Shown here piece after piece: positions 1 through 64,000 of a stretch of 64,000 nucleotides of DNA; position 1 is the stretch's first letter; each line of letters starts with the position of its first letter. This DNA is from Rubrobacter xylanophilus (GTDB lineage: Bacteria > Actinomycetota > Rubrobacteria > Rubrobacterales > Rubrobacteraceae), in NCBI RefSeq assembly GCF_007164525.1, contig NZ_AP019791.1:186001-250000 (forward strand). The letters run 5' to 3'. The notes beneath the pieces are model-generated. The model saw only the letters and a program-made list of their open reading frames with translations. It made no database searches and was not told where the DNA came from. Made by a program: the position numbers and the translations under genes.

Positions 1-372
1 GGGCTTCCCGTGCCGCGGCCTCCGGCGGAGATCCGGGGCGGGGACGGGCACGCGGTGCTGGACGGTACGGCGCGGGTCGTCGACCGTCGCGGGCGCGACG
101 TGACCGCTTCCTTCGTGGAGGGGGCGCGCCTGGCGCTCGGGGCCGTCCGGGAGTCCGGGGTGCGGGTGGCCGTTCTCAAGCAGAAGAGCCCCTCCTGCGG
201 GAGCCGCCGCATCTACGACGGCGGCTTCGGGGGGAGGCTGCGGGAGGGGGCCGGGGTGACGGCGGCGCTTCTGGAGAGGAGCGGCGTGAGGGTCTTCGGG
301 GAGGACGAGGTGGCGGAGGCCGACCGGTATCTGCGCGGGCTCGAGCGGGGCGGGGAGGGGGGAATGCTATAA
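1..372 (+). CDS. DUF523 family protein, 5' partial
   Basis: The reading frame is open from the first base, so the gene begins upstream of the window and only the last 123 codons are seen. The segment PRPPAEIRGG followed by LKQKSPSCGS (residues about 59-68 of the visible part) is typical of the YbbK/DUF523 family, small proteins with conserved Cys-containing motifs and no established biochemical role. The first in-window GTG (base 10) is probably not the start, because family members carry a Cys-rich N-terminus before this point. The stop overlaps a TATAAT box that probably drives the next gene. Function is unknown. Confidence 0.75.
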   Translation, partial: GLPVPRPPAEIRGGDGHAVLDGTARVVDRRGRDVTASFVEGARLALGAVRESGVRVAVLKQKSPSCGSRRIYDGGFGGRLREGAGVTAALLERSGVRVFGEDEVAEADRYLRGLERGGEGGML

Positions 373-373
373 T
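365..373 (+). promoter_or_regulatory. Extended -10 promoter for the PpiC lipoprotein gene
   Basis: TGC-TATAAT is a perfect extended -10 (TG-N-TATAAT) overlapping the DUF523 stop codon. No good -35 is visible 17 nt upstream, as usual for extended -10 promoters. The predicted start of transcription is near 380, giving a leader of about 37 nt before the ATG at 417. Confidence 0.55.
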
Positions 374-416
374 CCGCCCCGGTTTTCAAGTTCCCTGAAG
401 GCGAGTTTCCCGGGGT

Positions 417-1448
417 ATGGAGAGAGTGTCCGCCAGAAGAGCGTTCCAGATCGCAGTTCTGATGGCCGCCGTGTTCCTGCTCGCGGCCTGCGAGGCCGCC
501 CGACCCGAGGCCAACCTGCCCTCCGGGGCGCAGAAGGTGGCCGTCTTCGAGGGGGGAGAGGTCACCCAGGGGCAGGTACAGGAGCAGCTGGAGCTTTTGG
601 GCCAGCAGTCCGGACTCGGCGAGATCACGCCGGACTCCCCGCAGTACCAGAGCGCCATCGCCCAGATCATGCCCCGTCTCGTGACCCAGGAGATCGCGCA
701 GGCCTACGCGCGGGAGCACGGCATCACCGTCACCGAGCGGGATGTGGAGCGGGAGATCGAGCGGATAAAGGACCAGCTCGTCCGGCAGGCCCGGTCGCAG
801 GGGCAGGACCTCGAGCGGGAGGAGGCCTTCCGGCAGGCGCTCGAGCAGGCCGGAATAACCGAGGCCCAGTTGCGGGAGCAGATCCGGGAGCAGCTGCCGG
901 TCCAGGAGGTGCAGGAGCGGGTCGCTGGCGACGTCCGGCCCACCGAGCGGCAGGTCCGCGACTACTACGAGGAGAACAAGGACACCCAGTTCACCAACCC
1001 CGCCCAGCGGTGCGTGCGGCACATCCTCTTCAACCCCGACCAGCGGGAGAGGGCCGAGGAGGTAAAGCGCCGGCTCGAGGAGGGCGCGGACTTCGCCGAG
1101 CTGGCCCGGGAGTACTCCCAGGACCCCGGCAGCAGGGATGACGGCGGCGACCTGGGATGCATCGGCCGGGGTGAGACCGTCCCCAACTTCGAGGAGGCCG
1201 CCTTCGGGGCCGAGGAGGGGGAGATCGTGGGGCCCGTGAAGACCCAGTTCGGGTATCACATCATAAGGGTCTACGACGTGCGCGAGGAGAGCACCGATCC
1301 GCTCTCGGAGGTGGAGGATCGCATCCGGGAGCAGCTCTCGGCGACCCGGCAGGCCGAGGAGTTCCAGCGGTGGGTCGAGCGGCAGGAGGAGCGGCGGAAC
1401 ATAAGGTACCTGCCGGGATACGACCCCAATCCCTCCTCGGGGGAGTAA
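417..1448 (+). CDS. PpiC/SurA-type peptidylprolyl isomerase lipoprotein
   Basis: A 343-residue exported foldase. The N-terminus has positive residues (MERVSARR), a hydrophobic stretch and a lipobox FLLAAC with Cys at about residue 25, so it should be lipid-anchored outside the membrane. Residues about 40-180 resemble the SurA/trigger-factor-like N-terminal chaperone domain, rich in Gln and Glu helices. Residues about 200-295 are a parvulin domain beginning RHILF and containing DLGCIGRGE and FGYHII. The family (PrsA, SurA, PpiD) catalyses prolyl cis-trans isomerisation to help secreted proteins fold. It is monocistronic: its own extended -10 lies upstream and a strong hairpin downstream. Confidence 0.88.
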   Translation: MERVSARRAFQIAVLMAAVFLLAACEAARPEANLPSGAQKVAVFEGGEVTQGQVQEQLELLGQQSGLGEITPDSPQYQSAIAQIMPRLVTQEIAQAYAREHGITVTERDVEREIERIKDQLVRQARSQGQDLEREEAFRQALEQAGITEAQLREQIREQLPVQEVQERVAGDVRPTERQVRDYYEENKDTQFTNPAQRCVRHILFNPDQRERAEEVKRRLEEGADFAELAREYSQDPGSRDDGGDLGCIGRGETVPNFEEAAFGAEEGEIVGPVKTQFGYHIIRVYDVREESTDPLSEVEDRIREQLSATRQAEEFQRWVERQEERRNIRYLPGYDPNPSSGE

Positions 1449-1478
1449 GGCCGGGCGTAGAGAGGATCTTTTGTCGAC

Positions 1479-1512
1479 GGCGCGACGCCACCCCGCGGGG
1501 TGGCGTCGCGCC
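1479..1512 (+). terminator. Perfect 34-nt palindrome, likely terminator
   Basis: Two perfectly complementary 17-nt arms (GGCGCGACGCCACCCCG and its complement) meet with no spacer. It lies 30 nt after the PpiC lipoprotein stop and before enolase. There is no U-tract, so it may act as a GC-rich hairpin that needs Rho or helper factors, or act as a 3' end stabiliser. Confidence 0.55.
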
Positions 1513-1540
1513 GGGTCGGGGCGTAGAGTTAGGGGTGTGA

Positions 1541-2884
<1,344 letters not shown>

Positions 2885-2886
2885 CG

Positions 2887-4314
2887 GTGCGGCGGACCAA
2901 GATAGTGGCGACCCTGGGGCCCGCGACCTCCTCCGAGGAGAGCATCGGGGCGCTGGTGCGTGCCGGGGCGGACGTGATGCGGCTGAACTTCAGCCACGGC
3001 ACCCACGACATGCACCTGGACAACGCCCGGATGGTGCGCAAGGCCGCCGCGGAGGCCGGCCGCAACGTGGCGATCATGCAGGATCTGCAGGGGCCCAAGA
3101 TCCGGACCGGCGAGGTGGAGGGCGACACCGAACTCGTGGAGGGCAGCCGGGTCGTGATCGCCCCCGGGGACTTCGTGGGGGACGCGAGCCGGCTCTCCAC
3201 CTCCTACGACCGGCTGGCGCAGGACGTCAAGCCCGGTCACCGGCTGCTCATAGACGACGGGCTCATCGGGCTGCGGGTGGAGAGCGTCAGGGAGAACGGG
3301 GAGATCGTCTGCGAGGTCATCGAGGGTGGGCCGGTCTCCTCCCACAAGGGCCTGAACTTCCCGGACTCCTCGCTCTCCATAAGCGGACTCACGGAGAAGG
3401 ACCTGGAGGATCTGCGCTTCGGGCTGGAGGAGCTCCGTCCCGACTGGGTCGCGGTCTCCTTCGTCCGCACCGGCGAGGAGGTACTGGAGGTCAAGGAGCG
3501 CATCCGGGAGCTCGGCGGGGACGTGCCGGTGATCTCCAAGATCGAGAAGCACGAGGCCATAGACAACATCGAGGAGGTGATAGAGGCCTCCGACGGGGTG
3601 ATGGTGGCCCGGGGGGATCTGGCGGTGGAGCTCTCGGCCGAGCGGGTCCCGATAGAGCAGAAGCGGATCGTGGCCCGCTGCCGCCGGCGGGGGCGGCCAG
3701 TGATCGTGGCTACCCAGATGCTGGACTCGATGATGCGCAACCCACGTCCCACCAGGGCCGAGGTCTCGGACGTGGCCAACGCGATCTTCGACCGGACCGA
3801 CGCGGTGATGCTCAGCGGGGAGACCGCCGTCGGCCGCTACCCGACCCAGAGCGTGGTGGAGATGGACCGCATCTGCCGGGCGGCGGAGGGGGCCATCGAC
3901 TACGGCCGGGACATCGTGGCCTCGACGGCCTGGGGGCGGGGCGACCGCTACGACGCGGTGACACACGCCGCCTGCGAGCTCGCCGAGGTTCTGGACGCCC
4001 AGGCGATCCTCACCTCCACCCAGACCGGCCTCTCCTGCATAAGGGTCGCCCGTTTCCGGCCGCCGAACAGGATCCTGGCCGTCAGCCCGATCGAGGCCAC
4101 CGTGCGGCGGCTCGCCCTGGTGTGGGGCGTTACGGCCGTGCGGGGTGAGCAGGCGGGCTCCATAGAGGAGCGTTTCAGGGAGTCCGTGGAGGCCGCCGAG
4201 GCCACGGGGCACCTGAAGGAGGGCGACCGGCTGGTCTTCACCGGCGGGACCGCCGGCTCCATGCCGGGATCGACCAACCTGTTGCAGGTGCATACTGTGG
4301 GGGAGGACTGGTGA
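2887..4314 (+). CDS. pyk: Pyruvate kinase
   Basis: Transfers phosphate from phosphoenolpyruvate to ADP. GTG start 2 nt after the enolase stop; 475 residues, normal length for a bacterial enzyme. Visible motifs are RRTKIVATLGP at the N-terminus, RLNFSHG, ISKIEKHEA with the catalytic Lys, MVARGDL, VATQMLDSM and LSGETAVG, then a C-terminal allosteric domain (about residues 345-475). Long open frames in other phases here are shadows. The eno-pyk pairing sits inside the usual actinobacterial eno-divIC-DUF501 neighbourhood, so pyk looks like a local addition to that block. Confidence 0.97.
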   Translation: MRRTKIVATLGPATSSEESIGALVRAGADVMRLNFSHGTHDMHLDNARMVRKAAAEAGRNVAIMQDLQGPKIRTGEVEGDTELVEGSRVVIAPGDFVGDASRLSTSYDRLAQDVKPGHRLLIDDGLIGLRVESVRENGEIVCEVIEGGPVSSHKGLNFPDSSLSISGLTEKDLEDLRFGLEELRPDWVAVSFVRTGEEVLEVKERIRELGGDVPVISKIEKHEAIDNIEEVIEASDGVMVARGDLAVELSAERVPIEQKRIVARCRRRGRPVIVATQMLDSMMRNPRPTRAEVSDVANAIFDRTDAVMLSGETAVGRYPTQSVVEMDRICRAAEGAIDYGRDIVASTAWGRGDRYDAVTHAACELAEVLDAQAILTSTQTGLSCIRVARFRPPNRILAVSPIEATVRRLALVWGVTAVRGEQAGSIEERFRESVEAAEATGHLKEGDRLVFTGGTAGSMPGSTNLLQVHTVGEDW

Positions 4315-4327
4315 GGCGGCCTCTGCC

Positions 4328-4645
4328 TTGAGAGGGCGCTCCGCCAGGAGAGGGGGCTACCGGCGCCCGCTCGCCGTGCTGCTGTACGCGGCGTTCGTGG
4401 GGTTGCTGCTCGCCTCCTACGTGGCGCCGCTGCAACAGATCCTGGAGAGCCGGAGCCGCATCCCGGAGCTCCGCCAGGAGCTCCGGGCCGCAGAGGCGGA
4501 GAACGCTGCCTACCGCCGCCAGATCGGGGAGCTCAGCACCCCGGAAGGGATCGAACGTGCAGCCCGCGAGCGCTACGGTATGGTGAGGCCCGGCGAGAAG
4601 GTGTACATCCTCCCGGATGCGGAGGACGGGGATGGACGACCGTGA
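4328..4645 (+). CDS. DivIC/FtsB-like septum formation initiator
   Basis: A 105-residue bitopic membrane protein with an Arg-rich cytoplasmic tail, one membrane segment (residues about 15-33) and a coiled coil (about 40-70) ending in a short domain with RERYGMVRPGEKVYIL. This is the DivIC/FtsB pattern; the family links FtsL and FtsQ in the divisome outside the membrane. The start is TTG at 4328, 13 nt after the pyk stop; no ATG or GTG gives a full-length protein. The end overlaps the DUF501 gene by 14 nt, which suggests translational coupling. Confidence 0.85.
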   Translation: MRGRSARRGGYRRPLAVLLYAAFVGLLLASYVAPLQQILESRSRIPELRQELRAAEAENAAYRRQIGELSTPEGIERAARERYGMVRPGEKVYILPDAEDGDGRP

Positions 4646-5069
4646 GGCGGTCCGCCGGCAGCTCGGACGCGAGCCGCGACCCTTCCGCGTCGCCGCCCGC
4701 TGCCCCTACGGCCTGCCGAGCGTCATAGAGAACGAGCCCTCCCGCAGCATGCCGACCACCTTCTGGGTCACCTGCCCCAGCCTGGAGGCGGCGATCTCCC
4801 GCGTGGAGGCCGCCGGAGGTGTCCGGGCGGCCCAGCGCGAGGTCGGCGAGGCGAGGGTGGAGGAGATCCACGAAGAGCACCGCCGCCGCTACGGAACCCG
4901 CGTCGCCGGGGTCAGGGAGGGCGGCTACGTGAAGTGCCTGCACGCCTTCACCGCCCTCCATCTCGCCGGAGCTCTCCCCAACCCGGTCGCCGAGTGGACC
5001 CTCCACCGGCTGGACCGGATGTATCCCGAGGGGGGCTGCTGCACGCTTCGGAACCGGCACCCCGCTTGA
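4632..5069 (+). CDS. DUF501 domain protein
   Basis: A 145-residue protein matching DUF501: the run ARCPYGLPSVIENEP near residues 23-37 and CLHAFTALHLAGALPNPVAEWTL toward the C-terminus (shown as key residues Cys, His, Pro, Asn and Trp in positions about 103-125). DUF501 genes travel with eno and divIC in actinobacteria; the biochemical role is unknown. ATG at 4632 has GGAGG upstream and overlaps the end of divIC. The usual next gene of this block, ppx/gppA, is not present here; a tRNA gene follows. Confidence 0.85.
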   Translation: MDDREAVRRQLGREPRPFRVAARCPYGLPSVIENEPSRSMPTTFWVTCPSLEAAISRVEAAGGVRAAQREVGEARVEEIHEEHRRRYGTRVAGVREGGYVKCLHAFTALHLAGALPNPVAEWTLHRLDRMYPEGGCCTLRNRHPA

Positions 5070-5075
5070 TATACT
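5070..5075 (+). promoter_or_regulatory. -10 box of the tRNA gene
   Basis: TATACT preceded by TGA (extended -10) lies 11 nt before the mature 5' end of the tRNA, inside the last codons of DUF501. Confidence 0.5.
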
Positions 5076-5086
5076 CCCGGAAAAAG

Positions 5087-5160
5087 GGGGGCGTAGCCCA
5101 ATTGGCAGAGGCAGAGGACTTAAAATCCTCAAAGTGTGGGTTCGAGTCCCACCGCCCCTA
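5087..5160 (+). tRNA. tRNA with UAA anticodon (Leu by codon), class I fold
   Basis: A full cloverleaf can be drawn. Acceptor GGGGGCG pairs with CGCCCCT (the first pair is G-U), D stem GCC/GGC, anticodon stem GAGGA/TCCTC with loop CTTAAAA (anticodon UAA), a 5-nt variable region AAAGT, T stem GTGGG/CCCAC with loop TTCGAGT, and discriminator A. CCA is not encoded. UAA reads the leucine codon UUA, but bacterial tRNA-Leu normally has a long variable arm (class II) and this one is short. Amino-acid identity is therefore uncertain. UUA codons are very rare in this GC-rich sequence. Confidence 0.8.
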
Positions 5161-5167
5161 CTCCATC

Positions 5168-5458
5168 TCACGGGCTCTCCCCCGCGTTGAGTAACCCCAG
5201 AGCAGCATACCAGGGATAGAGCCGCCCGCTCTCCGGGCTGCTCCAGTAGCCTTCCTCTGAGCCCGAGGGCTCCCAGCCGGCCTCCCTCAGACGCCGCTCG
5301 CCCTCCTTCCGTAGCCGCTTCACCGCTGCCTCCTCGGAGAGCAGGCGCCCGCTCTCCGGCTCTTCCCAATAGACCTTCCCGCTGCCCCTCTCCACCCTGC
5401 GGAACCCCGCATCCTCCAGTAGCTGCCGGAGCGCAGCTCCTTCCTGACCGTCGTGCAA
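5168..5458 (-). CDS. Hypothetical protein with two internal repeats
   Basis: About 96 residues. The sequence YWEEPESGRLLSEEAAVKRL in the first half is echoed by YWSSPESGRLYPWYAALGLL in the second, each preceded by an LxxAGF/W segment, so it is built from two copies of a roughly 35-residue unit. The TTG at 5458 is chosen because GGAGG lies 6 nt upstream; a longer frame begins at TTG 5500 without a ribosome site. It converges on the tRNA. I do not recognise a family, and no function is proposed. Confidence 0.5.
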   Translation of the reverse strand: MHDGQEGAALRQLLEDAGFRRVERGSGKVYWEEPESGRLLSEEAAVKRLRKEGERRLREAGWEPSGSEEGYWSSPESGRLYPWYAALGLLNAGESP

Positions 5459-5534
5459 ATCCCACCTCCGCTCGCGTATATATACCGGATGAACACCCAA
5501 GAGCCTAACACCAGCTCCGGTGTGAAACCCCGCC

Positions 5535-5563
5535 TTGACACAGAAAATGCAAGGGAATACTCT
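5535..5563 (+). promoter_or_regulatory. Sigma-A type promoter of the universal stress protein
   Basis: TTGACA, 17-nt spacer, TACTCT. Transcription should begin near 5570, giving a leader of about 62 nt before the GTG at 5632. Confidence 0.65.
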
Positions 5564-5631
5564 GTGATGTACATACTGGTAATACCTTTAGGGGAAAGGT
5601 GTATCGGGATGTGGCGAGGAGGTAGACGGGG

Positions 5632-6126
5632 GTGTATGGCAGGGTTTTGGTAGCGGTGGACTGGTCCAGGCCGTCGGACGACTGTGTGCTGGAACACGGG
5701 GCGCGGCTCGCCCGACGGATGGGGGCGAGGATGCACGTGGTCTCGGTACTGGAGACGCCGCCTTCCTTCCAGTTGGTGGCGCAGGAGGTGGAGTGGCTTC
5801 CGCGGGAGGGTGTAGGGGAGTACGCGGAGGCGGTGGAGGAGCGGGGGCGGCGGGTGGCCGAGGAGGTCGGGGTAGAGCTTGGGGAGGTCCGGGTGGTGAG
5901 GGGGAACCCGGCCCGGGAGATCCTGCGCTACGCAGAGGAGCTGGGCTTCGATCTGGTGGTGCTCGGACGGCGGGGAGGGGGGATCTCCCACCGCTTCCGG
6001 CTGGGATCCACGGTGCATCGGGTCGTTTCGTGCTGCAACTGCTCCGTGGTCGTAGTCCCGCCGTGCGTCCCGGTGGAGGAGCTCGTGCCCGGGCGCGCCG
6101 GGAACGAGGTCGGGAGCAGGGGGTAA
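5632..6126 (+). CDS. Universal stress protein (UspA family)
   Basis: A 164-residue cytoplasmic protein with the single-domain Usp fold: beta-1 RVLVAVDWS at the N-terminus and the ATP-binding signature G-R-R-G-G-G followed by G-S-T near residues 112-128 (GRRGGG...LGSTVHRVV). ATP-binding members act in stress survival by unknown mechanisms. GTG start at 5632 follows GAGGAGG. The tail after residue 145 is longer than in minimal members. It is followed 4 nt later by a coiled-coil protein gene, so the two are probably co-transcribed. Confidence 0.85.
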   Translation: MYGRVLVAVDWSRPSDDCVLEHGARLARRMGARMHVVSVLETPPSFQLVAQEVEWLPREGVGEYAEAVEERGRRVAEEVGVELGEVRVVRGNPAREILRYAEELGFDLVVLGRRGGGISHRFRLGSTVHRVVSCCNCSVVVVPPCVPVEELVPGRAGNEVGSRG

Positions 6127-6130
6127 CCCC

Positions 6131-6676
6131 GTGTCGGGGGAGGGAGAGCTCGCGAGGCACGAGCGAGAGCTCGAGCAACTCCTGCATGAGCTCGGCGGCA
6201 TCCTCTTCCGGCGGGAGCGTCTGCTCGACCGGGAGCGGCGCACCCGCAACAGAGTGCGGATGGAGCAGATCACCGAGGAGGCCCGCCGTCCCTTCGCCCG
6301 GCTCGACCGCGAAACCCTCGTGCGCGACTTGGAACGCGAGCTCGGCTACCAGCGGCTCCGGGAGCAGGAGCTGCAGGAGAGGCTGCAGCTGGCCCGCCTC
6401 CGCAGCCGGACACAGGACGCCATCCTGCAGGAGATCTCCCGCCACCTCCCCCCGGGCCGCGAGAGCCCCCTCCTCGAAGACCTTCACGCCAGAACCCGGC
6501 GTCGCGAAGAGCTCCTCGCGAACCTCCCAGAACGCCCACCTTTCCCGCAGGAGACCACAAGACGCCTCGAAGAGCTCGAAGACCACCAGAAACACCTGGA
6601 CGATCTCCTCTACCGCCTCGCCGAACGCCACCTCCTCGCCCTGCACCACGGACAAACACCGGATGAGGGGCATTGA
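6131..6676 (+). CDS. Hypothetical coiled-coil protein
   Basis: A 181-residue, highly charged protein (Glu, Arg and Leu make up much of it) predicted to be almost entirely helical coiled coil, for example residues 8-45, 65-105 and 120-170. It has no signal peptide or membrane segment. GTG start at 6131 lies 4 nt after the stress-protein stop. I do not recognise a family. The partner gene suggests a stress-related role, but that is a weak inference. Confidence 0.6.
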   Translation: MSGEGELARHERELEQLLHELGGILFRRERLLDRERRTRNRVRMEQITEEARRPFARLDRETLVRDLERELGYQRLREQELQERLQLARLRSRTQDAILQEISRHLPPGRESPLLEDLHARTRRREELLANLPERPPFPQETTRRLEELEDHQKHLDDLLYRLAERHLLALHHGQTPDEGH

Positions 6677-6701
6677 TCTATTCGCTACCTGCTGTTAGAA
6701 T
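6673..6701 (+). promoter_or_regulatory. Promoter of the oxidoreductase operon
   Basis: TTGATC, 17-nt spacer, TAGAAT. The predicted start point (about 6708) is directly before the FadR-like operator at 6713-6730. Confidence 0.6.
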
Positions 6702-6712
6702 CCCGGCAGGGC

Positions 6713-6730
6713 AACTGGTTATACCAGCTG
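6713..6730 (+). promoter_or_regulatory. FadR-type GntR operator, site 1
   Basis: AACTGGTTATACCAGCTG contains the perfect palindrome CTGGT-TAT-ACCAG, the TGGT-N3-ACCA pattern bound by FadR-type GntR regulators. Its place just after the start point would suit repression. A GntR gene of this class lies at 16101-16802. Confidence 0.6.
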
Positions 6731-6768
6731 GCCGAGGGGAGCGTAGCTTGAGAGGGAAGGAGGGCGAG

Positions 6769-7980
6769 ATGCCGGAGAGAGTCGAGGGCGGTGGGCGGGC
6801 CGCATCCTCCGCCGACCCTGCCGTCGAGGGCCGGAGCTCGACCGAGGTCAGGGAGGAGGCCAAGAGCGTCGAGTTCACCTACCGGGGTATCTTCCAGAAG
6901 ACGCTTGCGGCCAACTTGTGCAAGCACGTGGTGATGGCGGCCCGCAAGCGGGATTGGCTGGGGTCGACCATCCAGCGCTACAGCGACTCGCCGGAGCGCA
7001 ACGGGATACCGGCCAAGCAGTTTGCTGTCATCGCCCCCGACGAGGTAAAGCTTCAGGCCCACATGGCCAAGTACGAGCCGAACGAGCTCGACGTGATCAC
7101 GGTACTCGACGACACTCTGTGCGACGGGGTGGAGTCGTGGGCCTACTACGGCCGGCAGCCCATAAACCTGCGGCTGCGGCGCGGCGGCACCCTGCTGGTC
7201 ATCTCCCACCGCCCGGCCGAGGAGCTTCTCAAGGTCATCCCGCGCAAAGACTGGGAGTGGACGCTGGCCATCCTGCCGGGCACGCCGAGCATGGGCGGGC
7301 TCTGGGTATACCGCGACGACGGCACGGACATGCGGGTGCTCGGGGCCATCGCCCGGGTACGCCCGGACATCATCGAGCTGGACGAGGTGCGCCGGGTCGT
7401 GGAGAGCGACGACCAGCTCGGGGAGGAGCACCTCGGCGCGCTGGAGGACGGCTACGAGAGCGTCCGGGTCCACCGGGTTGCGGCCGGTGAGGGCAAGGAG
7501 GACGACTACGAGCCGGTGCGGCTTCCGGGCTGGCGGGAGCTGCGTGAGGGCATCATCGTCGAGGCGGTCAAGCCCGGCGAGCGCAACCCGCACTACAAAT
7601 CCTCCTCCGACCGCACCATGCGGCCCGTCGTCAACTTCGACACCTGCATCAAGTGTCGCCAGTGCTGGATCGACTGCCCCGACGAGTGCTTCGAGGTCAC
7701 AGAGGAGGGGCTGCACCCCATCAACTACGAGTACTGCACCGGCTGCGGCATCTGCTCTCAGGTCTGTCCCGTCGAGGACTGCATCGTCATGGTCAACGAC
7801 CTGGAGTTCATCGAAGAGGGCGACCGGGACGTCTTCGGGATGTGGAAGGAGGATCCGGAGGCCTACAACAGGTGGCGCGAGGAGAAGATAGCCCGCGGTC
7901 GGATAGAGCACCACGGCTACTACAACGCCGACACCTGGGCGTGGGCCGGAGGCCGGCAGGCCGAGAGCCCCGTCGAGTAG
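6769..7980 (+). CDS. 2-oxoacid (oxalate?):ferredoxin oxidoreductase, fused gamma-delta subunit
   Basis: A 403-residue protein. Residues about 45-260 form the gamma domain (begins FTYRGIFQK, contains NLRLRRGGTLL). Residues about 290-345 form a delta domain with two [4Fe-4S] motifs, CIKCRQCWIDCP and CTGCGICSQVCP, which pass electrons to ferredoxin. The ATG at 6769 is preceded by AAGGAGGGCGAG. Separate alpha and beta genes follow, so the enzyme is a three-polypeptide alpha, beta, gamma-delta form, the same arrangement I recall for Moorella oxalate oxidoreductase. Pyruvate or 2-oxoisovalerate as substrate remains possible; the alpha-subunit residues favour oxalate. Confidence 0.82.
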   Translation: MPERVEGGGRAASSADPAVEGRSSTEVREEAKSVEFTYRGIFQKTLAANLCKHVVMAARKRDWLGSTIQRYSDSPERNGIPAKQFAVIAPDEVKLQAHMAKYEPNELDVITVLDDTLCDGVESWAYYGRQPINLRLRRGGTLLVISHRPAEELLKVIPRKDWEWTLAILPGTPSMGGLWVYRDDGTDMRVLGAIARVRPDIIELDEVRRVVESDDQLGEEHLGALEDGYESVRVHRVAAGEGKEDDYEPVRLPGWRELREGIIVEAVKPGERNPHYKSSSDRTMRPVVNFDTCIKCRQCWIDCPDECFEVTEEGLHPINYEYCTGCGICSQVCPVEDCIVMVNDLEFIEEGDRDVFGMWKEDPEAYNRWREEKIARGRIEHHGYYNADTWAWAGGRQAESPVE

Positions 7981-8026
7981 CGCTCGCCATGGTTGGTTCG
8001 GGAAGCAGAGGGGAGGCGAAGGGGTC

Positions 8027-9241
8027 ATGACCATAGAGAAGCCGGTCGGGCGGCAGACCGAGAAGCTGACCACCGGCACCCAGGCGGTGGCCCAGGCGGT
8101 GAAGCTGGCCGACGTCGACGTGACGGCGGCCTACCCCATAAGGCCCTACGACGGGGTGATGCAGGCCGTGGCCAAGCTCATCGCCGACGGGGAGCTCGAC
8201 TGCGAGTTCATCGTCGCCGAGGGCGAACACTCGCAGTTCGAGATCTGCAAGCACGCCTCCGCCGTGGGCAGCCGGGTGTTCGTGGGCTCCTCGGGCGTGG
8301 GCTGGATGTACGCGATGGAGTCGCTGTGCGTCACGCCCTCGCTCCGGCTGCCGGTGGTGGCGATGATCGGCAACCGGGCGCTCGACGATCCCGGCGCCTT
8401 CGGGGTGGAGCACAACGACGCGATGGCCGTGCGGGACCTGGGCTGGCTGCTCTTCTGGGTCGAGGACGCCCAGGAGTGCTTCGACGCCACGCTCATGGCC
8501 TACAGGGTCGGCGAGGACCCGCGGGTCTCGCTGCCGGTCGGGCTCGGGGTGGACGGGGCCTTCATCACCCACTCCCAGACGCTCATCAAGATCCCCGACC
8601 AGGAGACCGTAAACGAGTTCCTCCCGCCCTACGACCTCGGGGACCGGCTGTTGCACCCGGACAACCCCATCAGCATCGCGCCCCAGGCCAACGAGGACTG
8701 GGTGATGGAGATCCGCAAGCAGACCGACGCGGCCGCGAGAAGGGTGAAGGACGTGATCCGGGAGGCCCACCAGGACTTCCGGCGGCTCTTCGGGCGCGGG
8801 GGCGACAACCCCTTCTTCGAGGAGTACATGACCGAGGACGCCGAGTACGTCCTCTTCGGCATGGGGAGCCTCGGGCTTCCGGCCAAGGTCATGGTGCGCA
8901 GGCTTCGCGAGCGCGGCGAGAAGGTCGGCTTCGTTCGCCTGAAGTGGTTCAGGCCCTTCCCGGCCGAGGAGCTCGCCGAGTCGCTCGGCCGCTTCCGGGC
9001 CGTCGGCGTCATAGACCGGGACTACTCCTACGGCTCGCCGCAGCAGGGCGGGGTGCTCTTCACCGATCTGCGGGCCGCCCTCTACGACGCCGAGCGGCGG
9101 CCGAAGATAGTGAACTTCATCGGCGGCCTGGGCGGCCGGGAGCTCACCCCCGAGATGATGGACGAGATGGCCGACCTCACCAAGCGGGCCGGAAGGGGCG
9201 AGGAGGTCCCTGCGGTCAGCTGGATCGGGGTGCGCGAGTGA
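8027..9241 (+). CDS. 2-oxoacid (oxalate?):ferredoxin oxidoreductase, alpha subunit
   Basis: A 404-residue subunit with the pyrimidine-binding TPP domain and a C-terminal domain II. The usual substrate motif YPITPxT reads YPIRPYD here, placing Arg39 where pyruvate enzymes have Thr. A second Arg (Arg117, in GNRALDDPG) is the equivalent of the substrate-binding Arg of pyruvate:ferredoxin oxidoreductase. In the Moorella oxalate oxidoreductase structure the two arginines are, as I recall, Arg31 and Arg109: the same 78-residue spacing. Two positive groups would suit the dianion oxalate. The catalytic Glu region (VAEGEHSQFE) is present. ATG at 8027 lies 46 nt after the gamma-delta gene. Confidence 0.85.
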   Translation: MTIEKPVGRQTEKLTTGTQAVAQAVKLADVDVTAAYPIRPYDGVMQAVAKLIADGELDCEFIVAEGEHSQFEICKHASAVGSRVFVGSSGVGWMYAMESLCVTPSLRLPVVAMIGNRALDDPGAFGVEHNDAMAVRDLGWLLFWVEDAQECFDATLMAYRVGEDPRVSLPVGLGVDGAFITHSQTLIKIPDQETVNEFLPPYDLGDRLLHPDNPISIAPQANEDWVMEIRKQTDAAARRVKDVIREAHQDFRRLFGRGGDNPFFEEYMTEDAEYVLFGMGSLGLPAKVMVRRLRERGEKVGFVRLKWFRPFPAEELAESLGRFRAVGVIDRDYSYGSPQQGGVLFTDLRAALYDAERRPKIVNFIGGLGGRELTPEMMDEMADLTKRAGRGEEVPAVSWIGVRE

Positions 9242-9266
9242 GGACTTGCGAAAGGAGGACGTTCTG

Positions 9267-10457
9267 ATGACGGTAGAGGCACCGGGCCGGGCGCTCAAGC
9301 TCGAGCCCATAAGGTCCATAAAGAAGGCCCCGGTGGAGGAGTTCTACCAGTCCGGGCACCGCACCTGCCAGGGCTGCCTCTCGGCGCTCCCCATGCGGCT
9401 CATGGCCAAGGCCGCCGGCCCCCGCACCATCGTGCTGGGGACCACCGGGTGCATGTACGTGGCCAACACCACCTACATGACCACCCCCTGGGTGGTGCCC
9501 TGGATGCACACCCAGCTCGGTGCCGCTGGCTCCGCGGCGGTCGGGACCTCCGCCGGGCTCAAGGCGCTCATGCGCAAGGGGAAGATGAAGGACGAGCCGA
9601 TAAACGTAATCGCCTTCTGCGGCGACGGCGGCGGGGCGGACATGGGGCTCTCGGCCATCAGCGCCGCCCTCACCGATATCGAGTACAACCTCCTGATCTT
9701 CCTCTACGACAACGAGTCCTACGCCAACACCGACATCCAGACCTCGGGCCAGACGCCCTGGGGGGCCGTCACCACCTTCAGCCCGCCGGGGAAGAAGTTC
9801 CGCATCATGCAGCGCCGGTGGAAGAAGAACGTCCCCGGCATGCTCGCCGCCGGGCACCCGGACACGAGGTACGTGGCCTCCGGCACCCCGGCGATACCGG
9901 TGGACATGATGGACAAGGTGCGCAGCGCGCTGCGAGCGGGAGGTCCGACCTACATCCACGTCCTCGATCCCTGCCCGAAGGGCTGGCACTACGATCCCGA
10001 GCACTCCAACGAGCTGGGCAAGCTGGCCATCGAGACGGGCATCTACCCGCTCTACGAGGTGAAGGACGGGGTCCTGAACTTCACCGGCATAACCAAGCAG
10101 ATCGCCGAGGGCCGGCGCCGCCGCAAGCCGGTGCGGGAGTACCTGGAGAAGCAGGGGCGCTTCGCTCACTTCAAGAACCAGGACTACGCCTACTTCCAGA
10201 AGAAGGTCGACGAGATGTGGGAGCAGTGGATCATCCCCTGCGTCGTGGCCTTCTCTTACGGCGGCCCGATCAACATCACCGGCGATATCCCGAAGGTGCG
10301 CAACCGCAACGTGAAGCGGGAGAACGCTTCCTGGGCCGGCGAGCCGGGACACAGCCACGAGCAGTTCGCCGAGACCCCGGACGAGCCGCAGGAGCCCTGG
10401 CGCGACGACAACGAGCTCGGCCGCTACCCCTGGGCTCTGCCCTCCACCGGTCAGTAG
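9267..10457 (+). CDS. 2-oxoacid (oxalate?):ferredoxin oxidoreductase, beta subunit
   Basis: A 396-residue TPP-diphosphate-binding subunit. Cluster ligands appear as CQGC (Cys34, Cys37) and later Cys residues in TTGCMY and DPCPKGWH. The TPP/Mg motif starts GDGGGAD near residue 119 and continues to NESYANTDIQTSGQTP. It begins at ATG 9267 with AAAGGAGG upstream, 25 nt after the alpha stop; an in-frame TTG at 9246 is less likely. It forms the active site with the alpha subunit and carries the cluster near TPP. A strong terminator follows at 10471, so the three genes form a closed operon. Confidence 0.88.
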   Translation: MTVEAPGRALKLEPIRSIKKAPVEEFYQSGHRTCQGCLSALPMRLMAKAAGPRTIVLGTTGCMYVANTTYMTTPWVVPWMHTQLGAAGSAAVGTSAGLKALMRKGKMKDEPINVIAFCGDGGGADMGLSAISAALTDIEYNLLIFLYDNESYANTDIQTSGQTPWGAVTTFSPPGKKFRIMQRRWKKNVPGMLAAGHPDTRYVASGTPAIPVDMMDKVRSALRAGGPTYIHVLDPCPKGWHYDPEHSNELGKLAIETGIYPLYEVKDGVLNFTGITKQIAEGRRRRKPVREYLEKQGRFAHFKNQDYAYFQKKVDEMWEQWIIPCVVAFSYGGPINITGDIPKVRNRNVKRENASWAGEPGHSHEQFAETPDEPQEPWRDDNELGRYPWALPSTGQ

Positions 10458-10470
10458 CCTCCGGACGAGG

Positions 10471-10498
10471 CGGAGGGGCGGGAGTCCGCCCCTCCGCT
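10471..10498. terminator. Bidirectional intrinsic terminator
   Basis: Twelve-bp stem GCGGAGGGGCGG / CCGCCCCTCCGC with a GAGT loop, followed by TCTTT on the plus strand. It sits between the convergent beta-subunit gene and the hypothetical gene ending at 10501, so it can serve both. Confidence 0.8.
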
Positions 10499-10500
10499 CT

Positions 10501-11025
10501 TTATGCCCGGCCCTCTGAGAGGAGCTCTTCGGAGAGCCCCACGTACCGGACGAGATCCTCCAGCGCCGCCCGGCGGGCCCTGCCCGTGTCCCGCCAGGCG
10601 TCGAGCCGGCTGGAAACCTCCAGCCGGGTCCAGGGCGCCCGCCACACCTCCCGCCCCTCCATGACGAGCCGCAGCGGCTCGGTCATCTCGCGGATCCCGA
10701 AGTCCGTCCCCGGTGCGTAGTCCACCACCCGCTCCCCGGCGCACTCCTCGGCGACCAACTCCCTCACCGGCTTCCCGGGAGAGAGGTGAAACTCGAACTC
10801 GTCCCCCCACGCGTTCGGCCAGTGGGTCACCACCAGCCCATCCTGCCCCATCACGGTGACCACCCTGCGGTACCCCTTCAGATGCTCCGGCACCGCCCGG
10901 GAGGGGATCGCCAGCTCGTGATCCTGGAGCCTGCTGCGCAACTCCGCATAGTAGGTCTGGTAGTACTCCGTGATCTCCCGCCTCAAAACCTCAAGATCCT
11001 TCCCGCTCAACTCCCCAAATCTCAC
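10501..11025 (-). CDS. Hypothetical protein divergent from the aminotransferase
   Basis: A 174-residue soluble protein beginning VRFGELSGKDLEVLRREITEY. The GTG at 11025 is preferred because GAGGAGGTGG lies about 9 nt upstream; the open frame runs further to 11196, but that extension would cross the operator region. No motif I recognise; it is rich in aromatic and acidic residues. It shares an intergenic region holding two FadR-like operators with the aminotransferase gene, so it may belong to the same regulon, but its role is unknown. Confidence 0.6.
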   Translation of the reverse strand: MRFGELSGKDLEVLRREITEYYQTYYAELRSRLQDHELAIPSRAVPEHLKGYRRVVTVMGQDGLVVTHWPNAWGDEFEFHLSPGKPVRELVAEECAGERVVDYAPGTDFGIREMTEPLRLVMEGREVWRAPWTRLEVSSRLDAWRDTGRARRAALEDLVRYVGLSEELLSEGRA

Positions 11026-11082
11026 TCCGCCACACCACCTCCTCAAAAATCCCACACCCGAAATCAGATGATAGATCACCGG

Positions 11083-11098
11083 AACTGGACCTACCAGC
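11083..11098 (+). promoter_or_regulatory. FadR-type GntR operator, site 2
   Basis: AACTGGACCTACCAGC has CTGG and CCAG half-sites (CTGG-N5-CCAG). It lies just upstream of the -35 box of the aminotransferase promoter and between two divergent genes. Confidence 0.45.
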
Positions 11099-11100
11099 TC

Positions 11101-11129
11101 TTGACACAAACGCTGCAGGGATATAAGCT
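11101..11129 (+). promoter_or_regulatory. Promoter of the aminotransferase-transporter operon
   Basis: Perfect TTGACA; a 17-nt spacer gives TAAGCT, while a 15-nt spacer gives TATAAG. The start point should fall near 11136, where operator site 3 lies. Confidence 0.55.
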
Positions 11130-11135
11130 GTCGGC

Positions 11136-11150
11136 AACTGGTCCTACCTT
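11136..11150 (+). promoter_or_regulatory. FadR-type GntR operator, site 3
   Basis: AACTGGTCCTACCTT matches TGGT-N3-ACC and closely resembles the classical E. coli FadR sequence core CTGGTCCGACC. It spans the predicted start point of the aminotransferase transcript. Confidence 0.55.
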
Positions 11151-11261
11151 TGTAGGCGGGAAGAGGGTGAGCGGGTGAAAGGGAAGCGGCCTCCATCCGA
11201 CGGCTGAAGCGGCACCCCGGTCGGGGTCGGCTTGGCCGTCGTCTTCGGAGGGTTTTGGGAG

Positions 11262-12467
11262 ATGGCTTACCGGAGCGGGAGGCACTTCTTACAGGTGCCC
11301 GGTCCTACCAATATACCGGACCGGGTCTTGCGGGCTCTCTCCGCTCCCACGATGGACCACCGGGGGCCGGAGTTTGCCCGGCTCACGGGGGAGGTGCTGG
11401 GGGGGCTGCGGCGGGTATTCCGGTGCTCGGGGCCGGTGCTCGTCTATCCCTCTTCCGGGACCGGGGCGTGGGAGGCGGCGCTGGTCAACACCCTTTCGCC
11501 GGGCGACCGGGTGTTGATGTTCGAGACGGGACACTTCGCGACGCTGTGGTGTGGGGTTGCGCGGCGTTTGGGGCTGGAGGTGGAGTTCGTGCCGGGCGAC
11601 TGGCGGCACGGGGTGGATCCCGAGGTGGTTCGGTGGCGGCTCTCGAGGGACCGGCGGGGTGAGATAAAGGCCGTCGCGGTGGTGCACAATGAGACCTCCA
11701 CGGGGTGTACCAGCCGGATAGCGGAGATCCGGGAGGCGATCGACGGGGCCGGGCATCCGGCCCTCTTTCTCGTGGACGTCATCTCCTCGCTCGGGTCCAT
11801 CGACTACCGGCATGACGAGTGGGGGGTCGACGTGGCGGTGGGATGCTCGCAGAAGGGGCTGTTGCTGCCGCCGGGGCTCGGGCTCAACGCCCTCGGCGAG
11901 AGGGCGCTCGAGGCTTCGCGGGAGGCGCGGCTCCCGCGCTCCTACTGGGACTGGCGGCCCATGCTCGAGAGCAATGCGGGCGGCTACTTCCCTTACACTC
12001 CGCCGACCAATCTCCTGTATGGGCTGCGGGAGGCGCTCGGGATGCTCTTCGAGGAAGGGCTCGAGAACGTCTTCGCCCGGCACCGGCGGCACGCCGAGGC
12101 CACCCGGCGTGCGGTGCGGGCCTGGGGACTCGAGGTGCTGTGTCTCGAGCCCGAGGAGTACAGCGCCTCTCTCACCGCGGTGCTGATGCCCGAGGGTCAT
12201 GACGCCGACGAGCTGAGGCGCGTCGTGCTGGAGGAGTTCAACATGTCGCTGGGGGCGGGGCTCGGCAAGCTCGCGGGGAGGGTCTTCCGGATAGGGCACC
12301 TCGGCGATCTCGGTGATCTCATGCTCGTCGGTGCCTTGAGTGGGGTGGAGATGGGGCTCTCGCTGGCAGGGGTTCCGCATTGCAGGGGAGGGGTTGCGGC
12401 CGCCATGGAGTATCTGACCGGGACCGTCCGGGCCGGCGGGGAGCGAGTTCTGGTCTCCGGAGGATAG
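11262..12467 (+). CDS. Serine-glyoxylate / alanine-glyoxylate-type aminotransferase (class V)
   Basis: A 401-residue PLP enzyme of fold type I. It begins SGRHFLQVPGPTNIP, has the class-V SSGTGAWE motif and the PLP-lysine segment GCSQKGLLLPPG (Lys near residue 199). These features are characteristic of serine-glyoxylate aminotransferases, which convert glyoxylate plus serine to glycine plus hydroxypyruvate; alanine may be the donor instead. ATG at 11262 follows GGAGG by about 9 nt, and the 5' leader holds operator site 3. Next to the putative oxalate oxidoreductase and under the same operator type, it supports a C2-acid pathway. It is probably co-transcribed with the downstream transporter. 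Confidence 0.88.
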   Translation: MAYRSGRHFLQVPGPTNIPDRVLRALSAPTMDHRGPEFARLTGEVLGGLRRVFRCSGPVLVYPSSGTGAWEAALVNTLSPGDRVLMFETGHFATLWCGVARRLGLEVEFVPGDWRHGVDPEVVRWRLSRDRRGEIKAVAVVHNETSTGCTSRIAEIREAIDGAGHPALFLVDVISSLGSIDYRHDEWGVDVAVGCSQKGLLLPPGLGLNALGERALEASREARLPRSYWDWRPMLESNAGGYFPYTPPTNLLYGLREALGMLFEEGLENVFARHRRHAEATRRAVRAWGLEVLCLEPEEYSASLTAVLMPEGHDADELRRVVLEEFNMSLGAGLGKLAGRVFRIGHLGDLGDLMLVGALSGVEMGLSLAGVPHCRGGVAAAMEYLTGTVRAGGERVLVSGG

Positions 12468-12512
12468 CGGGAAGGGGAAGTCGAGGGAAAGGAGAGAAAG
12501 GGGTGTGCGGAG

Positions 12513-13988
12513 ATGGCTGACGTAACCACCGGTCGAGAACAGAGGGAGAGGTTGTGGAAGGCGGGGCGTCTCGATCCCATGCCCATCCGGCCGCTGCCCG
12601 AGGCCCCCAACTCGCTGCACATACTCGGGCCGGCCATGATCCTCGTGGCCCTCGGCGTCGGGCTGGGGGAGACCTACATGTGGCCGCGGCTCGTGCTGTT
12701 GTTCGGGCCCGAGATCCGGTGGCTCTTCCTCATCGGGGTGACGGTGCAGGCGGTGGTGATGTTCGAGTTCGCCCGCTATGCGATAGCCACCGGCGAGAGC
12801 ATCTTCTTCGGGGCGGCGCGGCTGTGGAAGCCGATAATGTGGTTCTTCTTCGCGGTGGCCATGCTGATCTACATCTGGCCCGGGCACGTCGCCGCCGGGG
12901 CCGACGCGCTGGAGCTCCTCACCGGCATCCCCTGGCTGGTCTCGGCCATAGTGGCGCTTTTGCTCATCGGGGTCATCTTCACCTTCGCCAACGTGGTCTA
13001 CAACGCGGTCGAGAGCATCCTCACGTTTCTCGTGGGGGTGATGGTCATAGGTTCGGCCGTGGTGGCCGCCGTGGTGGGCAACTTCGGCGATCTGTGGGCC
13101 ACGATCACCGGCCTGTTCGCCTTCGGTTACATCCCCGACGAGGCGCTCACGGCGGCGTGGTTCCCGATCATCGTGGGCTCCGTGGCCTTCGCCGGTCCTT
13201 CGGGGATGCAGCAGATGTGGTACACCCTCTACCTGCGGGACAAGGGGGCCGGGATGGGCGCCTACCTGCCCCGCATCCGGGGCCTGCTGCACGCCGACGA
13301 GGAGGAGAGCATGCCCTCCCGCGGCTACATGTTCGACACGGATGATCCGGAGGAGCTGCGCAAGTGGAAGGGCTGGACCCGCTGGGTGCTCTTCGACGCG
13401 CTGGTGCTCTTCTGGGGCATAACCATGCTGGTGACCATCGTGTTCACCGTTTTGGCCCTGCAGGCCTCGCGGCTCAACCCGAACGTCCAGCAGGCCATCG
13501 AGGCCGGCGAGGAGAGCGCCGCGATAAGCGCCATGGCCGACGCCTTCGCCTCCGCCGGCGGCTTCATCATGGGCGGTGCGTTCCTGCTGTTCATCGCTAT
13601 CGTGGGCTGGAAGGGAACGCTGGGCATCTTCGACGCCTTCGCCCGGGGACAGTCCGACATGGCGTACTATTTCATCCCCGGGCTGCGGCGCTTCAACATA
13701 AGCTACATCTACTTCGCCTTCCTGTGGGGGGTCATAGCCTTCGGCATCCTGGTGCTCCTCTTCTTCGGTCCCACCGACGGCCCGCAGGCGATACTCGGGG
13801 TGCTGGCGTTCCTCTCCACGTTCGTCATGGGGGCGTACTGCGTGTTGCTGCTCCTGACGAACAATTTGCTGCTGCCGAAGAACATCCGGCCCGGGATCCT
13901 GAACAACGCCTTTATAGCGCTGGGGGCGCTGTTCTACCTCGGGATACTGTTCTACAGCCTGCTGGCCTACGGGGCGCTTCCGGACTGA
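12513..13988 (+). CDS. Nramp-related membrane transporter without the DPGN metal site
   Basis: A 491-residue membrane protein with about eleven membrane segments. It looks like the Nramp/APC-fold family: the first helix carries GPAMILVALGVGLGETYMWPRL (family position of DPGN), and the sixth-helix region reads VAFAGPSGMQQMW. True Nramp metal carriers have DPGN in helix 1 and a Met in helix 6 that bind Mn or Fe; here DPGN is replaced by GLGE, so the substrate is probably not a divalent metal. Its place after the glyoxylate aminotransferase suggests an organic anion or a related metabolite, but this is only inferred. A cytoplasmic loop near residues 255-285 is charged. Confidence 0.75.
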   Translation: MADVTTGREQRERLWKAGRLDPMPIRPLPEAPNSLHILGPAMILVALGVGLGETYMWPRLVLLFGPEIRWLFLIGVTVQAVVMFEFARYAIATGESIFFGAARLWKPIMWFFFAVAMLIYIWPGHVAAGADALELLTGIPWLVSAIVALLLIGVIFTFANVVYNAVESILTFLVGVMVIGSAVVAAVVGNFGDLWATITGLFAFGYIPDEALTAAWFPIIVGSVAFAGPSGMQQMWYTLYLRDKGAGMGAYLPRIRGLLHADEEESMPSRGYMFDTDDPEELRKWKGWTRWVLFDALVLFWGITMLVTIVFTVLALQASRLNPNVQQAIEAGEESAAISAMADAFASAGGFIMGGAFLLFIAIVGWKGTLGIFDAFARGQSDMAYYFIPGLRRFNISYIYFAFLWGVIAFGILVLLFFGPTDGPQAILGVLAFLSTFVMGAYCVLLLLTNNLLLPKNIRPGILNNAFIALGALFYLGILFYSLLAYGALPD

Positions 13989-14004
13989 GGGGCGGCGGAG
14001 GCCC

Positions 14005-14526
14005 GTGGACACGACCTCCGCGCGCCTCATCGCCGAGGTGGCCTTCCCCGGTGCGGCCATAGGGCTTGGCGCCGGGATGGTGGCCGGGGGGGTGGCCGCG
14101 GTGGCCGGCCTCCCCCCCGGCTACGTGGTGCTCACCACGCTCGGGCTGGGGCTGCCGCTAGCCCTCTTCGGGGCGGGATACGACCTGCTGTTGGCCTCCG
14201 GCAGGATCCGGCTCGGGGGCGTCACCCCGGCGGTGTTCTACTGGCTGCCGGCCTTTCCCCTGGCGCGGCTGTTCCACGAGGCGTTTCTGGATCTGGGACT
14301 CGGCCGGGGGGTGGCGTTGCCGGAGGCCCTGCCGCAGTTTGTGGCCTACCAGGCGATACTGAGCACCGGGTTCGCCATCGGCTTCCTGTGGCTCCACGAG
14401 CACCTGGGGCCGCTGTGGTGGCCCCGCATCCGGGATCACAATCCCGTGGCCGCGCGCTACGTGCACCTGTACACGCGCCACGCGGCGGCCATGGAGCACC
14501 GCCGGCGGGCGAAAAAGAGGCGCTGA
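14005..14526 (+). CDS. Hypothetical membrane protein of the transporter operon
   Basis: A 173-residue protein with four likely membrane segments (about 12-35, 38-60, 75-92, 112-132) and a basic C-terminal tail ending HRRRAKKRR. GTG at 14005 is 16 nt after the Nramp-like stop, so the two are co-expressed and this may be an accessory subunit. I do not recognise the family. Confidence 0.6.
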   Translation: MDTTSARLIAEVAFPGAAIGLGAGMVAGGVAAVAGLPPGYVVLTTLGLGLPLALFGAGYDLLLASGRIRLGGVTPAVFYWLPAFPLARLFHEAFLDLGLGRGVALPEALPQFVAYQAILSTGFAIGFLWLHEHLGPLWWPRIRDHNPVAARYVHLYTRHAAAMEHRRRAKKRR

Positions 14527-14601
14527 TGCTCCTTCCGGTGGGATCTCGGGTTTAATAGAGGAGCTGCACCGCGACACGAGAGTAGGCAGGGAGGAACGTT
14601 T

Positions 14602-15288
14602 TTGCTGCACTGGGACATCATCTCAAAGCTCGGGGGTCTGCTGTTCGTGAACCTCATCCTCTCGGGGGACAACGCGGTGGTCATAGCGATGGCCAGCCGC
14701 CGCCTCAAGGGTTCGCTGCGCCGCAAGGCCATCGTCTGGGGGGCGGCCGGGGCGGTGGGGCTGCGGATGGTCTTCGCCGCGGTGGTCACCCTCCTGCTCT
14801 CCATCCCCCTTCTCCGGGCGGCGGGAGGGGCGCTGTTGTGCTGGATCTCCTGGGGACTCGTCCGGGAGGACGACGGTGGAGAGGACGGGGGTCCGGGCGA
14901 AGAGGTGGGCGAGGGCTCGGGCAAAGGAGTGTGGGACGCGGTGAAGATCATCGTGCTCGCCGACGCAGTGATGTCCCTGGACAACGTCATAGCGCTCGTG
15001 GGGATCGCCGGGGGCAACCTGTGGCTGCTCGCGGTGGGGCTGTTGTTGAGCATTCCGCTGGTGATCTGGGGCAGCACCCTGCTGAGCGCGCTTCTGGAGC
15101 GGCTTCCGGTCCTGGTGTACGCCGGCGCGGCCCTGCTGATCTACGTCGCGGTGGAGATGTTCTTCGAGGACGAAGCGCTGAAAGGCCTCCTGGCGCCGCT
15201 GGCGGACGTGGAGTGGGCCGTGGGGCTGGCCGCGGCCGCGGTCTTCACGGCCGTAGCCTGGGGATGGTCGCGCCTCAGGAGGGCTTAG
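14602..15288 (+). CDS. TerC/YjbE family membrane protein
   Basis: A 228-residue integral membrane protein of the TerC family, YjbE subgroup. Two conserved Asp-Asn motifs are present: LSGDNAVVIAMAS (residues about 20-32) and VMSLDNVIALVG (about 128-139). Family members are linked to manganese export or metallation of secreted enzymes. TTG at 14602 is supported by GGGAGGAACG upstream. No room exists for a yybP-ykoY riboswitch (only about 75 nt upstream). Its 3' end overlaps the convergent HTH gene by 14 nt. Confidence 0.85.
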   Translation: MLHWDIISKLGGLLFVNLILSGDNAVVIAMASRRLKGSLRRKAIVWGAAGAVGLRMVFAAVVTLLLSIPLLRAAGGALLCWISWGLVREDDGGEDGGPGEEVGEGSGKGVWDAVKIIVLADAVMSLDNVIALVGIAGGNLWLLAVGLLLSIPLVIWGSTLLSALLERLPVLVYAGAALLIYVAVEMFFEDEALKGLLAPLADVEWAVGLAAAAVFTAVAWGWSRLRRA

Positions 15289-15754
15289 AGAAGAAGCCGC
15301 CTCTCCTCGCCACCAGGTGGGTGGGGGAGGCCTCCAGCGCCCGGGCCAGCCTCCAGATGGTCTCCACGGAGGCCAGTACCTCGTCCCCCTCATCCGCTTC
15401 CTCCGCCCGGGTCACCGAACCCGGCGCGAGCCCGGCCCTCTTCTCCAACTCCTCCGGCGAGAGCCCGGCCCGCTCCCGGAGGGCCCGCAGGCTCCCGGGT
15501 GAGACGCGCAGGTCCTCCGGTTCCGCGGGCGGGGCCGGAGGGTCGGGATAGGCCGAGAGGTCGGAGATCCCAACCCCGAGCGCCCCGACGAGCTTGTGCA
15601 CCAGGATCTCCAGGACGTACGTCCGGCTCTGCCGCTCCAGCTCGGTGATCCAGGTGGGGCCGCGGCCGACCATCCCGGAGAGCTCCTCCGGCGAGAACCC
15701 CGCCCGCTCACGCAACTCCCTGAGCCGGGCTCCGTCCACCAAATACAGCTGCAT
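15275..15754 (-). CDS. Protein with two tandem XRE-type HTH domains
   Basis: A 159-residue protein with two XRE/Cro-like helix-turn-helix domains in one chain: residues about 8-65 (LRELRERAGFSPEELSGMVG) and about 88-145 (LRALRERAGLSPEELEKRAG). A Pro-rich linker containing YPDPPAPPAEPEDLR joins them. The upstream gene makes a related single-domain protein with a matching HPDPPEP tail, so the pair arose by duplication. Its start is 2 nt from the upstream stop, so the two are co-translated. The target is unknown. Confidence 0.75.
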   Translation of the reverse strand: MQLYLVDGARLRELRERAGFSPEELSGMVGRGPTWITELERQSRTYVLEILVHKLVGALGVGISDLSAYPDPPAPPAEPEDLRVSPGSLRALRERAGLSPEELEKRAGLAPGSVTRAEEADEGDEVLASVETIWRLARALEASPTHLVARRGGFFSKPS

Positions 15755-15756
15755 GC

Positions 15757-16020
15757 CTACACCTCGTAGGGGAGATCCTCCGGCCGCAGATCCACCCTTA
15801 CCGGCTCCGGAGGATCGGGATGGCTGGTCAGCTCGGCCCGGGAGACGAAGAGGATCTGGGCCAGCTCCTCGACCAGGTTCTCCCGCACCTCGGTGCGCTC
15901 GGAGGCCTCGAGCCCCACCACCACCCCGACGTTCAGGGCCAGAGCCTCCGCCAGCTCCTCCCGCGACATGAATACCCTCTCCCGGGCGGCCTTCAACAAC
16001 GCCCCATCTACCTTGGCCAC
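15757..16020 (-). CDS. Single-domain XRE-type HTH protein
   Basis: An 87-residue protein. GTG at 16020 follows GGAGGTGAG; a longer frame to 16086 lacks a ribosome site. The body VDGALLKAARERVFMSREELAEAL matches the start of the downstream protein (VDGARLRELRERAGF), and the C-terminal tail HPDPPEPVRVDLRPEDL matches that protein's linker (key residues Pro-Asp-Pro-Pro and Pro-Glu-Asp-Leu). It is probably a DNA-binding partner of the downstream tandem-HTH protein. Confidence 0.7.
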   Translation of the reverse strand: MAKVDGALLKAARERVFMSREELAEALALNVGVVVGLEASERTEVRENLVEELAQILFVSRAELTSHPDPPEPVRVDLRPEDLPYEV

Positions 16021-16100
16021 CTCACCTCCCTCTGCTTCCCCACGACTGGTAGATCCAATTTTACAGCCTGCGGCGACGGCTCGCACGCCGCGGGGGAGGG

Positions 16101-16802
16101 TTAGAGGCTGCGGGCGACGTCGGCTATGTGTTCCTTCATGGCCTTCTCGGCCGCCTCCTGGTCGTGCTGCATGACGGCCTCCAGGATGCGGCTGTTGCCC
16201 TCCAGCGAGCGCCGGGAGCGCTCTCCGTGCTGGAAGAGCCGCTCGTAGGAGTCCTCGAGCAGCCCGTTGATGACGTCCATCACCCGCTCGACGACGGTGT
16301 TGTGGGTGGCCTGCGCCAGGAGGCTGTGGAACTCGGCGTCCTCCTTGGGGGTGGGCTGGCCGCGCTCTACGCGCTCCTGCTGCCGCCGGATGACCGCTTC
16401 GAGCCGCCGGATGTCCTCCTCGTCGGCCCGGGCCGCGGCCTCGCGGGCGACCTGCGGCTCGAAGAGCAGCCGGGCCTCCATGAGCTCTCGCCGCAGCTGG
16501 GCCTTGCTGTTGCTGAGGACGCTGGCTATGGGCGCCACCAGGTGCTCGCTGGTGATCTCCCGGACGTAGTTGCCCCCGCCGTGGCGGCTCTCCACCAGAC
16601 CGTGCGCCTCCAGCTGCCGTACCGCTTCCCGAACCACCGCCCGCCCGACCTTGAACTGTTCGGCCAGCTTGCGCTCGGAGGGAAGCGCCTGCCCCGGCTG
16701 GAGCTCGCCGCTGGCTATGAGCCCGCGGATGTGGGCGGCTATCTTCTCGTAGAGTTTCCTGCGCCGCGCCGACTCAGAGTTGTTGGGCGAAGGAGGGCTC
16801 AT
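16101..16802 (-). CDS. GntR family transcriptional regulator, FadR/FCD subfamily
   Basis: A 233-residue regulator. Residues about 15-80 are the winged helix with LPSERKLAEQF, VGRAVVREAVRQLEAHGL and GGGNYV. Residues about 95-225 are an FCD effector domain (DAEFHSLLAQATHN, then AMKEHI). In metal-binding FCD proteins a His precedes the RxIL segment; here the position is Asn (EGNSRIL), so metal binding may be altered. FCD regulators usually sense small carboxylates. The ATG at 16802 lies 7 nt after a TGC-TATATT extended -10, so the mRNA is probably leaderless. FadR-like operators at 6713, 11083, 11136 and 17108 make these genes likely targets. Confidence 0.88.
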   Translation of the reverse strand: MSPPSPNNSESARRRKLYEKIAAHIRGLIASGELQPGQALPSERKLAEQFKVGRAVVREAVRQLEAHGLVESRHGGGNYVREITSEHLVAPIASVLSNSKAQLRRELMEARLLFEPQVAREAAARADEEDIRRLEAVIRRQQERVERGQPTPKEDAEFHSLLAQATHNTVVERVMDVINGLLEDSYERLFQHGERSRRSLEGNSRILEAVMQHDQEAAEKAMKEHIADVARSL

Positions 16803-16809
16803 GAAAAAC

Positions 16810-16818
16810 AATATAGCA
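16810..16818 (-). promoter_or_regulatory. Extended -10 of the GntR gene
   Basis: Read on the minus strand: TGC-TATATT, then 7 nt, then the ATG. This geometry places the start of transcription at or next to the start codon. Confidence 0.5.
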
Positions 16819-16843
16819 CGCCCGCCACGAAGCTGCGCTCAAA

Positions 16844-16879
16844 GCAAAGGCGGCGGGCCCGCGGGCCCGCCGCCTTTGC
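16844..16879. terminator. Perfect 36-nt palindrome, likely terminator
   Basis: Eighteen-nt complementary arms (GCAAAGGCGGCGGGCCCG and its complement) with no spacer. On the minus strand it lies 22 nt after the stop of the small-protein gene at 16901 and before the GntR promoter. Confidence 0.65.
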
Positions 16880-16900
16880 TACATGCCCCAGAGACAGGCG

Positions 16901-17083
16901 TTAGAAGACCAGGATCTTGCTCCTCGTCTCCTCGTTCGGTGGCTCCTTGGCGGCCGGGGGCTCCGCCAGCCGCGGCCCCCTGCCGCGCCCAAGCCCCTTG
17001 CCCAGACCATGGAACATCTGCGCCGTCGGGGCGAACGCATCATACCACCGCCGCCACCTCAGGTTCTTGACCTTGCTCCGCAT
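16901..17083 (-). CDS. Small basic hypothetical protein (60 aa)
   Basis: MRSKVKNLRWRRWYDAFAPT is followed by a Gly/Arg/Pro-rich tail ending EETRSKILVF. Evidence that it is a gene: a strong GAGGAGG about 11 nt before the ATG at 17083, a FadR-like operator just upstream and a perfect palindrome directly after the stop. An alternative GTG at 17095 sits too close to the ribosome site. The product is strongly basic, with aromatic residues near the N-terminus. No family is recognised. Confidence 0.55.
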   Translation of the reverse strand: MRSKVKNLRWRRWYDAFAPTAQMFHGLGKGLGRGRGPRLAEPPAAKEPPNEETRSKILVF

Positions 17084-17107
17084 CGCTCGCCGCACCTCCT
17101 CTTTACC

Positions 17108-17122
17108 AACTGGTCTTACCTC
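17108..17122 (+). promoter_or_regulatory. FadR-type GntR operator, site 4
   Basis: AACTGGTCTTACCTC matches site 3 (AACTGGTCCTACCTT) at 13 of 15 positions. It lies immediately upstream of the ribosome site of the small-protein gene read on the minus strand. Confidence 0.5.
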
Positions 17123-17260
17123 TGTGTTTCGAAGTGTAACAAAAGATCACCATCTCGCGGTTAATTCTTTCACAGGATGGCCGGAGGTTACAAAGGCGGT
17201 CGGGGGAGGGTTATAGAATGAATGCGGTCTCTGGTGGGGTTGCGGGAAGGAGGTATCCGG

Positions 17261-17542
17261 TTGAACCTCAGGGAGGCGCTCGAGGAGGTCTGGGAGGAGT
17301 ACGGGGGGGAGGCGGTGGTGATCTCGGCCCGCTACGAGCGGCCTCTGGGGGAGGTGTTGGAGGAGGCCGGGGAGGATGGGCGGGAGGTATGGGTGGAGTG
17401 GGGGGAGGTGAGCTCCGGTGGGGTCTCGGTTCCGGCGACGCACATCCTGTTTCTGGACGAGGACGGGTACATGCGGCGCGACGGTTCGGGGCTTGCGGTG
17501 GTCTCGGTGGAGGACTACCGGCGGCTGCGGGCTCCATCCTGA
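17261..17542 (+). CDS. Hypothetical protein
   Basis: A 93-residue acidic soluble protein (LNLREALEEVWEEYGGEAVVI at the N-terminus). It has alternating strands and the ending VVSVEDYRRLRAPS, which gives a mixed alpha/beta feel. The TTG at 17261 is chosen because AAGGAGGTATCC lies upstream at good spacing; an earlier in-frame start at 17222 has none. The 3' end overlaps the convergent phosphatase gene by 28 nt. I do not recognise the family. Confidence 0.6.
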   Translation: MNLREALEEVWEEYGGEAVVISARYERPLGEVLEEAGEDGREVWVEWGEVSSGGVSVPATHILFLDEDGYMRRDGSGLAVVSVEDYRRLRAPS

Positions 17543-18228
17543 GCGGTCTTTCGGGGTGGGGTGAGCCGGGTCCAGTAGTCGGGCGGGAGGATCTTCAGGG
17601 GCCGGGGAGGGTTCTCTCCGTTATGGGGGGCGAAGATCGCCGCGCCCCCTTCGGGCAGGGAGGTGCCCGTGACCTCCCGCAGGGCCGATTCGTGTCCCAC
17701 GAGCACCGCGTTCTTCCCGGGCGGGGGAGGGGTGGAGAGGAGGCGGGTGAGGCCTCCTTCGGGGAGATCGGGGTGTCGTCGGGGGCCCGGGGGATCGTAG
17801 TCCGGGGGCAGGAGCGCCCTCTCGGTCTTTGCGCGCCCGAAGGCCAGGCGGGCGGTCGTCCGGGTTCTGCAGTAGGGGCTTGTGAGGACGGGGCCCGTGG
17901 GGATCCCCAGCCGGCGGAACGCCTCGCCGATCCTTTCTGCCTGCCGGCGGCCCTCCGGGGTGAGGTTGCGCTGGGTCGAGCAGTCGCGGAGGTCGGGCTC
18001 CCTAGCGTCCGCGACCGAGAGGTCCGTCGCGGCGTGGCGGAAAAAGATCACGTAGCCTCCCTCCCGGAGTTCCGGGAGGAGGCGGGCCTCGGAGAGGGTC
18101 GTCTCCGGGGGTGGGGAGGCCGGATTCTCCTCCTCGCGAGCGCAGGCGGGGACGAGGAGGGCGAGCAGCGCGGCGAGCAGGGCCGCTGCGCGGGGTGTGG
18201 TCTTCGACAGGTGTCTTACGCCTCCCAT
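17515..18228 (-). CDS. Histidine phosphatase superfamily lipoprotein
   Basis: A 237-residue exported protein. A lipobox LLVPAC places Cys near residue 29, so it should be anchored on the outer face of the membrane. The phosphatase core shows FFRHAATD (catalytic His of the RHG-type motif, here RHA), SPYCRTRTTA and VGHESALREVTG (second His). The family hydrolyses phosphoesters through a phospho-His. Secreted, lipid-anchored bacterial members are of unknown substrate. ATG at 18228. Confidence 0.8.
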   Translation of the reverse strand: MGGVRHLSKTTPRAAALLAALLALLVPACAREEENPASPPPETTLSEARLLPELREGGYVIFFRHAATDLSVADAREPDLRDCSTQRNLTPEGRRQAERIGEAFRRLGIPTGPVLTSPYCRTRTTARLAFGRAKTERALLPPDYDPPGPRRHPDLPEGGLTRLLSTPPPPGKNAVLVGHESALREVTGTSLPEGGAAIFAPHNGENPPRPLKILPPDYWTRLTPPRKTAQDGARSRR

Positions 18229-18279
18229 ACCCGTCCAGCATGTTACAGCGTGTGGGGGAGGTTCTACCGGAACTCTTTG

Positions 18280-18288
18280 TGGTAATTT
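18280..18288 (+). promoter_or_regulatory. Extended -10 of the first DUF2723 gene
   Basis: TGG-TAATTT followed by exactly 8 nt and the ATG at 18297. The same geometry precedes the paralogue at 22220. Confidence 0.5.
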
Positions 18289-18296
18289 CTCCGGCT

Positions 18297-19907
18297 ATGG
18301 AGACGAGGCTGCGGTGGAGTGGCCGGGAGGGATGGGGCGCCGGGATCGCCGCTGCGCTCTGCGGGGGATTTGCCTTCCTGCTCTACCTCAGGACCCTCGC
18401 GCCCACCGTGCTGTACTACGACCTGCCGCGCCTGCGCGACTCGGCGACGCTGCAGGCCAAGGCCGCCGTGCTTGGCATCCCGGACTACACCGGCTACCCC
18501 ACCTACGTCATGCTGACCCACCTGTTCACCTACCTCCCCTTCGGGGACGTGGCCTACCGGGTCAACCTGGCGAGCGCGGTCTTCGGGGCCGTTGCCGTGG
18601 GGTTTCTGAGCCTCGCCGGGACGAAGCTCAGCGGACGGGTCGCGGCCGGGGTGGCGGGCGGGCTGGCCTTCGGGGTGGCCCCGGTGTTCTGGAGCCAGGC
18701 GGTGATCGCCGAGGTCTACACCCTCAACGCCCTGTTCGTGGCCCTCGTGCTCTGCATGCTCCTGGTGTGGCGCGAGCGGCGGCGGGACCGCTACCTGCTC
18801 CTTGCGGCCTTCCTCATGGGGCTCTCGCTCACCCACCACCTCACGAGCGGGCTGCTCCTGCCCGCTGCGGTGCTCCTCGTGCTGCTCGTGGAGCCGGGGA
18901 AGCTCCTCGAGTGGCGGCTCGTCCTGAAGGGGGCCGGGCTCTTCGTGCTCGGGCTCACCCCCTACCTCTACCTGCCTATCCGGGCCTCGATGGACTACCT
19001 TCCGGAGGGCTATCTCTGGGGGCAGCCCCTCATCCAGAAGTATCCCCCCAACACCCTCTACGGCTTCTACAACCTGGTCTCCGGCGGACAGTGGAAGGAG
19101 CGGATGTGGGCCTTCGGCCCCGCCGAGCTGCCCGGCAGGGTGGAGATGTACCTGGAGCACATGATGGGCTACGGGGGGCAGTTCGGCGTGTGGCTCGTGG
19201 CGGCCGCCGCGGCGGGCTTTCTCTACCTCGTCTACCGGGACGCGCCATCGGCCGCGACGCTCGGGTTCCTCTATCTCGGGTGGCTCTTCTATGCACTCGA
19301 GTACGACATCGAGGACGTGGAGTACTACTTCATCCCCACCTACCTGGTGCTCGCCCTCTTCATGGCCGCCGGCTTCGGCGGCCTCATCGACGCCGTCCGG
19401 GCGTTGGGGGCGCGCCTGCCCGCGGCGCCGGAGGCCGCGGCGGCGTTCCTTGCCGCTCTCTTCTGTGTCATTTCGCCGCTCGGGAGGCTCGATGCGACCT
19501 ACGCGAGGGTGGACATGAGCGGGGACTATCGGGGGCGCGAGATCATCGAGTCCGTCGCCCGAAACGTGGAGCGGGGGGCTACCATCCTCCACCATCGCAG
19601 CCCGCTGGACTACATGGTGCTCGTCGAGCACCGGAGGACGGACCTCAGGCTGCTTCCCTACCTGGAGCTCCCCGGTCCCCCCGGCTACGTCCGGGCGGTC
19701 CGGGCCCTCCAGAGGGGGCCGGTCTACATCCTCTTCCCCGGCCGGGAGACCACCCCGTACTACCTGGGCGTCGCCGGATCCGAGCGGCTCTACGGGAGCC
19801 GCGGCTACGACCTCGTCCCGGTGGACCGGGAGGTGCTGCTCTACCGGGTCGTCCCGCGCCCCGGCGCCCTGCCGCCGGGGGAGCTGAGGCCGGAGAAGCG
19901 AGCCTGA
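18297..19907 (+). CDS. DUF2723 multispanning membrane protein, copy 1
   Basis: A 536-residue polytopic protein of the DUF2723 group, related to GT-C type glycosyltransferases (Pmt/ArnT-like). About ten membrane helices precede a C-terminal extracytoplasmic domain. The first loop holds the acidic motif YYDLPRLRDS, the usual place of catalytic acid in GT-C enzymes, followed by GYPTYVMLTHLFTYLPFGD. The family substrate is unknown; cell-envelope glycosylation is likely. ATG at 18297 is favoured over 18240 because a TGG-TAATTT box lies 8 nt upstream, implying a leaderless transcript. A paralogue of equal length lies at 22220-23830. Confidence 0.82.
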   Translation: METRLRWSGREGWGAGIAAALCGGFAFLLYLRTLAPTVLYYDLPRLRDSATLQAKAAVLGIPDYTGYPTYVMLTHLFTYLPFGDVAYRVNLASAVFGAVAVGFLSLAGTKLSGRVAAGVAGGLAFGVAPVFWSQAVIAEVYTLNALFVALVLCMLLVWRERRRDRYLLLAAFLMGLSLTHHLTSGLLLPAAVLLVLLVEPGKLLEWRLVLKGAGLFVLGLTPYLYLPIRASMDYLPEGYLWGQPLIQKYPPNTLYGFYNLVSGGQWKERMWAFGPAELPGRVEMYLEHMMGYGGQFGVWLVAAAAAGFLYLVYRDAPSAATLGFLYLGWLFYALEYDIEDVEYYFIPTYLVLALFMAAGFGGLIDAVRALGARLPAAPEAAAAFLAALFCVISPLGRLDATYARVDMSGDYRGREIIESVARNVERGATILHHRSPLDYMVLVEHRRTDLRLLPYLELPGPPGYVRAVRALQRGPVYILFPGRETTPYYLGVAGSERLYGSRGYDLVPVDREVLLYRVVPRPGALPPGELRPEKRA

Positions 19908-19921
19908 GAGGGGTGAGAACG

Positions 19922-21031
19922 ATGCTCGAGGCGCGCGCGGACGTTGTGGGTAGTCTCCTGAGGCCCCCGGGGCTCCTGCGGGCCCGGGAGCGCTACGTGC
20001 GGGGTGAGATCTCCGCGGCGGACTTCAAGCGTACTGAGGACGCGGCGGTGGATCGGGCGATCCGGCTGCAGGAAGAGGCCGGGCTGCCGGTGGTCACCGA
20101 CGGCGAGATGCGCCGGACCTCCTTCCAGAGCCAGCTCGTCGAGGCCGTGGAGGGCTTCGGAGAGGTGCCCCTCGAAGCGTACCTGTGGGGCGAGTGGCGC
20201 GGCGACGGGCGGGTGGGGGACCGGAGCGTCGAACGGCCGCGGGAGCTCGGGGTTCGCAACAGACTCCGCGCCAGGCGACACCTCTCGGTGGAGGAGTTCG
20301 TCTACGCCCGCGCCCGGACGCAGAGGACCGTGAAGGTCACCCTCCCGAGCCCCTCGCTCTACGCCAACCTGTGGTCGCCGGAGGTCTCCCGGGAGGCGTA
20401 CCCCACGCTGGACGCCTTTCTGGAGGACATCGCGGAGATTTTGCGCCGCGAGGTGGAGGAGCTGGTCCGGCTCGGGGCGACCTACATCCAGCTCGACGCG
20501 CCCCACTACCCGCTGCTGCTCGACCCCCGCACCCGCCGCTTCTACGAAGCCCGCGGCTGGGACCTGGACCGGTGGCTCTCCCGGGGGGTCGAGCTGGACA
20601 ACCACGTCATCGGCGACCACCCCGGGGTGACCTTCGCCTTCCACCTGTGCCGGGGCAACCAGGGGAGCCGCTGGCTGGTCTCCGGCTCCTACGAGCCCCT
20701 GGCCCGGCGCCTCTTCCGCGGCGTGCGGGCGCAGCGGCTGATGCTGGAGTACGACGACGAGCGCAGCGGCTCCTTCGGGCCGCTCGCCCACCTGCCGGAG
20801 GACAAGGTCGCGGTGCTCGGTCTCGTCACCACCAAGTCTCCCCGGCGCGAGACCCCGGAGGAGCTGGAAGCGCGGCTGAGGGAAGCCTCCCGCTTCGTGC
20901 CGCCGGAGCGCCTCGCGTTGAGTCCCCAGTGTGGCTTCGCGACCTCCGTGGTCGGGAACGCCATCACCCCCGCGGACCAGGAGTACAAGCTTCGGGTCGT
21001 CGCCGAGACCGCCCGCCGCTTCTGGGGCTAG
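19922..21031 (+). CDS. MetE-like (cobalamin-independent methionine synthase family) protein
   Basis: A 369-residue protein equal to the C-terminal catalytic barrel of MetE. It starts ARADVVGSLLRPPGLL and has ITPADQEYKLRVVAETARRFW at the end (key residues near 345-365). The zinc ligands appear intact: His and Cys in FHLCRGNQ and a Cys in SPQCGFAT. MetE transfers a methyl group from methyltetrahydrofolate to homocysteine. Single-barrel homologues may use other methyl donors or thiol acceptors, so the substrate here is open. ATG at 19922 follows GAGGGGTGAG, 14 nt after copy 1 of DUF2723, so the two probably share a transcript. Confidence 0.8.
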   Translation: MLEARADVVGSLLRPPGLLRARERYVRGEISAADFKRTEDAAVDRAIRLQEEAGLPVVTDGEMRRTSFQSQLVEAVEGFGEVPLEAYLWGEWRGDGRVGDRSVERPRELGVRNRLRARRHLSVEEFVYARARTQRTVKVTLPSPSLYANLWSPEVSREAYPTLDAFLEDIAEILRREVEELVRLGATYIQLDAPHYPLLLDPRTRRFYEARGWDLDRWLSRGVELDNHVIGDHPGVTFAFHLCRGNQGSRWLVSGSYEPLARRLFRGVRAQRLMLEYDDERSGSFGPLAHLPEDKVAVLGLVTTKSPRRETPEELEARLREASRFVPPERLALSPQCGFATSVVGNAITPADQEYKLRVVAETARRFWG

Positions 21032-22092
21032 CGGCGCAGCCGGAGCAGCCCGCCGGCCGCGAGAAGGACTCCGGCGGCGATCGCCCCGAGCCCCGGCCCG
21101 CCGGTGTCGGGGAGCGTCGTGATCCCGAGCACCGAGTCACCGCCGGCCCGCTCCTCCCTGCCTCCGGCGGGGGGATCCTCCGGAGCTCCGTTGCTCTCCT
21201 CCTGCCCGAAGGCGCCGTTTGCGGCTGCGCTTCCGGACCACTCGGAGGCATCATGCGTCTCTTCTTCTGTGCTTCCCGCTCCGCTCCGCGGGGCCGGCGG
21301 ATCCTGCTGCCGGGAGGGGTCCCCGTACTGGGCCTGGACCTCTCGGGGCTCCTCCTGCCGCTCCTGAGGGGCGGGAGGAGCCTCCCCGGAGCGGTCCGCG
21401 TACTGCCCGGCGGCCGCCGAAGCGGGGGTGCGGCTCGGGGCGGGGGGTGCGCTCTCCTTCTCCTCCCGGTCCGCCTGGGCGACCGGCTCCCCGGCCGGTG
21501 CGGCGTTCTCGAGGGATGTTGTGGGGTCGGGAGAGCGCTCCTGCTGCGCCGTGCCCGCGTCCGTTACGCCCCCGCCCGCAGGTGCTGCGGAGGGGTCCAC
21601 GTAGGCGCCGAAGACCGTCGTCCAGTAGGGCGTTCCCCCGACCCAGACCAGCCCGATGCCTATCACCCGGTAGTCGCCGAGCATGTTCGCGTTGTGACCC
21701 GGGGAGGTGCGCCAGGCCTCGAAGGCCGCCTCCGCGGTGGGCTGCCCGTAGGCCAGGTTCTCCGCGGTGCTGGTGTCGTAGTCGTAGCCCTCCTGCGCGG
21801 CGCGCACCGTGTGGTCCGCCCCCACCGGGTAGTAGGAGCTGGCCTGGGTGGTGTGCGAGAAGAAGCCGTAGCGGCCCATGTCCTCCGAGTGGTGCTCGGC
21901 GGCGCGCGAGAGCGGATCCGAGAGCAGCAGCGGCTCCAGCCCGTTCTGCTGGCGGTAGTCGTTTATGAGGCGCAGGAGCTCGAGCTCCTGTGGTTCGTAG
22001 GTCTGGGCCGCTGCGGGGCTGGAGATCCCCAGCGCCGCGAGCGCCGAGATCAGAAGACAGGCTGCGACGACCGGCCAGCGTGCTGGCTGCAT
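21028..22092 (-). CDS. Secreted CAP/SCP-domain protein with LPDTG wall anchor
   Basis: A 354-residue exported protein. A signal peptide covers about residues 1-30 (ends ISSPAAAQ). The CAP domain (about 35-165) has EHHSEDMGRYGFFSH, TAENLAYG and SPGHNANMLGDYRVIGIGL. A long disordered Pro/Glu/Ala region follows. The C-terminus has the sortase signal LPDTGG, a hydrophobic helix and RLRR. Bacterial CAP proteins are of uncertain function. ATG at 22092 has GGAGGGGGG upstream; a longer frame lacks it. It has its own promoter (22150-22177). Stops of this gene and the MetE-like gene overlap. Confidence 0.87.
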   Translation of the reverse strand: MQPARWPVVAACLLISALAALGISSPAAAQTYEPQELELLRLINDYRQQNGLEPLLLSDPLSRAAEHHSEDMGRYGFFSHTTQASSYYPVGADHTVRAAQEGYDYDTSTAENLAYGQPTAEAAFEAWRTSPGHNANMLGDYRVIGIGLVWVGGTPYWTTVFGAYVDPSAAPAGGGVTDAGTAQQERSPDPTTSLENAAPAGEPVAQADREEKESAPPAPSRTPASAAAGQYADRSGEAPPAPQERQEEPREVQAQYGDPSRQQDPPAPRSGAGSTEEETHDASEWSGSAAANGAFGQEESNGAPEDPPAGGREERAGGDSVLGITTLPDTGGPGLGAIAAGVLLAAGGLLRLRR

Positions 22093-22149
22093 CTGCGTTC
22101 CCCCCTCCGGTTGTCCGTTCGGGCTCTCTCGTCCCTGACGCAACCCGGC

Positions 22150-22177
22150 AGTTTAGCGGTCCGGTATAAGGTGTCAA
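22150..22177 (-). promoter_or_regulatory. Promoter of the CAP-domain gene
   Basis: On the minus strand: TTGACA, 16-nt spacer, TAAACT. Confidence 0.6.
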
Positions 22178-22202
22178 GCCCGTCCCGCCGGGCGGGCTCC
22201 TG

Positions 22203-22211
22203 TGGTACCTT
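22203..22211 (+). promoter_or_regulatory. Extended -10 of the second DUF2723 gene
   Basis: TGG-TACCTT, then exactly 8 nt, then GTG at 22220. Confidence 0.5.
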
Positions 22212-22219
22212 GTACGCCT

Positions 22220-23830
22220 GTGAAACAGGCGGCGCCCAAGCCCAAGAGCAGGAGAAACTACCCCGCCATCGTGGCCGGAGCCGGGGTGACGCTCTTCTGC
22301 TATGCCATGTACATAGCCACCCTGGCCCCGACCGTCGTCTACTACGACTGGCCGATCCTGCTCGACTCGGCGATGCTTCAGGTGCACGCCATCGTGCTCG
22401 GCATCCCGGGTGGGACCGGAAGCCCGAGCTGGGTGTTGCTCACCCACCTCTTCACCTACCTGCCGATCGGGGACCCGGCCTACCGGACCAACCTGGCCTC
22501 GGCCACCTACGCGGCGGGTGCGGTCGCGCTCGTCTACGTCGCCGCCTACCTCCTCACCCGCCGGATGCTCGCTTCGGCGGTGGCGGCGCTCGCCTTCGGG
22601 CTCGGTACCACGCTCTGGAGCATGGCGGTGATCGCCGAGATCTACCCGCTCAACGCCCTCATGATCATGGCCCCCGTCGTCTGCCTGCTCCTGTGGCGCG
22701 AGCGGCGGCGGGACCGCTACCTGCTCCTTGCGGCCTTCCTGATGGGCTTCGCGATGACCAACCACCTCACGAGCGGGCTGGTGCTCCCCGGAGCCGCCCT
22801 GTTCGTGGCCGCCGTGGAGCGGAGGAAGCTCTTTGAGTGGCGGCTCATCTTGAAGGGGGCTGGGCTCTTCGTGCTCGGGCTCACCCCCTACCTCTATCTC
22901 CCCCTCCGCTCGGCCATGAACCCCCCGCTCGACGAGTGGGAGCCGACCAGCCTGGGGCGCTTCTGGTACCTGGTCGGCGGGGGGGACCACCAGAAGCTGC
23001 TCTGGGAGTTCGGCCCCGCGGAGCTTCCCGGGCGCTTCATGCTCTACCTCGGCTATCTCTTCCAGAACTTCCACTGGGGGCTCGTGATGGTGGCGATGGT
23101 GGGGATGGCGGTGCTCGTGGCCCGGGACCGGGCGGCGGCGCTGCTGGTGGGGTTTCTCTTCGGCGGCTGGCTCTTCCACGCCCTTGAGTACGGCATCCGG
23201 GACGTCAACCTGTACTTCATCACCACCTACCTCATGGTCGCCCTCGCGCTGGCCGTCGGGGTCGCCGGGCTCACCGAGGTGGTCGAGGACCTCCTCTCCC
23301 GCTACTCCTACGCGGCCCGGACGGCGGTGATGGTCTCGGCGGCCATGGCGGCCGTGCTCTACCCGCTCATCTACCTGCCGGCGGCCTACGCCCGGAACGA
23401 CATGAGCGACGACTACCAGGGGCGCGAGATCATCGAGACCGTGGCCGAGAAGGCGAAGCCCGACGCCACCATCCTTCACCACCGCAGCAGCCTGTGGTAC
23501 ATGGTCCTGGTGGAGAAGCGGCGCCAGGACATAACGCTCGTGGACCCGTGGCCCCCGGGGCGTCAGCGCTACACGGACATCGTATGGCCCGGCGACCTGA
23601 ACTTCGTGAGCACCAACCTCCGCTACGGCACCAACGACTACACCGGGGTGACCACGGCCCGTGAGGCCGCCCGCAGCGGTCCGGTGTACATCCTGGACCA
23701 GGACAGCGCAGCCCCGCAGAACTTCTGGAACGCGGACTTCAACATCGTGCGGGTGGAGCGCGGGATCCTCTACGAGCTGGTGCCCCCGGGCGGCACGACC
23801 TACACCCCGCCGCAGGAGCAGAAGAGCTAG
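22220..23830 (+). CDS. DUF2723 multispanning membrane protein, copy 2
   Basis: A 536-residue paralogue of the protein at 18297. It shares the YYDWPILLDS first-loop motif, LTHLFTYLPIGDPAYR, the WRERRRDRYLLLAAFLMG segment, LFVLGLTPYLYLP and the late DYQGREIIE and ATILHHRS motifs. Two tracts, 49 nt and 35 nt long, are identical at the DNA level in both genes. GTG at 22220 is preferred to GTG 22202 because a TGG-TACCTT box lies 8 nt before it. Likely a GT-C-like envelope enzyme; substrate unknown. Confidence 0.82.
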   Translation: MKQAAPKPKSRRNYPAIVAGAGVTLFCYAMYIATLAPTVVYYDWPILLDSAMLQVHAIVLGIPGGTGSPSWVLLTHLFTYLPIGDPAYRTNLASATYAAGAVALVYVAAYLLTRRMLASAVAALAFGLGTTLWSMAVIAEIYPLNALMIMAPVVCLLLWRERRRDRYLLLAAFLMGFAMTNHLTSGLVLPGAALFVAAVERRKLFEWRLILKGAGLFVLGLTPYLYLPLRSAMNPPLDEWEPTSLGRFWYLVGGGDHQKLLWEFGPAELPGRFMLYLGYLFQNFHWGLVMVAMVGMAVLVARDRAAALLVGFLFGGWLFHALEYGIRDVNLYFITTYLMVALALAVGVAGLTEVVEDLLSRYSYAARTAVMVSAAMAAVLYPLIYLPAAYARNDMSDDYQGREIIETVAEKAKPDATILHHRSSLWYMVLVEKRRQDITLVDPWPPGRQRYTDIVWPGDLNFVSTNLRYGTNDYTGVTTAREAARSGPVYILDQDSAAPQNFWNADFNIVRVERGILYELVPPGGTTYTPPQEQKS

Positions 23831-24810
23831 GCCCCCACCCGGGCCACGACCTTGCCGACGGTCCTGCCCGCTCCCAGCCGGGCCAGCGCACCCGGAAGCT
23901 CCTCGAAGGAGACGGAATCCCCGATCAGGGGGTCTATCTCGCCGGAGGCGTAGAGCCGGAGCAGCTCCTCGTGTACCTCCCGGACCAGCCCCGGCATAAC
24001 GCTCTGGTAGAGACCCCAGTGCACCCCCACGACCGAGTAGTTCTTGAGCAGGACGTGGTTGGTCGGGGCCTCGGCGATCCTCCCTCCGGCGAACCCTATG
24101 ACGAGCAGGCGCCCCTCGAAGGCCACGCACCGGCGGGAGGCGTCGAAGACGTCGCCGCCGACCGGGTCGAAGACCACGTCGGCCCCCCGGCCTCCGGTGG
24201 CCTCCTTGACGGCCCCGATCACGTCCTGCCGCCGGTAGTCTATGGCGAGCTCGGCCCCCAGCTCGCGGCAGATCCGGAGCTTCCGCTCGCTCCCCGCGGT
24301 GGCTATGACCCGGGCGTCGGCAGCCCGGGCGAGCTGGATCGCCGCCGATCCCACCCCGCCGGCCCCGGCGTGTACCAGCACCGTCTCCCCGGGCTCGAGT
24401 CCCGCCCGGCGGTGCAGGGCGAAGTGGGCGGTCTGGTAGGCGATGGGGAGTGCTGCGGCCTTCTCCGGCGGCATCTCCTCCGGCACCGGGAAGACCCGTT
24501 CGGCGGGCACCGCGACCCTCTCGGCGAAGGCCCCCTCCGGACGGGTCAGGACGACGACTCGCCCGCCGGGCTCGATCCCGGTCTCAGGACCCGCCGCGAG
24601 CACCCTCCCCGAAGCCTCCGCGCCGGGGACGAAGGGGGGCTCCGGGCGCTCCTGGTAGCCCCCGCGGCACAAAAGCACGTCCAGGAAGTTCAGCGAGACC
24701 GCCTCCACCCCCACCAGGACTTCCCCCGGGCCGGGGGAGGGCTCCTCGATCTCCTCCAGCCGCAGCACCCGCTCCGGCTCGCCGTTCTCGTGCACGCGCC
24801 ACGCTCTCAT
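23827..24810 (-). CDS. Zinc-less MDR-family NADPH:quinone oxidoreductase
   Basis: A 327-residue medium-chain dehydrogenase/reductase. GroES-like domain at residues about 1-125, Rossmann domain after HAGAGGVGSAAIQLA (about 146-160), and a C-terminal return ending GKVVARVGA. The Cys/His zinc ligands of alcohol dehydrogenases are missing, as in the quinone oxidoreductase (zeta-crystallin) branch, which reduces quinones or enones with NADPH. It is convergent with copy 2 of DUF2723 (stop codons overlap). A second family member is at 28901. Confidence 0.85.
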   Translation of the reverse strand: MRAWRVHENGEPERVLRLEEIEEPSPGPGEVLVGVEAVSLNFLDVLLCRGGYQERPEPPFVPGAEASGRVLAAGPETGIEPGGRVVVLTRPEGAFAERVAVPAERVFPVPEEMPPEKAAALPIAYQTAHFALHRRAGLEPGETVLVHAGAGGVGSAAIQLARAADARVIATAGSERKLRICRELGAELAIDYRRQDVIGAVKEATGGRGADVVFDPVGGDVFDASRRCVAFEGRLLVIGFAGGRIAEAPTNHVLLKNYSVVGVHWGLYQSVMPGLVREVHEELLRLYASGEIDPLIGDSVSFEELPGALARLGAGRTVGKVVARVGA

Positions 24811-24922
24811 ATGCCGCTCCTCCCTCTCCTCGGTGGTGTGCGGAGCCTAGCATACGCGCTTCTGGCCGCGGGATGCTAAGCTGCCGGGTGCAGCAGGCCA
24901 GAGGAGAGGTGGTGCGCAGAGG

Positions 24923-25585
24923 ATGCTCAGGGTCAGGGACTCCATGACGCGGGAGGTCGTCACCGTCGCCCCCGAGGCGAGCGTCGCCGAGGCGTGGGAG
25001 CTGTGCCGGAGGCACCGCATCCGGCACCTGCCCGTTGTGGAGGACGGGCGGCTGGTGGGGCTCGTCTCGGACAGGGACCTGCGGGACGCCAGCCCGCCCC
25101 GGAGCACCGGCGACGAGGAGCACTCCTTCGGCTGGGCCCGGATGCGGGACATCATGAGCACCGACCTGGTCACCATCCACCCCCTCGACACCATCGAGCA
25201 CGCGGCGCGTGAGATCTACGAGCGCAGGATCGGCTGCCTGCCGGTCGTCGAGGAGGGGAACCTCGTCGGGATCATCACCTCCTCGGACATGATGCGCACC
25301 CTGGTGGAGCTCTTCGGCGCACACGAGAGGGGAACCTGGATCGAGGTCGAGGTCCCGGACCGGCCGGGGATGCTCGCCGCGATCGCCGACGCCGTCAGGG
25401 AGCGCCGGGTGAACATCGCGAGCGTCTTCGTCGCTCCGGCGATGCGGGCCTCCAACCGCCTGATCGTCATGCGGCTGGAGACGACGAACCCGACGGGCCT
25501 CGTCGAGGAGCTGCGGAGGGCCGGCTACGAGGTGGACGTGGTGGGCTCCTCGGCCCCGGTGCGCACCTCCCTCGAGGAGTCCTAG
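24923..25585 (+). CDS. CBS-pair plus ACT domain protein (AcuB-like)
   Basis: A 220-residue protein with two CBS motifs (residues about 1-60 and 75-135; note RVRDSMTREVVTVAP and MRDIMSTDLVTIHP) and an ACT domain (about 138-200, WIEVEVPDRPGMLAAIADAV). This layout is that of AcuB, whose gene lies in the acetoin-utilisation operon of Bacillus; CBS domains bind adenosyl nucleotides and ACT domains bind amino acids. No acuA or acuC is next to it, so the role is unproved. ATG at 24923 follows GAGGAGAGG. The 3' end overlaps the epimerase stop by 4 nt. Confidence 0.8.
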   Translation: MLRVRDSMTREVVTVAPEASVAEAWELCRRHRIRHLPVVEDGRLVGLVSDRDLRDASPPRSTGDEEHSFGWARMRDIMSTDLVTIHPLDTIEHAAREIYERRIGCLPVVEEGNLVGIITSSDMMRTLVELFGAHERGTWIEVEVPDRPGMLAAIADAVRERRVNIASVFVAPAMRASNRLIVMRLETTNPTGLVEELRRAGYEVDVVGSSAPVRTSLEES

Positions 25586-26490
25586 CCCGAGAAGAGCCCG
25601 CCGACGCCGGGCCTGAGGCGCCCCTCGGCGTCCAGGTAGTCGCGCCAGCTCCGCTTCGGCGCATAGCCCAGCATCCTCTCGGCCTTCTCGCAGCAGATGC
25701 CCGAGGCGTCCTCCCGGGGGAGAGGCTCCCTGATCTCGACCCCGTCGCCGTAGTAGCGGCGCACGAGCTCCCTGAACGGCCGCCCGCAGGCGTTGTCCGG
25801 GGAGGCGATGTAGAAGACCTCGTGGCCGGGCAGGTCGCTCTCCACGGCCAGCACGATGGCGTCTGCCAGGTCGTAGACGTCTATGTAGCTCCAGAAGTTG
25901 GGAGAGAGCACCGAGGGATCTCGAACCTGCGGTCCCAGGTTGCGCTCGTAGTTTCCCTCGTGTTGCACCCAGGAGGGGCGGATGGAGATGCACCGGATGT
26001 CGCTCCGGCGCACAGCGGCGTCCATGAGCTGCTCCCCGAAGTGCTTGGAGAGGGCGTAGGGGTCCTGCGGCCGCACCGGGTGCTCTTCGTCCACCGGGAC
26101 GTAGTCGGGCAGGAAGGGGCGCTCGGGGAAGAAGAAGCCCGGGACGGTCTCGCTGGAGATGTTCACGAAGCGCCGGACTCCCCATCGCACCGCGGCCTCC
26201 AGGACGTTGAAGGTGGACATCAGGTTGTTCTGGAAGACGGTGTGGGGCGGATGATGCGTGGGCTCGGGGATGGCCGCCGCGTGCACCACAGCCTCCACCC
26301 CGCGCACCGCCGCGAAGGCCTCTCCGGCGTCGGTGAGCTCCGCCCGGACGTAGGCCGGCTCTCCCTCCTCCGGCCGCTCGAAGACCGGCGGGGCCAGGTC
26401 CGTGGCACGGACCCGGTGTCCGGCCTCCGTGAGGGCCGCGACGGCCGCACGCCCGACCTTGCCGCAAGCCCCGGTGACGAGCACCTCCAT
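25582..26490 (-). CDS. NAD-dependent epimerase/dehydratase (extended SDR)
   Basis: A 302-residue extended short-chain dehydrogenase. GACGKVG at the N-terminus binds NAD; DLAPP marks the second strand; the active site Tyr-x-x-x-Lys is in PYALSKHFGE near residues 148-152, with a Ser at VNISSE. The substrate is likely a nucleotide sugar or a related polyol; it cannot be told from sequence. ATG at 26490. It stands alone, 24 nt after the anti-sigma gene end (same strand), so it may be the last gene of the sigma operon. Confidence 0.8.
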   Translation of the reverse strand: MEVLVTGACGKVGRAAVAALTEAGHRVRATDLAPPVFERPEEGEPAYVRAELTDAGEAFAAVRGVEAVVHAAAIPEPTHHPPHTVFQNNLMSTFNVLEAAVRWGVRRFVNISSETVPGFFFPERPFLPDYVPVDEEHPVRPQDPYALSKHFGEQLMDAAVRRSDIRCISIRPSWVQHEGNYERNLGPQVRDPSVLSPNFWSYIDVYDLADAIVLAVESDLPGHEVFYIASPDNACGRPFRELVRRYYGDGVEIREPLPREDASGICCEKAERMLGYAPKRSWRDYLDAEGRLRPGVGGLFSG

Positions 26491-26513
26491 TCCGCATGCC
26501 TCCTTCCGTTCGC

Positions 26514-27176
26514 TCAGCTCTCGTGCAGCCGGCCCTGGAGCACCCGCTTCGGGCTCGGGCCGGGGTCTCCGGGGGAGCGCTCCCGGGTGATACCCACCCG
26601 CCGGTAGCCGTAGGCCACCCGGGGGGCGTTCATGACCACGCTCGCCCGGCCCGCCTCGTCCACGGTGAAGCCGCCGCAGCTTATCCTGCGACCGTCCTCC
26701 CGGACGAACCAGAGCTCGTAGTACTCGCCGCGGCCGAGCGGCGGGAGCCCCGAGACCTCCAGCCGGACGCGCATGTTGCTCCCGGACTCCTCCATCCGGA
26801 GCTCGCCGCGGGCCCCGGGGGCGAGGTTGGTGGGGGAGAGGGTCGCGGTCATCGCCTCCGCGGTGTCCGTGCGGTGGAGGGCGGCGTACACCACCCCGGC
26901 GGCGACGAGCACGGCCAGGAGCGCGGCCGCCAGGGCGGGCCTGGTGAAGAGGGTGCTTCTCCCGCGCGGGAGCCGCTCCCGGACGTTTTCGGGCGGGCGG
27001 AGCGCGGCCGCGGAGCGCAGGGCCTCGTGGGCCATCTTAAGGTCCCGCAGCTCCTCCCGGCACACCGGGCACTCGCGGAGGTGTTCCTCGACCTCCGCCC
27101 GCTCTTCGGGCTCCAGCTGCCCGAGCAGGTAGGGACCTAGCCGCTCGCCGGTGCGCTCGTGCGCCCCGCCGGTCAT
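26514..27176 (-). CDS. Anti-sigma factor, zinc-finger plus RskA-type domain
   Basis: A 220-residue membrane protein. Residues about 10-50 hold the zinc-binding anti-sigma motif H-x3-C-x2-C (HLRECPVC). One membrane segment (about 80-100) is followed by an extracytoplasmic RskA-like domain (RLEVSGLPPLGRGEYYELW as key segment). It should bind the ECF sigma factor encoded just upstream and release it on an envelope signal. ATG at 27176 overlaps the sigma stop as ATGA, a clear sign of translational coupling. Confidence 0.87.
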   Translation of the reverse strand: MTGGAHERTGERLGPYLLGQLEPEERAEVEEHLRECPVCREELRDLKMAHEALRSAAALRPPENVRERLPRGRSTLFTRPALAAALLAVLVAAGVVYAALHRTDTAEAMTATLSPTNLAPGARGELRMEESGSNMRVRLEVSGLPPLGRGEYYELWFVREDGRRISCGGFTVDEAGRASVVMNAPRVAYGYRRVGITRERSPGDPGPSPKRVLQGRLHES

Positions 27177-27823
27177 CCCCCGCCCTCCAGTTCCCGCCGC
27201 AGGCTCTTCAGGGCTGCGCTCGTGCGGCTCTTCACCGTGCCGAGGGGGAGGCCGGTGGCCTCCGAGATCTCTCGCTGGGTCAGGCCGCGGAAGTAGGCGA
27301 GCACGAGCACCTCCCGGTGCTCGGGGGTGAGCCGGGAGAGCGCCTCGGCCACGTCCAGCGCCTCGGGCACCGCGCCGGCCGCGTCCCCCTCGGCCCGCTC
27401 GACGCCTCCACCCTCCGCGGGCCGGGGACGGGCCCGCCGCCGGCGGTCGAGGTCGGTGATGCGGTTGCGGGCTATGCGGTAGACCCAGGTGGAGAACCCT
27501 GCGCGGGAGGGGTCGAAGGAGGCGGCGTTCCGCCACACGGCCACGAAGACGTCCTGCACCAGCTCCTCGGCGAGCGGCCGGTCCCCGAGCAGCCGGAGCC
27601 CGAGCGCGTAGACGAGGCCGCCGTAGCGGTCGTAGAGTTCGGCGAGGGCCCGGGTGTCCCCCGAGGCGGCGATGCGCCGCACCAGCTCCTCGTCCGGCGC
27701 CCTGCGGCTCTCCTGCTTGCTGGATCGTCTCCTGCGGCGCGCCACTGCGGGGCTAAGCATAGCCTCAACCGCCCCGCACCGCACGAGCGGCGGGACGACC
27801 GTCCTGAACGCGAGCTCCGCCAT
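27173..27823 (-). CDS. ECF-family RNA polymerase sigma factor (SigK-like)
   Basis: A 216-residue sigma factor. Region 2 spans about residues 45-115 (ELYDRYGGLVYALGLRLLG, then ELVQDVFVAVWR) and region 4 spans about 155-210 (LTPEHREVLVLAYFRGL, TQREISEATGLPLGTVKSR). It pairs with the anti-sigma gene downstream. ATG at 27823 is chosen because a TATAAA box lies 8 nt before it (leaderless); an internal ATG at 27760 is the alternative, since the first 21 residues are not typical of the family. Confidence 0.87.
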   Translation of the reverse strand: MAELAFRTVVPPLVRCGAVEAMLSPAVARRRRRSSKQESRRAPDEELVRRIAASGDTRALAELYDRYGGLVYALGLRLLGDRPLAEELVQDVFVAVWRNAASFDPSRAGFSTWVYRIARNRITDLDRRRRARPRPAEGGGVERAEGDAAGAVPEALDVAEALSRLTPEHREVLVLAYFRGLTQREISEATGLPLGTVKSRTSAALKSLRRELEGGG

Positions 27824-27831
27824 ACGCCAGG

Positions 27832-27837
27832 TTTATA
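27832..27837 (-). promoter_or_regulatory. -10 box of the sigma-factor gene
   Basis: TATAAA on the minus strand, 8 nt before the ATG. It implies a leaderless mRNA. Confidence 0.45.
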
Positions 27838-27866
27838 CGTCGGCGGGAGAAGGGCGGATGCGGCCT

Positions 27867-28904
27867 TCAGCCGCCCAGGGCCTCCACCAGGCGCCTCCAG
27901 AAACGGTCGCGCTCGCCGGGGGCGAACGGCATGTAGAGCGAGATGCGCTCCATGAGCCCCTCGTAGCGCTCCCTGAGCGCCTCCCCCAGCTCATCCGGCG
28001 GCGCCTCGACCGCGAAGGCGGAGAGCATCTCGTCGGTGATGAGGCGTGGCATCTCCTCCCAGCGCTTGCGGCGGGCCAGCTCCGAGAGCCGTTCCCCGGC
28101 CATCTCCCAGCCGTGCACCTCGAGCACCGGGCGGTAGGTGGGGGTTGAGGCGTAGAAGGCCGCCTGGGCGCGCATGGCTTCCCGCTGGGCTTCGATCTCC
28201 TGCCGGCTCTCCCCGGTGATCACGAAGACCGAGGTGGCCAGGTGCACCTCCTCCGGGCTGCGCCCGGCCTCCCGGGCCCCGGCGGCTATCCCCGGCTTCA
28301 CCACCCGCCGGACGTATTCCGGCGAGTGGAAGGGGTGGACGTGGAAGCCGTCGCACAGCTCGCCCGCCAGCCGGGAGAGCCGCTCGCCCACACCGGCGAT
28401 GTACACCGGGATCTCCGGGTGTTCTATGGGCCCCGGGTTGAAGAAGGGGGTGAGCAGGGTGTGCCGGTAGAACTCGCCCTCGAAGTCCAGCGGGGTGTCG
28501 TTCTGGAAGGCGTCCCAGATGGCGCGCAGCGCCAGGATGTACTCCCTGAGGCGGGCGACGGGCCTGCCCCAGGGCATTCCGAAGCGGCGGGTGATGTGCG
28601 CCCTCACCTGGGTGCCCAGCCCCAGGATCAGGCGCCCCCCTGAGAGCTCCTGCAGGTCCCAGGCGGTCTGGGCCATCTCCATCGGGGAGCGGGAGAAGGC
28701 TATGGCCACCGAGGTGAGCAGCTGCAGCCGCTGGGTGACGCTGCCGGCCACGGCGAGCGGCAGAAAGGCGTCGTGCTTGGTCTCGCTAGTCACCAACCCG
28801 GCGAAGCCGAGCTCTTCCGCCGCACGGGCCACGTCCCCGACCCGTCGCAGGTATCCGCCCTCGACCCCGAGCCCGACGTCGAGCTTCACCGGGCCCCCGC
28901 TCAT
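27867..28904 (-). CDS. LLM-class F420-type oxidoreductase
   Basis: A 345-residue luciferase-like monooxygenase-fold (TIM barrel) enzyme. Typical segments: [12 protein letters not shown] at the start, ALAFSRSP-like [41 protein letters not shown] and IPVYIAGVG. In F420-producing actinobacteria this class mostly uses F420 rather than FMN, and F420 genes are present in this window. The substrate is unknown. ATG at 28904 overlaps the TGA of the quinone-oxidoreductase gene (ATGA), so they are translationally coupled. The long open frame that continues upstream to 30422 is not coding. Confidence 0.82.
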
Positions 28905-29875
28905 GGTATGAGGAGGAGCTTGCCGGTGGTCCTGCGGCCCTCCAGGTCTTCGTGGGCCTTTGCGGCCTCCGAGAGCGGGTAGGTGCCGCCGATGCGGACC
29001 TTGAGGGTGCCGTTGCCGATCCAGGAGAGGATGCTCTCGGCGCGCCACAGAAGCTCCTCGCGGGTGGCGGTGTAGTGGGCCAGGGAGGGGCGGGTGACGA
29101 AGAGCCCGCCCTTCTGGTTGAGGATCTGCAGGTCCACCGGTGGCACCGGCCCGCTCGACTGCCCGAAGAGCACCATGTACCCGCGCAGCCGCAGCACGTC
29201 GAGGCCGCCCTCGAAGGTGGCGCGCCCCACGGAGTCGTAGACGACGTGCACCCCGTCCCCGCCGGTGATCCTCCGGGTCTCCTCGACGAAGTCCTGCTCG
29301 GTGTAGAGGATGACCTCGTCGGCCCCGGCCTCCCGGGCGAGCCGGGCCTTCTCTTCGGTCCCGGCCGTCCCGATGACGGTGGCGCCGCGCATCTTGGCCA
29401 TCTGTATGAGCAGCAACCCCACGCCCCCCGCCGCGGCGTGTACCAGCGCGACGTGCCCCTCCTCCAGCGGGAAGGTGCTGTGGGTGAGGTAGTGGGCCGT
29501 CATCCCCTGCAGCATCGCCGCCGCCGCAACCCGGGCCTCGACCAGCGTGACGTTCACCGGGACCAGCCGGTCGGCGGGGACCACGGCGTACTCGGCGTAG
29601 GCCCCGCCTGGGGCGCTCGCGAAGGCCACGTAGTCCCCCTCCGAGAACCCTTCGACGCCCTCCCCGAGGGCGTCGACCCGCCCGGCGCCCTCCTGACCTA
29701 TGACGAACGGGGTCTCCCTGGGGTAGAGGCCCTTGCGGTGGTAGACGTCGATGAAGTTCACCCCGCAGGCCTCGAGCCGGACCCGCACCTCCCCGGGACC
29801 GGGCTCCGGCGTCGGAACCTCCTCGTAGCTCAGAACCTCGGGCCCCCCGGGCTCGTGCACCCTCACGGCCTTCAT
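28901..29875 (-). CDS. NADPH:quinone oxidoreductase (QorA-like MDR)
   Basis: A 324-residue zinc-less MDR protein close to [22 protein letters not shown] at the start, [24 protein letters not shown], and the NADPH-binding [16 protein letters not shown] near residues 142-157. It reduces quinones to semiquinones or related enones. ATG at 29875. It precedes and is coupled to the F420-type oxidoreductase gene, which suggests a joint redox role. Confidence 0.88.
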
Positions 29876-29968
29876 CCCCTGTCCACCCTCCCCTCTCTCG
29901 TAGATCGGTCGTCTCGCCTGGCCATTTTACCGCGGCGCGGGACGTTCTTTGCCGGTGGCGGGGGCGCG

Positions 29969-29977
29969 TGGTAATCT
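29969..29977 (+). promoter_or_regulatory. Extended -10 of the kinase gene
   Basis: TGG-TAATCT; start point near 29984, leader of about 34 nt before the ATG at 30018. Confidence 0.4.
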
Positions 29978-30017
29978 CGGAGCTGACCCGCAGGCTACTC
30001 GTCTTCAGGTGGGCCGG

Positions 30018-31397
30018 ATGGAGATCGCAGACCGCACCACGGTGGACGGCCGCTACGCCGTGCTGGGGCGGCTGGGCGGCGGCGGGATGGCCGAGGTCTT
30101 CCTGGCACACGACCGGGTGCTCGGCAGGGAGGTGGCTCTGAAGGTGCTGCGGGAGGCCTACGCCTCGGACGCCCGGTTCGTCGAACGCTTCCGGCGCGAG
30201 GCCAGAAGCGTCGCCGCGCTCTCGCACCCGAACATCGTCTCCATCTACGACCACGGCAGGACGGCGGATGGCACCTACTACATCGCCATGGAGCACGTCC
30301 CCGGTGGGACGCTGAAGGAGAGGATCCTCAAACAGGCTCCCCTGCCCCCGGAGGAGGCCGCCGGGACGGCCCTGCAGGTGGCGCGGGCGCTCGGGGTGGC
30401 CCACGGGCGCGGCATCGTCCACCGGGACATAAAGCCCCAGAACATCCTCCTCGGTTCCTCCGGTGAGGCGAAGGTGGCGGACTTCGGGATCGCCCGGGCA
30501 GCCTCGGAGGCGACCATCTCCGGGACGAGCCTGGTGCTGGGGACCGCGGGGTACATGTCCCCGGAGCAGGCGATGGGCCGCCGCGCCGGGGCCCGCAGCG
30601 ACCTCTACTCTTTAGGCGTGGTGCTCTACGAGATGCTCACCGGAAGCCTCCCCTACGAGGCCGATACCCCCGTCGCGGTGGCAATCCGCCACATCCACGA
30701 GCCGCCGCGCCATCCCCGCTCGGTCAACCCGGCGGTGCCGGCGGCGCTGGACGCCGTGACGGTGCGGCTGCTCGCGAAGCGGCCGGAGGATCGCTACCCG
30801 GACGCCGCTGCGCTGGCGGAGGATCTGGAGCGTTTCCTCTCCGGGGATGCACCGCTGGAGGCGACCCGCCCGCTCCGGCCCGCTTCCCCGCCCGCCGGGC
30901 GCCGGAGGGGGACGTGGCGGGCGATCCGCGGGGCGGTGGCCGCCGGGGCCCTGGCCCTGCTCGCCGCCGGGGCGGTCTGGACCGCCGCCGTCGCCCCCTG
31001 GTGGGAGGACGATGCCGTCCGGCAGGCTGTGAGGACCCCGGACGCCTCGGGGCCGGCGGGTGTGCCGGTCCAGGGCGCGGGGGAGGACCGCTCCTCCCCG
31101 GACCGGGACGCCGGGCGGGTGGTCGTGATCCCCGCCGCCGGGGAGTCCGCACCTGCCGGAGAGACCCCCGTTCCTTCCGGCGGGGAGGGGGAGCTCGGTG
31201 CGCAGGACCGGCTGGAGTCGCAGCCCACCCCGCGACCGGCGGAGCCCGCTGCAGGAGAAGAGTCCGCAGCGGGGAGTCGGCCCGATCCCGCGCCGCAGCT
31301 GGCCCCGCAGCCGGTCCCGCAACCCGCCCCCGATACGCCGCCCTCTGGGGGGGAGATCGCCGACCAGGTTCTGCAGGAGGTCGGGATCGAAGACTGA
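30018..31397 (+). CDS. Membrane-anchored Ser/Thr protein kinase (PknB-like)
   Basis: A 459-residue Hanks-type kinase. Residues about 12-275 form the catalytic domain: Gly loop LGGGGMAEVF, Lys42 in VALKVL, HRDIKPQNIL near 135, DFGIARA near 155 and the SPEQA segment. A membrane helix (about 300-325) separates it from a disordered Pro/Ala/Glu-rich external region, with no PASTA repeats visible. Such kinases regulate cell-wall synthesis and division; the sensor ligand here is not apparent. ATG at 30018; the open frame before it has no start support. Confidence 0.88.
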   Translation: MEIADRTTVDGRYAVLGRLGGGGMAEVFLAHDRVLGREVALKVLREAYASDARFVERFRREARSVAALSHPNIVSIYDHGRTADGTYYIAMEHVPGGTLKERILKQAPLPPEEAAGTALQVARALGVAHGRGIVHRDIKPQNILLGSSGEAKVADFGIARAASEATISGTSLVLGTAGYMSPEQAMGRRAGARSDLYSLGVVLYEMLTGSLPYEADTPVAVAIRHIHEPPRHPRSVNPAVPAALDAVTVRLLAKRPEDRYPDAAALAEDLERFLSGDAPLEATRPLRPASPPAGRRRGTWRAIRGAVAAGALALLAAGAVWTAAVAPWWEDDAVRQAVRTPDASGPAGVPVQGAGEDRSSPDRDAGRVVVIPAAGESAPAGETPVPSGGEGELGAQDRLESQPTPRPAEPAAGEESAAGSRPDPAPQLAPQPVPQPAPDTPPSGGEIADQVLQEVGIED

Positions 31398-31413
31398 GCG
31401 CCCCCACTCTGGT

Positions 31414-31441
31414 ATAGTCCTCTGGCGGGGCAGAGGACTAT
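31414..31441 (+). promoter_or_regulatory. Inverted repeat over the -10 of the decarboxylase gene
   Basis: Eleven-nt arms ATAGTCCTCTG / CAGAGGACTAT with a 6-nt loop. The left arm overlaps a TATAGT -10 candidate at 31413, and the right arm abuts the GGAGGAGG ribosome site. It may be an operator, or a hairpin that limits read-through from the kinase gene. Confidence 0.5.
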
Positions 31442-31463
31442 CCGGAGGAGGTGGCGAGGCGAG

Positions 31464-33050
31464 ATGCCCACGGTCCGCGAGGCGACCCTCGACCTTCTGC
31501 GCGAGCTCGGGATGACGACGATCTTCGGCAACCCGGGCTCGACCGAGCTTCCCTTCCTGAGGGATCTTCCGGAGGACTTCCGCTACGTGCTGGCGCTGCA
31601 GGAGGCTAGCGCCCTCTCCATGGCCGAGGGCTACGCCCGGGGGACGGGAGGCGCGGCGCTGGTGAACCTGCACACCGCACCCGGGCTCGGGAACGCCATG
31701 GGCGCGCTCGTCACCGCCTACCACAACAAGACCCCGCTCGTGGTCACCGCCGGCCAGCAGCACCGGGGGCACCTGGCGCTCGAGCCCCTGCTCTCCGGGC
31801 GGCTCGTGGAGCTGGCCCGGCCCTACGTCAAACGGAGCCACGAGCCCGCCCGCGCCGAGGACGTCCCGCACGAGCTCTTGCGGGCCTACCACACCGCCCG
31901 GCAGCAGCCCTCCGGGCCGGTCTTCCTCTCCATCCCGATGGACGACTGGGAGGCGGAGGCCGCCGCGCCCGAGGTGCGCGAGGTCTCCTACCGCACCGCC
32001 CCCGACCCGGATGCCTTGCGGCGGGCCGCCGCCGTGCTGCGGGAGGCGGCCCGCCCGGCCATCGTCGCCGGCCCCGGTGTGGCCCGTTCGGGGGCCTTCT
32101 CTGAGGTGGTGGCGCTCGCCGAGCGGCTGCGGGCCGAGGTTTGGCAGGACGGCGTGGCGGCGCTCGCCGGGTTTCCGCAGAGCCACCCGCTCTTCCGGGG
32201 CGTCCTGCCGCTCGCCCAGCGGCTGGTAGCGGAGGCCCTCGCCCCCTACGACGCCGTGCTGGTGCTCGGGGCCCCGGCCTTCACCTACTACCCCTACCTG
32301 CCGGGAGAAGTGGTCCGGGAGGGGACGGCGCTCGTCCAGATCACGGAGGACCCCGAAGAGGCCGCCCGCGCCCCGGCCGGGACGGGCATCGTCGGGGACG
32401 TGGGGCTCGCCGCCGAGGGGCTGCTCGGGCTGCTCCCGGAGGAGCCCGGGCGTCCCGCTCCCCCGCCGGGAGACCCCCTCCCGGCTCCGGAGCCCTCCTC
32501 CCCGATGAGCGTGGACTACGTCATGCACACGATAGCGGAGCTCCTGCCCGAGGGGGCCGTCCTGGCCGACGAGTCCACCTCGAGCAAGCCCGTGCTCTAC
32601 CGGCGCGTCCGGGCCGACGAGCCGCTCGGCCACCTCACCTCCGCCGCCGGGGGGCTCGGCTTCGCCATGCCCGCCGCCGTGGGGCTCGGGCTCGCGCTCC
32701 CCGACCGCAAGGCCGTCTGCGTCATCGGGGACGGCTCCAGCATGTACTCCATACAGTCGCTCTGGACCGCCGCCCGGTACGGGGTCGGCGTGGCCGTGGT
32801 GGTCATCAACAACCGGGGCTATTCCATCCTCAAGAGCTTCCGAGACCTCATGGGCCTCGGCGAGAACGTCCCGGGGCTCGACCTGCCGGGCATAGACATC
32901 GTCCAGATAGCCCGCGGCTTCGGCTGCGACGGCGAGCGGGTGGAGGAGCCCGACGAACTCCCGCAGGCCCTCAAGCGCGCCTTCTCCTCCGAGACGCCCT
33001 ACCTGGTGGACGTCCTCGTGGACACCGCCGTTCCCCGAATGGCCCGCTAG
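31464..33050 (+). CDS. Benzoylformate-decarboxylase-like TPP enzyme
   Basis: A 528-residue TPP-dependent decarboxylase similar along its length to Pseudomonas benzoylformate decarboxylase. Family residues occupy the same numbers: Ser26 (GNPGSTE), Glu47 (LQEAS) and His70 (NLHTAPG). The second active-site His (His281 in the Pseudomonas enzyme, in FRYHQY) is Tyr276 here (FTYYPY). The TPP motif GDGSSMYSIQ ends with NNRGYSIL. Activity on benzoylformate is thus uncertain; another aromatic or branched 2-oxoacid is possible. ATG at 31464 follows GGAGGAGG. Confidence 0.82.
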   Translation: MPTVREATLDLLRELGMTTIFGNPGSTELPFLRDLPEDFRYVLALQEASALSMAEGYARGTGGAALVNLHTAPGLGNAMGALVTAYHNKTPLVVTAGQQHRGHLALEPLLSGRLVELARPYVKRSHEPARAEDVPHELLRAYHTARQQPSGPVFLSIPMDDWEAEAAAPEVREVSYRTAPDPDALRRAAAVLREAARPAIVAGPGVARSGAFSEVVALAERLRAEVWQDGVAALAGFPQSHPLFRGVLPLAQRLVAEALAPYDAVLVLGAPAFTYYPYLPGEVVREGTALVQITEDPEEAARAPAGTGIVGDVGLAAEGLLGLLPEEPGRPAPPPGDPLPAPEPSSPMSVDYVMHTIAELLPEGAVLADESTSSKPVLYRRVRADEPLGHLTSAAGGLGFAMPAAVGLGLALPDRKAVCVIGDGSSMYSIQSLWTAARYGVGVAVVVINNRGYSILKSFRDLMGLGENVPGLDLPGIDIVQIARGFGCDGERVEEPDELPQALKRAFSSETPYLVDVLVDTAVPRMAR

Positions 33051-33071
33051 AAGAGGCTTACCGTACGGCCG

Positions 33072-33100
33072 TTTTGCCCGGGGAGGCGGCGCGCTATACT
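33072..33100 (+). promoter_or_regulatory. Candidate promoter before the cas10 remnant
   Basis: TTTTGC, 17-nt spacer, TATACT, followed by a small inverted repeat CTGGAT-AG-ATCCAG. Confidence 0.4.
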
Positions 33101-33134
33101 TCCTGGATAGATCCAGAGGGAAGGAAGAACTTGC

Positions 33135-33269
33135 ATCGCCCGGGAGGAGGATTTGTTCGATCTTCGCGAGGTCGCGCTCGCGGCCCTTTTGCACGACGTC
33201 GGCAAGCTCTTGCAACGAGGCTCCGGAGATCCACGGCTGGCGACGCATACCCGCTTCGGGGAGGTGTAA
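33135..33269 (+). pseudogene. Remnant of a type III CRISPR cas10 (csm1-like) 5' end
   Basis: A 44-codon open stretch contains ALAALLHDVGKLLQRG, the HD-domain signature (His-Asp) at the very N-terminus of Cas10/Csm1. It ends at a TAA 39 codons after the TTG at 33153. The strong ribosome site GAGGGAAGGAAG lies about 8 nt before an ATC at 33135, where an ATG would be expected, so the start codon may have mutated; a TTG at 33153 is the only other start. The next 250 nt hold no recognisable Cas sequence. No other cas genes or CRISPR repeats are visible in the window. Confidence 0.6.
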
Positions 33270-33478
33270 GCCGACGGGGCTCTGGATCAGGGGAGCTTCG
33301 CCGAAGGGGCTGGCCGCCGGTACGGCTGGGATTGTCGGCTTGCCTGTAGACGCTCCGGAGGGGCACCGCCCAGCTACGAGAGGCGCGCCGGCAGCTACTG
33401 GGCGAGGCCAACGGTTGCAGCCGTCAGTCCTCTGATCGGTTCGGTAACGGACCCTCGGGCAAGGCGGGAGAGATTCAG
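33270..33478. other. Non-coding gap after the cas10 remnant
   Basis: Part of the roughly 470-nt interval between the decarboxylase and hydrolase genes. Frames are open in places, but no start with a ribosome site and no family motif is seen. It is probably decayed sequence. Confidence 0.4.
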
Positions 33479-33501
33479 CCCGGGGGTGAAACAACCCCGG
33501 G
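33479..33501 (-). terminator. Hairpin after the hydrolase gene
   Basis: CCCGGGG / CCCCGGG stem with a 9-nt loop, 18 nt past the hydrolase stop read on the minus strand. There is no clear U-run. Confidence 0.4.
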
Positions 33502-33518
33502 CAGTGACCGCGGCACGT

Positions 33519-34403
33519 TCAGGCCCATTTGCGGATGAACTCGGCCGTCGCAGCGTTGACTTCCCTGGGGTGGGACGCGCTGAGGAAGTGTTGACCACCA
33601 TCTACGACCACAAGTTTTGCGTCGGCGGAATTGATGAACATCGTGATCTCTTCTTCCGCGTTGGGCACTGTGTAGACTGAATCCTCCGTGCCGTGCATCC
33701 AGAGTACGGGGCAACGTACGGCGTCGAGACGCCCGTGAAGGCCATCGCGGTCTCGCAGGTTGATGGTGCACATGCGCAGGCGCATGCGCCCTTCGTCTCC
33801 CCTGTAGTTCGTCTTCTCGATCCGGTGCCAGCGCTGTCGCTCCTCCTCGGAGGACGGCCCGCCGAAGCCGGCGCTGAGAATGAAATCGCAGAAGTCGTCG
33901 TCAACGGTCCAGTCGTCACCGACCGGTTCGGAGAGCGCGTCGATGAGGGGGGTGCAGACGGCGGCGCAGTCCCAGCATCCGAGTTTTCGGCTCCGTTCGC
34001 TTTCGTAGTCCATCGAGGTGCCGAGCGGGATGATCCCCTTGATCCGCTCGGGCTGAAGCATCGCCATCCGGGCTGCGATCCATCCGCCCTGGGAGGTGCC
34101 GAGCACAAAGGCCTCACGGATGTCGAACGCGTCGAGAACCTGTAGTGCTGCAATGGCAGTGTCCCAGTAGGTGAATTGCTCAAACGGCGTACGGGTGGCA
34201 CCGTGCCCGTAGGGTTCGATGGCCAGCAGGTTGGCCACCTCCGAAAGCGTCTCGTCCTCGAACTGCGGGACGTAGAGCTCAACCGAGGTGCTGAACGAGT
34301 TTATCAAGACGAGCGTCGGCAGGTTCGCGTCGTAGGGTCTTCCGAAGCGATGGCCGATGCGCGATCCCCCCAGGTGCGGCACGCTAACGGTTTCGGTGTC
34401 CAT
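33519..34403 (-). CDS. Alpha/beta hydrolase, compositionally atypical
   Basis: A 294-residue alpha/beta hydrolase. The nucleophile elbow is GTSQGG (Ser near residue 104), an Asp lies in HGTEDSVY, and the catalytic His is in GGQHFLSASHP. Substrate unknown; the fold class includes esterases, lactonases and C-C hydrolases. ATG at 34403 follows GGAGGAG at 6 nt. GC content and third-position GC are visibly lower than in neighbours, and the leader is AT-rich (TATTTTTATTTAATA), which suggests recent transfer. It neighbours a cas10 remnant, so the area looks like an insertion site. Confidence 0.78.
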   Translation of the reverse strand: MDTETVSVPHLGGSRIGHRFGRPYDANLPTLVLINSFSTSVELYVPQFEDETLSEVANLLAIEPYGHGATRTPFEQFTYWDTAIAALQVLDAFDIREAFVLGTSQGGWIAARMAMLQPERIKGIIPLGTSMDYESERSRKLGCWDCAAVCTPLIDALSEPVGDDWTVDDDFCDFILSAGFGGPSSEEERQRWHRIEKTNYRGDEGRMRLRMCTINLRDRDGLHGRLDAVRCPVLWMHGTEDSVYTVPNAEEEITMFINSADAKLVVVDGGQHFLSASHPREVNAATAEFIRKWA

Positions 34404-34919
34404 TGCGATCTCCTCCAAAAGTATGTATTTTTATTTAATATAGGGCAGTCTTTGCAGACTGTCTAGAGCTCCGGCCCGGTCTTCGGGGCTCTAGCGTGGT
34501 ACGCGCGGCCATTAGCATGGGCTCCAGCGGGGACGAGGGGGCGTCCGGCGGAGACCGACCGAAGAGGTTGTCGGGACGCATCGGGTCAGTAAAAGCACTG
34601 CTCCCTCGCCGGAGGGATAGCGTCATCGGCGCTGGTAGACTGCCCGCCCCGGTCTGGGAGTGTCCCGCGGGGGAGGGGCAAGCTGGCATTCTGCGCGCAG
34701 GCGCGTGTTGACCCTACAGGGGAGAAGGCCCCTTCGAGACCGGCTGCCTCATGTAAAGACCCGAAAGAAAGCGGAATCCCTCCTCCGCGTCCGAAAGGCT
34801 GGAGCGCCGGGAGGTAGATGAGCCCCTCCTCAGGAATGTGGAGCAGGGGCGCCGGATCCTCCGGAAACCGCGGCGGGACTCCGGAGCGATCCAGCCGACG
34901 TAAACACCAAAACCCCGCC
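34404..34919. other. Intergenic region of about 0.5 kb without a supported gene
   Basis: The left end is an AT-rich promoter-like stretch for the hydrolase, next to an inverted repeat CAGTCT-TTGC-AGACTG (34446-34461). The rest is GC-rich. Short open frames exist on both strands (for example 34496-34711), but none has a ribosome site or recognisable motif. It may contain decayed mobile or gene fragments. Confidence 0.4.
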
Positions 34920-34948
34920 TTGTAAACGTTTACGTAAACGTTTACACT
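34920..34948 (+). promoter_or_regulatory. Promoter of the ribose operon with two embedded LacI operators
   Basis: TTGTAA, 17-nt spacer, TACACT. Two back-to-back copies of the palindrome GTAAACGTTTAC (34922-34933 and 34934-34945) cover the core promoter, the classic site of LacI-family repressors. A further half-site GTAAAC lies at about 34900. Transcription should start at about 34955, the first base of the regulator's GTG, so this mRNA is probably leaderless and autoregulated. Confidence 0.8.
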
Positions 34949-34954
34949 ACGGGT

Positions 34955-35959
34955 GTGGCTACGATCAGGGACGTTGCGCGGGAGGCCGGGGTATCGGTGG
35001 CGACGGTATCGCGGGTATTCGGGGGGGGTGGGGTGAGTGCGGGGGCGCGGGAGCGGGTGCTGGAGGCTTCCCGGCGGCTGGGCTACCGGCCGAACGCGGT
35101 GGCGCGGGCGCTCAGGATGGAGGCGACCCGGACGCTGGGGCTGGTGATCCCGAACGTCATGAACCCGTTTTTCACGGCGGTGGCGCGGGCGGTGGAGGAT
35201 GCGGCGCGGGAGCGGGGGTACAGCCTCGTTCTGGGCAACACCGACGAGGATCCTGAGAAGGAGGCCCGCTATCTGGAGGTTTTGTTGGAGAAGCGGGTGG
35301 ACGGGATCGTCATAAGCCCCGCGCGGGCGGCGAGCCCGCATCTGGAGGAGGTGGGGCGGGCCGGGGTGCCGGTGGTCTTTCTGGACCGGTATGTGGAGGG
35401 GGTGGAGGCGCCGGTGGTGCGGGCCGACGGGCGGCGGGCGGTGGACGAGCTGGTTGGGTATCTGGTCGGGCTCGGGCACCGGCGGCTGGCGATCATCTCC
35501 GGGCCGCCGGAGACGGTGACGGGTGGGGAGCGGCTCGAGAGCTTCCTCGCCGGGGCGCGGCGGCGGGGGGTGGAGGTGTCTGCGGAGCTGGTGGTCTACG
35601 GGGACTTCCGGCGGGAGAGCGGGGCGCGGGCCATGCGCCGGCTGCTCGGGCTGGAGGAGAGGCCCACCGCGGTGTTCGCGGCCAACAACCTCATGGCGCT
35701 CGGGGCGCTGGAGGAGCTGGATCGGGCCGGGGTGCGTGTGCCAGAGGAGGTCTCCTTCGCCAGCTTCGACGACGTGAGCTGGTTCCGGCTGCTGCGTCCG
35801 CCGGTCACCGCCGTGGCCCAGCCCATCCGCGAGCTCGGGGAGGCGGCGGCGAGGATGCTGCCGGAGATGGTCGAGGGGCGGGGGAGGCCGGAGTCGGTGG
35901 TGCTCGAGGCCGAGCTCGTGGTGCGGGGGTCGTGTGCTCCGCCGGGGGGTGGGGGATGA
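34955..35959 (+). CDS. LacI-family regulator of ribose uptake
   Basis: A 334-residue repressor. The N-terminus MATIRDVAREAGVSVATVSR is the canonical LacI helix-turn-helix, followed by a hinge helix (PNAVARALRM) and a periplasmic-binding-protein-like sensor domain (about 60-330). It is the first gene of the rbs operon and sits directly behind two LacI operators, so it should repress itself and the operon and respond to ribose or a phosphorylated derivative. GTG at 34955. Its stop overlaps the rbsA start (ATGA). Confidence 0.92.
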   Translation: MATIRDVAREAGVSVATVSRVFGGGGVSAGARERVLEASRRLGYRPNAVARALRMEATRTLGLVIPNVMNPFFTAVARAVEDAARERGYSLVLGNTDEDPEKEARYLEVLLEKRVDGIVISPARAASPHLEEVGRAGVPVVFLDRYVEGVEAPVVRADGRRAVDELVGYLVGLGHRRLAIISGPPETVTGGERLESFLAGARRRGVEVSAELVVYGDFRRESGARAMRRLLGLEERPTAVFAANNLMALGALEELDRAGVRVPEEVSFASFDDVSWFRLLRPPVTAVAQPIRELGEAAARMLPEMVEGRGRPESVVLEAELVVRGSCAPPGGGG

Positions 35960-37455
35960 GGCCGCTGCTGGAGATGCGCGGGATCACCAAGCGCTTCCCC
36001 GGCGTCGTCGCGCTCGACGGGGTGAACTTCGAGCTGTTGCCGGGGGAGGTGCATGTGCTGCTAGGGGAGAACGGGGCGGGCAAGAGCACCCTCATCAAGA
36101 TACTCTCCGGTGCCTACCGGCCGGACGGCGGTGAGATCCTCATGGACGGCCGCCGGGTGGAGATCCGCTCGGCCGGGGAGGCCCAGAGGCTCGGGATAAG
36201 CACCATCTACCAGGAGTTCAACCTCGTCCCCCAGCTCAGCGTGGCCGAGAACATCTACCTGGGGCGTCAGCCTCGGCGGTTCGGGGTGGTGGACCGGGGG
36301 CGGATGGAGCGGGAGGCCCGCGGGCTGCTGGAGCGGCTGCGCGTGCGGGTGGACCCGCGGGCGCGGGTGGCCGGGCTCGGGGTCGCGCAGCGGCAGATGG
36401 TCGAGATAGCCAAGGCCCTCGGGCTCCGGGCGCGGGTGCTCGTCATGGACGAGCCCACGGCGGTGCTCTCCGGGCGGGAGACCGGTCAGCTCTTCAGGAT
36501 CGTGCGGCGGCTCAAGGAGGAGGGGGTAGGTGTGATCTTCATCTCCCACCACCTCGAGGAGGTCGCGGAGATCGGAGACCGCATCACCGTGCTGCGCGAC
36601 GGGCGGCTGGTGGGTCGGGTGCCCGCCGACACCGGGCGGGACGAACTGGTCAGGATGATGGTCGGGAGGTCCATCGACGAGCAGTTCCCCCGCCGCCGGA
36701 CCGAGCCGGGGGAGGTGCTGCTGGAGGTGCGCGGTCTCACCCGGCGGGGCGTGCTGGAGGGCGTCTCCCTGCAGGTGCGATCCGGAGAGGTCGTCGGGGT
36801 GGCCGGGCTCGTGGGGGCGGGGAGGACGGAGCTCGCGCGGGCCATCTTCGGGGTGGACCCGGTGGACGCGGGAGAGGTGCTCGTGGAGGGACGGCCGCTT
36901 GAGGATTTTGGGCCGCGGGAGGCCCGGCGGCGGGGGATGGGCTTCATCGCCGAGGACCGGCAGGGGCAGGGCATCGTGCCGCCCCTCTCGGTGGCGGAGA
37001 ACCTCGTTCTGGCCTCGCCGGAGCGGGACCTCAGGGCCGGGATGCTCGTGGATTGGGGGCACCTGCTGCGCCGGGCCGGGGAGGTCGTCGAGAGCCTCAG
37101 GATAAGAACCCCCTCGCTGGAGCAGGAGATCCGCTACCTCTCCGGAGGCAACCAGCAGAAGGCCGTCATCGGGCGGTGGATGCTCGCCGGGAGCCGGGTG
37201 CTCATCATGGACGAGCCCACCCGAGGTGTGGACGTGGGGGCCAAGGTCGAGATCTACGAGCTCATGAACCGCCTCACCGAGGCGGGAGCGGGGATACTCA
37301 TGATCTCGAGCGAGATGCCGGAGGTGCTGGGGATGAGCGACCGCATACTGGTGATGAGCGGCGGGAGGATCACCGGCGAGCTCTCCCCGCGCGAGGCCAC
37401 CCAGGAGCGGGTGATGGGGCTCGCCACCGCCGGGAGCGAGGCCGCCGTTGGCTAG
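35956..37455 (+). CDS. rbsA: Ribose ABC transporter, ATP-binding protein
   Basis: A 499-residue duplicated ATPase. The first domain has Walker A GENGAGKST near residue 36, and Walker B LVMDEPTAVLS; its signature motif is LGVAQRQMVEIAKAL. The second domain has the degenerate Walker A GLVGAGRTE usual for this family, signature LSGGNQQKAVIGRWM and Walker B LIMDEPTRGVD. It powers import of ribose or a similar monosaccharide with RbsC and RbsB. Other CUT2 sugars (xylose, galactose) are possible by homology, but rbsK and rbsD in the operon favour ribose. Confidence 0.93.
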   Translation: MRPLLEMRGITKRFPGVVALDGVNFELLPGEVHVLLGENGAGKSTLIKILSGAYRPDGGEILMDGRRVEIRSAGEAQRLGISTIYQEFNLVPQLSVAENIYLGRQPRRFGVVDRGRMEREARGLLERLRVRVDPRARVAGLGVAQRQMVEIAKALGLRARVLVMDEPTAVLSGRETGQLFRIVRRLKEEGVGVIFISHHLEEVAEIGDRITVLRDGRLVGRVPADTGRDELVRMMVGRSIDEQFPRRRTEPGEVLLEVRGLTRRGVLEGVSLQVRSGEVVGVAGLVGAGRTELARAIFGVDPVDAGEVLVEGRPLEDFGPREARRRGMGFIAEDRQGQGIVPPLSVAENLVLASPERDLRAGMLVDWGHLLRRAGEVVESLRIRTPSLEQEIRYLSGGNQQKAVIGRWMLAGSRVLIMDEPTRGVDVGAKVEIYELMNRLTEAGAGILMISSEMPEVLGMSDRILVMSGGRITGELSPREATQERVMGLATAGSEAAVG

Positions 37456-38401
37456 CCCGGCACGGCGCGCGAGGGATCTGCTCTCCCGCGGCGGGCCGCT
37501 CGGGGGGCTCGTGCTGCTGTGCGCCGTCATGGCCGTTCTCTCGCCCAGCTTCCTCACCGTCACCAACTTCTTCAACGTCGGCACCCAGATAGCCGTGATC
37601 CTCATCCTCGCCCTGGGGCAGACCTTCGTCATCGTCTCCGGGGGGATAGACCTCTCGGTGGGGAGCGTGCTGGCGCTCGCCGGGGTGGTCTTCGGTTGGG
37701 CCACCGCGGTGGCCGGGCTGCCGCTCGTCCCGGCGCTCCTGCTGGGGCTCGGGGCCGGGGCCGCCGCCGGGCTCGTCAACGGGCTGCTCATAACCCTGGG
37801 CAACCTCCCGCCGTTCATCGCGACGCTCGCCATGCTCAGCGCCGCCCGGGGGCTGGCGCTGGTGATCTCCGGCGGGGTGCCGCTCAGTCCCATCCCGGAG
37901 CCGGTCCGGGAGCTGGGCAGCGGGGACCTCTTCGGGGTGGTGCCGCTGCCGGTGGTGCTCATGCTCGCCATGTGGCTCCTCACGGCAGCCATCCTCCGCC
38001 ACACCTACCCGGGGCGGTGCATGTACGCCATCGGGGGCAACGAGGAGGCCGCCCGGCTCTCCGGGATAGGCGTGGGGCGGCAGAAGATACTGATCTACAC
38101 CCTCTCCGGGCTCTTCGCGGGGGTCGCGGGCATCCTCCAGACCGCCCGGCTGGCCTCGGCCCAGCCGCAGGCCGGGTTCACCTTCGAGCTCGACGCCATA
38201 GCAGCGGTGGTCATCGGCGGGGCGAGTCTCACCGGCGGGGTAGGGACGGCGTCGGGGACCTTGATCGGGGCGCTCATCCTGGGCGTGCTGCGCAACGGGT
38301 TGAACCTGCTGAACGTCTCGGCGTTCTGGCAGCAGGTGGTGATAGGCGCGGTCATCGCGCTGGCGGTGATGACGGATACCTTGAGAAGGCGGAGAAAGTA
38401 G
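37448..38401 (+). CDS. rbsC: Ribose ABC transporter, permease
   Basis: A 317-residue inner-membrane permease of the CUT2/BPD_transp_2 family with about nine helices. Marker segments: ALGQTFVIVSGGIDLSVGSV and AVVIGGASLTGGVGTASGTL. The TTG start at 37448 overlaps the end of rbsA by 8 nt. It forms the translocation channel of the ribose importer. Confidence 0.93.
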   Translation: MASPARRARDLLSRGGPLGGLVLLCAVMAVLSPSFLTVTNFFNVGTQIAVILILALGQTFVIVSGGIDLSVGSVLALAGVVFGWATAVAGLPLVPALLLGLGAGAAAGLVNGLLITLGNLPPFIATLAMLSAARGLALVISGGVPLSPIPEPVRELGSGDLFGVVPLPVVLMLAMWLLTAAILRHTYPGRCMYAIGGNEEAARLSGIGVGRQKILIYTLSGLFAGVAGILQTARLASAQPQAGFTFELDAIAAVVIGGASLTGGVGTASGTLIGALILGVLRNGLNLLNVSAFWQQVVIGAVIALAVMTDTLRRRRK

Positions 38402-38415
38402 GAGGTGCGGCTGTT

Positions 38416-39345
38416 ATGAGAAGGGCGCTGGTGTTTTCGGTGCTGGTGGTGCTGGTCGCGGCGCTCGTCGCCGGCTGCGGGCGCGGAGGCGGGGGCGGCG
38501 AGGAGGGCCAGAGGACCATCGGGCTCTCCATCTCCACCCTGAACAACCCCTTCTTCGTAACCCTGCGCGACGGGGCCCAGCGAGCGGCGCAGCGGGAGAA
38601 CGTGGAGCTCATAGTCTCCGACGCGCAGAACGACGCCGCCCAGCAGCAGGACGACATCCAGGCGTTCATCACCCAGCAGGTGGATGCCATCCTGGTCAAC
38701 CCGGTGGACTCCGAGGCGGTCGTCCCCGCGATCCAGGCGGCCAACGACGCGGAGATCCCGGTCATCGCGCTCGACCGCGGAGCGGCGGGCGGTGAGATAG
38801 AGACCCTCATCGCCTCGGACAACGTGGAGGGTGGCCGGATGGCGGCGAGGGAGCTGATCCGGCTGGTCGGCAGCGGCCCCGTGGCCCAGCTGGAGGGGAT
38901 CCCCGGCACCAGCGCGGCCCGCGACCGGGGGAAGGGCTTCGAAGAGGTCATAGAGGGCCAGAGCGCGGTGCGGCTGGTGGCGAGCCAGCCGGCGAACTTC
39001 GACCGGGCACAGGGGCTGAACGTCACCCAGAACATCCTGCAGGCCAACCCGAACATAAAGGGCATCTTCGCCCAGAACGACGAGATGGCGCTCGGAGCGG
39101 TGCGCGCCCTCGGCGACCGTGCCGGCAGCGAGGTGAAGGTCGTGGGCTTCGACGCGATAGAGGACGCCCTGAAGGCGATCCAGGAGGGGAGGATGAACGC
39201 CACCATCGCCCAGCAGCCGGCGAGGATGGGCTCCCTCGGGGTCGAGAACGCGATAAAGGTCATCGAGGATGAGAGGGTCCCGAAGAACATCCCGGTGGAG
39301 GTGAAGCTGGTCACGCAGGAGAACGTCTCGGAGTTCCGGCAGTAG
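38416..39345 (+). CDS. rbsB: Ribose ABC transporter, substrate-binding lipoprotein
   Basis: A 309-residue sugar-binding protein. Signal peptide with lipobox LVAGC (Cys near residue 21) and a Gly-rich linker, then the RbsB-like fold: GLSISTLNNPFFVTLRDGA, SDAQNDAAQQ, VIALDRG and a C-terminal FDAIEDALKAIQEG. It captures ribose outside the cell and delivers it to RbsC. ATG at 38416 with TAGGAGGTG upstream, 14 nt after rbsC. Confidence 0.92.
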   Translation: MRRALVFSVLVVLVAALVAGCGRGGGGGEEGQRTIGLSISTLNNPFFVTLRDGAQRAAQRENVELIVSDAQNDAAQQQDDIQAFITQQVDAILVNPVDSEAVVPAIQAANDAEIPVIALDRGAAGGEIETLIASDNVEGGRMAARELIRLVGSGPVAQLEGIPGTSAARDRGKGFEEVIEGQSAVRLVASQPANFDRAQGLNVTQNILQANPNIKGIFAQNDEMALGAVRALGDRAGSEVKVVGFDAIEDALKAIQEGRMNATIAQQPARMGSLGVENAIKVIEDERVPKNIPVEVKLVTQENVSEFRQ

Positions 39346-39347
39346 CG

Positions 39348-40253
39348 ATGGCCGGGGTCTTCGTGATGGGCTCCATCAACCAGGACTTCGTCCTGCGGGT
39401 GGAGCGCCGCCCGGGGCCCGGCGAGACGGTGACCGACGCCGAGCTCTCGCTGCACCCGGGCGGCAAGGGGGCGAACCAGGCGGCCGCGGCGGCGCTGCTG
39501 GGGGCGGAGGTGACTTTTCTGGGGAGGGTGGGCGACGACGGTCTGGGGGAGCCGCTGGTGCGCAACCTGGAGGAGAAGGGGGCGGACGCGAGCCTGGTGG
39601 AGCGGGTGCCGGGGCGTTCCACCGGCGCGGCGTTCATAACCGTCACCCCGGACGGGGAGAACGCGATCACGGTCGCCCCCGGGGCGAACCGGGCGCTCTC
39701 TCCACGTGACGTGGAGGCTGCGCGCGAGAGGATCGCCGCCTGCCGGGTGCTGGTGGCCCAGATGGAGATCCCCCGCGAGACGGTGCTGCGGGGGGCCCGG
39801 GTCGCATCTGAGGTGGATACCCGGGTGCTGCTGAACCTGGCCCCTCCTTTCCGGGTCTCCCGGGAGCTTCTGAGCTTGCTGGACCCGCTGGTCGTCAACG
39901 AGCACGAGGCGGCCTTCCTGCTGGAGGAGCCGGTGGAGGGGGTGGAGGGGGCGCTCGCGGCGGCCCCGAAACTCCGCCGCCTCGGGGCCCGCTCCGCCGT
40001 GATCACCCTCGGCGCCGCCGGTGCTGTCGTCGCGGACGGAGAGTCGGTGGCGCACTTCCCGGCCCCGGAGGTGGAGGTTGTGGACACCACAGGGGCTGGT
40101 GACGCCTTCGTGGGGGCGCTGGCCACCCGGCTGGCCGCCGGGGAGGCGCTGAAGGAGGCCGTCTCCTACGCGGTCCGGGCCGGGGCGGCGGCGGTCACGA
40201 GTGAGGGTGCGCAGGGCGCCCTCCCGACGCCGGAGGTGGTGGAGAGGCTGTGA
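39348..40253 (+). CDS. rbsK: Ribokinase
   Basis: A 301-residue PfkB-family kinase. N-terminal GSINQDF and HPGGKGANQAAAAA, with the C-terminal catalytic signature DTTGAGDAFVGAL (Asp base in GAGD). It phosphorylates ribose at O5 with ATP before entry into the pentose phosphate pathway. Starts at ATG 39348, 2 nt after the rbsB stop. Confidence 0.93.
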   Translation: MAGVFVMGSINQDFVLRVERRPGPGETVTDAELSLHPGGKGANQAAAAALLGAEVTFLGRVGDDGLGEPLVRNLEEKGADASLVERVPGRSTGAAFITVTPDGENAITVAPGANRALSPRDVEAARERIAACRVLVAQMEIPRETVLRGARVASEVDTRVLLNLAPPFRVSRELLSLLDPLVVNEHEAAFLLEEPVEGVEGALAAAPKLRRLGARSAVITLGAAGAVVADGESVAHFPAPEVEVVDTTGAGDAFVGALATRLAAGEALKEAVSYAVRAGAAAVTSEGAQGALPTPEVVERL

Positions 40254-40639
40254 AGCGGGGCGGCATCATAAACGCGCAGCTCGCCGGGGCGCTCGCCCGG
40301 CTGGGACACACCGACACGCTGGTGATCTGCGACGCCGGGCTCCCGATCCCCCGCGGCCCGGAGATCGTGGACCTGGCCTTCAGGCTGGGCACGCCCGGCT
40401 TCGGGACGGTGCTGGAGGGCATCCTGGAGGAGCTCGTCATCGAGGAGGCGGTCGCGGCGCGGGAGGTGGAGCGGGAGAACCCCGGGTGTTACGCCCTGCT
40501 GGCCTCCCGGCTGCCGGAGCTGAAGCTGGTGCCCCACTGGGAGCTCAAGGTGCGCACCGCCGACGCCCGGCTGGTGGTCCGCACCGGCGAGGCGACGCCC
40601 TACTCCAACGTGATCCTGCGCTGCGGGGTGCCCTTCTAG
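40250..40639 (+). CDS. rbsD: D-ribose pyranase
   Basis: A 129-residue protein with MKRGGIINAQLAGALARLGH at the start and VICDAGLPIP, the RbsD hallmark, then RTGEATPYSNVILRCGV at the end. It speeds conversion of beta-pyranose to beta-furanose ribose, the form used by ribokinase. GTG at 40250 overlaps the rbsK TGA (GTGA). Last gene of the operon; stop region overlaps the convergent YeeE gene. Confidence 0.93.
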   Translation: MKRGGIINAQLAGALARLGHTDTLVICDAGLPIPRGPEIVDLAFRLGTPGFGTVLEGILEELVIEEAVAAREVERENPGCYALLASRLPELKLVPHWELKVRTADARLVVRTGEATPYSNVILRCGVPF

Positions 40640-41886
40640 CAGCTGGAGTCCCCGGGTTTGGGCACGGAGAGCCCGAAGAGGGGCCGCAGCCGGATCCCGA
40701 GGTAGGTTCCGAACAGGGCCATGGCCGCCCACAGCCAGCCGTGCAGGCTGAAGGAGGCCACCCCGGAGAAGTACGCCCCGATGTTGCAGCCGTAGGCGAT
40801 CCTCGCCCCGTAGCCCATCAGGACGCCCCCGATGAGCGCCGCGGCGATGGTCTTCGGTGGGATCCTGCGGTGCAACACGAAGGTTCCACCGAGCGCCGCG
40901 GCGGCCATGGCGCCGAGCACGATCCCGAAGTCCATCACCGAGGTGACGTCGGCCAGAACGGGGGCCTCGAGGCTCGCCGCCCGCTCTCCGGACCAGTAGG
41001 TCCACGACCCGACGTCCACCCCGAGCGCGGCGGCCATCTTGGAGCCCCAGAGCGCAAAGGCGCTGGTGATGCCCCAGGGCCGGCCGCCGACGAGCAGGGT
41101 CGCCCCGTTGAGCGCGGCGAGAACCAGCGCCCCGGCCCACAGAGGCCAGCTCCCGCGCACCACCCGCGCCAGCCCCCGGGCGCTGGGTCGGGGGGCCAGA
41201 CCGGGCGGCCGCCGCCGGCGGGACACCACGATCGTCGCGGCGGCGATGAGCCCGATGATGGCGAGCTGCACCACCAGCGCCCCGCCGTAGCCGCCGAAGA
41301 CCTCGGCGAGCGAGACGGGCGGCAGGCCCGGCATCTCCTGCGTCCAGAAACCCCAGTGCCAGGCACCGAGCACCGACCCCCCGACGAACCCGAGGAGGGT
41401 GAGAAGTATGGCGCTTTGCCCGCCGCCCACGGAGTACAGCGTTCCCGAGGCGCACGCCCCGCCGAGCTGCATCCCGACCCCGAAGAGGAAGGCGCCCAGA
41501 ACGACGCTCAATCCCAACGGGGCGACGTTGCCTTCGACCTGCGCCCCGAAGAGCCCGCTTCCGGCGGCGAGGATTGGGGCGAAGATGGCGCTCGCAGCCG
41601 CGAGCATGAGCATGTGCACCCTCAGGCCCGCTCCCTGGCCCACGGCGACGAGCTGCCGGAAGGCCGAGGTGAAGCCGAACCTCGCATGGTAGAGCGCCAC
41701 CCCGAAGAGCACCCCGATGAGGTAGAGTACCCCCTGCCGTACCCCGTGTCCGGAGAAGACGGCATACCCCAGCAGCGCCATCGCACCGAAGGCTACCGCC
41801 GCAACCCCGACCCGGGGCTCCGGGAGGCTCCCCGAGATCCGCTCCCCGATGCTCTCCGTCCGTACCGGACGCTCGGTGTGCTCCAT
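40636..41886 (-). CDS. YeeE/YedE (TsuA-like) thiosulfate or sulfur-compound transporter
   Basis: A 416-residue membrane protein with about ten helices and the family's conserved Cys motifs: GGACASGTLYSVGGG (residues about 142-156) and AYGCNIGAYFSGVAS (about 362-376). TsuA uses such Cys residues to relay thiosulfate ions through the membrane. It ends in CC-like SSC, which may be incidental. ATG at 41886. No tusA-like partner is next to it. The promoter region holds an inverted repeat (41919-41945). Confidence 0.85.
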   Translation of the reverse strand: MEHTERPVRTESIGERISGSLPEPRVGVAAVAFGAMALLGYAVFSGHGVRQGVLYLIGVLFGVALYHARFGFTSAFRQLVAVGQGAGLRVHMLMLAAASAIFAPILAAGSGLFGAQVEGNVAPLGLSVVLGAFLFGVGMQLGGACASGTLYSVGGGQSAILLTLLGFVGGSVLGAWHWGFWTQEMPGLPPVSLAEVFGGYGGALVVQLAIIGLIAAATIVVSRRRRPPGLAPRPSARGLARVVRGSWPLWAGALVLAALNGATLLVGGRPWGITSAFALWGSKMAAALGVDVGSWTYWSGERAASLEAPVLADVTSVMDFGIVLGAMAAAALGGTFVLHRRIPPKTIAAALIGGVLMGYGARIAYGCNIGAYFSGVASFSLHGWLWAAMALFGTYLGIRLRPLFGLSVPKPGDSSC

Positions 41887-41918
41887 GCTTCTCTCGCCCC
41901 TCCACGTCTAATTCCTAC

Positions 41919-41945
41919 ATGACGTATCGGAATTACAGCAGGGGC
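41919..41945 (-). promoter_or_regulatory. Inverted repeat upstream of the YeeE/YedE gene
   Basis: Arms TAATTCC and GGAATTA separated by 13 nt, about 33 nt before the ATG read on the minus strand. A dimeric repressor (for example Rrf2-type) could bind here. It may control sulfur-compound uptake. Confidence 0.4.
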
Positions 41946-41977
41946 TCGGTGCTGTCAAGGGAGTCTCTGTGAGTTGT

Positions 41978-42799
41978 TTAACGGGAGGCCCCGGCGAAGA
42001 AGACGGGGCCGTACGTTTCGAGGGCGTACGGTTGGAGGCCTGCTGCGCGCAGCATCTCCTCGAGGTGCTCCGGGGTGAAGAAGCGCAGGCCCCCGGCGGC
42101 GAGGAGGCCCTGCAGGGCGGAGCCGGCGAGGCTTCGGGCGCGCAGGAGGCCCATCAGCGCCAGGCGGCCGCCGGGGGCGAGGACCCGGGCGGCCTCCCGC
42201 AGGGCTCGGGACGGGTCGCGCAGCTCGTTCAGGGTGCCGCCGCAGACCACGCCGGAGAAGGAGGCGTCGGCGAAGGGCAGGTGGTGGGCGTCGGTCCGGA
42301 TGAGGGAGATGCGGGTTCCCTCGCTGTGGGTCCGGCGGGCGGCTTCCCTGAGCATGGAAGGGGAGATGTCCAGCGCGGCCACCTCGCCTCCGGTCTTCCG
42401 GGCCAGGTGGCGGGCGTAGAGCCCGGCGGAGCATCCCACGTCCAGGTACCTTCCCCCGTGCGGGGAGCCAAGGAGGCGCATGATGAGCTCCAGCTCCCGC
42501 GCGTTCGGGAAGCTCTCGCCGGTGAGCAGCGTGAGGGAGCGGGTCCGCCACAGCGGCTCGTAGAGGCGTCCGGCTCCCGGGAGGAAGTTCGAGAGGTTCG
42601 CCGGGTTGCCCGCGCCGGTGCGCCGCCCCAGCAGATCCAGGTATCCCCCGATCACCCGGTAGCGGTTCCCCGGGGTCGAGCGGAGGGTGCCGGCGAGGAT
42701 CATCCCGGCAGGGGTCTCCGACCGGATCTCCTGCGGGACGAGGCCCGGCGGGGAGGAAGGTTCCGGGCGGAGGACGGGCAGGAGGCTGCGGGAGATCAT
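41978..42799 (-). CDS. SAM-dependent methyltransferase (class I)
   Basis: A 273-residue protein with a class I methyltransferase domain at residues about 115-225: motif I YLDVGCSAGLYARHLA, acidic end of strand 2 (ALDIS) and LRDPSRALREAARVLAPGGRL as motif III region. The first 100 residues are an extra domain that is not typical. The substrate is unknown; UbiE-like small-molecule methylation is the nearest group. ATG at 42799 has AGAGGG upstream; it follows the flavin-reductase gene after 15 nt. Confidence 0.82.
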   Translation of the reverse strand: MISRSLLPVLRPEPSSPPGLVPQEIRSETPAGMILAGTLRSTPGNRYRVIGGYLDLLGRRTGAGNPANLSNFLPGAGRLYEPLWRTRSLTLLTGESFPNARELELIMRLLGSPHGGRYLDVGCSAGLYARHLARKTGGEVAALDISPSMLREAARRTHSEGTRISLIRTDAHHLPFADASFSGVVCGGTLNELRDPSRALREAARVLAPGGRLALMGLLRARSLAGSALQGLLAAGGLRFFTPEHLEEMLRAAGLQPYALETYGPVFFAGASR

Positions 42800-42814
42800 T
42801 CCCTCTCGGGACCT

Positions 42815-43438
42815 CTAGCGCTTCCGACGGTTCCTGAGGCGCTGGAGGCGGATGTCGAAGCCGCGCACCGAGTCCACGAACGCTCCCGAGTCGGGCGGTC
42901 TGCGGTCCGGCGCGAGTCGGGGATAGCCGCCCTCGTGGTAGATGAGGGGGCCTTTCCGGGTGTTTCCCAGGTGTACCTCCACCACCCGGCCCAGGAACAG
43001 GTCGTGGTCGCCTCCGGCGTAGATCTCCGCGAGCTCGCACTCTATGGCCGCCAGCGCTCCGGCGGCCAGGGGGGCTCCGGTCCTGCCGTGGCCGCCTCCC
43101 AGGGAGCGGACCGCCGTGGGGCCGCTGGAGCGCTCAGGGGAGGCGAACAGCCGCGAGAGGCCCTCCTGGTCGTCGGCGAGGATGTTTACGGCGAAGCTGC
43201 GCTCCTCCCGGATGCGCGGGTTCAGGCGGGCGCTCTTGTGGACGCTCACCAGCATCAGGGGCGGATCGAGGGAGACCGAGATCACCGCGTTCGCGGTCAT
43301 CCCTTCGGCCCGCTCGCCGCTGCCGCTCGTGACCACGGTGACCCCGGAGGGGAAGTGGCGCATCGCCCGTTTGAGCGCCTCGCCGCTCGAGCCCAAATTC
43401 TCCCAGCCGGTCTCGTGGTGGGCTTTGTCCGGGGACAT
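42815..43438 (-). CDS. Flavin reductase family (FMN-binding split barrel) protein
   Basis: A 207-residue protein. The split-barrel motifs are FPSGVTVVTSG, GMTANAVISVSLDPPLMLVSV and FAVNILADDQEGLSRLFA (His and Gly for flavin binding). It would reduce FMN or FAD for a partner monooxygenase or act alone on nitro/quinone compounds. ATG at 43438 with GAAGGAAGAT upstream; the longer open frame before it is not supported. It is co-transcribed with the methyltransferase. Confidence 0.85.
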   Translation of the reverse strand: MSPDKAHHETGWENLGSSGEALKRAMRHFPSGVTVVTSGSGERAEGMTANAVISVSLDPPLMLVSVHKSARLNPRIREERSFAVNILADDQEGLSRLFASPERSSGPTAVRSLGGGHGRTGAPLAAGALAAIECELAEIYAGGDHDLFLGRVVEVHLGNTRKGPLIYHEGGYPRLAPDRRPPDSGAFVDSVRGFDIRLQRLRNRRKR

Positions 43439-43490
43439 ATCTTCCTTCTTTTCTCCTTCTGTCTCGCGGCCCTGGGGAGAGTGTACAGGT

Positions 43491-44180
43491 TCAGCCCGCC
43501 CGGAGCTCCTCGGGCCACCACCGCTCCACCATCTTGCGGTCCGAGCCGTACCAGCGGGCGAAGTGGCCGCTGTGGTAGGCTTCATCCAGCACTATCTCCT
43601 CCGAGCCGGGCAGCAGGGCGCTCTGCACCGGGACCACGCCGTCCCCCGGCACCCGGCCGTCGTCTATCAGGCGCTCGTAGCGGCGGCGGGTCCGGCGGGA
43701 GAGCGCGCCGTGTGCCGCCGCGCCGGCCACCGAGAGGTAGCGCAGTCCCGCGGGCCTGTGCAGCGCCCCGGGGAACATCTCGTTCACCTGCGCCAGCGGG
43801 GAGAGGTTCTTGCGGTCCGCCACGACGTGGGGGCTTCCAAGCGTGATCAGATGCGAGACCCGCCGGTGGCCCGAGTAGCGGCGGCCGCCGTAGGGTGTCT
43901 GGCCGCCGATGTACACCCGGCAGGCCACCCCGCCCGCCGAGTGACCCACGAGCACCGCCCGGTCGGCCCCGCTCTCCAGGAGTGCCCGGTCCACCGCGCG
44001 GGCTATCTGGAAGATCAGCTGCCCGTAGCCGAAGAGCCTCCCCCAGATCCAGTCCAGCGGCGTGATGGAGGCGACGCGCACCTCCGAGCCGGAGACCTCG
44101 CGCAGCAGCCGGGCGAGCCGCCAGTACTGCCACGGCCAGGACATCAGGCCCCCGACGATCACTATGGGATTGCCTGCCAC
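43491..44180 (-). CDS. Lipase/esterase-like alpha/beta hydrolase
   Basis: A 229-residue protein. It opens with PIVIVGGLMSWPWQY (oxyanion-loop region) and has the nucleophile motif VGHSAGG (Ser near residue 80), GSPHV, an Asp in GDGVVPVQSALL and a His in AYHSGHF. This resembles lipases of the PGAP1/EstA type. GTG at 44180. Its neighbours do not suggest a substrate. Confidence 0.82.
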   Translation of the reverse strand: MAGNPIVIVGGLMSWPWQYWRLARLLREVSGSEVRVASITPLDWIWGRLFGYGQLIFQIARAVDRALLESGADRAVLVGHSAGGVACRVYIGGQTPYGGRRYSGHRRVSHLITLGSPHVVADRKNLSPLAQVNEMFPGALHRPAGLRYLSVAGAAAHGALSRRTRRRYERLIDDGRVPGDGVVPVQSALLPGSEEIVLDEAYHSGHFARWYGSDRKMVERWWPEELRAG

Positions 44181-44216
44181 GCCGGGAAGTATAGCTCCGG
44201 CGGTCCGGGGAGGGGG

Positions 44217-44834
44217 TCACAGGAGGCTGGAGCGCACCCCGTCGAGCACGAACTGGGCCGCGAGCGCCGCGATGACCACCCCGAGCACCCGCGAGAGGAC
44301 GTTGGCCCCGGTCTCCCCGAGGAGGCCCATGATCCTGGAGGCGAGCAGCAGCGAGGCGAGCGTGAGGACCAGCACCGTCGCGAGCACCCCGACGAAGACC
44401 GCGAGCTCCGGCAGGGTCCGTCCACCGGTGTACAGCAGCACGGTGGCTATCGCGCCGGGCCCCGCGATGAGCGGGATGGCTAAAGGGAAGACGGAGACGT
44501 CGTGTTCGTAGTGGTCCTCCTCCTGCTCCCGGACGGTGCGGGCGTGCAGGCCGCGGGGGGAGGAGAAGACCATGTCGAGGGCGAGGATGAACAGGAGGAC
44601 GCCCCCGGCGATCCTGAAGGCGGCGAGGCTTATGCCGAGCGCGCCGAGCAGCGCGTCTCCGGCGAAGGCGAACCCGAGGAGGATCGCCGCCCCGAGGAGC
44701 ACGCCCCTCAACGCCGTCTCCTGCTTGCGCTTTCCGGGATAGCCTCCGGTGAGCGCGGCGAAGACGGGGGCGAGCCCCGGGGGGTCCACCACCACGAGCA
44801 GCGTCACGAAGGCGTTGAAGGCGTAATCGAGCAC
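44217..44834 (-). CDS. MarC family integral membrane protein
   Basis: A 205-residue membrane protein with six helices. Family segments include FVTLLVVVDPPGLAPVFAAL and VFPLAIPLIAGPGAIATVL. MarC proteins have no proven function; the early link to multiple drug resistance was not confirmed. GTG at 44834 abuts the peptidase stop (no gap), so they are co-translated. Confidence 0.87.
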   Translation of the reverse strand: MLDYAFNAFVTLLVVVDPPGLAPVFAALTGGYPGKRKQETALRGVLLGAAILLGFAFAGDALLGALGISLAAFRIAGGVLLFILALDMVFSSPRGLHARTVREQEEDHYEHDVSVFPLAIPLIAGPGAIATVLLYTGGRTLPELAVFVGVLATVLVLTLASLLLASRIMGLLGETGANVLSRVLGVVIAALAAQFVLDGVRSSLL

Positions 44835-46862
44835 CTAGAGCAGCTCCGGACGCCGCCACCGGCGGCCGCGCACGTGGTGGTCTATGAAGCCCAGGACGGT
44901 CTGGTACCACAGCAGGGAGTTGTTGGGTTTTGTCACCCAGTGGTTCTCGTCCGGGAAGTGCAGGAACTTGGCCTCCACCCCGTGCCGCCTGAGGGAGGTC
45001 CACAGGGAGAGCGCCTCGCTCACGGGGACCCGGTAGTCCAGCTCGCCGTGGATCACGAGCATGGGGGTCTTTATCCGGTCTGCCCGGAGGTGGGGGCTGT
45101 TCTCCCGGTAACGGGAGGGGTCCTGGTAGGGGTTCCCGAACTCCCGCTCCCACCAGGTTCCGAGGTCGGTGGTGCCGTGGAAGCCCTCCAGGTTCCACAG
45201 GCTCGCGTGGGCGACGAGCGCCCGGAAGCGCTCCGTGTGGCCCGCGATCCAGTTGGCCATATACCCCCCGAAGGAGCCGCCGAGCGCCGCGGACCGCCCG
45301 CCGTCGACCTCCGGGAGCTCCGCCGCGGCCTCCACCGCGCGCATGAGGTCGTCGTAGACCACCTCGCCCCAGCGTCCCCAGCCGCGCCGGATGTGGTGCA
45401 TGCCGTACCCGGTGGAGAGCGCCGGGTCTGGCAAGAGCACCGCCCAGCCGGCGTCGGCGAAGACGTGCGGGTTCCAGCGCCAGTGCCAGCCGTCCCAGGA
45501 GTTGAGCGGCCCGCCGTGGATGAGGACGGCGAGCGGGGCCGGGTTCTCCGGCGCGGCGTCCTCCGGGAGCAGGAGCCAGGAGGGAACGCGGGTGCCGTCG
45601 CTCGCCCGCGCCTCCACCCTCCGTATGCGCGCCGGGAGCTCGATCCGTTCCAGCTCCGGGAAACTCCCCATCCGCCGGGGCGCCTCTTCCGGTGCAGCAG
45701 TGTCGAGGGCCACCGGGTGCGGCGGCTCTCCCACCGTGGAGCGGAGGGCGTAAACGGTGCGGCCGTCGGGGGCCGGGCAGAGATCGGAGAAGGCTCCCTC
45801 GCCGGTCAGGCGCTCGGCGGAGCCTCCCGTGGCGGGGACCCGGAAGACCGGCACCCGGCCGTCGCACGAGGCGGTGAAGAAGACGATGTTCGAGTCGGGG
45901 GACCAGGCGGGGGAGCCGGGCCACAGATCGAATTCTTCCAGCAGGTTCCGGCCCTCTCCCGTGCTCAGGTCGAAGAGCCAGAGGCTCCGGTCGCCCGGAC
46001 GCTCGGGTGTGGATCTCTCCTCCCGGATGGCGACGACCCGACGCCCGTCGGGGCTGCACCGCGGCGAGCTGTACCAGGCGTCGTCGGCGAGGGTGCGCAC
46101 CTCGCCGGTGGAGACGTCCACCGCCACGAGCTCCATCACCCGTGCGGCAAGGTCCTCGTGGGTGCTCCAGCGGGTGACGACCGCGGTGGAGCCGTCGGGG
46201 GTGATGTCGTAGGCGGAGAGCTCGAGCGGGGTGCCGGAAAGAAGCTCCCGGGGCTCCTCTATGCGTTCGTCTTCTCCCTCGGGGAGCGGGGCGAAGTACA
46301 GGCGCCGCTCCCGCGGGCCGAGGTAGTGGTCCCAGAGGCGGATGGGGTATCCCTCGAAGAGCTGGGCCTCGACCCCGGCCTCTTTGCGGGCCTTCTCCCA
46401 CTCAGCATCCTCCCTCCAGCCCGCGCCTCCGGGCCTCACCCGGGCGGCGATGAGAAGGTCCCCGCTCTCGCGGGCGGCGGCGAAGCCCTCGACGCCCCCG
46501 GGCGGTGCGGCGAGGGGGCGGGCCTCGCCGCCGGGTGGCAGAAGCCAGAGTGCGGGACGCTCGCCGGTCTCTCGCTCCTCCTCGTCGGCCTCCGGGTCCG
46601 GCCGCCGGGAGACGAAGAGCAGCGACCCGTCGGGGGCGAAGGCGGCGGCGCCCTCGCCGGGCGCCGAACGGGTGATGCGGCGCGGGGAGGCCTCAGGGGC
46701 GAGCTCGTAGAGGGAGGTCACCAGCCGCCGCCGCTTTTTGCCCGGGCGCACGACGGAGGCGACGAGCCGTTTGCCGTCGTTTGAGAGGGCGAGCCCGGCA
46801 AAGCGGGGCAGGGAGATCAGGGTCTCCGCCGTAAAGCGTCTCTCTTCCGACATATGCTCCAT
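44835..46862 (-). CDS. S9-family prolyl oligopeptidase / acylaminoacyl peptidase
   Basis: A 675-residue serine peptidase. The first 400 residues form a beta-propeller with WD40-like repeats (for example SPDSNIVFFTASCDGRVPVFR; CSPDGRRVVAIREE). The hydrolase domain has GGSFGGYMANW (Ser), DYRVPVSEAL (Asp) and DENHWV (His). It cleaves short peptides, possibly N-acylated, in the cytoplasm. ATG at 46862; a second ATG at 46853 is equally plausible since neither has a strong ribosome site. It is followed directly by the MarC gene. Confidence 0.88.
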   Translation of the reverse strand: MEHMSEERRFTAETLISLPRFAGLALSNDGKRLVASVVRPGKKRRRLVTSLYELAPEASPRRITRSAPGEGAAAFAPDGSLLFVSRRPDPEADEEERETGERPALWLLPPGGEARPLAAPPGGVEGFAAARESGDLLIAARVRPGGAGWREDAEWEKARKEAGVEAQLFEGYPIRLWDHYLGPRERRLYFAPLPEGEDERIEEPRELLSGTPLELSAYDITPDGSTAVVTRWSTHEDLAARVMELVAVDVSTGEVRTLADDAWYSSPRCSPDGRRVVAIREERSTPERPGDRSLWLFDLSTGEGRNLLEEFDLWPGSPAWSPDSNIVFFTASCDGRVPVFRVPATGGSAERLTGEGAFSDLCPAPDGRTVYALRSTVGEPPHPVALDTAAPEEAPRRMGSFPELERIELPARIRRVEARASDGTRVPSWLLLPEDAAPENPAPLAVLIHGGPLNSWDGWHWRWNPHVFADAGWAVLLPDPALSTGYGMHHIRRGWGRWGEVVYDDLMRAVEAAAELPEVDGGRSAALGGSFGGYMANWIAGHTERFRALVAHASLWNLEGFHGTTDLGTWWEREFGNPYQDPSRYRENSPHLRADRIKTPMLVIHGELDYRVPVSEALSLWTSLRRHGVEAKFLHFPDENHWVTKPNNSLLWYQTVLGFIDHHVRGRRWRRPELL

Positions 46863-46863
46863 G

Positions 46864-47622
46864 TTAGCTTCCCGGTGCACCCTCTTCAGCCGGCCGCCAG
46901 AGAGGAGCCGCCGCAAGCTCCCGGGCCCGGGCGAGGGTCGCCGGATCCAGACTCTTCTCCAGCCCGCCGTAACGCTCCCGGACCTCGGCCTTGAGGGCTC
47001 CGGCGACCCCCGACACCCCGGACGGCAGATCCCCGAGGCTCTCCGGGCGGAAGGGGCGCCCGAGGGCGGTGTAGACCCGCTCCAGCACCGGCACCAGCTC
47101 CGCCGTCCGTTCGGCGAGCACCAGCGCCTCCAGGCGGGCCGCCCGGCGGGTGACCCGCTGGGCGAGCCCGGCGTGCTTCACGCCGCGCGCTCCTCCCGAG
47201 CGGACCGAGTACGCCCCTGGGCAGAACTCCCCCTCCACCTCCCCGCCCTCCGCCGCGACCCCGAGCCGCCGCAGGGCGGCGCAGACCAGCTCCACGCCCT
47301 CCGCGTAGCGCTCGTAGAGGCCCTGGCGCAGATCTCCGACCGGCAGGGTGAGGGAGAAGGAGAGCGAGCCCTCGTTCGCCGCCACCGCGCCGCCCCCGGA
47401 GTTGCGGACCAGCACCTCGAATCCCATCTCGCGTGCGGCGCGCGCCGCCTCCGCGAACCCCGCGAGGCGGGTCTCCGGGCGGGTTGCGGCCACGTAGGAC
47501 GGCGAACGCCACAGGAGGGCCGTGGGGCCGCGCTCGCCCGCCCCGACCTGTTCCAGCACCGCCTGCTGCAGGCCGAACCCCTCCTCGGGGCGGGCGAGCA
47601 GCCCGGCGTCCAGCGTCTCCAA
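46864..47622 (-). CDS. Lipoate-protein ligase-like protein (BPL/LplA family)
   Basis: A 252-residue protein of the biotin/lipoate ligase fold. Typical motif RNSGGGAVAANEGSLSFSL (residues about 73-91) and a Lys in RGVKHAGLAQRV, the place of the catalytic Lys in LplA/LipM. Function may be lipoate or octanoate transfer; sequence alone does not decide between ligase, octanoyltransferase and inactive homologue. TTG at 47622 is chosen because GAGGAGAG lies 7 nt upstream. It is directly upstream of the S9 peptidase gene on the same strand. Confidence 0.78.
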   Translation of the reverse strand: METLDAGLLARPEEGFGLQQAVLEQVGAGERGPTALLWRSPSYVAATRPETRLAGFAEAARAAREMGFEVLVRNSGGGAVAANEGSLSFSLTLPVGDLRQGLYERYAEGVELVCAALRRLGVAAEGGEVEGEFCPGAYSVRSGGARGVKHAGLAQRVTRRAARLEALVLAERTAELVPVLERVYTALGRPFRPESLGDLPSGVSGVAGALKAEVRERYGGLEKSLDPATLARARELAAAPLWRPAEEGAPGS

Positions 47623-47657
47623 ACGGGTCTCTCCTCGTCTTTCTGGCGCCCGTGCGG

Positions 47658-47666
47658 TGCTAAGAT
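47658..47666 (+). promoter_or_regulatory. Extended -10 of the F420 gene cluster
   Basis: TGC-TAAGAT, about 31 nt before the cofD ATG at 47698. It lies between the divergent lipoate-ligase-like gene and cofD. Confidence 0.45.
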
Positions 47667-47697
47667 AGCAGCTTGTGTCCGGGCTTGGAGCAGCAGG

Positions 47698-48636
47698 ATG
47701 AGGGTCGTCGCTCTGGCCGGCGGCGTCGGAGGGGCGAAGCTCGCCGCCGGGCTGCAGGAGGCGTTGCCCGCGGGAGAGCTCGCCGTCGTGGTCAACACCG
47801 CCGACGACTTCGAGCTCTGGGGCCTCTACATCTCGCCGGACCTCGACACCGTCATGTACACCCTGGCCGGGATCGCCAACCCCGAGACGGGTTGGGGGAT
47901 CCGGGGCGACACCTTCTCCACCCTCGAGATGCTCGGACGCTACGGGGAGGACACCTGGTTCCTGCTGGGGGACAGGGACATGGCGACCCACGTCCTGCGC
48001 ACCGCCCGCTTCCGGCAGGGGAGGACGCCGACCGAGGTCGCCGCGGACCTCGCGGGTGCGCTGGGGATTCCCGGCCGCCTGCTCCCGATGTGCGACGAGC
48101 GGGTCTCCACGGTGGTGAAGACCCCTGAGGGTACGCTGGAGTTCCAGGAGTATTTCGTCCGCAGGGGCCAGCGGGACGAGGTGCTCGCGGTGAACTTTCG
48201 GGGCATCGAGGAGGCCCGACCCACCGCCGCCGTTCGGGAGGCACTCGCCGCGGCGGAGCTCATCGTCCTCTGTCCCTCCAACCCTGTGGTGAGCATCGGA
48301 CCCATCCTGCAGGTGCCCGGGATGCGGGAGGCCCTCGCCGCCGCCCGGGCCCCGAAGGTCGCGGTGAGCCCCATCGTGGGGGGGAGGGCGCTGAAGGGAC
48401 CGGCCGACCGGATGATGCTCTCCCTGGGGCACGAACCCTCCGCCCGCGGGGTCGCCCGGCTGTATCGGGGTTTGGTGGAGGGGATGGTCATAGACCGGAC
48501 CGACGGGGACGAGCGGGGGGACATCGAGGGGCTGGGGATGGAGGTGCTTACGACCGACGCGGTGATGCGCGACGCGGAAGACCGGGTGCGCCTGGCACGG
48601 GAGGTGCTCCGGTTTGGCGAGGGACTGCGAGGATGA
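47698..48636 (+). CDS. cofD: 2-phospho-L-lactate (PEP) transferase CofD/FbiA
   Basis: A 312-residue enzyme starting [18 protein letters not shown], the CofD signature, with [19 protein letters not shown] and [15 protein letters not shown] downstream. It joins the guanylylated phospholactate or phosphoenolpyruvate moiety to FO, giving F420-0 or dehydro-F420-0. ATG at 47698. It overlaps cofC by ATGA, so the two are coupled. Its product feeds CofE downstream. Confidence 0.93.
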
Positions 48637-49250
48637 GCGTCTTTGCGGTCGTCCCGGTAAAGAAATTGCAGGTAGCCAAGAGCCGGCTGGAGCCGGTGTT
48701 GGACCCGGTGGGCCGGGCCGGGCTGACGCTCCACATGCTGCGGCGGGTGGTGCCCGCGCTCCGTGGGGCGGGGGTCTGGCGGGTGCTGGTTGTGAGCCCG
48801 GATTCTGCGGTGCTGGAGGAGGCGCGCCTGCTCGGTGCCGAGGGGCTCCGGCAGGAGGGCTCCGGCCTCAACCCGGCCCTGGAGGAGGGCCGGCGCCGGG
48901 CGCTCGCCGAGGGGGCGGAGGCCCTCCTCGTCCTTCCGACCGACCTGCCGCTCGTCGAGCCCGCCGACGTGGCGGCGCTGCTCGAGGTCGCCGGGGAGGA
49001 GCCGTGCGCCGTGATCTCACCGGACGCCACCCGGTCGGGGACCAACGCGCTCCTGCTGCGGCCTCCCGGGGCGCTCCCCTTCTCCTTCGGGCCGGACAGC
49101 TTCGGGCTGCACCTGCAGGCCGCTCTGCGGCGGGGGGTTCGGGTGAGGGTCTGCGAGCGGCCCAACCTGGCCTTCGATCTGGACTCGCCGGAGGATCTCG
49201 CCCGCCTCGAAGCCTCCGGAGGGGTGCAATGCCGGCCCCGGAGGGCTTAA
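48633..49250 (+). CDS. cofC: 2-phospho-L-lactate / PEP guanylyltransferase CofC/FbiD
   Basis: A 205-residue nucleotidyltransferase: VVPVKKLQVAKSRLEPVLD at the start, VLPTDLPLVEPADV in the middle, SPDATRSGTNALLLRPPGAL, and NLAFDLDSPEDLA near the end. It forms the GDP-activated C3 donor for CofD; actinobacterial members (FbiD) use phosphoenolpyruvate. ATG at 48633 overlaps the cofD stop. Confidence 0.92.
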   Translation: MSVFAVVPVKKLQVAKSRLEPVLDPVGRAGLTLHMLRRVVPALRGAGVWRVLVVSPDSAVLEEARLLGAEGLRQEGSGLNPALEEGRRRALAEGAEALLVLPTDLPLVEPADVAALLEVAGEEPCAVISPDATRSGTNALLLRPPGALPFSFGPDSFGLHLQAALRRGVRVRVCERPNLAFDLDSPEDLARLEASGGVQCRPRRA

Positions 49251-49318
49251 ACTTGGGGACCGCCCCGTTTTGATGCGCGGGCGAGCGGAGTGCGCCGAGC
49301 GAAGGAGCGTGGGCTGCA

Positions 49319-50380
49319 GTGAGAACCAGTGATCTGCGCGTAGAGAGCATCCGACCCCTGATACCGCCCGCCATCCTCCTGGAGGAGCTGCCCCTCTCGG
49401 AGGAGGGAGCCCTCACCGTGAGCCGGGCGCGGGAGGAGATCGTCCGCATCCTCAACGGCGAGGACGACCGCCTGATCGCCGTGGTCGGTCCGTGCTCGGT
49501 GCACGACACCTCGGCGGCGATGGAGTACGCCCGGCGGCTGCGGGAGCTGGCGGACGAGCTGCGGGACGAGCTCTGCCTGATCATGCGGGTGTACTTCGAG
49601 AAGCCCCGGACCACCGTCGGTTGGAAGGGGCTCATCAACGACCCTCACCTAGACGGGAGCTTCGCGGTGAACGAGGGGCTGCGGATGGCCCGCAGCCTGC
49701 TGCTGGACGTCGCGGAGCTGGGGCTGCCCGCCGGGTGCGAGTTTCTGGACCCGATCTCGCCGCAGTACTTCACCGACGCGGTCGCCTGGGCGGCCATCGG
49801 GGCCCGTACCACCGAGAGCCAGGTGCACCGGCAGCTGGCCTCCGGCCTCTCGATGCCGGTGGGCTTCAAGAACGGCACCGGCGGCGGGGTGCAGATAGCG
49901 GTGGACGCCGTGCGGGCCGCCGCCCATCCCCACAGCTTCCCCGGCGTCACCCGGCAGGGGCTCGCGGCGGTCGTCACCACCACCGGAAACCCGGACTGCC
50001 ACGTGATCCTGCGCGGCGGCAAGAACGGCCCGAACTACGACGAGCGAAGCGTCCGGGAGGCCCTGGAGGCGCTGCGCCGCTCGGGTCTGCCGCCCCGCCT
50101 GATGGTGGACGCGAGCCACGCCAACAGCGGCAAGGACTACCGCCGCCAGCCGCTCGTGATCCGGGACGTGGCCGACCAGGTGGCCCGGGGCCAGAGGGGG
50201 ATCGTGGGCGTGATGCTTGAGAGCTTCCTGGTCGAGGGGAGCCAGGAGCTCACGGATCGCTCCCGCCTGACCTACGGCCAGAGCATCACCGACTCCTGCA
50301 TGGGCTGGGAGATGACGGTTCCGGTCCTCCGCGAGCTGGCCGAGGCGGTGAGATCCCGCCGCGCCGTCCGCGTCGGCTGA
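49319..50380 (+). CDS. 3-deoxy-7-phosphoheptulonate synthase (AroF/G type)
   Basis: A 353-residue class I DAHP synthase. Motifs: RLIAVVGPCSVHDT, MRVYFEKPRTTVGWKGLIND, ARTTESQVHRQLASGLSMP, GFKNGT and DASHANSGK. It makes the first shikimate intermediate from phosphoenolpyruvate and erythrose 4-phosphate. GTG at 49319 with GAAGGAG upstream; 68 nt after cofC and 2 nt before cofE. Its place inside the F420 operon is unusual; both CofC (in its PEP-using form) and this enzyme draw on phosphoenolpyruvate. Confidence 0.93.
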   Translation: MRTSDLRVESIRPLIPPAILLEELPLSEEGALTVSRAREEIVRILNGEDDRLIAVVGPCSVHDTSAAMEYARRLRELADELRDELCLIMRVYFEKPRTTVGWKGLINDPHLDGSFAVNEGLRMARSLLLDVAELGLPAGCEFLDPISPQYFTDAVAWAAIGARTTESQVHRQLASGLSMPVGFKNGTGGGVQIAVDAVRAAAHPHSFPGVTRQGLAAVVTTTGNPDCHVILRGGKNGPNYDERSVREALEALRRSGLPPRLMVDASHANSGKDYRRQPLVIRDVADQVARGQRGIVGVMLESFLVEGSQELTDRSRLTYGQSITDSCMGWEMTVPVLRELAEAVRSRRAVRVG

Positions 50381-50382
50381 CC

Positions 50383-51126
50383 GTGCGCCCCCTGGAGATC
50401 CTCCCCGTCGAGGGGATGCCCGAGGTGCACCCCGGGGACGACCTCGCCGCCCTGATCCTCGCCTCCGCCAAAGACACACTCGCCCCCGGCGACGTGCTGG
50501 TGGTGACCCACAAGGTCGTGAGCAAGGCCGAGGGCCGGCTGGTGGACCTCCGGGAAGTCCACCCCTCACCACTCGCCAAGTCCTTCGCCGCCCGCCACGG
50601 GAAGGACCCCCGCCACGTGGAGGTGGTGCTGCGCGAGAGCCGCCGGATCGTGCGGATGGAGCGCGGCCTGATCATCGCCGAGACCCACCACGGCTTCGTG
50701 TGCGCCAACGCCGGCGTCGACGCCTCCAACGTCCCCGGTGACGAGACGGTCTGCCTGCTCCCCCTCGACCCCGACGCCTCCGCCGCCCGCCTCGCCCGTA
50801 CCCTGCGCGAACGCTCCGGCCTCGAGCTCCCCGTCGTCATCTCGGACTCCTTCGGCCGCCCCTGGCGAAACGGTATCGCCAACGTGGCCATCGGACTCTC
50901 CGGTATGAACCCCTTCGCCGACTACCGGGGGCAGCTGGACCCTCACGGCCGCACCCTCGAGGCCAGCGTCCTCGCCGTGGCCGACGAGCTCGCCGCCGCG
51001 GCCGAACTCGTCATGGGGAAGACCTCCGCCGTCCCCGCCGCCATCGTGCGCAACTACCCTTACGAACCCGCCCCCGGAAGCGCGAAAGACCTCCTCATGG
51101 AGCCCGAAAAAGACCTCTTCCGGTAA
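50383..51126 (+). CDS. cofE: F420-0:gamma-L-glutamate ligase CofE
   Basis: A 247-residue stand-alone ligase: LVVTHKVVSKAEGRLVDL, NAGVDASNVPGDE, LPVVISDSFGRPWRNGIANVAIG and PYEPAPGSAKDLL (all family hallmarks). It adds the gamma-linked glutamates of F420. Mycobacterial FbiB carries a C-terminal nitroreductase domain that reduces dehydro-F420-0; that domain is absent here and a nitroreductase fused to a PPOX domain is found at 61133. GTG at 50383. Confidence 0.92.
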   Translation: MRPLEILPVEGMPEVHPGDDLAALILASAKDTLAPGDVLVVTHKVVSKAEGRLVDLREVHPSPLAKSFAARHGKDPRHVEVVLRESRRIVRMERGLIIAETHHGFVCANAGVDASNVPGDETVCLLPLDPDASAARLARTLRERSGLELPVVISDSFGRPWRNGIANVAIGLSGMNPFADYRGQLDPHGRTLEASVLAVADELAAAAELVMGKTSAVPAAIVRNYPYEPAPGSAKDLLMEPEKDLFR

Positions 51127-51135
51127 AAATTTCGT

Positions 51136-51160
51136 AAATCCGACAAAAAATCTCGGATTT
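51136..51160 (+). terminator. Hairpin after cofE
   Basis: AAATCCGA / TCGGATTT with a 9-nt loop, then TCTATT. It lies just before the sulfur-operon promoter and could also be an operator. Confidence 0.5.
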
Positions 51161-51164
51161 TCTA

Positions 51165-51193
51165 TTGACGCCTCCGGGGAGGCTGCTTAGTAT
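51165..51193 (+). promoter_or_regulatory. Promoter of the sulfate-assimilation operon
   Basis: TTGACG, 17-nt spacer, TAGTAT. The expected start point (about 51200-51201) is the first base of an ATG, opening a 29-codon leader frame. Confidence 0.7.
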
Positions 51194-51200
51194 CCTGGCC

Positions 51201-51290
51201 ATGATCTATTTGGAGGGCATGCGCGGGACGGAGCGTGGCGCGCCGGGGGGAGTTTCCGGGATGTCTGCGCGAATGCGATGTAGCGCTTGA
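51201..51290 (+). CDS. Putative leaderless leader peptide (29 aa) of the sulfur operon
   Basis: ATG at the predicted transcription start opens a frame of 29 codons ending GMSARMRCSA then TGA. The peptide has four Met and one Cys near its end. The last codons (TGT AGC GCT TGA) form the left arm of a hairpin (51282-51295) that is followed by a T-rich run. This is the layout of a transcription attenuator that senses sulfur amino acids. Cys-rich leaderless uORFs before sulfur genes are known in mycobacteria; whether this one acts the same way is inference. Confidence 0.45.
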   Translation: MIYLEGMRGTERGAPGGVSGMSARMRCSA

Positions 51291-51300
51291 GCGCTTTCTC
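51267..51300 (+). promoter_or_regulatory. Candidate attenuator hairpins
   Basis: Three GCGC blocks (51267-51270, 51283-51286, 51291-51294) can pair in two exclusive ways. Blocks 2 and 3 make AGCGC-TTGA-GCGCT followed by TTCTCTCT (terminator-like). Blocks 1 and 2 make an alternative hairpin. The leader stop codon lies in the terminator loop. Confidence 0.4.
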
Positions 51301-51380
51301 TCTGGTTCTTCCGGTCTTTCTGTAAGAGTAATCCGTGGTTTTTGAGGCTGCCTGCTTTCTGGAGGGGAGGAACGTTTGCC

Positions 51381-52136
51381 ATGCCGGAGGCGCCCGCAAA
51401 GGAGCGCAGGGTAGACGGGGAGGTCCGTGAGGAGGTTCTGCGGGCCGCCCGGGAGTTGGAGGGGGCTGCGCCGCAGGAGGTTCTGCGGTGGGCCGTCGGC
51501 AGGTTCGGGGGGCGGCTCACCCTCTCCGTATCCTTCGGGGGGCCGGAGGGGATGGTGCTTCTGGACATGCTCTCCCGGATAACCGACGACGTGTGGGTAT
51601 TCACGCTGGACACGGGCTTTCTCTTCGAGGAGACCGTCCGTTTCCGGGAGGAGGCCATGCGCCGCTACCGGCTTCCGCTCCGGGTGGTGCGTCCGGAGCT
51701 CTCCGTGGAGGAGCAGGTGGAGCGGTACGGGCCGCAGCTCTGGAGCTGCGCGCCGGACATCTGCTGCGAGGTGCGCAAGGTCGAGCCGCAGCGGCGGTGG
51801 CTCGCGGGGTTCGATGCGTGGGTGACCGGGATCCGGCGGGACCAGACGGCGGCCCGGGCTGATACCCCTGTCGTCGGCTGGGACGACTTCTTCGGGGTTT
51901 TCAAGGTGGCGCCGCTGGCCTCCTGGAGCAGGGAGCAGGTTCTCGGGTACGCCGAGGAGCACGGGGTGCCGCTCAACCCGCTGCTCTCCAGGGGGTATGC
52001 CAGCATTGGCTGCGAGCCGTGCACCCGGCCCGTTCGGGAGGGCGAAGACGAGCGCGCCGGCCGGTGGCCCGGGATGGAGAAGACGGAGTGCGGTCTGCAC
52101 ATAGTAAACGGGAAGGTGCGTCGTGCGGTTTCTTAG
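51381..52136 (+). CDS. cysH: Assimilatory APS reductase (iron-sulfur CysH)
   Basis: A 251-residue reductase. It carries the four cluster Cys of APS-type enzymes: the Cys128-Cys129 pair and Cys211-x2-Cys214, with a catalytic Cys237 in ECGLH near the C-terminus. It also has LSVSFGGPEGMVLLDM. It reduces adenosine 5'-phosphosulfate to sulfite with thioredoxin. ATG at 51381 has GGAGGGGAGGAACG upstream. First large gene of the operon, with a 180-nt leader. Its end overlaps the sulfite reductase gene by 14 nt. Confidence 0.92.
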   Translation: MPEAPAKERRVDGEVREEVLRAARELEGAAPQEVLRWAVGRFGGRLTLSVSFGGPEGMVLLDMLSRITDDVWVFTLDTGFLFEETVRFREEAMRRYRLPLRVVRPELSVEEQVERYGPQLWSCAPDICCEVRKVEPQRRWLAGFDAWVTGIRRDQTAARADTPVVGWDDFFGVFKVAPLASWSREQVLGYAEEHGVPLNPLLSRGYASIGCEPCTRPVREGEDERAGRWPGMEKTECGLHIVNGKVRRAVS

Positions 52137-53778
52137 AGAGGGGCAGAGGCTCAACCAGGTAGAGAAGTGGAAGCTCGAGCGGCACCCGCTCGACGTGCGC
52201 GAGGCGGTGCTCGAGGTGTACTCCAGGGAGGGGGTCGAGGCCATAGAGAGGGTGCCCGGGGAGCACGAGCGCCTCAAGTGGGTCGGGATCTACCCGCAGA
52301 ACCAGGGCGGGAACAACTTCATGCAGCGGATAAAGGTCCCGGGCGGCAGGCTCACCCCCGAGCAGGCGCAGGTCATCGGGAGGATAGCCCGCGACTTCGC
52401 CCGGGGGCCCGAGCCCAACCCCCACTTCGGGAACAACTTCCTCGACATCACCACCCGGCAGGACATCCAGATGCACTGGATCCAGATAGAGGAGGTGCCC
52501 GAGATCTGGCGGCGCCTGGAGGAGGTCGGGATGACCACCGTGCAGGCGTGCGGTGACTCGGCGCGCAACGTCCTCTGCTGCCCGGTTTCGGGGCTCGACC
52601 GGGAGGAGGCCTTCGACGCCTACCCGGCGGCCCAGGCCATAACCGCCTATTTCGTCGGGAACCGGGAGTACGCCAACCTGCCGCGCAAGTTCAAGATGAG
52701 CGTCACCGGCTGCCTCGAGGACTGCGCGCAGGCCGAGATCAACGACATCGGGATGCTCCCGGCCCGCCTTCCGGACGGTACGCTGGGCTTCAACGTGCGG
52801 GTCGGCGGAGGGCTCGGGGACGGACCCCGGATGGCCTCCGACATCGACGTCTTCGTGCTTCCCGAGGAGGCCGTCGAGATAGCCCGGGGCATCGCCCAGC
52901 TCTACGGGGAGCTCGGCAACCGGGAGAACCGCTGGATCAACCGGCTGCGCTACCTGGTGCAGGAGCTCGGCCCGGAGGGCTTCCGGGAGGAGCTCGAGAA
53001 GCGCGTCGGCATCCCGCTGCGGCCCGCCGGCGAGGATCTCACCCGCCGCTACCGCGGCGACCACGTGGGGGTGCACGCCCAGAAGGAAGATGGGCTCTAC
53101 TACGTGGGGCTCAACGTCCCGGTGGGGCGGATGAGCGGCGAGCAGTTCGAGGAGGCCGGCCGGCTCGCCGGGGAGTACGGCCGCGACATCCGGCTCGCCA
53201 CCGACCAGAACCTCATCATCACCGGGGTTCCGGAGGAGCGGCTGGACGAGCTGCTCGCCGAGCCGCTCCTCCGGCGCTACTCCCCCGACCCCGGCCCCTT
53301 CGAGCGCGGCGTCGTGGCCTGCACCGGCAGCGAGTTCTGCCGCTTCGCCATCGTGGAGACCAAGATCCGGGCTCTCGAGTGGGCCCGGGAGATGGACCGG
53401 CGTTTCGGGGACGAGATCGGACAGGAAGCCGTGAGGATGCACTTCTCCGGCTGCTCCGCCTCCTGCGCCCAGCCCCAGATCGCCGACGTCGGCTTCCGCG
53501 GCGAGACGGCCAAGAAGGGCGATAGGATCGTGGAGGGCGTGGACATCGGGCTCGGCGGCTCCCTCGGGCGCGACGCCGCGTTCATCGACTGGGTCGAGGG
53601 CTCCCGGCCCGCCGAGGACGTCCCGGAGGCGCTGGCCCGAATCTTCGAGCGCTTCAAGCGGGAGCGGCGCGGGGACGAGCGGTTCCATGAGTGGGCCCGC
53701 AGGGTGCGCAACGCCGAGCTGCGCGATACCCTGCGCGGGACTTCCGTGCCGGTGGTCGGCGTGCAGAAGGGGAAGTAG
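52123..53778 (+). CDS. Siroheme sulfite (nitrite) reductase
   Basis: A 551-residue duplicated ferredoxin-type SiR/NiR. The [4Fe-4S]-siroheme ligands are Cys400 and Cys406 (CTGSEFC) and Cys444 and Cys448 (CSASC). Other signatures are TTRQDIQMHWI, CGDSARNVLCCPVSG and FKMSVTGC. In this context it should reduce sulfite to sulfide with six electrons. GTG at 52123 overlaps cysH. The gene directly downstream encodes an FrhB-like flavo-iron-sulfur protein that may be its electron donor. Nitrite reduction is possible by homology, but no nitrate genes are near. Confidence 0.9.
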   Translation: MRFLREGQRLNQVEKWKLERHPLDVREAVLEVYSREGVEAIERVPGEHERLKWVGIYPQNQGGNNFMQRIKVPGGRLTPEQAQVIGRIARDFARGPEPNPHFGNNFLDITTRQDIQMHWIQIEEVPEIWRRLEEVGMTTVQACGDSARNVLCCPVSGLDREEAFDAYPAAQAITAYFVGNREYANLPRKFKMSVTGCLEDCAQAEINDIGMLPARLPDGTLGFNVRVGGGLGDGPRMASDIDVFVLPEEAVEIARGIAQLYGELGNRENRWINRLRYLVQELGPEGFREELEKRVGIPLRPAGEDLTRRYRGDHVGVHAQKEDGLYYVGLNVPVGRMSGEQFEEAGRLAGEYGRDIRLATDQNLIITGVPEERLDELLAEPLLRRYSPDPGPFERGVVACTGSEFCRFAIVETKIRALEWAREMDRRFGDEIGQEAVRMHFSGCSASCAQPQIADVGFRGETAKKGDRIVEGVDIGLGGSLGRDAAFIDWVEGSRPAEDVPEALARIFERFKRERRGDERFHEWARRVRNAELRDTLRGTSVPVVGVQKGK

Positions 53779-54981
53779 GTGGCCGGCTTCGACATCCGGG
53801 AGCTGATGAACGACATCGAGGAGGCTCCCGGCAAGGTCTGGTTCTGGGACCTCGAGAAGGCCGTCATAGACCCGGGGCGGTGCGTCCAGTGCGGGGCGTG
53901 CGTCGCGGCCTGCCCCAGCGACTCCATCGGCATCGCCGAGGACGATTTGCCCAAGCTGGTCAAGATGTGCACCGGCTGCTCGCTGTGCTGGGACTTCTGC
54001 CCGCGCGGCGGGATGCGGCACGAGGCCACCTGGAAGCTCACCGGGAACAACGGAGCGGCCGCCGCGGCCAACGGCCTCGGGCGGGTCCACGAGAGCTACA
54101 CCGCCCGGGTAAAGGAGGACATCCCAGGCGTCCAGGACGGTGGCGTGGTGAGCGCCCTGCTCATCGCGCTGCTCGAGGCGGGGGAGATAGACGGGGCGCT
54201 CGTCGCCCGCGAGAGCGCCGAGGAGCCCTGGAAGGGGGAGGCTTTCCTCGCCCGCACCCCCGAGGAGGTGCGCGAGGCGGCGGGCAGCTTCTACAACCAG
54301 ACCCTCGCCCTCGGGCATCTCGACCTCGAGGGCTATGAGCTGCCGCCCAACCCGCGCATCGCCGTGGTGGGCACCCCGTGCGAGGTGGAGGGGATAAAGG
54401 CCATGCAGGCCCGGCCCTGGAAGTGGGGCTCCTCGCGGGTGGACGCGGTGGTGCTCACCGTGGCGCTTCTGTGCACCAAGAGCTTCAACTACGAGAAGCT
54501 CATGCTCGAGGAGCTCCGCGACCGGCGCGGCGTGGATCTGGAGGAGGTCGGCCGGGTCGACGTCATCCGGGGCAAGCTCATCGTGCAGGACCGCGGGGGC
54601 GAGACCATCCTCGAGGAGCCCATAAAAGACTTCCACGGCGCCGCCCTCAAGGGCTGCGACGAGTGCGCCGACTTCCTCGGGCACGCGGCCGACATCTCCG
54701 TGGGCAGCGTCGGCAGCGCCGACGGCTACTCCTCGGTGCTAATACGCACGGAGGAGGGGCTTGCCGCCTTCGAACACGTAAAGGACAGGCTCGAGCTCAG
54801 GCCTCTTGACAAGCCGAAATCACTCTATAAGCTAGACGCCTTGGACAAGAAGGTGGCCCTGAAGAGCCTGAAGCGGCCCTTCGATCCGGACGCGCCGCTC
54901 TTCATAGACTACGAGGACCACCTTGAGAGCTATGCGGGCACGGACCGTGCCCCGGTCGACCACGAGGCTGTGAGGTACTGA
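53779..54981 (+). CDS. F420-type oxidoreductase beta subunit (FrhB-like) with two ferredoxin clusters
   Basis: A 400-residue protein. Two [4Fe-4S] motifs, CVQCGACVAACP (from Cys35) and CTGCSLCWDFCP (about residue 64), precede an FrhB/FdhB-type domain (GTPCEVEGIKAM and GCDECADFLGHAADIS). FrhB proteins bind FAD and oxidise F420H2, passing electrons to clusters. GTG at 53779 abuts the sulfite-reductase stop, so expression is tightly coupled. In methanogens Fsr is a fusion of a similar FrhB-like part with a sulfite reductase; here they are separate neighbours. Direct use of F420 is inferred, not shown. Confidence 0.87.
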   Translation: MAGFDIRELMNDIEEAPGKVWFWDLEKAVIDPGRCVQCGACVAACPSDSIGIAEDDLPKLVKMCTGCSLCWDFCPRGGMRHEATWKLTGNNGAAAAANGLGRVHESYTARVKEDIPGVQDGGVVSALLIALLEAGEIDGALVARESAEEPWKGEAFLARTPEEVREAAGSFYNQTLALGHLDLEGYELPPNPRIAVVGTPCEVEGIKAMQARPWKWGSSRVDAVVLTVALLCTKSFNYEKLMLEELRDRRGVDLEEVGRVDVIRGKLIVQDRGGETILEEPIKDFHGAALKGCDECADFLGHAADISVGSVGSADGYSSVLIRTEEGLAAFEHVKDRLELRPLDKPKSLYKLDALDKKVALKSLKRPFDPDAPLFIDYEDHLESYAGTDRAPVDHEAVRY

Positions 54982-55317
54982 GTGGAGAAAGCAAGACGGA
55001 CGCTTTTCCTGCCGGAGGAGCCCGTTGCCCTCAAGTCTGGGATGCGCCGGCTGATCGAGGAGTCCCCCGAGGAGGGGCAGCGCGCGGTGCGCGATGCTTC
55101 GTTTCTGGCCGAGCTCCTGTGGGAGGAGTGGGCGGAGCGGCTCGGCGCGGCGGGCATGGACTACGGGCGCTTTCTGGAGATCTCGCGCGGCTACGCCGAG
55201 GAGATCCGGCTGTGGATCATGGGCGAGCGGCCCTGGGAGCACTGCGTGGCTGGGCTCGCCGGCAGGGTCTGGCGCAGGATACCTGAGCGCGCGGCGGTGG
55301 CGGGGGGCGGCCTATGA
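54982..55317 (+). CDS. Hypothetical protein in the sulfur operon
   Basis: A 111-residue, mostly helical soluble protein with several Trp residues ([32 protein letters not shown]). GTG at 54982 directly follows the FrhB-like stop, and the 3' end overlaps the sat start (ATGATGC). It contains a single Cys. I do not recognise the family. Its fixed place between FrhB-like and sat suggests a role in sulfate reduction or enzyme assembly. Confidence 0.7.
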
Positions 55318-56495
55318 TGCGCACGGAGTACACCACCATCTCCCCCCACGGGGGGACGCTCGTGGACCGCCGGGTGCCCGTGGGCGAGCGTGAGGAGCGC
55401 AAGCGGCGGGCTGCGGAGCTGCCGAGGATAGTCCTCGGCCCGCGCAGCCTCTCGGACCTGGAGATGATCGGGACGGGCGTGTTCTCCCCGCTCACGGGCT
55501 TCATGGGGCGGGAGGACTACGAGAGCGTGGTGGAGGAGATGCGGCTCGCCGACGGCCTGCCGTGGAGCATCCCCATCACCCTCTCCGTCTCCGAGGAGGA
55601 GGCCCGCACCTTCGAGGAGGGGGACGAGGTGGCGCTCGCGGGGGCCGACGGCGAGATCGTGGCCACCATGGTCGTCGAGGACCGCTACACCTACGACCGG
55701 GCCCACGAGGCCAAGCTCGTCTACCGGACCACCGACACCGATCACCCGGGGGTGGCCGCTCTGTTCCGGCAGGGGGACGTGCTGGTGGGCGGGGAGATCT
55801 CCCTGCTCGACGACGGCACCACCAGCAGGCCCTTCCCCCGCTACTACTACGAGCCGCGGGAGCTGCGGGCCATCTTCCGCCAGAAGGGCTGGCGGCGGGT
55901 GGTGGGCTTCCAGACCCGCAACCCGGTCCACCGCGCCCACGAGTACATCCAGAAGAGCGCGCTGGAGACCGTCGACGGCTTGCTCCTGAACCCGCTCGTC
56001 GGCGAGACCAAGTCCGACGACATCCCGGCCGACGTTCGCATGCGCTCCTACGAGGTGCTGCTGGAGCGCTACTACCCCAGGGACCGCACCGTGCTGGCCG
56101 TCTTCCCGGCGGCCATGCGCTACGCCGGACCCCGCGAGGCGGTCTTCCACGCCATCTGCCGCAAGAACTACGGCTGCACCCACTTCATCGTGGGGCGGGA
56201 CCACGCCGGGGTGGGCAACTACTACGGTACCTACGACGCCCATCACATCTTCGACGAGTTCGAGCCCGGAGAGCTCGGCATAACGCCGCTGTTCTTCGAG
56301 CACGCCTTCTTCTGCCTCAACTGCGGCGGGATGGCGACGACCAAGACCTGCCCGCACGACAAGGACTCCCACGTCTTCTTCTCGGGCACCCGGGTGCGGG
56401 AGATGCTGCGCAACGGCGAGTACCCGCCGCCGGAGTTCTCCCGGCCCGAGGTGATAGAAGTACTGATCTCGGGGCTCAGGCAGCAGGAGGGTTAG
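55314..56495 (+). CDS. sat: Sulfate adenylyltransferase (ATP sulfurylase)
   Basis: A 393-residue homomeric-type ATP sulfurylase. Hallmarks: the [12 protein letters not shown] motif with the catalytic Arg and His, [34 protein letters not shown], and four Cys in the [17 protein letters not shown] segment, a putative zinc site seen in many prokaryotic forms. It makes adenosine 5'-phosphosulfate from sulfate and ATP for CysH and CysC. ATG at 55314 overlaps the upstream stop. Confidence 0.94.
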
Positions 56496-56507
56496 GAAGA
56501 GGGAACC

Positions 56508-56545
56508 CGCCGCTGCGGGCCCCACACCTCCGGCCCGCAGCGGCG
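56508..56545 (+). terminator. Strong hairpin between sat and cysC
   Basis: Fourteen-bp stem (CGCCGCTGCGGGCC and its complement) with a 10-nt loop, 12 nt after the sat stop, followed by TTCATGT. It would limit read-through to cysC and tauE/safE. Confidence 0.65.
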
Positions 56546-56592
56546 TTCATGTAGGGTGAAAATATAGTTTGTCTACCAAGGAGGGTGGGACA

Positions 56593-57159
56593 TTGACGAA
56601 CAGGCACGAACGCGGTTTCACGCTGTGGTTCACCGGGCTCTCGGGGGCGGGCAAGACCACCATCGCCGAGATCGTGGAGAAGGAGCTCCGGGAGCGGCTC
56701 GGCGCGGTCGAGGTGCTCGACGGGGACATCGTGAGGACCAACCTCTCCAAGGGACTCGGCTTCAGCCGGGAGGACCGGGACACCAACGTGCTACGGATAG
56801 GCTTCGTGGCTCATTTGCTCACCCGCAACGGGGTGGCGGTCATCGTCTCGGCCATAAGCCCCTACAAAGAGGCCCGCAACAGGGTGCGGGAGATGATCGG
56901 CGAGGACTTCATCGAGGTGTACGTGGACGCGCCGCTGGAGGTGTGCGCCGAGCGGGACGTCAAGGGCCTCTACAAAAAGGCGCTCGCCGGTGAGATTCCG
57001 CAGTTCACCGGCGTCTCCGATCCCTACGAGCCGCCGGAGAACCCCGAGCTGCACATAAAGACCAACGAGGAGCGGCCGCACCAGAGCGCCCGCCGGGTCA
57101 TCGAGAAGCTGGAGGAGCTCGGGTATCTGCAGCCGGTGAGGGAGCTCAACCGGGCGTGA
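56593..57159 (+). CDS. cysC: Adenylylsulfate kinase
   Basis: A 188-residue APS kinase: P-loop GLSGAGKTT near residue 19, [34 protein letters not shown] and [19 protein letters not shown]. It phosphorylates APS to PAPS. Because CysH here is an APS-type reductase, PAPS may be used for sulfation rather than for reduction. TTG at 56593 has AAGGAGGG upstream; an earlier TTG at 56569 is not supported. The end overlaps the next gene by GTGA. Confidence 0.92.
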
Positions 57160-57962
57160 GCTTCGTCTCCGAGTACGCTGCCACCCTCTTCGGGCTTCTG
57201 GTCGGGTTCTTGGTCGGCCTTACGGGGGTCGGCGGCGGCTCGCTGATGACGCCTTTTCTGATGACGGCCGTGGGGGTTCCGGCCCCCACGGCCATCGGCA
57301 CCGACATGATCTACGCCACCGTCACCAAGCTTACCGGTTCGCTGCAGCACTACCGGCAGCGGTCGGTCAACCTGGAGGTGGCGTTGTTTCTGGGGATGGG
57401 CAGCATCCCGGCCAGCCTGCTCGGGGTGCAGACGCTCGAGTGGATCGAGGGTTCTTTCGACCCCGACCGGGTCAGGGAGATCATGGTCACCGTCATCGCC
57501 GCCACCCTGGTGCTGGTGGGCTCCTCCCTGATCTTCCGGGTCTTCATGCCCGAGAACTGGCGGCTCCGGAAAGGGAAGGCCTGGGACGGGAAGGGGCCGA
57601 TGAGCCGCCGCCGCCGCACCTACACCGTGCTCTTCGGGGCCTTCGGAGGCTACCTGGTCGGGCTGACCTCCATCGGCTCCGGGAGCGTCATGGCGATAAT
57701 CCTTCTGCTCCTGTACCCGCTCTCGCCCGCGGTCATCGTGGGGACGGACATCACCCACGCCACCGTGCTCTCGCTGGTCACCGGGCTCTCCCACATGGCG
57801 CATGGCAACGTGGATTTCCGGCTGGTGGGGGCGCTGCTCGTCGGTGGTATCCCCGGCGTGCTGGTCGGCAGCGTGGCGGCCCGCTGGCTTCCGGGCAGGC
57901 CGCTGCGTCTGATCCTGGCTCTCACCCTGATCTTCGTGGGCGCCAGGATGCTCCTGGGCTAG
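57156..57962 (+). CDS. TauE/SafE family sulfite/sulfonate (or sulfate) transporter
   Basis: A 268-residue membrane protein with about eight helices and the duplicated TauE/SafE motif: [19 protein letters not shown] and [16 protein letters not shown]. Family members move sulfite, sulfonates or other small anions. It overlaps cysC, and no CysTWA sulfate permease is seen here, so it could be the sulfate importer or a sulfite safety valve. GTG at 57156. Confidence 0.88.
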
Positions 57963-57980
57963 CCTTCGCAAGGGAAGCGT

Positions 57981-58009
57981 TTGTCTCGCGACGGGGTTTT
58001 CTGTATCCT
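57981..58009 (+). promoter_or_regulatory. Promoter of the glyoxalase gene
   Basis: TTGTCT, 17-nt spacer, TATCCT; leader of about 46 nt to the ATG at 58062. Confidence 0.55.
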
Positions 58010-58061
58010 CTCTTCCCCGGTTCGAAGAAGAGCAGAGAGAAAGTATATAAGGAGGATCACC

Positions 58062-58481
58062 ATGCCCGCGGCGTTCATCCACACCTGCTACAGGATCACC
58101 GACCCCGAGAAGACCATCGACTTCTACGTGAACAAGCTCGGGATGAAGAAGGTGGGGGAGATGCACTTCTCCGACGCCACCAACTACTTCTTCGCCATGG
58201 AGGAGGACCCGTCTTCCCCGATGCTCGAGCTCACCCACAACCACGGCCGCACCGAACCCTACGAGAAGGGCGACGGCTACTCGCACATAGCGTTCACGGT
58301 GGACGACCTGGAGGGCACCGTGGCCCGGCTCGCCGAACAGGGGGTGAAGGTGGCGGTGGAGCCGAAGACCCTCACCGTGGACGGCCACGACTACAGGATC
58401 GCCTTCGTCGAGGACCCGGACGGTTACCGGGTGGAGCTGGTCCAGCGCGGCACGATGAAGGTGGGAAGCATGTTCCAGTAG
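58062..58481 (+). CDS. gloA: Glyoxalase I (lactoylglutathione lyase-like)
   Basis: A 139-residue metalloenzyme of the VOC fold. The four metal ligands are visible: His7 (FIHTCYR), Glu in MLELTHN, His in GYSHIAF and Glu in RVELVQ. It begins IHTCYRITDPEKTIDFYVNKLG, typical of GloA, which turns the hemithioacetal of methylglyoxal into a thioester. In actinobacteria the thiol would not be glutathione but mycothiol or another, so the exact cofactor is open. ATG at 58062 with AAGGAGGATCACC upstream. Confidence 0.88.
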   Translation: MPAAFIHTCYRITDPEKTIDFYVNKLGMKKVGEMHFSDATNYFFAMEEDPSSPMLELTHNHGRTEPYEKGDGYSHIAFTVDDLEGTVARLAEQGVKVAVEPKTLTVDGHDYRIAFVEDPDGYRVELVQRGTMKVGSMFQ

Positions 58482-58488
58482 CCCCGCC

Positions 58489-59175
58489 CTAGAGCCCGGG
58501 AACCCGGACGCCAGCGATCCACAGCGCAACGGCGAGCAGCACCAGGACGGCGAGCAGCGCCGCGAGCGCGGCCCGCCGCCTCCTGCGCGCCAGCCGCCCG
58601 AAGCTCCGCGCCTCGACGACCGGCGCCGGCGGAAGGCTTCTCCCGCCGGGCAACGCACTCCTCCGGTCCAGGAAGGCCGGTCGGCCGCTCCGGGGGGGCA
58701 GGATGTCCCCGGCCTCCCGCAGCGCGGCGTCGCCTCGCGGGGGCTGTCCACTCCGGCGCAGGAGCTCCTCCACCATGTCGGTGAGGTTGAAGACCGCGGA
58801 CATCAGGAGGCTCTGGCGGGCCAGGATGGTCCTGAGCGTCTGGTTGAGCGCCGGATCCTCGAGCGCCGGCGCCGCCCGCAGACCCTCCAGCTCCCGGGAG
58901 ACCTTCTCCAGCCGCCGGGCCAGCTCCCGCGGGTCCGGGGCGGTCTCCTCCTCGCGCAACATCCGGCGCACCAGCTCCGTCCCGAGCCCCTCCCTGTGCA
59001 GATCGCGGGCCCGCCGGATCTTGTCGAAAGACGCACCCGGGATCGAAATCCTCCCGCCCCGCCGCACATGGGGTATGGAGTACTCCCTCAGGTAGCGGTA
59101 GAGGGTCGGCCGCGGGATGCCCAGCAGCTCGCTGGTCTCCTCCACCGTATAGGCGGCGTCTTCTCCGTTTATCAT
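58489..59175 (-). CDS. MerR/excisionase-type HTH protein with C-terminal membrane helix
   Basis: A 228-residue protein. Residues about 8-55 are a helix-turn-helix of the MerR/excisionase type (YTVEETSELLGIPRPTLYRY then RGGRISIP). A coiled coil occupies about 78-105 (ELARRLEKVSRELEGL), and a linker rich in Arg and Pro ends in a membrane helix (about 200-220, AALAALLAVLVLLAVALWI). This suggests a DNA-binding protein tethered to the membrane, with the C-terminus outside. Target and signal are unknown. ATG at 59175. Confidence 0.75.
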   Translation of the reverse strand: MINGEDAAYTVEETSELLGIPRPTLYRYLREYSIPHVRRGGRISIPGASFDKIRRARDLHREGLGTELVRRMLREEETAPDPRELARRLEKVSRELEGLRAAPALEDPALNQTLRTILARQSLLMSAVFNLTDMVEELLRRSGQPPRGDAALREAGDILPPRSGRPAFLDRRSALPGGRSLPPAPVVEARSFGRLARRRRRAALAALLAVLVLLAVALWIAGVRVPGL

Positions 59176-59321
59176 GGAAATATTTTCGCCCCCCGCTCCA
59201 CGATCTGATGCATGTTATCAGAGGTTCCTTCCCTCTTGAACCGTGAGAAAAGGGCTTTGTTTTGCGGGTTTTCAGAAGCGTTCGCGGACGCCCCCGAGCG
59301 GGAAGTCGTCTCAACCGCAGC

Positions 59322-59348
59322 GGGCTTTATCACGCCGTGATAAAGCCC
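59322..59348. repeat. Twelve-bp perfect inverted repeat upstream of rlpA
   Basis: GGGCTTTATCAC-GCC-GTGATAAAGCCC lies in a 285-nt gap between the divergent HTH gene and rlpA. It could form an RNA hairpin or bind a dimeric regulator. No c-di-AMP riboswitch consensus is evident around it. Confidence 0.6.
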
Positions 59349-59460
59349 ATTTGTCCCTTGATTTCCCCGCGCCGGTCGGCATACTCGTGCTTCGTCGAAA
59401 CAGTGAGCGTGAAGTTCAAGTAGACATAAAGCTGCCGCACAGGAGGGGGGATGCGAGCTG

Positions 59461-60030
59461 ATGTCTAGGATCCTTGGGTTGCTTTTGTTGGGGTTCTTGG
59501 CGTGCGCCGCCTCGGCGGTCTTTGCGGACCGGGCGGAGGCGGAGACGGGATTGGCTTCGTGGTATGGGCCGGGCTTTGCCGGCAATCCGACCGCGAGCGG
59601 GGAGCCCTACAATCCCTACGCCTTCACCGCCGCCCACAAGACGCTGCCGCTGGGCACCCAGCTGGAGGTGAGCTACAACGGCCGGTCGGTGCTGGTGACC
59701 GTCAACGACCGTGGGCCGTACATTCCGGGGAGGGAGCTGGACCTCTCGCAGGCCGCAGCGGAGTATCTCGGTCTGACCCAGGCGGGGGTGGACTACGTGA
59801 CCTACAACTACGCGGGAGATGTGTCCTACGTCGGCGGTGGGGCTGGTGGGTATTCCGCTCCCCAGGCAGCCTACGGTGGGGTGCAGCAGGGGGGCATCTA
59901 CGTCGTGCAGCCCGGGGACACGCTGTATGGCATAGCGCGGGAGCTCGGGACCACGGTCGAGACGCTTGCGGCCTCCAACGGCATCTCCGACCCTGACTTC
60001 ATAATGCCCGGTCAGGAGCTCCGCTACTGA
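59461..60030 (+). CDS. rlpA: RlpA-like septal lytic transglycosylase with LysM domain
   Basis: A 189-residue secreted protein. Signal peptide about 1-28 (ends RAEAETG). The double-psi beta-barrel domain (about 30-115) begins GLASWYGPGFAGNPTASGE and has VNDRGPYIPGRELDLS with the catalytic Asp. A LysM domain (about 145-188, YVVQPGDTLYGIARELG) binds peptidoglycan. RlpA cleaves glycan strands. ATG at 59461 with AGGAGG upstream. A Gly/Tyr/Ala linker joins the domains. Confidence 0.9.
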   Translation: MSRILGLLLLGFLACAASAVFADRAEAETGLASWYGPGFAGNPTASGEPYNPYAFTAAHKTLPLGTQLEVSYNGRSVLVTVNDRGPYIPGRELDLSQAAAEYLGLTQAGVDYVTYNYAGDVSYVGGGAGGYSAPQAAYGGVQQGGIYVVQPGDTLYGIARELGTTVETLAASNGISDPDFIMPGQELRY

Positions 60031-60107
60031 GCGAATCGCTCTCCCTGCCGGGCCGCCTCTCGGGTAACATAACGGCGGTGTACCGGTAGCAGGAAGAGGA
60101 GGCGAGC

Positions 60108-61136
60108 GTGTTCGGCGGCGGTAGCGTTCCGACCTTCGGGCTCTGGTACGACTTCCGGCAGCGGCGGCCCTTCGCCCAGGACTACCGGAGCTTCTACGCC
60201 GAGTGCCTGGAGGAGATACAGGAGGGCGAGGGGCTCGGCTACGACGCGGTGTGGCTCTCCGAGCACCACTTCGTCGACGATGGTTACCTTCCGTCGCCGC
60301 TCGTGGTTGCGGCGGCGATCGCGGCCCGCACCTCCTCGCTCAAGATCGGGACCAATGTCCTCTTGCTGCCGATGCACCATCCTCTGCGGGTGGCCGAGGA
60401 CGCGGCGGTGGTGGATCTGATCTCGGGCGGCAGGTTCGTGCTGGGGGTGGGGCTCGGGTACGTTCAGCACGAGTTCGAGGTGCTGGGCTTCGAGCGTCGG
60501 TACAGGCCGTCCCTGCTGGAGGAGGGGGTGCGGGTCATCCGGCAGGCCTGGGAGACGGGGCGCATCGGCTTCGAGGGAAAGCGCTGGAGGTTCGAGGATC
60601 TCCCCTTCGAGCCGCGGCCTGGCCGGAGGATCCCGGTGTACTTCGGCGGTTACAGCGAGCCCGCCGTGGACCGGGCGGCCCGGATGGCCGACGGTTTTCT
60701 GGTCGGCGGGAGGAAGCCGCCGGAGCAGATGCACGCCTGGTTGCGTGAGGCGCTGGAGCGGCACGGGAGGGCTGCCGGGGGCTTCCCGTTCATAGTCTCC
60801 ACCACGGTCTACGTGGGTGAGGACCCGGAGCGGGCCTGGGAGGAGGTGGCCCCGTGCATCGCCTACCAAGCCAGCCGCTACGCCGAGTGGGGCACGGACC
60901 GCGGGCGGCCGAAGCCTGATCCGGTCCGGCCGGAAAATCTGCCGCCGGAACGCTACCTGGTCGGAACGCCGGAGGAGGTGGCCGGGAGGCTCGTGGAGAT
61001 GCACCGGCGAGCGCCCTACGACCACCTCTGCTTCTGGGCCCGGCTGCCCGGCCTCACCCACGAGCAGGCGCTGCGCAACATGCGGCTCTTCGCCTCCGAG
61101 GTGGCCCCCCGGGTGCGCGAGGCCCTCGCCGGGTGA
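60108..61136 (+). CDS. LLM-class F420-type oxidoreductase
   Basis: A 342-residue luciferase-like TIM-barrel enzyme: FGLWYDFRQRRPF at the start, AVWLSEHHFVDDGYLPSPL, GTNVLLLPMHHPLRVAEDAAVVDLISGGRF and IPVYFGGYSEPAVDRAARMADG. Genes like this mostly use F420H2 in actinobacteria. GTG at 60108. The stop overlaps the next gene (GTGA), a PPOX-nitroreductase fusion, so the pair is co-translated and both probably work with F420. Confidence 0.87.
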   Translation: MFGGGSVPTFGLWYDFRQRRPFAQDYRSFYAECLEEIQEGEGLGYDAVWLSEHHFVDDGYLPSPLVVAAAIAARTSSLKIGTNVLLLPMHHPLRVAEDAAVVDLISGGRFVLGVGLGYVQHEFEVLGFERRYRPSLLEEGVRVIRQAWETGRIGFEGKRWRFEDLPFEPRPGRRIPVYFGGYSEPAVDRAARMADGFLVGGRKPPEQMHAWLREALERHGRAAGGFPFIVSTTVYVGEDPERAWEEVAPCIAYQASRYAEWGTDRGRPKPDPVRPENLPPERYLVGTPEEVAGRLVEMHRRAPYDHLCFWARLPGLTHEQALRNMRLFASEVAPRVREALAG

Positions 61137-62197
61137 GCTGGCTGCGGGAGGTACTCTCCCCGGAGGAGGCGTCCTTCCTGGTGGGGAGGAGGGTTGCGCA
61201 CCTGGCCACCGCCTCGCCGGACGGCGAGCCACACGTGGTCCCGGTCTGCTTCGCCTGCGGCTCGCGCGGGATCTACGTTCCTCTGGACGACAAGCCCAAG
61301 CGGGTGCCCCCGGAGCGCCTCAGGCGGGTGCGCAACATCCTCGAGAATTCCCGGGCGGCCCTCCTCGCCGACCGCTACGCGGAGGACTGGGGCGAGCTGG
61401 CGTTCGTGATGGTGCGGGGCCGGGCCGGACTGCTCTCGCCGGGCGGGGAGGAGCACGCGGCCGCCGTGCGGCTCCTGCGCGGCAGGTACCACCAGTACGA
61501 GCGGAGGCCCATAGAGCGCAACCCCGTCATAGTCCTCAGGCCCGAGCGAGCCGCCTCCTGGGGGGCGCTCGGGGAAGCGGAGCGGCAGGAGGAGCGGCTG
61601 CTCGACGTGCTCCTCGGCCGCAGGTCCGTGCGGCGCTACCTGCCGCGCGGGGTGCCGGAGGAGGCCGTGGAGCGGGTTCTCGAGGCGGCCCGCTGGGCTC
61701 CTTCGCCGCACGGCGCCCAGCCGTGGCGCTTCGCCGTCATCCGGCGCCCCGAGACCAGGGAGCGGCTGGCGGAGGCCATGGGGGGCGAGTGGCGGCGGAA
61801 CCTCGAGATGGATCAGCAGCCCCCGGAGGTCGTCGAGCGGCGGCTGGAGGGCTCCCGCCGCAGGCTCCTGGAGGCGCCGGTGCTCGTCCTCGTTTGCCTG
61901 TACCTGGGGGATCTGGACGTCTACCCGGACGAGCGACGCTGCCGGAGCGAGGAGACGATGGCGGTGCAGTCGCTCGGGGCGGCGGTGCAGAACATGCTGC
62001 TCGCCGCCTACGAGCTGGGGCTGGATACCGGCTGGATGTGTGCCCCGCTCTTCTGTCCGGAGAGGGTGGTGGAGGCGCTGGGGCTGGACCCCGAGCTCGT
62101 TCCGCACGCGCTTATCACGCTCGGCTACGCCGAGGGCGACCCGCCCCGGCGCCGCGGGCGGCGGCCGCTCGGGGAGCTCGTCGTCTACCGGGAGTAG
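61133..62197 (+). CDS. PPOX-type F420-binding domain fused to an FbiB-like nitroreductase domain
   Basis: A 354-residue two-domain protein. Residues about 1-135 match the split-barrel PPOX class (VGRRVAHLATASPDGEPHVVPV), Rv0121-like F420-dependent. Residues about 155-345 match the nitroreductase domain found at the C-terminus of mycobacterial FbiB (LLGRRSVRRYLPRGVPEEAVERVLEAARWAPSPHGAQPWRF, seen as residues Arg-Arg-Ser, Ala-Pro-Ser and Gln-Pro-Trp; and AAVQNMLLAAYELGLDTGWM). FbiB uses this domain with FMN to reduce dehydro-F420-0. Since cofE here lacks it, this fusion may do that step. GTG at 61133. Confidence 0.83.
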   Translation: MSWLREVLSPEEASFLVGRRVAHLATASPDGEPHVVPVCFACGSRGIYVPLDDKPKRVPPERLRRVRNILENSRAALLADRYAEDWGELAFVMVRGRAGLLSPGGEEHAAAVRLLRGRYHQYERRPIERNPVIVLRPERAASWGALGEAERQEERLLDVLLGRRSVRRYLPRGVPEEAVERVLEAARWAPSPHGAQPWRFAVIRRPETRERLAEAMGGEWRRNLEMDQQPPEVVERRLEGSRRRLLEAPVLVLVCLYLGDLDVYPDERRCRSEETMAVQSLGAAVQNMLLAAYELGLDTGWMCAPLFCPERVVEALGLDPELVPHALITLGYAEGDPPRRRGRRPLGELVVYRE

Positions 62198-62655
62198 GGT
62201 TCGCCCTCTCTGCCGGAGAGGGTGCGGTAGCGCTCGGCGCGGGCCTCGAACGCCGCGAGCCTGCGGTCGGCCGAGCGCTGGGCGCCGCGGGGCATCCGGC
62301 CGCTTCTGGCGAGCCGGATAAAGCTCTCGGTGACCCGCAGGGCGTCTCGGTAACGCCGCCGGCGCTCGTAGATGGCGGCGAGCCGCTCGTAGGGGCGGCT
62401 CTCCACGAACCCGGAGGCGACGAGCTCCTCGTAGAGCCGTACCGCACGCTCGGTGTCGCCGCCCTGCTCGGTCCGCAACGCCTCGAGGCTGCGGGCGGCG
62501 GCCTCCTCGTAGTCGCGCAGCGGGTCTTCCTCCGTCCCGATCCTCGTCAGCTCCTCGTCGCTCAGGAGGAAGGAGCTCCGGCTCCCTCCTCCTGAGCGCT
62601 CCTCGCGGCCGGAGAGCCGGGAGAGGAGTCGCCGGAGGAGGGAAGCCGAGATCAC
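62185..62655 (-). CDS. Hypothetical helical (TPR-like) protein
   Basis: A 156-residue, Arg/Glu-rich, helical protein. Segments such as DTERAVRLYEELVASGFVESRPYERLAAIYERRRRYRDALR (paired helices) look like tetratricopeptide-type repeats. GTG at 62655, 7 nt after the fbiC stop, so it is co-transcribed with fbiC. Its end overlaps the convergent fusion gene by 13 nt. Function is unknown. Confidence 0.65.
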   Translation of the reverse strand: MISASLLRRLLSRLSGREERSGGGSRSSFLLSDEELTRIGTEEDPLRDYEEAAARSLEALRTEQGGDTERAVRLYEELVASGFVESRPYERLAAIYERRRRYRDALRVTESFIRLARSGRMPRGAQRSADRRLAAFEARAERYRTLSGREGEPYSR

Positions 62656-62662
62656 GGCGCCC

Positions 62663-64000
62663 TCATCCCGCGCTGCGGGCGAGCCGATCCTCCCCGGGGC
62701 GGCCGTAGAGGGTGGTCCTCTGGCGGGGGATGCGCCCCATCCCGCGGATGAGGTCCTCCATCTCCTTGGGGAGCATCTGTTGGCCGTGGCTCGCCCCGGC
62801 TGCCCGCGAGATGTTCTCGTCCATCAGCGTTCCGCCCAGGTCGTTGCATCCGGCCTGCAGGCAGACCTTGACGCCCTCGGTGCCCATCTTCACCCACGAG
62901 ACCTGTACGTTGTCCACGTGGCCGTGCAGCGCGATCCTGGCCACCGCGTGCATCTTCACCGCTTCGGCGAAGGTCGGGCCCCGGCGGGAGCGGCCCTGCA
63001 GGTAGAGCGGCGCGCCCATGTGCACGAACGGCAGCGGGACGAACTCGGTGAAGCCGCCGGTCTCGGCCTGTATCTCCCGGATCACCGCCAGGTGCCGCGC
63101 CCAGTGCTTCGGGCGCTCCACGTGGCCGTACATGATGGTTGCCGTGGAGCGCAGCCCCAGCGAGTGCGCCGTGCGCATCACGTCGGCCCACTCGCCGGTG
63201 CTGAGCTTGTCCGGGCAGATGATGGCCCGGATGTCGTCGTCGAGGATCTCGGCCGCCGTGCCGGGCAGGGTGCCGAGGCCGGCTTCCTTGAGCTCCCGGA
63301 GGAACTCCTCCACGGAGAGGCCGAGCGTCTTCGCCCCCTGCCGGACCTCCAGCGGCGAGAAGGCGTGTACGTGCATCCCGGGGACCGCCTCCTTGACCGC
63401 CCGGAGGTACCGCAGGTAGTTCTCCCCGGTGAACCGGCCGTGGATGCCCCCCTGCATGCACACCTCGGTGGCGCCCCTCTCCCACGCCTCGCGGGCCCGG
63501 CGGGCGACCTCGGCCTCGTCCAGCAGGTACGGCTCGCCGCGCAGGTTCAGCGACTTCGGACCCTTGGAGAAGGCGCAGAAGCGGCACCGGAAGTAGCACA
63601 TGTTGGTGTAGTTGATGTTGCGGTTGACGACGTAGGTGACCACATCGCCGTTGACCTCGCGCCTGAGACCGTCGGCGACCCGGCACAGCTCGTGCAGCTC
63701 GGTGCCGCGCGCGGTGAAGAGGAGGGCCACCTCCCGCTCGTCCAGATCCCGCTCCCCGGCCCCGGCGAGCACCCGGGCGAACTCCGGCCGCATCCTGGTG
63801 CGGCGGAGGCCCCGGATCTCCCGGAGGGGTCTCTCGGGGATCTCCTCGTTCGCCCCGGGGGCCCAGTCCTCCTCCCGCGCGAACCCCTCAGCGTCCTGGG
63901 CGGCCCAGACCCGCGGGCGCAGCCCCTCGTCCACCCACCGCCCGGCGGCGAGCGCGTATCGCGGGTGGATCGCGAGCCGCTCGACGAGCAGGTGTCCCTT
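62663..64000 (-). CDS. fbiC: FO synthase (FbiC), C-terminal CofH half and linker; 5' partial
   Basis: The visible 445 residues run from window end to the stop. The CofH radical-SAM cluster motif is CYFRCRFCAFSKG (Cys-x3-Cys-x2-Cys) and MQGGIHGRFTGENYLRYLRAVK follows. Residues before it (RLAIHPRYALAAGRWVDEGLRPRVW, seen as key Pro-Arg-Tyr and Trp-Val-Asp-Glu-Gly-Leu-Arg-Pro) form the FbiC linker that ends the CofG half, so the gene continues past base 64000 and is the fused two-module FO synthase. It makes the deazaflavin FO from tyrosine and a ribityl-uracil. A smaller start at 63934 is not real. Confidence 0.87.
   Translation of the reverse strand, partial: KGHLLVERLAIHPRYALAAGRWVDEGLRPRVWAAQDAEGFAREEDWAPGANEEIPERPLREIRGLRRTRMRPEFARVLAGAGERDLDEREVALLFTARGTELHELCRVADGLRREVNGDVVTYVVNRNINYTNMCYFRCRFCAFSKGPKSLNLRGEPYLLDEAEVARRAREAWERGATEVCMQGGIHGRFTGENYLRYLRAVKEAVPGMHVHAFSPLEVRQGAKTLGLSVEEFLRELKEAGLGTLPGTAAEILDDDIRAIICPDKLSTGEWADVMRTAHSLGLRSTATIMYGHVERPKHWARHLAVIREIQAETGGFTEFVPLPFVHMGAPLYLQGRSRRGPTFAEAVKMHAVARIALHGHVDNVQVSWVKMGTEGVKVCLQAGCNDLGGTLMDENISRAAGASHGQQMLPKEMEDLIRGMGRIPRQRTTLYGRPGEDRLARSAG

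Follow-up and report, generated by a model that had tools for sequence, protein, structure and literature searches.

A three-gene locus of the thermophile Rubrobacter xylanophilus encodes an enzyme that, judged from its sequence, belongs to a sister subfamily of oxalate oxidoreductase (OOR) and most likely oxidizes oxalate to CO2 in aerobes. The locus lies in a 64,000-nucleotide stretch of genomic DNA, which is referred to here as the window. The best explanation of the data, which we regard as highly probable, is an alpha-beta-(gamma-delta) TPP/iron-sulfur enzyme of the OOR kind, on the basis of homology, cofactor motifs, active-site residues, the tree, the gene neighborhood of the relatives, and the lack of Oxc and Frc at the curated level in the genome. 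OOR is known from anaerobic acetogens, where it converts oxalate to carbon dioxide and electrons. What is new here is the size and phylum range of the clade and its antiporter neighborhood.

Gene organization and cofactor motifs

The open reading frames for the gamma-delta, alpha, and beta subunits are all present and intact and together encode a 2-oxoacid:ferredoxin oxidoreductase (Table 1). In a preliminary description of this DNA, the start of beta was placed at TTG 9246, probably 21 bases too early: a ribosome-binding site, AAAGGAGG, lies ahead of ATG 9267, and a relative from the same genus (L016:7619) has an ATG at the equivalent position.

Table 1. Coordinates of the enzyme genes and neighboring features in the window
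Feature	Position	Strand	Remarks
Gamma-delta fusion subunit	6769..7980	+	403 aa; ATG start
Alpha subunit	8027..9241	+	404 aa
Beta subunit	9267..10457	+	396 aa; alternative start TTG 9246
Class V aminotransferase	11232..12467	+	best NCBIfam model BhcA (aspartate-glyoxylate aminotransferase), 456 bits vs cut-off 650
Nramp-like membrane transporter	12513..13988	+	NF037982, 416 bits
GntR/FCD regulator	16101..16811	-	cluster 3, found in 53/83 loci

A fused gamma-delta chain next to independent alpha and beta subunits, pointed out in the preliminary description, is indeed the plan of PDB 5c4i, and with three [4Fe-4S] motifs and a TPP motif the architecture is that of an OOR. The gamma-delta subunit consists of a gamma domain and two [4Fe-4S] ferredoxin motifs, CIKCRQCWIDCP and CTGCGICSQVCP, whose cysteines are invariant across the 53 sequences over which conservation was judged. 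The canonical gamma family PF01558 has no match in the Rubrobacter genome, which agrees with a divergent gamma domain. The beta subunit contains the TPP-binding GDGGGADMG...NESYANT and four conserved cysteines for the proximal cluster. In the predicted structure models, which are single chains, the C-terminal extension of gamma-delta (residues ~348-380) is helical with a pLDDT of ~88-96, while the long C-terminal tail of beta is modelled at low confidence, so that oxygen shielding by the tail stays speculative.

Comparison with solved structures and curated families

Among proteins of solved structure, Moorella OOR (PDB 5c4i) is nearest to each of the three subunits. Alpha, which is 47% identical to its Moorella counterpart, matches 5c4i_A with an E value of 1e-104, and the corresponding values are 9e-91 for beta against 5c4i_C and 1e-18 for gamma-delta against 5c4i_B. 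For each subunit, the best PDB score is higher for Moorella OOR than for any pyruvate enzyme (354 vs 216 bits for alpha, 308 vs 199 for beta, and 71 vs 51 for gamma-delta). When the gamma-delta model was submitted to Foldseek, ranks 1-8 were all Moorella OOR chains, and the top match of the beta model was Moorella OOR beta (E value of 3e-26). OOR is also the top NCBIfam model for each of the three subunits; the equivalog cut-offs of NF045790, NF045791, and NF045792 are not reached (105/230, 400/500, and 355/590 bits, respectively).

Substrate-site residues of the alpha subunit

Arg39 (in YPIRPY), Arg117, and Asp120 of the alpha subunit correspond to Arg31, Arg109, and Asp112 of Moorella OOR. 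The YPIRPYD motif and both arginines are present as first described, and alignment to 5c4i_A confirmed that their 78-residue spacing equals that of Arg31 and Arg109. All three residues, which fall outside the patterns used in the genome scan, are found in 85 of 85 alpha subunits of the clade set. The eight pyruvate-type alphas in the same alignment all have Thr at position 39, with Ser at position 120, and YPITPQ is found in eight further pyruvate-type alphas that were added later. Because Arg117 is also present in pyruvate enzymes, it is not diagnostic of OOR; the residue that distinguishes OOR is the Arg of YPIRP (PMC5020499). At 28 positions in alpha and 17 in beta, the window proteins share the residue of Moorella OOR and differ from pyruvate enzymes. 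The motif PG[AD]FG[VE]EH is fully conserved in the clade, partly through the scan pattern, and was therefore excluded from the evidence. The plug-loop Asp116 of the Moorella enzyme, reported to be important for its bait-and-switch mechanism (PMC5020499), corresponds to Ala124 in the window alpha. Ala occupies this position in 83 of the 85 alphas, and Asp116 is retained in Moorella and in the second alpha copies of L061 and L068.

Phylogeny and distribution of the clade

A carefully built tree resolves three groups, namely, pyruvate enzymes, Moorella-type OORs, and the window clade, with support of 100/100, 100/99, and 100/100, respectively. The window alpha is set apart from 19 pyruvate-type alphas at 100/100, and the grouping of alpha with pyruvate enzymes, which the preliminary description had named as a refutation of its proposal, was not seen. 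The window alpha adjoins the Moorella-type OORs, to which the window clade is sister when the tree is rooted on pyruvate-type enzymes. Since the subunits score below the NCBI cut-offs and alpha lacks the Moorella Asp116, we place the enzyme in a sister subfamily of Moorella OOR. The original identification as OOR is supported, but a close orthologue of the Moorella enzyme it is not: the sub-cut-off subunits, the replacement of Asp116 by Ala, and the C-terminal extensions on gamma-delta and beta mark it as a non-canonical OOR.

The enzyme, first proposed as a candidate OOR in an actinobacterium, is widespread rather than special to that host. One genome scan yielded 279 clade relatives, the best 80 of which are listed; among the matches listed are Acidobacteriota, Chloroflexota (SAR202), Pseudomonadota, Myxococcota, Rokubacteria, Methylomirabilota, and Armatimonadota. 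Most of the hosts belong to lineages that are not known to be anaerobic. The window enzyme is the sole 2-oxoacid:ferredoxin oxidoreductase of the 3.02 Mb Rubrobacter genome, which contains no second POR_N protein over the cut-off, and a search of plasmids returned only pyruvate-type or related alphas, all below 37% identity.

Gene neighborhood in relatives and in Rubrobacter

An oxalate/formate antiporter gene adjoins the enzyme in 27 of 83 loci, mostly in Acidobacteriota and Myxococcota. TIGR04259 (oxalate/formate antiporter) is matched at E <= 1e-99 by 24 of the 25 full-length MFS neighbors, and beta and the antiporter-type neighbor are no more than 250 bases apart in 24 of the 26 loci that have both. 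Four CoA-transferase neighbors match Frc, also at E <= 1e-99. Antiporter or Frc genes stand beside relatives in several phyla, and OxlT or Frc was found in none of 13 pyruvate-type loci. A 2-hydroxyacid oxidase-like gene lies 3' of the enzyme in SAR202-type loci.

The Rubrobacter genome itself has no oxalate/formate antiporter over the cut-off (best 182 vs 335 bits), so the direct link to oxalate comes from the relatives, and neither Frc nor Oxc is present over the curated cut-off (best 197/504 and 177/739 bits, respectively). In Rubrobacter, the position that belongs to OxlT in acidobacterial loci is occupied by the Nramp-like protein, a candidate oxalate or carboxylate carrier. It lacks the metal-binding motifs DPGN and MPH, both of which are present in a paralogue in the same genome, and phmmer found no PDB relative. 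The locus was read in seven Rubrobacteraceae relatives; five have the gene for this protein 3' of beta, and it was not found in the other two (L019, and L022 with a contig of only 5 kb). The GntR/FCD regulator of the window falls in one cluster with the regulator that, in other phyla, is usually encoded immediately upstream of the enzyme. The glyoxylate-type aminotransferase initially noted beside the enzyme is a real gene with BhcA as its best model, but the score is below the cut-off and the gene is not a conserved neighbor. Lying ~770 bases beyond beta and found in one of the seven relatives (congener G001), it counts as weak evidence and is a possible accessory.

Proposed mechanism and alternative explanations

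In the mechanism that we infer for the window enzyme, together with its substrate, CoA independence, acceptor, transporter, and physiology, oxalate would be bound between Arg39 and Arg117 of alpha, beside TPP on beta, and decarboxylated to leave a carboxy-TPP adduct. Two CO2 would be released without coenzyme A, and two electrons would pass from the beta cluster through the two delta clusters to ferredoxin; the enzyme operon contains no electron-acceptor gene. Oxalate could in this way serve Rubrobacter as a source of reducing power, or be detoxified, with no need for the oxalyl-CoA pathway, and with uptake possibly through the neighboring Nramp-like protein and control by the GntR/FCD regulator. 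Rubrobacter is an obligately aerobic genus, and low-potential ferredoxin chemistry in such a host counts against the proposal and needs explaining. The scores below the NCBI cut-offs, the Ala at the Asp116 position, the lack of an antiporter over the cut-off in the Rubrobacter genome, and the lack of an acceptor gene in the operon also count against it.

The second arginine might read a carboxylate and not specifically oxalate, in which case the real substrate of an OOR-like enzyme could be a different small 2-oxoacid that is charged or hydrated (e.g., glyoxylate, mesoxalate, or oxaloacetate). The Ala in place of Moorella Asp116, the aminotransferase nearby in two Rubrobacter genomes, and the oxidase-like gene of the SAR202-type loci would suit such a substrate, but with Arg39, Arg117, and Asp120 fixed and antiporter or Frc genes adjoining relatives in several phyla, we consider it unlikely. 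A pyruvate (or 2-oxoisovalerate) ferredoxin oxidoreductase of ordinary central metabolism with an altered motif is highly improbable. Such enzymes belong to the same superfamily, and alpha scores as high as 340 bits against PorA models, but the separation in the tree, the replacement of Thr by Arg in YPITP, the many OOR-specific positions, and the oxalate genes near relatives speak against it; this candidate was rejected on the tree and the diagnostic positions. A variant compatible with the OOR assignment, possible if somewhat doubtful, keeps oxalate as the substrate for detoxification or redox balancing of internal oxalate (e.g., from glyoxylate) and not for growth on external oxalate. The lack of an antiporter over the cut-off and the presence of glyoxylate metabolism (a glyoxylate carboligase over the cut-off at 717 bits) agree with this role, whereas the coupling of the enzyme to an oxalate/formate antiporter in acidobacterial relatives points to uptake.

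Significance

Plants and fungi make much oxalate, and soil levels are low nonetheless. Many bacteria of soil and ocean have this gene set, which suggests that a means of using oxalate as food has been overlooked. We think it reasonably probable that an unrecognized OOR subfamily, spanning ~10 phyla of mostly soil or marine bacteria, many of which are presumably aerobic, oxidizes oxalate independently of CoA by a route that frc/oxc/oxdC surveys miss, and that the changed plug loop and the C-terminal extensions of this subfamily may be oxygen adaptations. A 2023 survey considered three oxalate pathways to be widespread in bacteria, types II, III, and V (oxc, frc, oxdC), and assigned the remaining ones to eukaryotes or specific bacteria, e.g., acetogens (PMC10192776); a 2021 gut survey omitted OOR, citing too little information (PMC8062136). 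If the clade acts on oxalate, Acidobacteriota, SAR202, and Rubrobacter would be candidate oxalate oxidizers, and it would become possible to study how a low-potential TPP/Fe-S enzyme tolerates oxygen. Rubrobacter xylanophilus is in culture, which makes the claim testable.

Comparison with known systems

Moorella thermoacetica OOR (5c4i, 5exd, 5exe) shares with the window enzyme the subunit plan, the equivalents of Arg31, Arg109, and Asp112, and the motifs for TPP and three [4Fe-4S] clusters, whereas the Ala at the Asp116 position, the gamma-delta and beta C-terminal extensions, and the obligately aerobic host set the window enzyme apart. In other Moorella-type OORs, the delta motifs are found on a GltD-like flavoprotein (L061 and L068 in Acidobacteriota, L138 in Actinomycetota; L137 was assigned to this group by alpha only), and these enzymes are likely NAD(P)-linked. 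They resemble the window enzyme in YPIRPY and in the transporter or GntR genes nearby but belong to the sister clade, retain Asp116, and have a separate gamma subunit. The pyruvate:ferredoxin oxidoreductases of the archaeal PorABCD type (9bt4) and the fused type (6cin, 1b0p), which are CoA-dependent, have the fold, the cofactors, and the arginine at position 117 in common with the window enzyme and differ in YPITP for YPIRP, in Ser at 120, and in forming a distinct clade. The oxalyl-CoA pathway (Frc and Oxc) of aerobic oxalotrophs, absent at the curated level from the Rubrobacter genome, has the same proposed substrate, and Frc lies beside some relatives of the window enzyme, but that pathway is CoA-dependent and yields formate.

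The OOR Candidate Belongs to a Sister Subfamily of Moorella OOR

The enzyme is encoded by three closely spaced genes (46 bases between gamma-delta and alpha, 25 between alpha and beta) in a single-contig genome of 3,022,875 bases. For beta, TTG 9246 is another possible start, but AAAGGAGG precedes ATG 9267.

Genes at the enzyme locus and Moorella-type systems in other genomes
Feature	Position	Direction	Remark
gamma-delta gene	6769-7980	same as alpha, beta	ORF intact
alpha gene	8027-9241	same as gamma-delta, beta	ORF intact
beta gene	9267-10457	same as gamma-delta, alpha	ORF intact
231 aa protein, no family assigned	10501-11196	(-)	between beta and aminotransferase gene
173 aa membrane-like protein	14005-14526
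TerC-like protein	14602-15288
GntR/FCD gene	16101-16811		same cluster as upstream regulators in other phyla
Moorella-type OOR, separate gamma, GltD-like flavoprotein	L061:11424-16301
as above	L068:6364-11261
as above	L138:8037-13297

For all three subunits, OOR (oxalate oxidoreductase) is the top NCBIfam model, with scores under the curated cut-offs (alpha 400/500, beta 355/590, and delta 105/230 bits), and Moorella thermoacetica OOR is the best solved structure (alpha 5c4i_A, E 1e-104; beta 5c4i_C, E 9e-91; gamma-delta 5c4i_B, E 1e-18), followed by pyruvate enzymes (216, 199, and 51 bits, respectively). In structural searches with the folds predicted for gamma-delta (mean pLDDT 76) and for beta (64), Moorella OOR is also the first match. 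A careful maximum-likelihood tree was built from 57 alphas, among them 19 of pyruvate type or related to it and five of Moorella type. In this tree, the pyruvate-type enzymes split off with 100/100 support, and the Moorella-type group (100/99) and the window's clade (100/100) were each recovered, in agreement with an earlier quick tree; the tree program flagged long branches near Moorella OOR. Given these long branches and a sequence set without phenylglyoxylate, isovalerate, or oxoglutarate alphas of known function, the two OOR clades can be called sisters against pyruvate-type enzymes only. The OOR interpretation in the preliminary description is supported at the sequence level, but as a sister subfamily rather than canonical OOR. 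We found no description of this subfamily in the open literature searched, a search that did not extend to subscription papers and preprints.

Active Site

OOR is reported to bind oxalate via Arg31, part of a YPIRP motif found in place of YPITP, and to conserve Arg109; its bait-and-switch mechanism involves Arg31 and Asp116 (PMC5020499). The window alpha has the equivalents of Arg31 (Arg39), Arg109 (Arg117), and Asp112 (Asp120), all invariant among 85 aligned alphas, whereas Ala124 replaces Asp116. Position 124 is Ala in 83 of the 85; the two with Asp are the second, Moorella-type copies at loci L061 and L068. All eight pyruvate-type sequences have Thr39 and Ser120. OOR-specific positions (>95% in the clade, identical in Moorella, and in at most one pyruvate-type sequence) number 28 in alpha and 17 in beta, counts that are descriptive because the criterion favours OOR by design; the independent test is the tree.

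Distribution

In a single scan covering 84,980 species genomes, 279 relatives were confirmed. The clade is widespread rather than a peculiarity of an actinobacterium. The closest named relatives are Rubrobacteraceae, where 7 of 35 other genomes carry the enzyme; outside this family, identity is 62-67% among the best 80 of the 279. These 80 fall into Acidobacteriota (33), Chloroflexota (10), Pseudomonadota (10), Myxococcota (6), Actinomycetota (4), Armatimonadota (4), Methylomirabilota (4), Rokuibacteriota (3), and others (6). Because nearly all relatives are metagenome assemblies, wrong binning is possible in single cases. The genus Rubrobacter is described as obligately aerobic (PMC8146576); for the metagenome relatives, the oxygen requirement is predicted from lineage.

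Moorella-type OOR exceeded the cut-off in two further Actinomycetota genomes in a sample of 396. At L061, L068, and L138, the Moorella-type alpha is over the NCBI cut-off (521-578 bits where scanned), and the accompanying GltD-like flavoprotein (610-622 aa) is NAD(P)-binding with ferredoxin motifs; this system may be an oxalate oxidoreductase linked to NAD(P). Loci L061 and L068 carry it in tandem with a member of the window's clade. Judged by eye, L138 also contains TctA-like, TctC-like, and GntR genes.

Gene Neighbourhoods

ORFs of 83 loci were grouped by BLAST, with neighbours defined as lying within 6.5 kb of alpha; as the loci come from related genomes, the resulting counts are not independent events. 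A GntR/FCD regulator is a neighbour in 48 loci, an MFS gene of a single cluster in 27, TctC in 13, and a Frc-cluster CoA-transferase in nine. Of the full-length MFS proteins tested, 24 of 25 hit TIGR04259, the model for oxalate/formate antiporters, at E <= 1e-99. At 24 of 26 loci, no more than 250 bases separate the MFS gene from beta, and in two of the 24 it is on the opposite strand. Four of the nine CoA-transferases match Frc at E <= 1e-99, and two match glutarate CoA-transferase instead. Neither MFS antiporter nor Frc genes occur at 13 pyruvate-type loci, most with about 3 kb of flank. The enzyme-antiporter link is present in at least Acidobacteriota and Myxococcota.

Some loci show other arrangements. 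Upstream of the enzyme in acidobacterial loci L043, L046, L051, and L061 is a row of class V aminotransferase, acyl-CoA ligase, and ketopantoate-reductase-like genes, possibly for assimilation of oxalate via oxalyl-CoA and glyoxylate to glycine. A GltD- or ferredoxin-NADP-reductase-like flavoprotein gene adjoins the enzyme in L083, L092, L095, and L102, a possible electron acceptor. SAR202-type and other Chloroflexota (L080, L086, L087, L096, L097, and L098) share a long conserved downstream block with an FMN 2-hydroxyacid oxidase-like gene, an alpha/beta hydrolase, a PIG-L-type protein, and an M20 peptidase.

Among the seven Rubrobacteraceae relatives whose loci were read, five have a gene for an Nramp-like protein after beta. 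The protein lacks DPGN and MPH, both present in a paralogue in the same genome, which makes metal transport doubtful; our guess is that it carries a carboxylate. Several Rubrobacteraceae have the genes for the 173 aa and TerC-like proteins after the Nramp-like gene, and the 231 aa protein is kept near the locus in this family. In the window's genome, no Oxc, Frc, antiporter, or other POR_N protein scored over cut-off, and glyoxylate carboligase was slightly over it.

Proposed Mechanism and Comparison with Known Enzymes

Cofactor motifs and active-site residues are present in the window enzyme, and its substrate, CoA independence, and acceptor would be those of Moorella OOR. By this analogy, Arg39 and Arg117 would hold oxalate, TPP would attack it with loss of the first CO2, the carboxy-TPP adduct would give up the second CO2, and two electrons would pass via three [4Fe-4S] clusters to ferredoxin. 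The lack of Asp116 means that the details of the loop switch must be different from those in Moorella OOR. The gamma-delta model, of low confidence at residues 1-28 and 382-403, predicts extra C-terminal helices past about residue 347 (block pLDDT about 88-96), whereas the Moorella chain lacks them and stops at the corresponding place. In Desulfovibrio africanus PFOR, an extension shields the clusters from oxygen, and we hypothesize that these helices might do the same.
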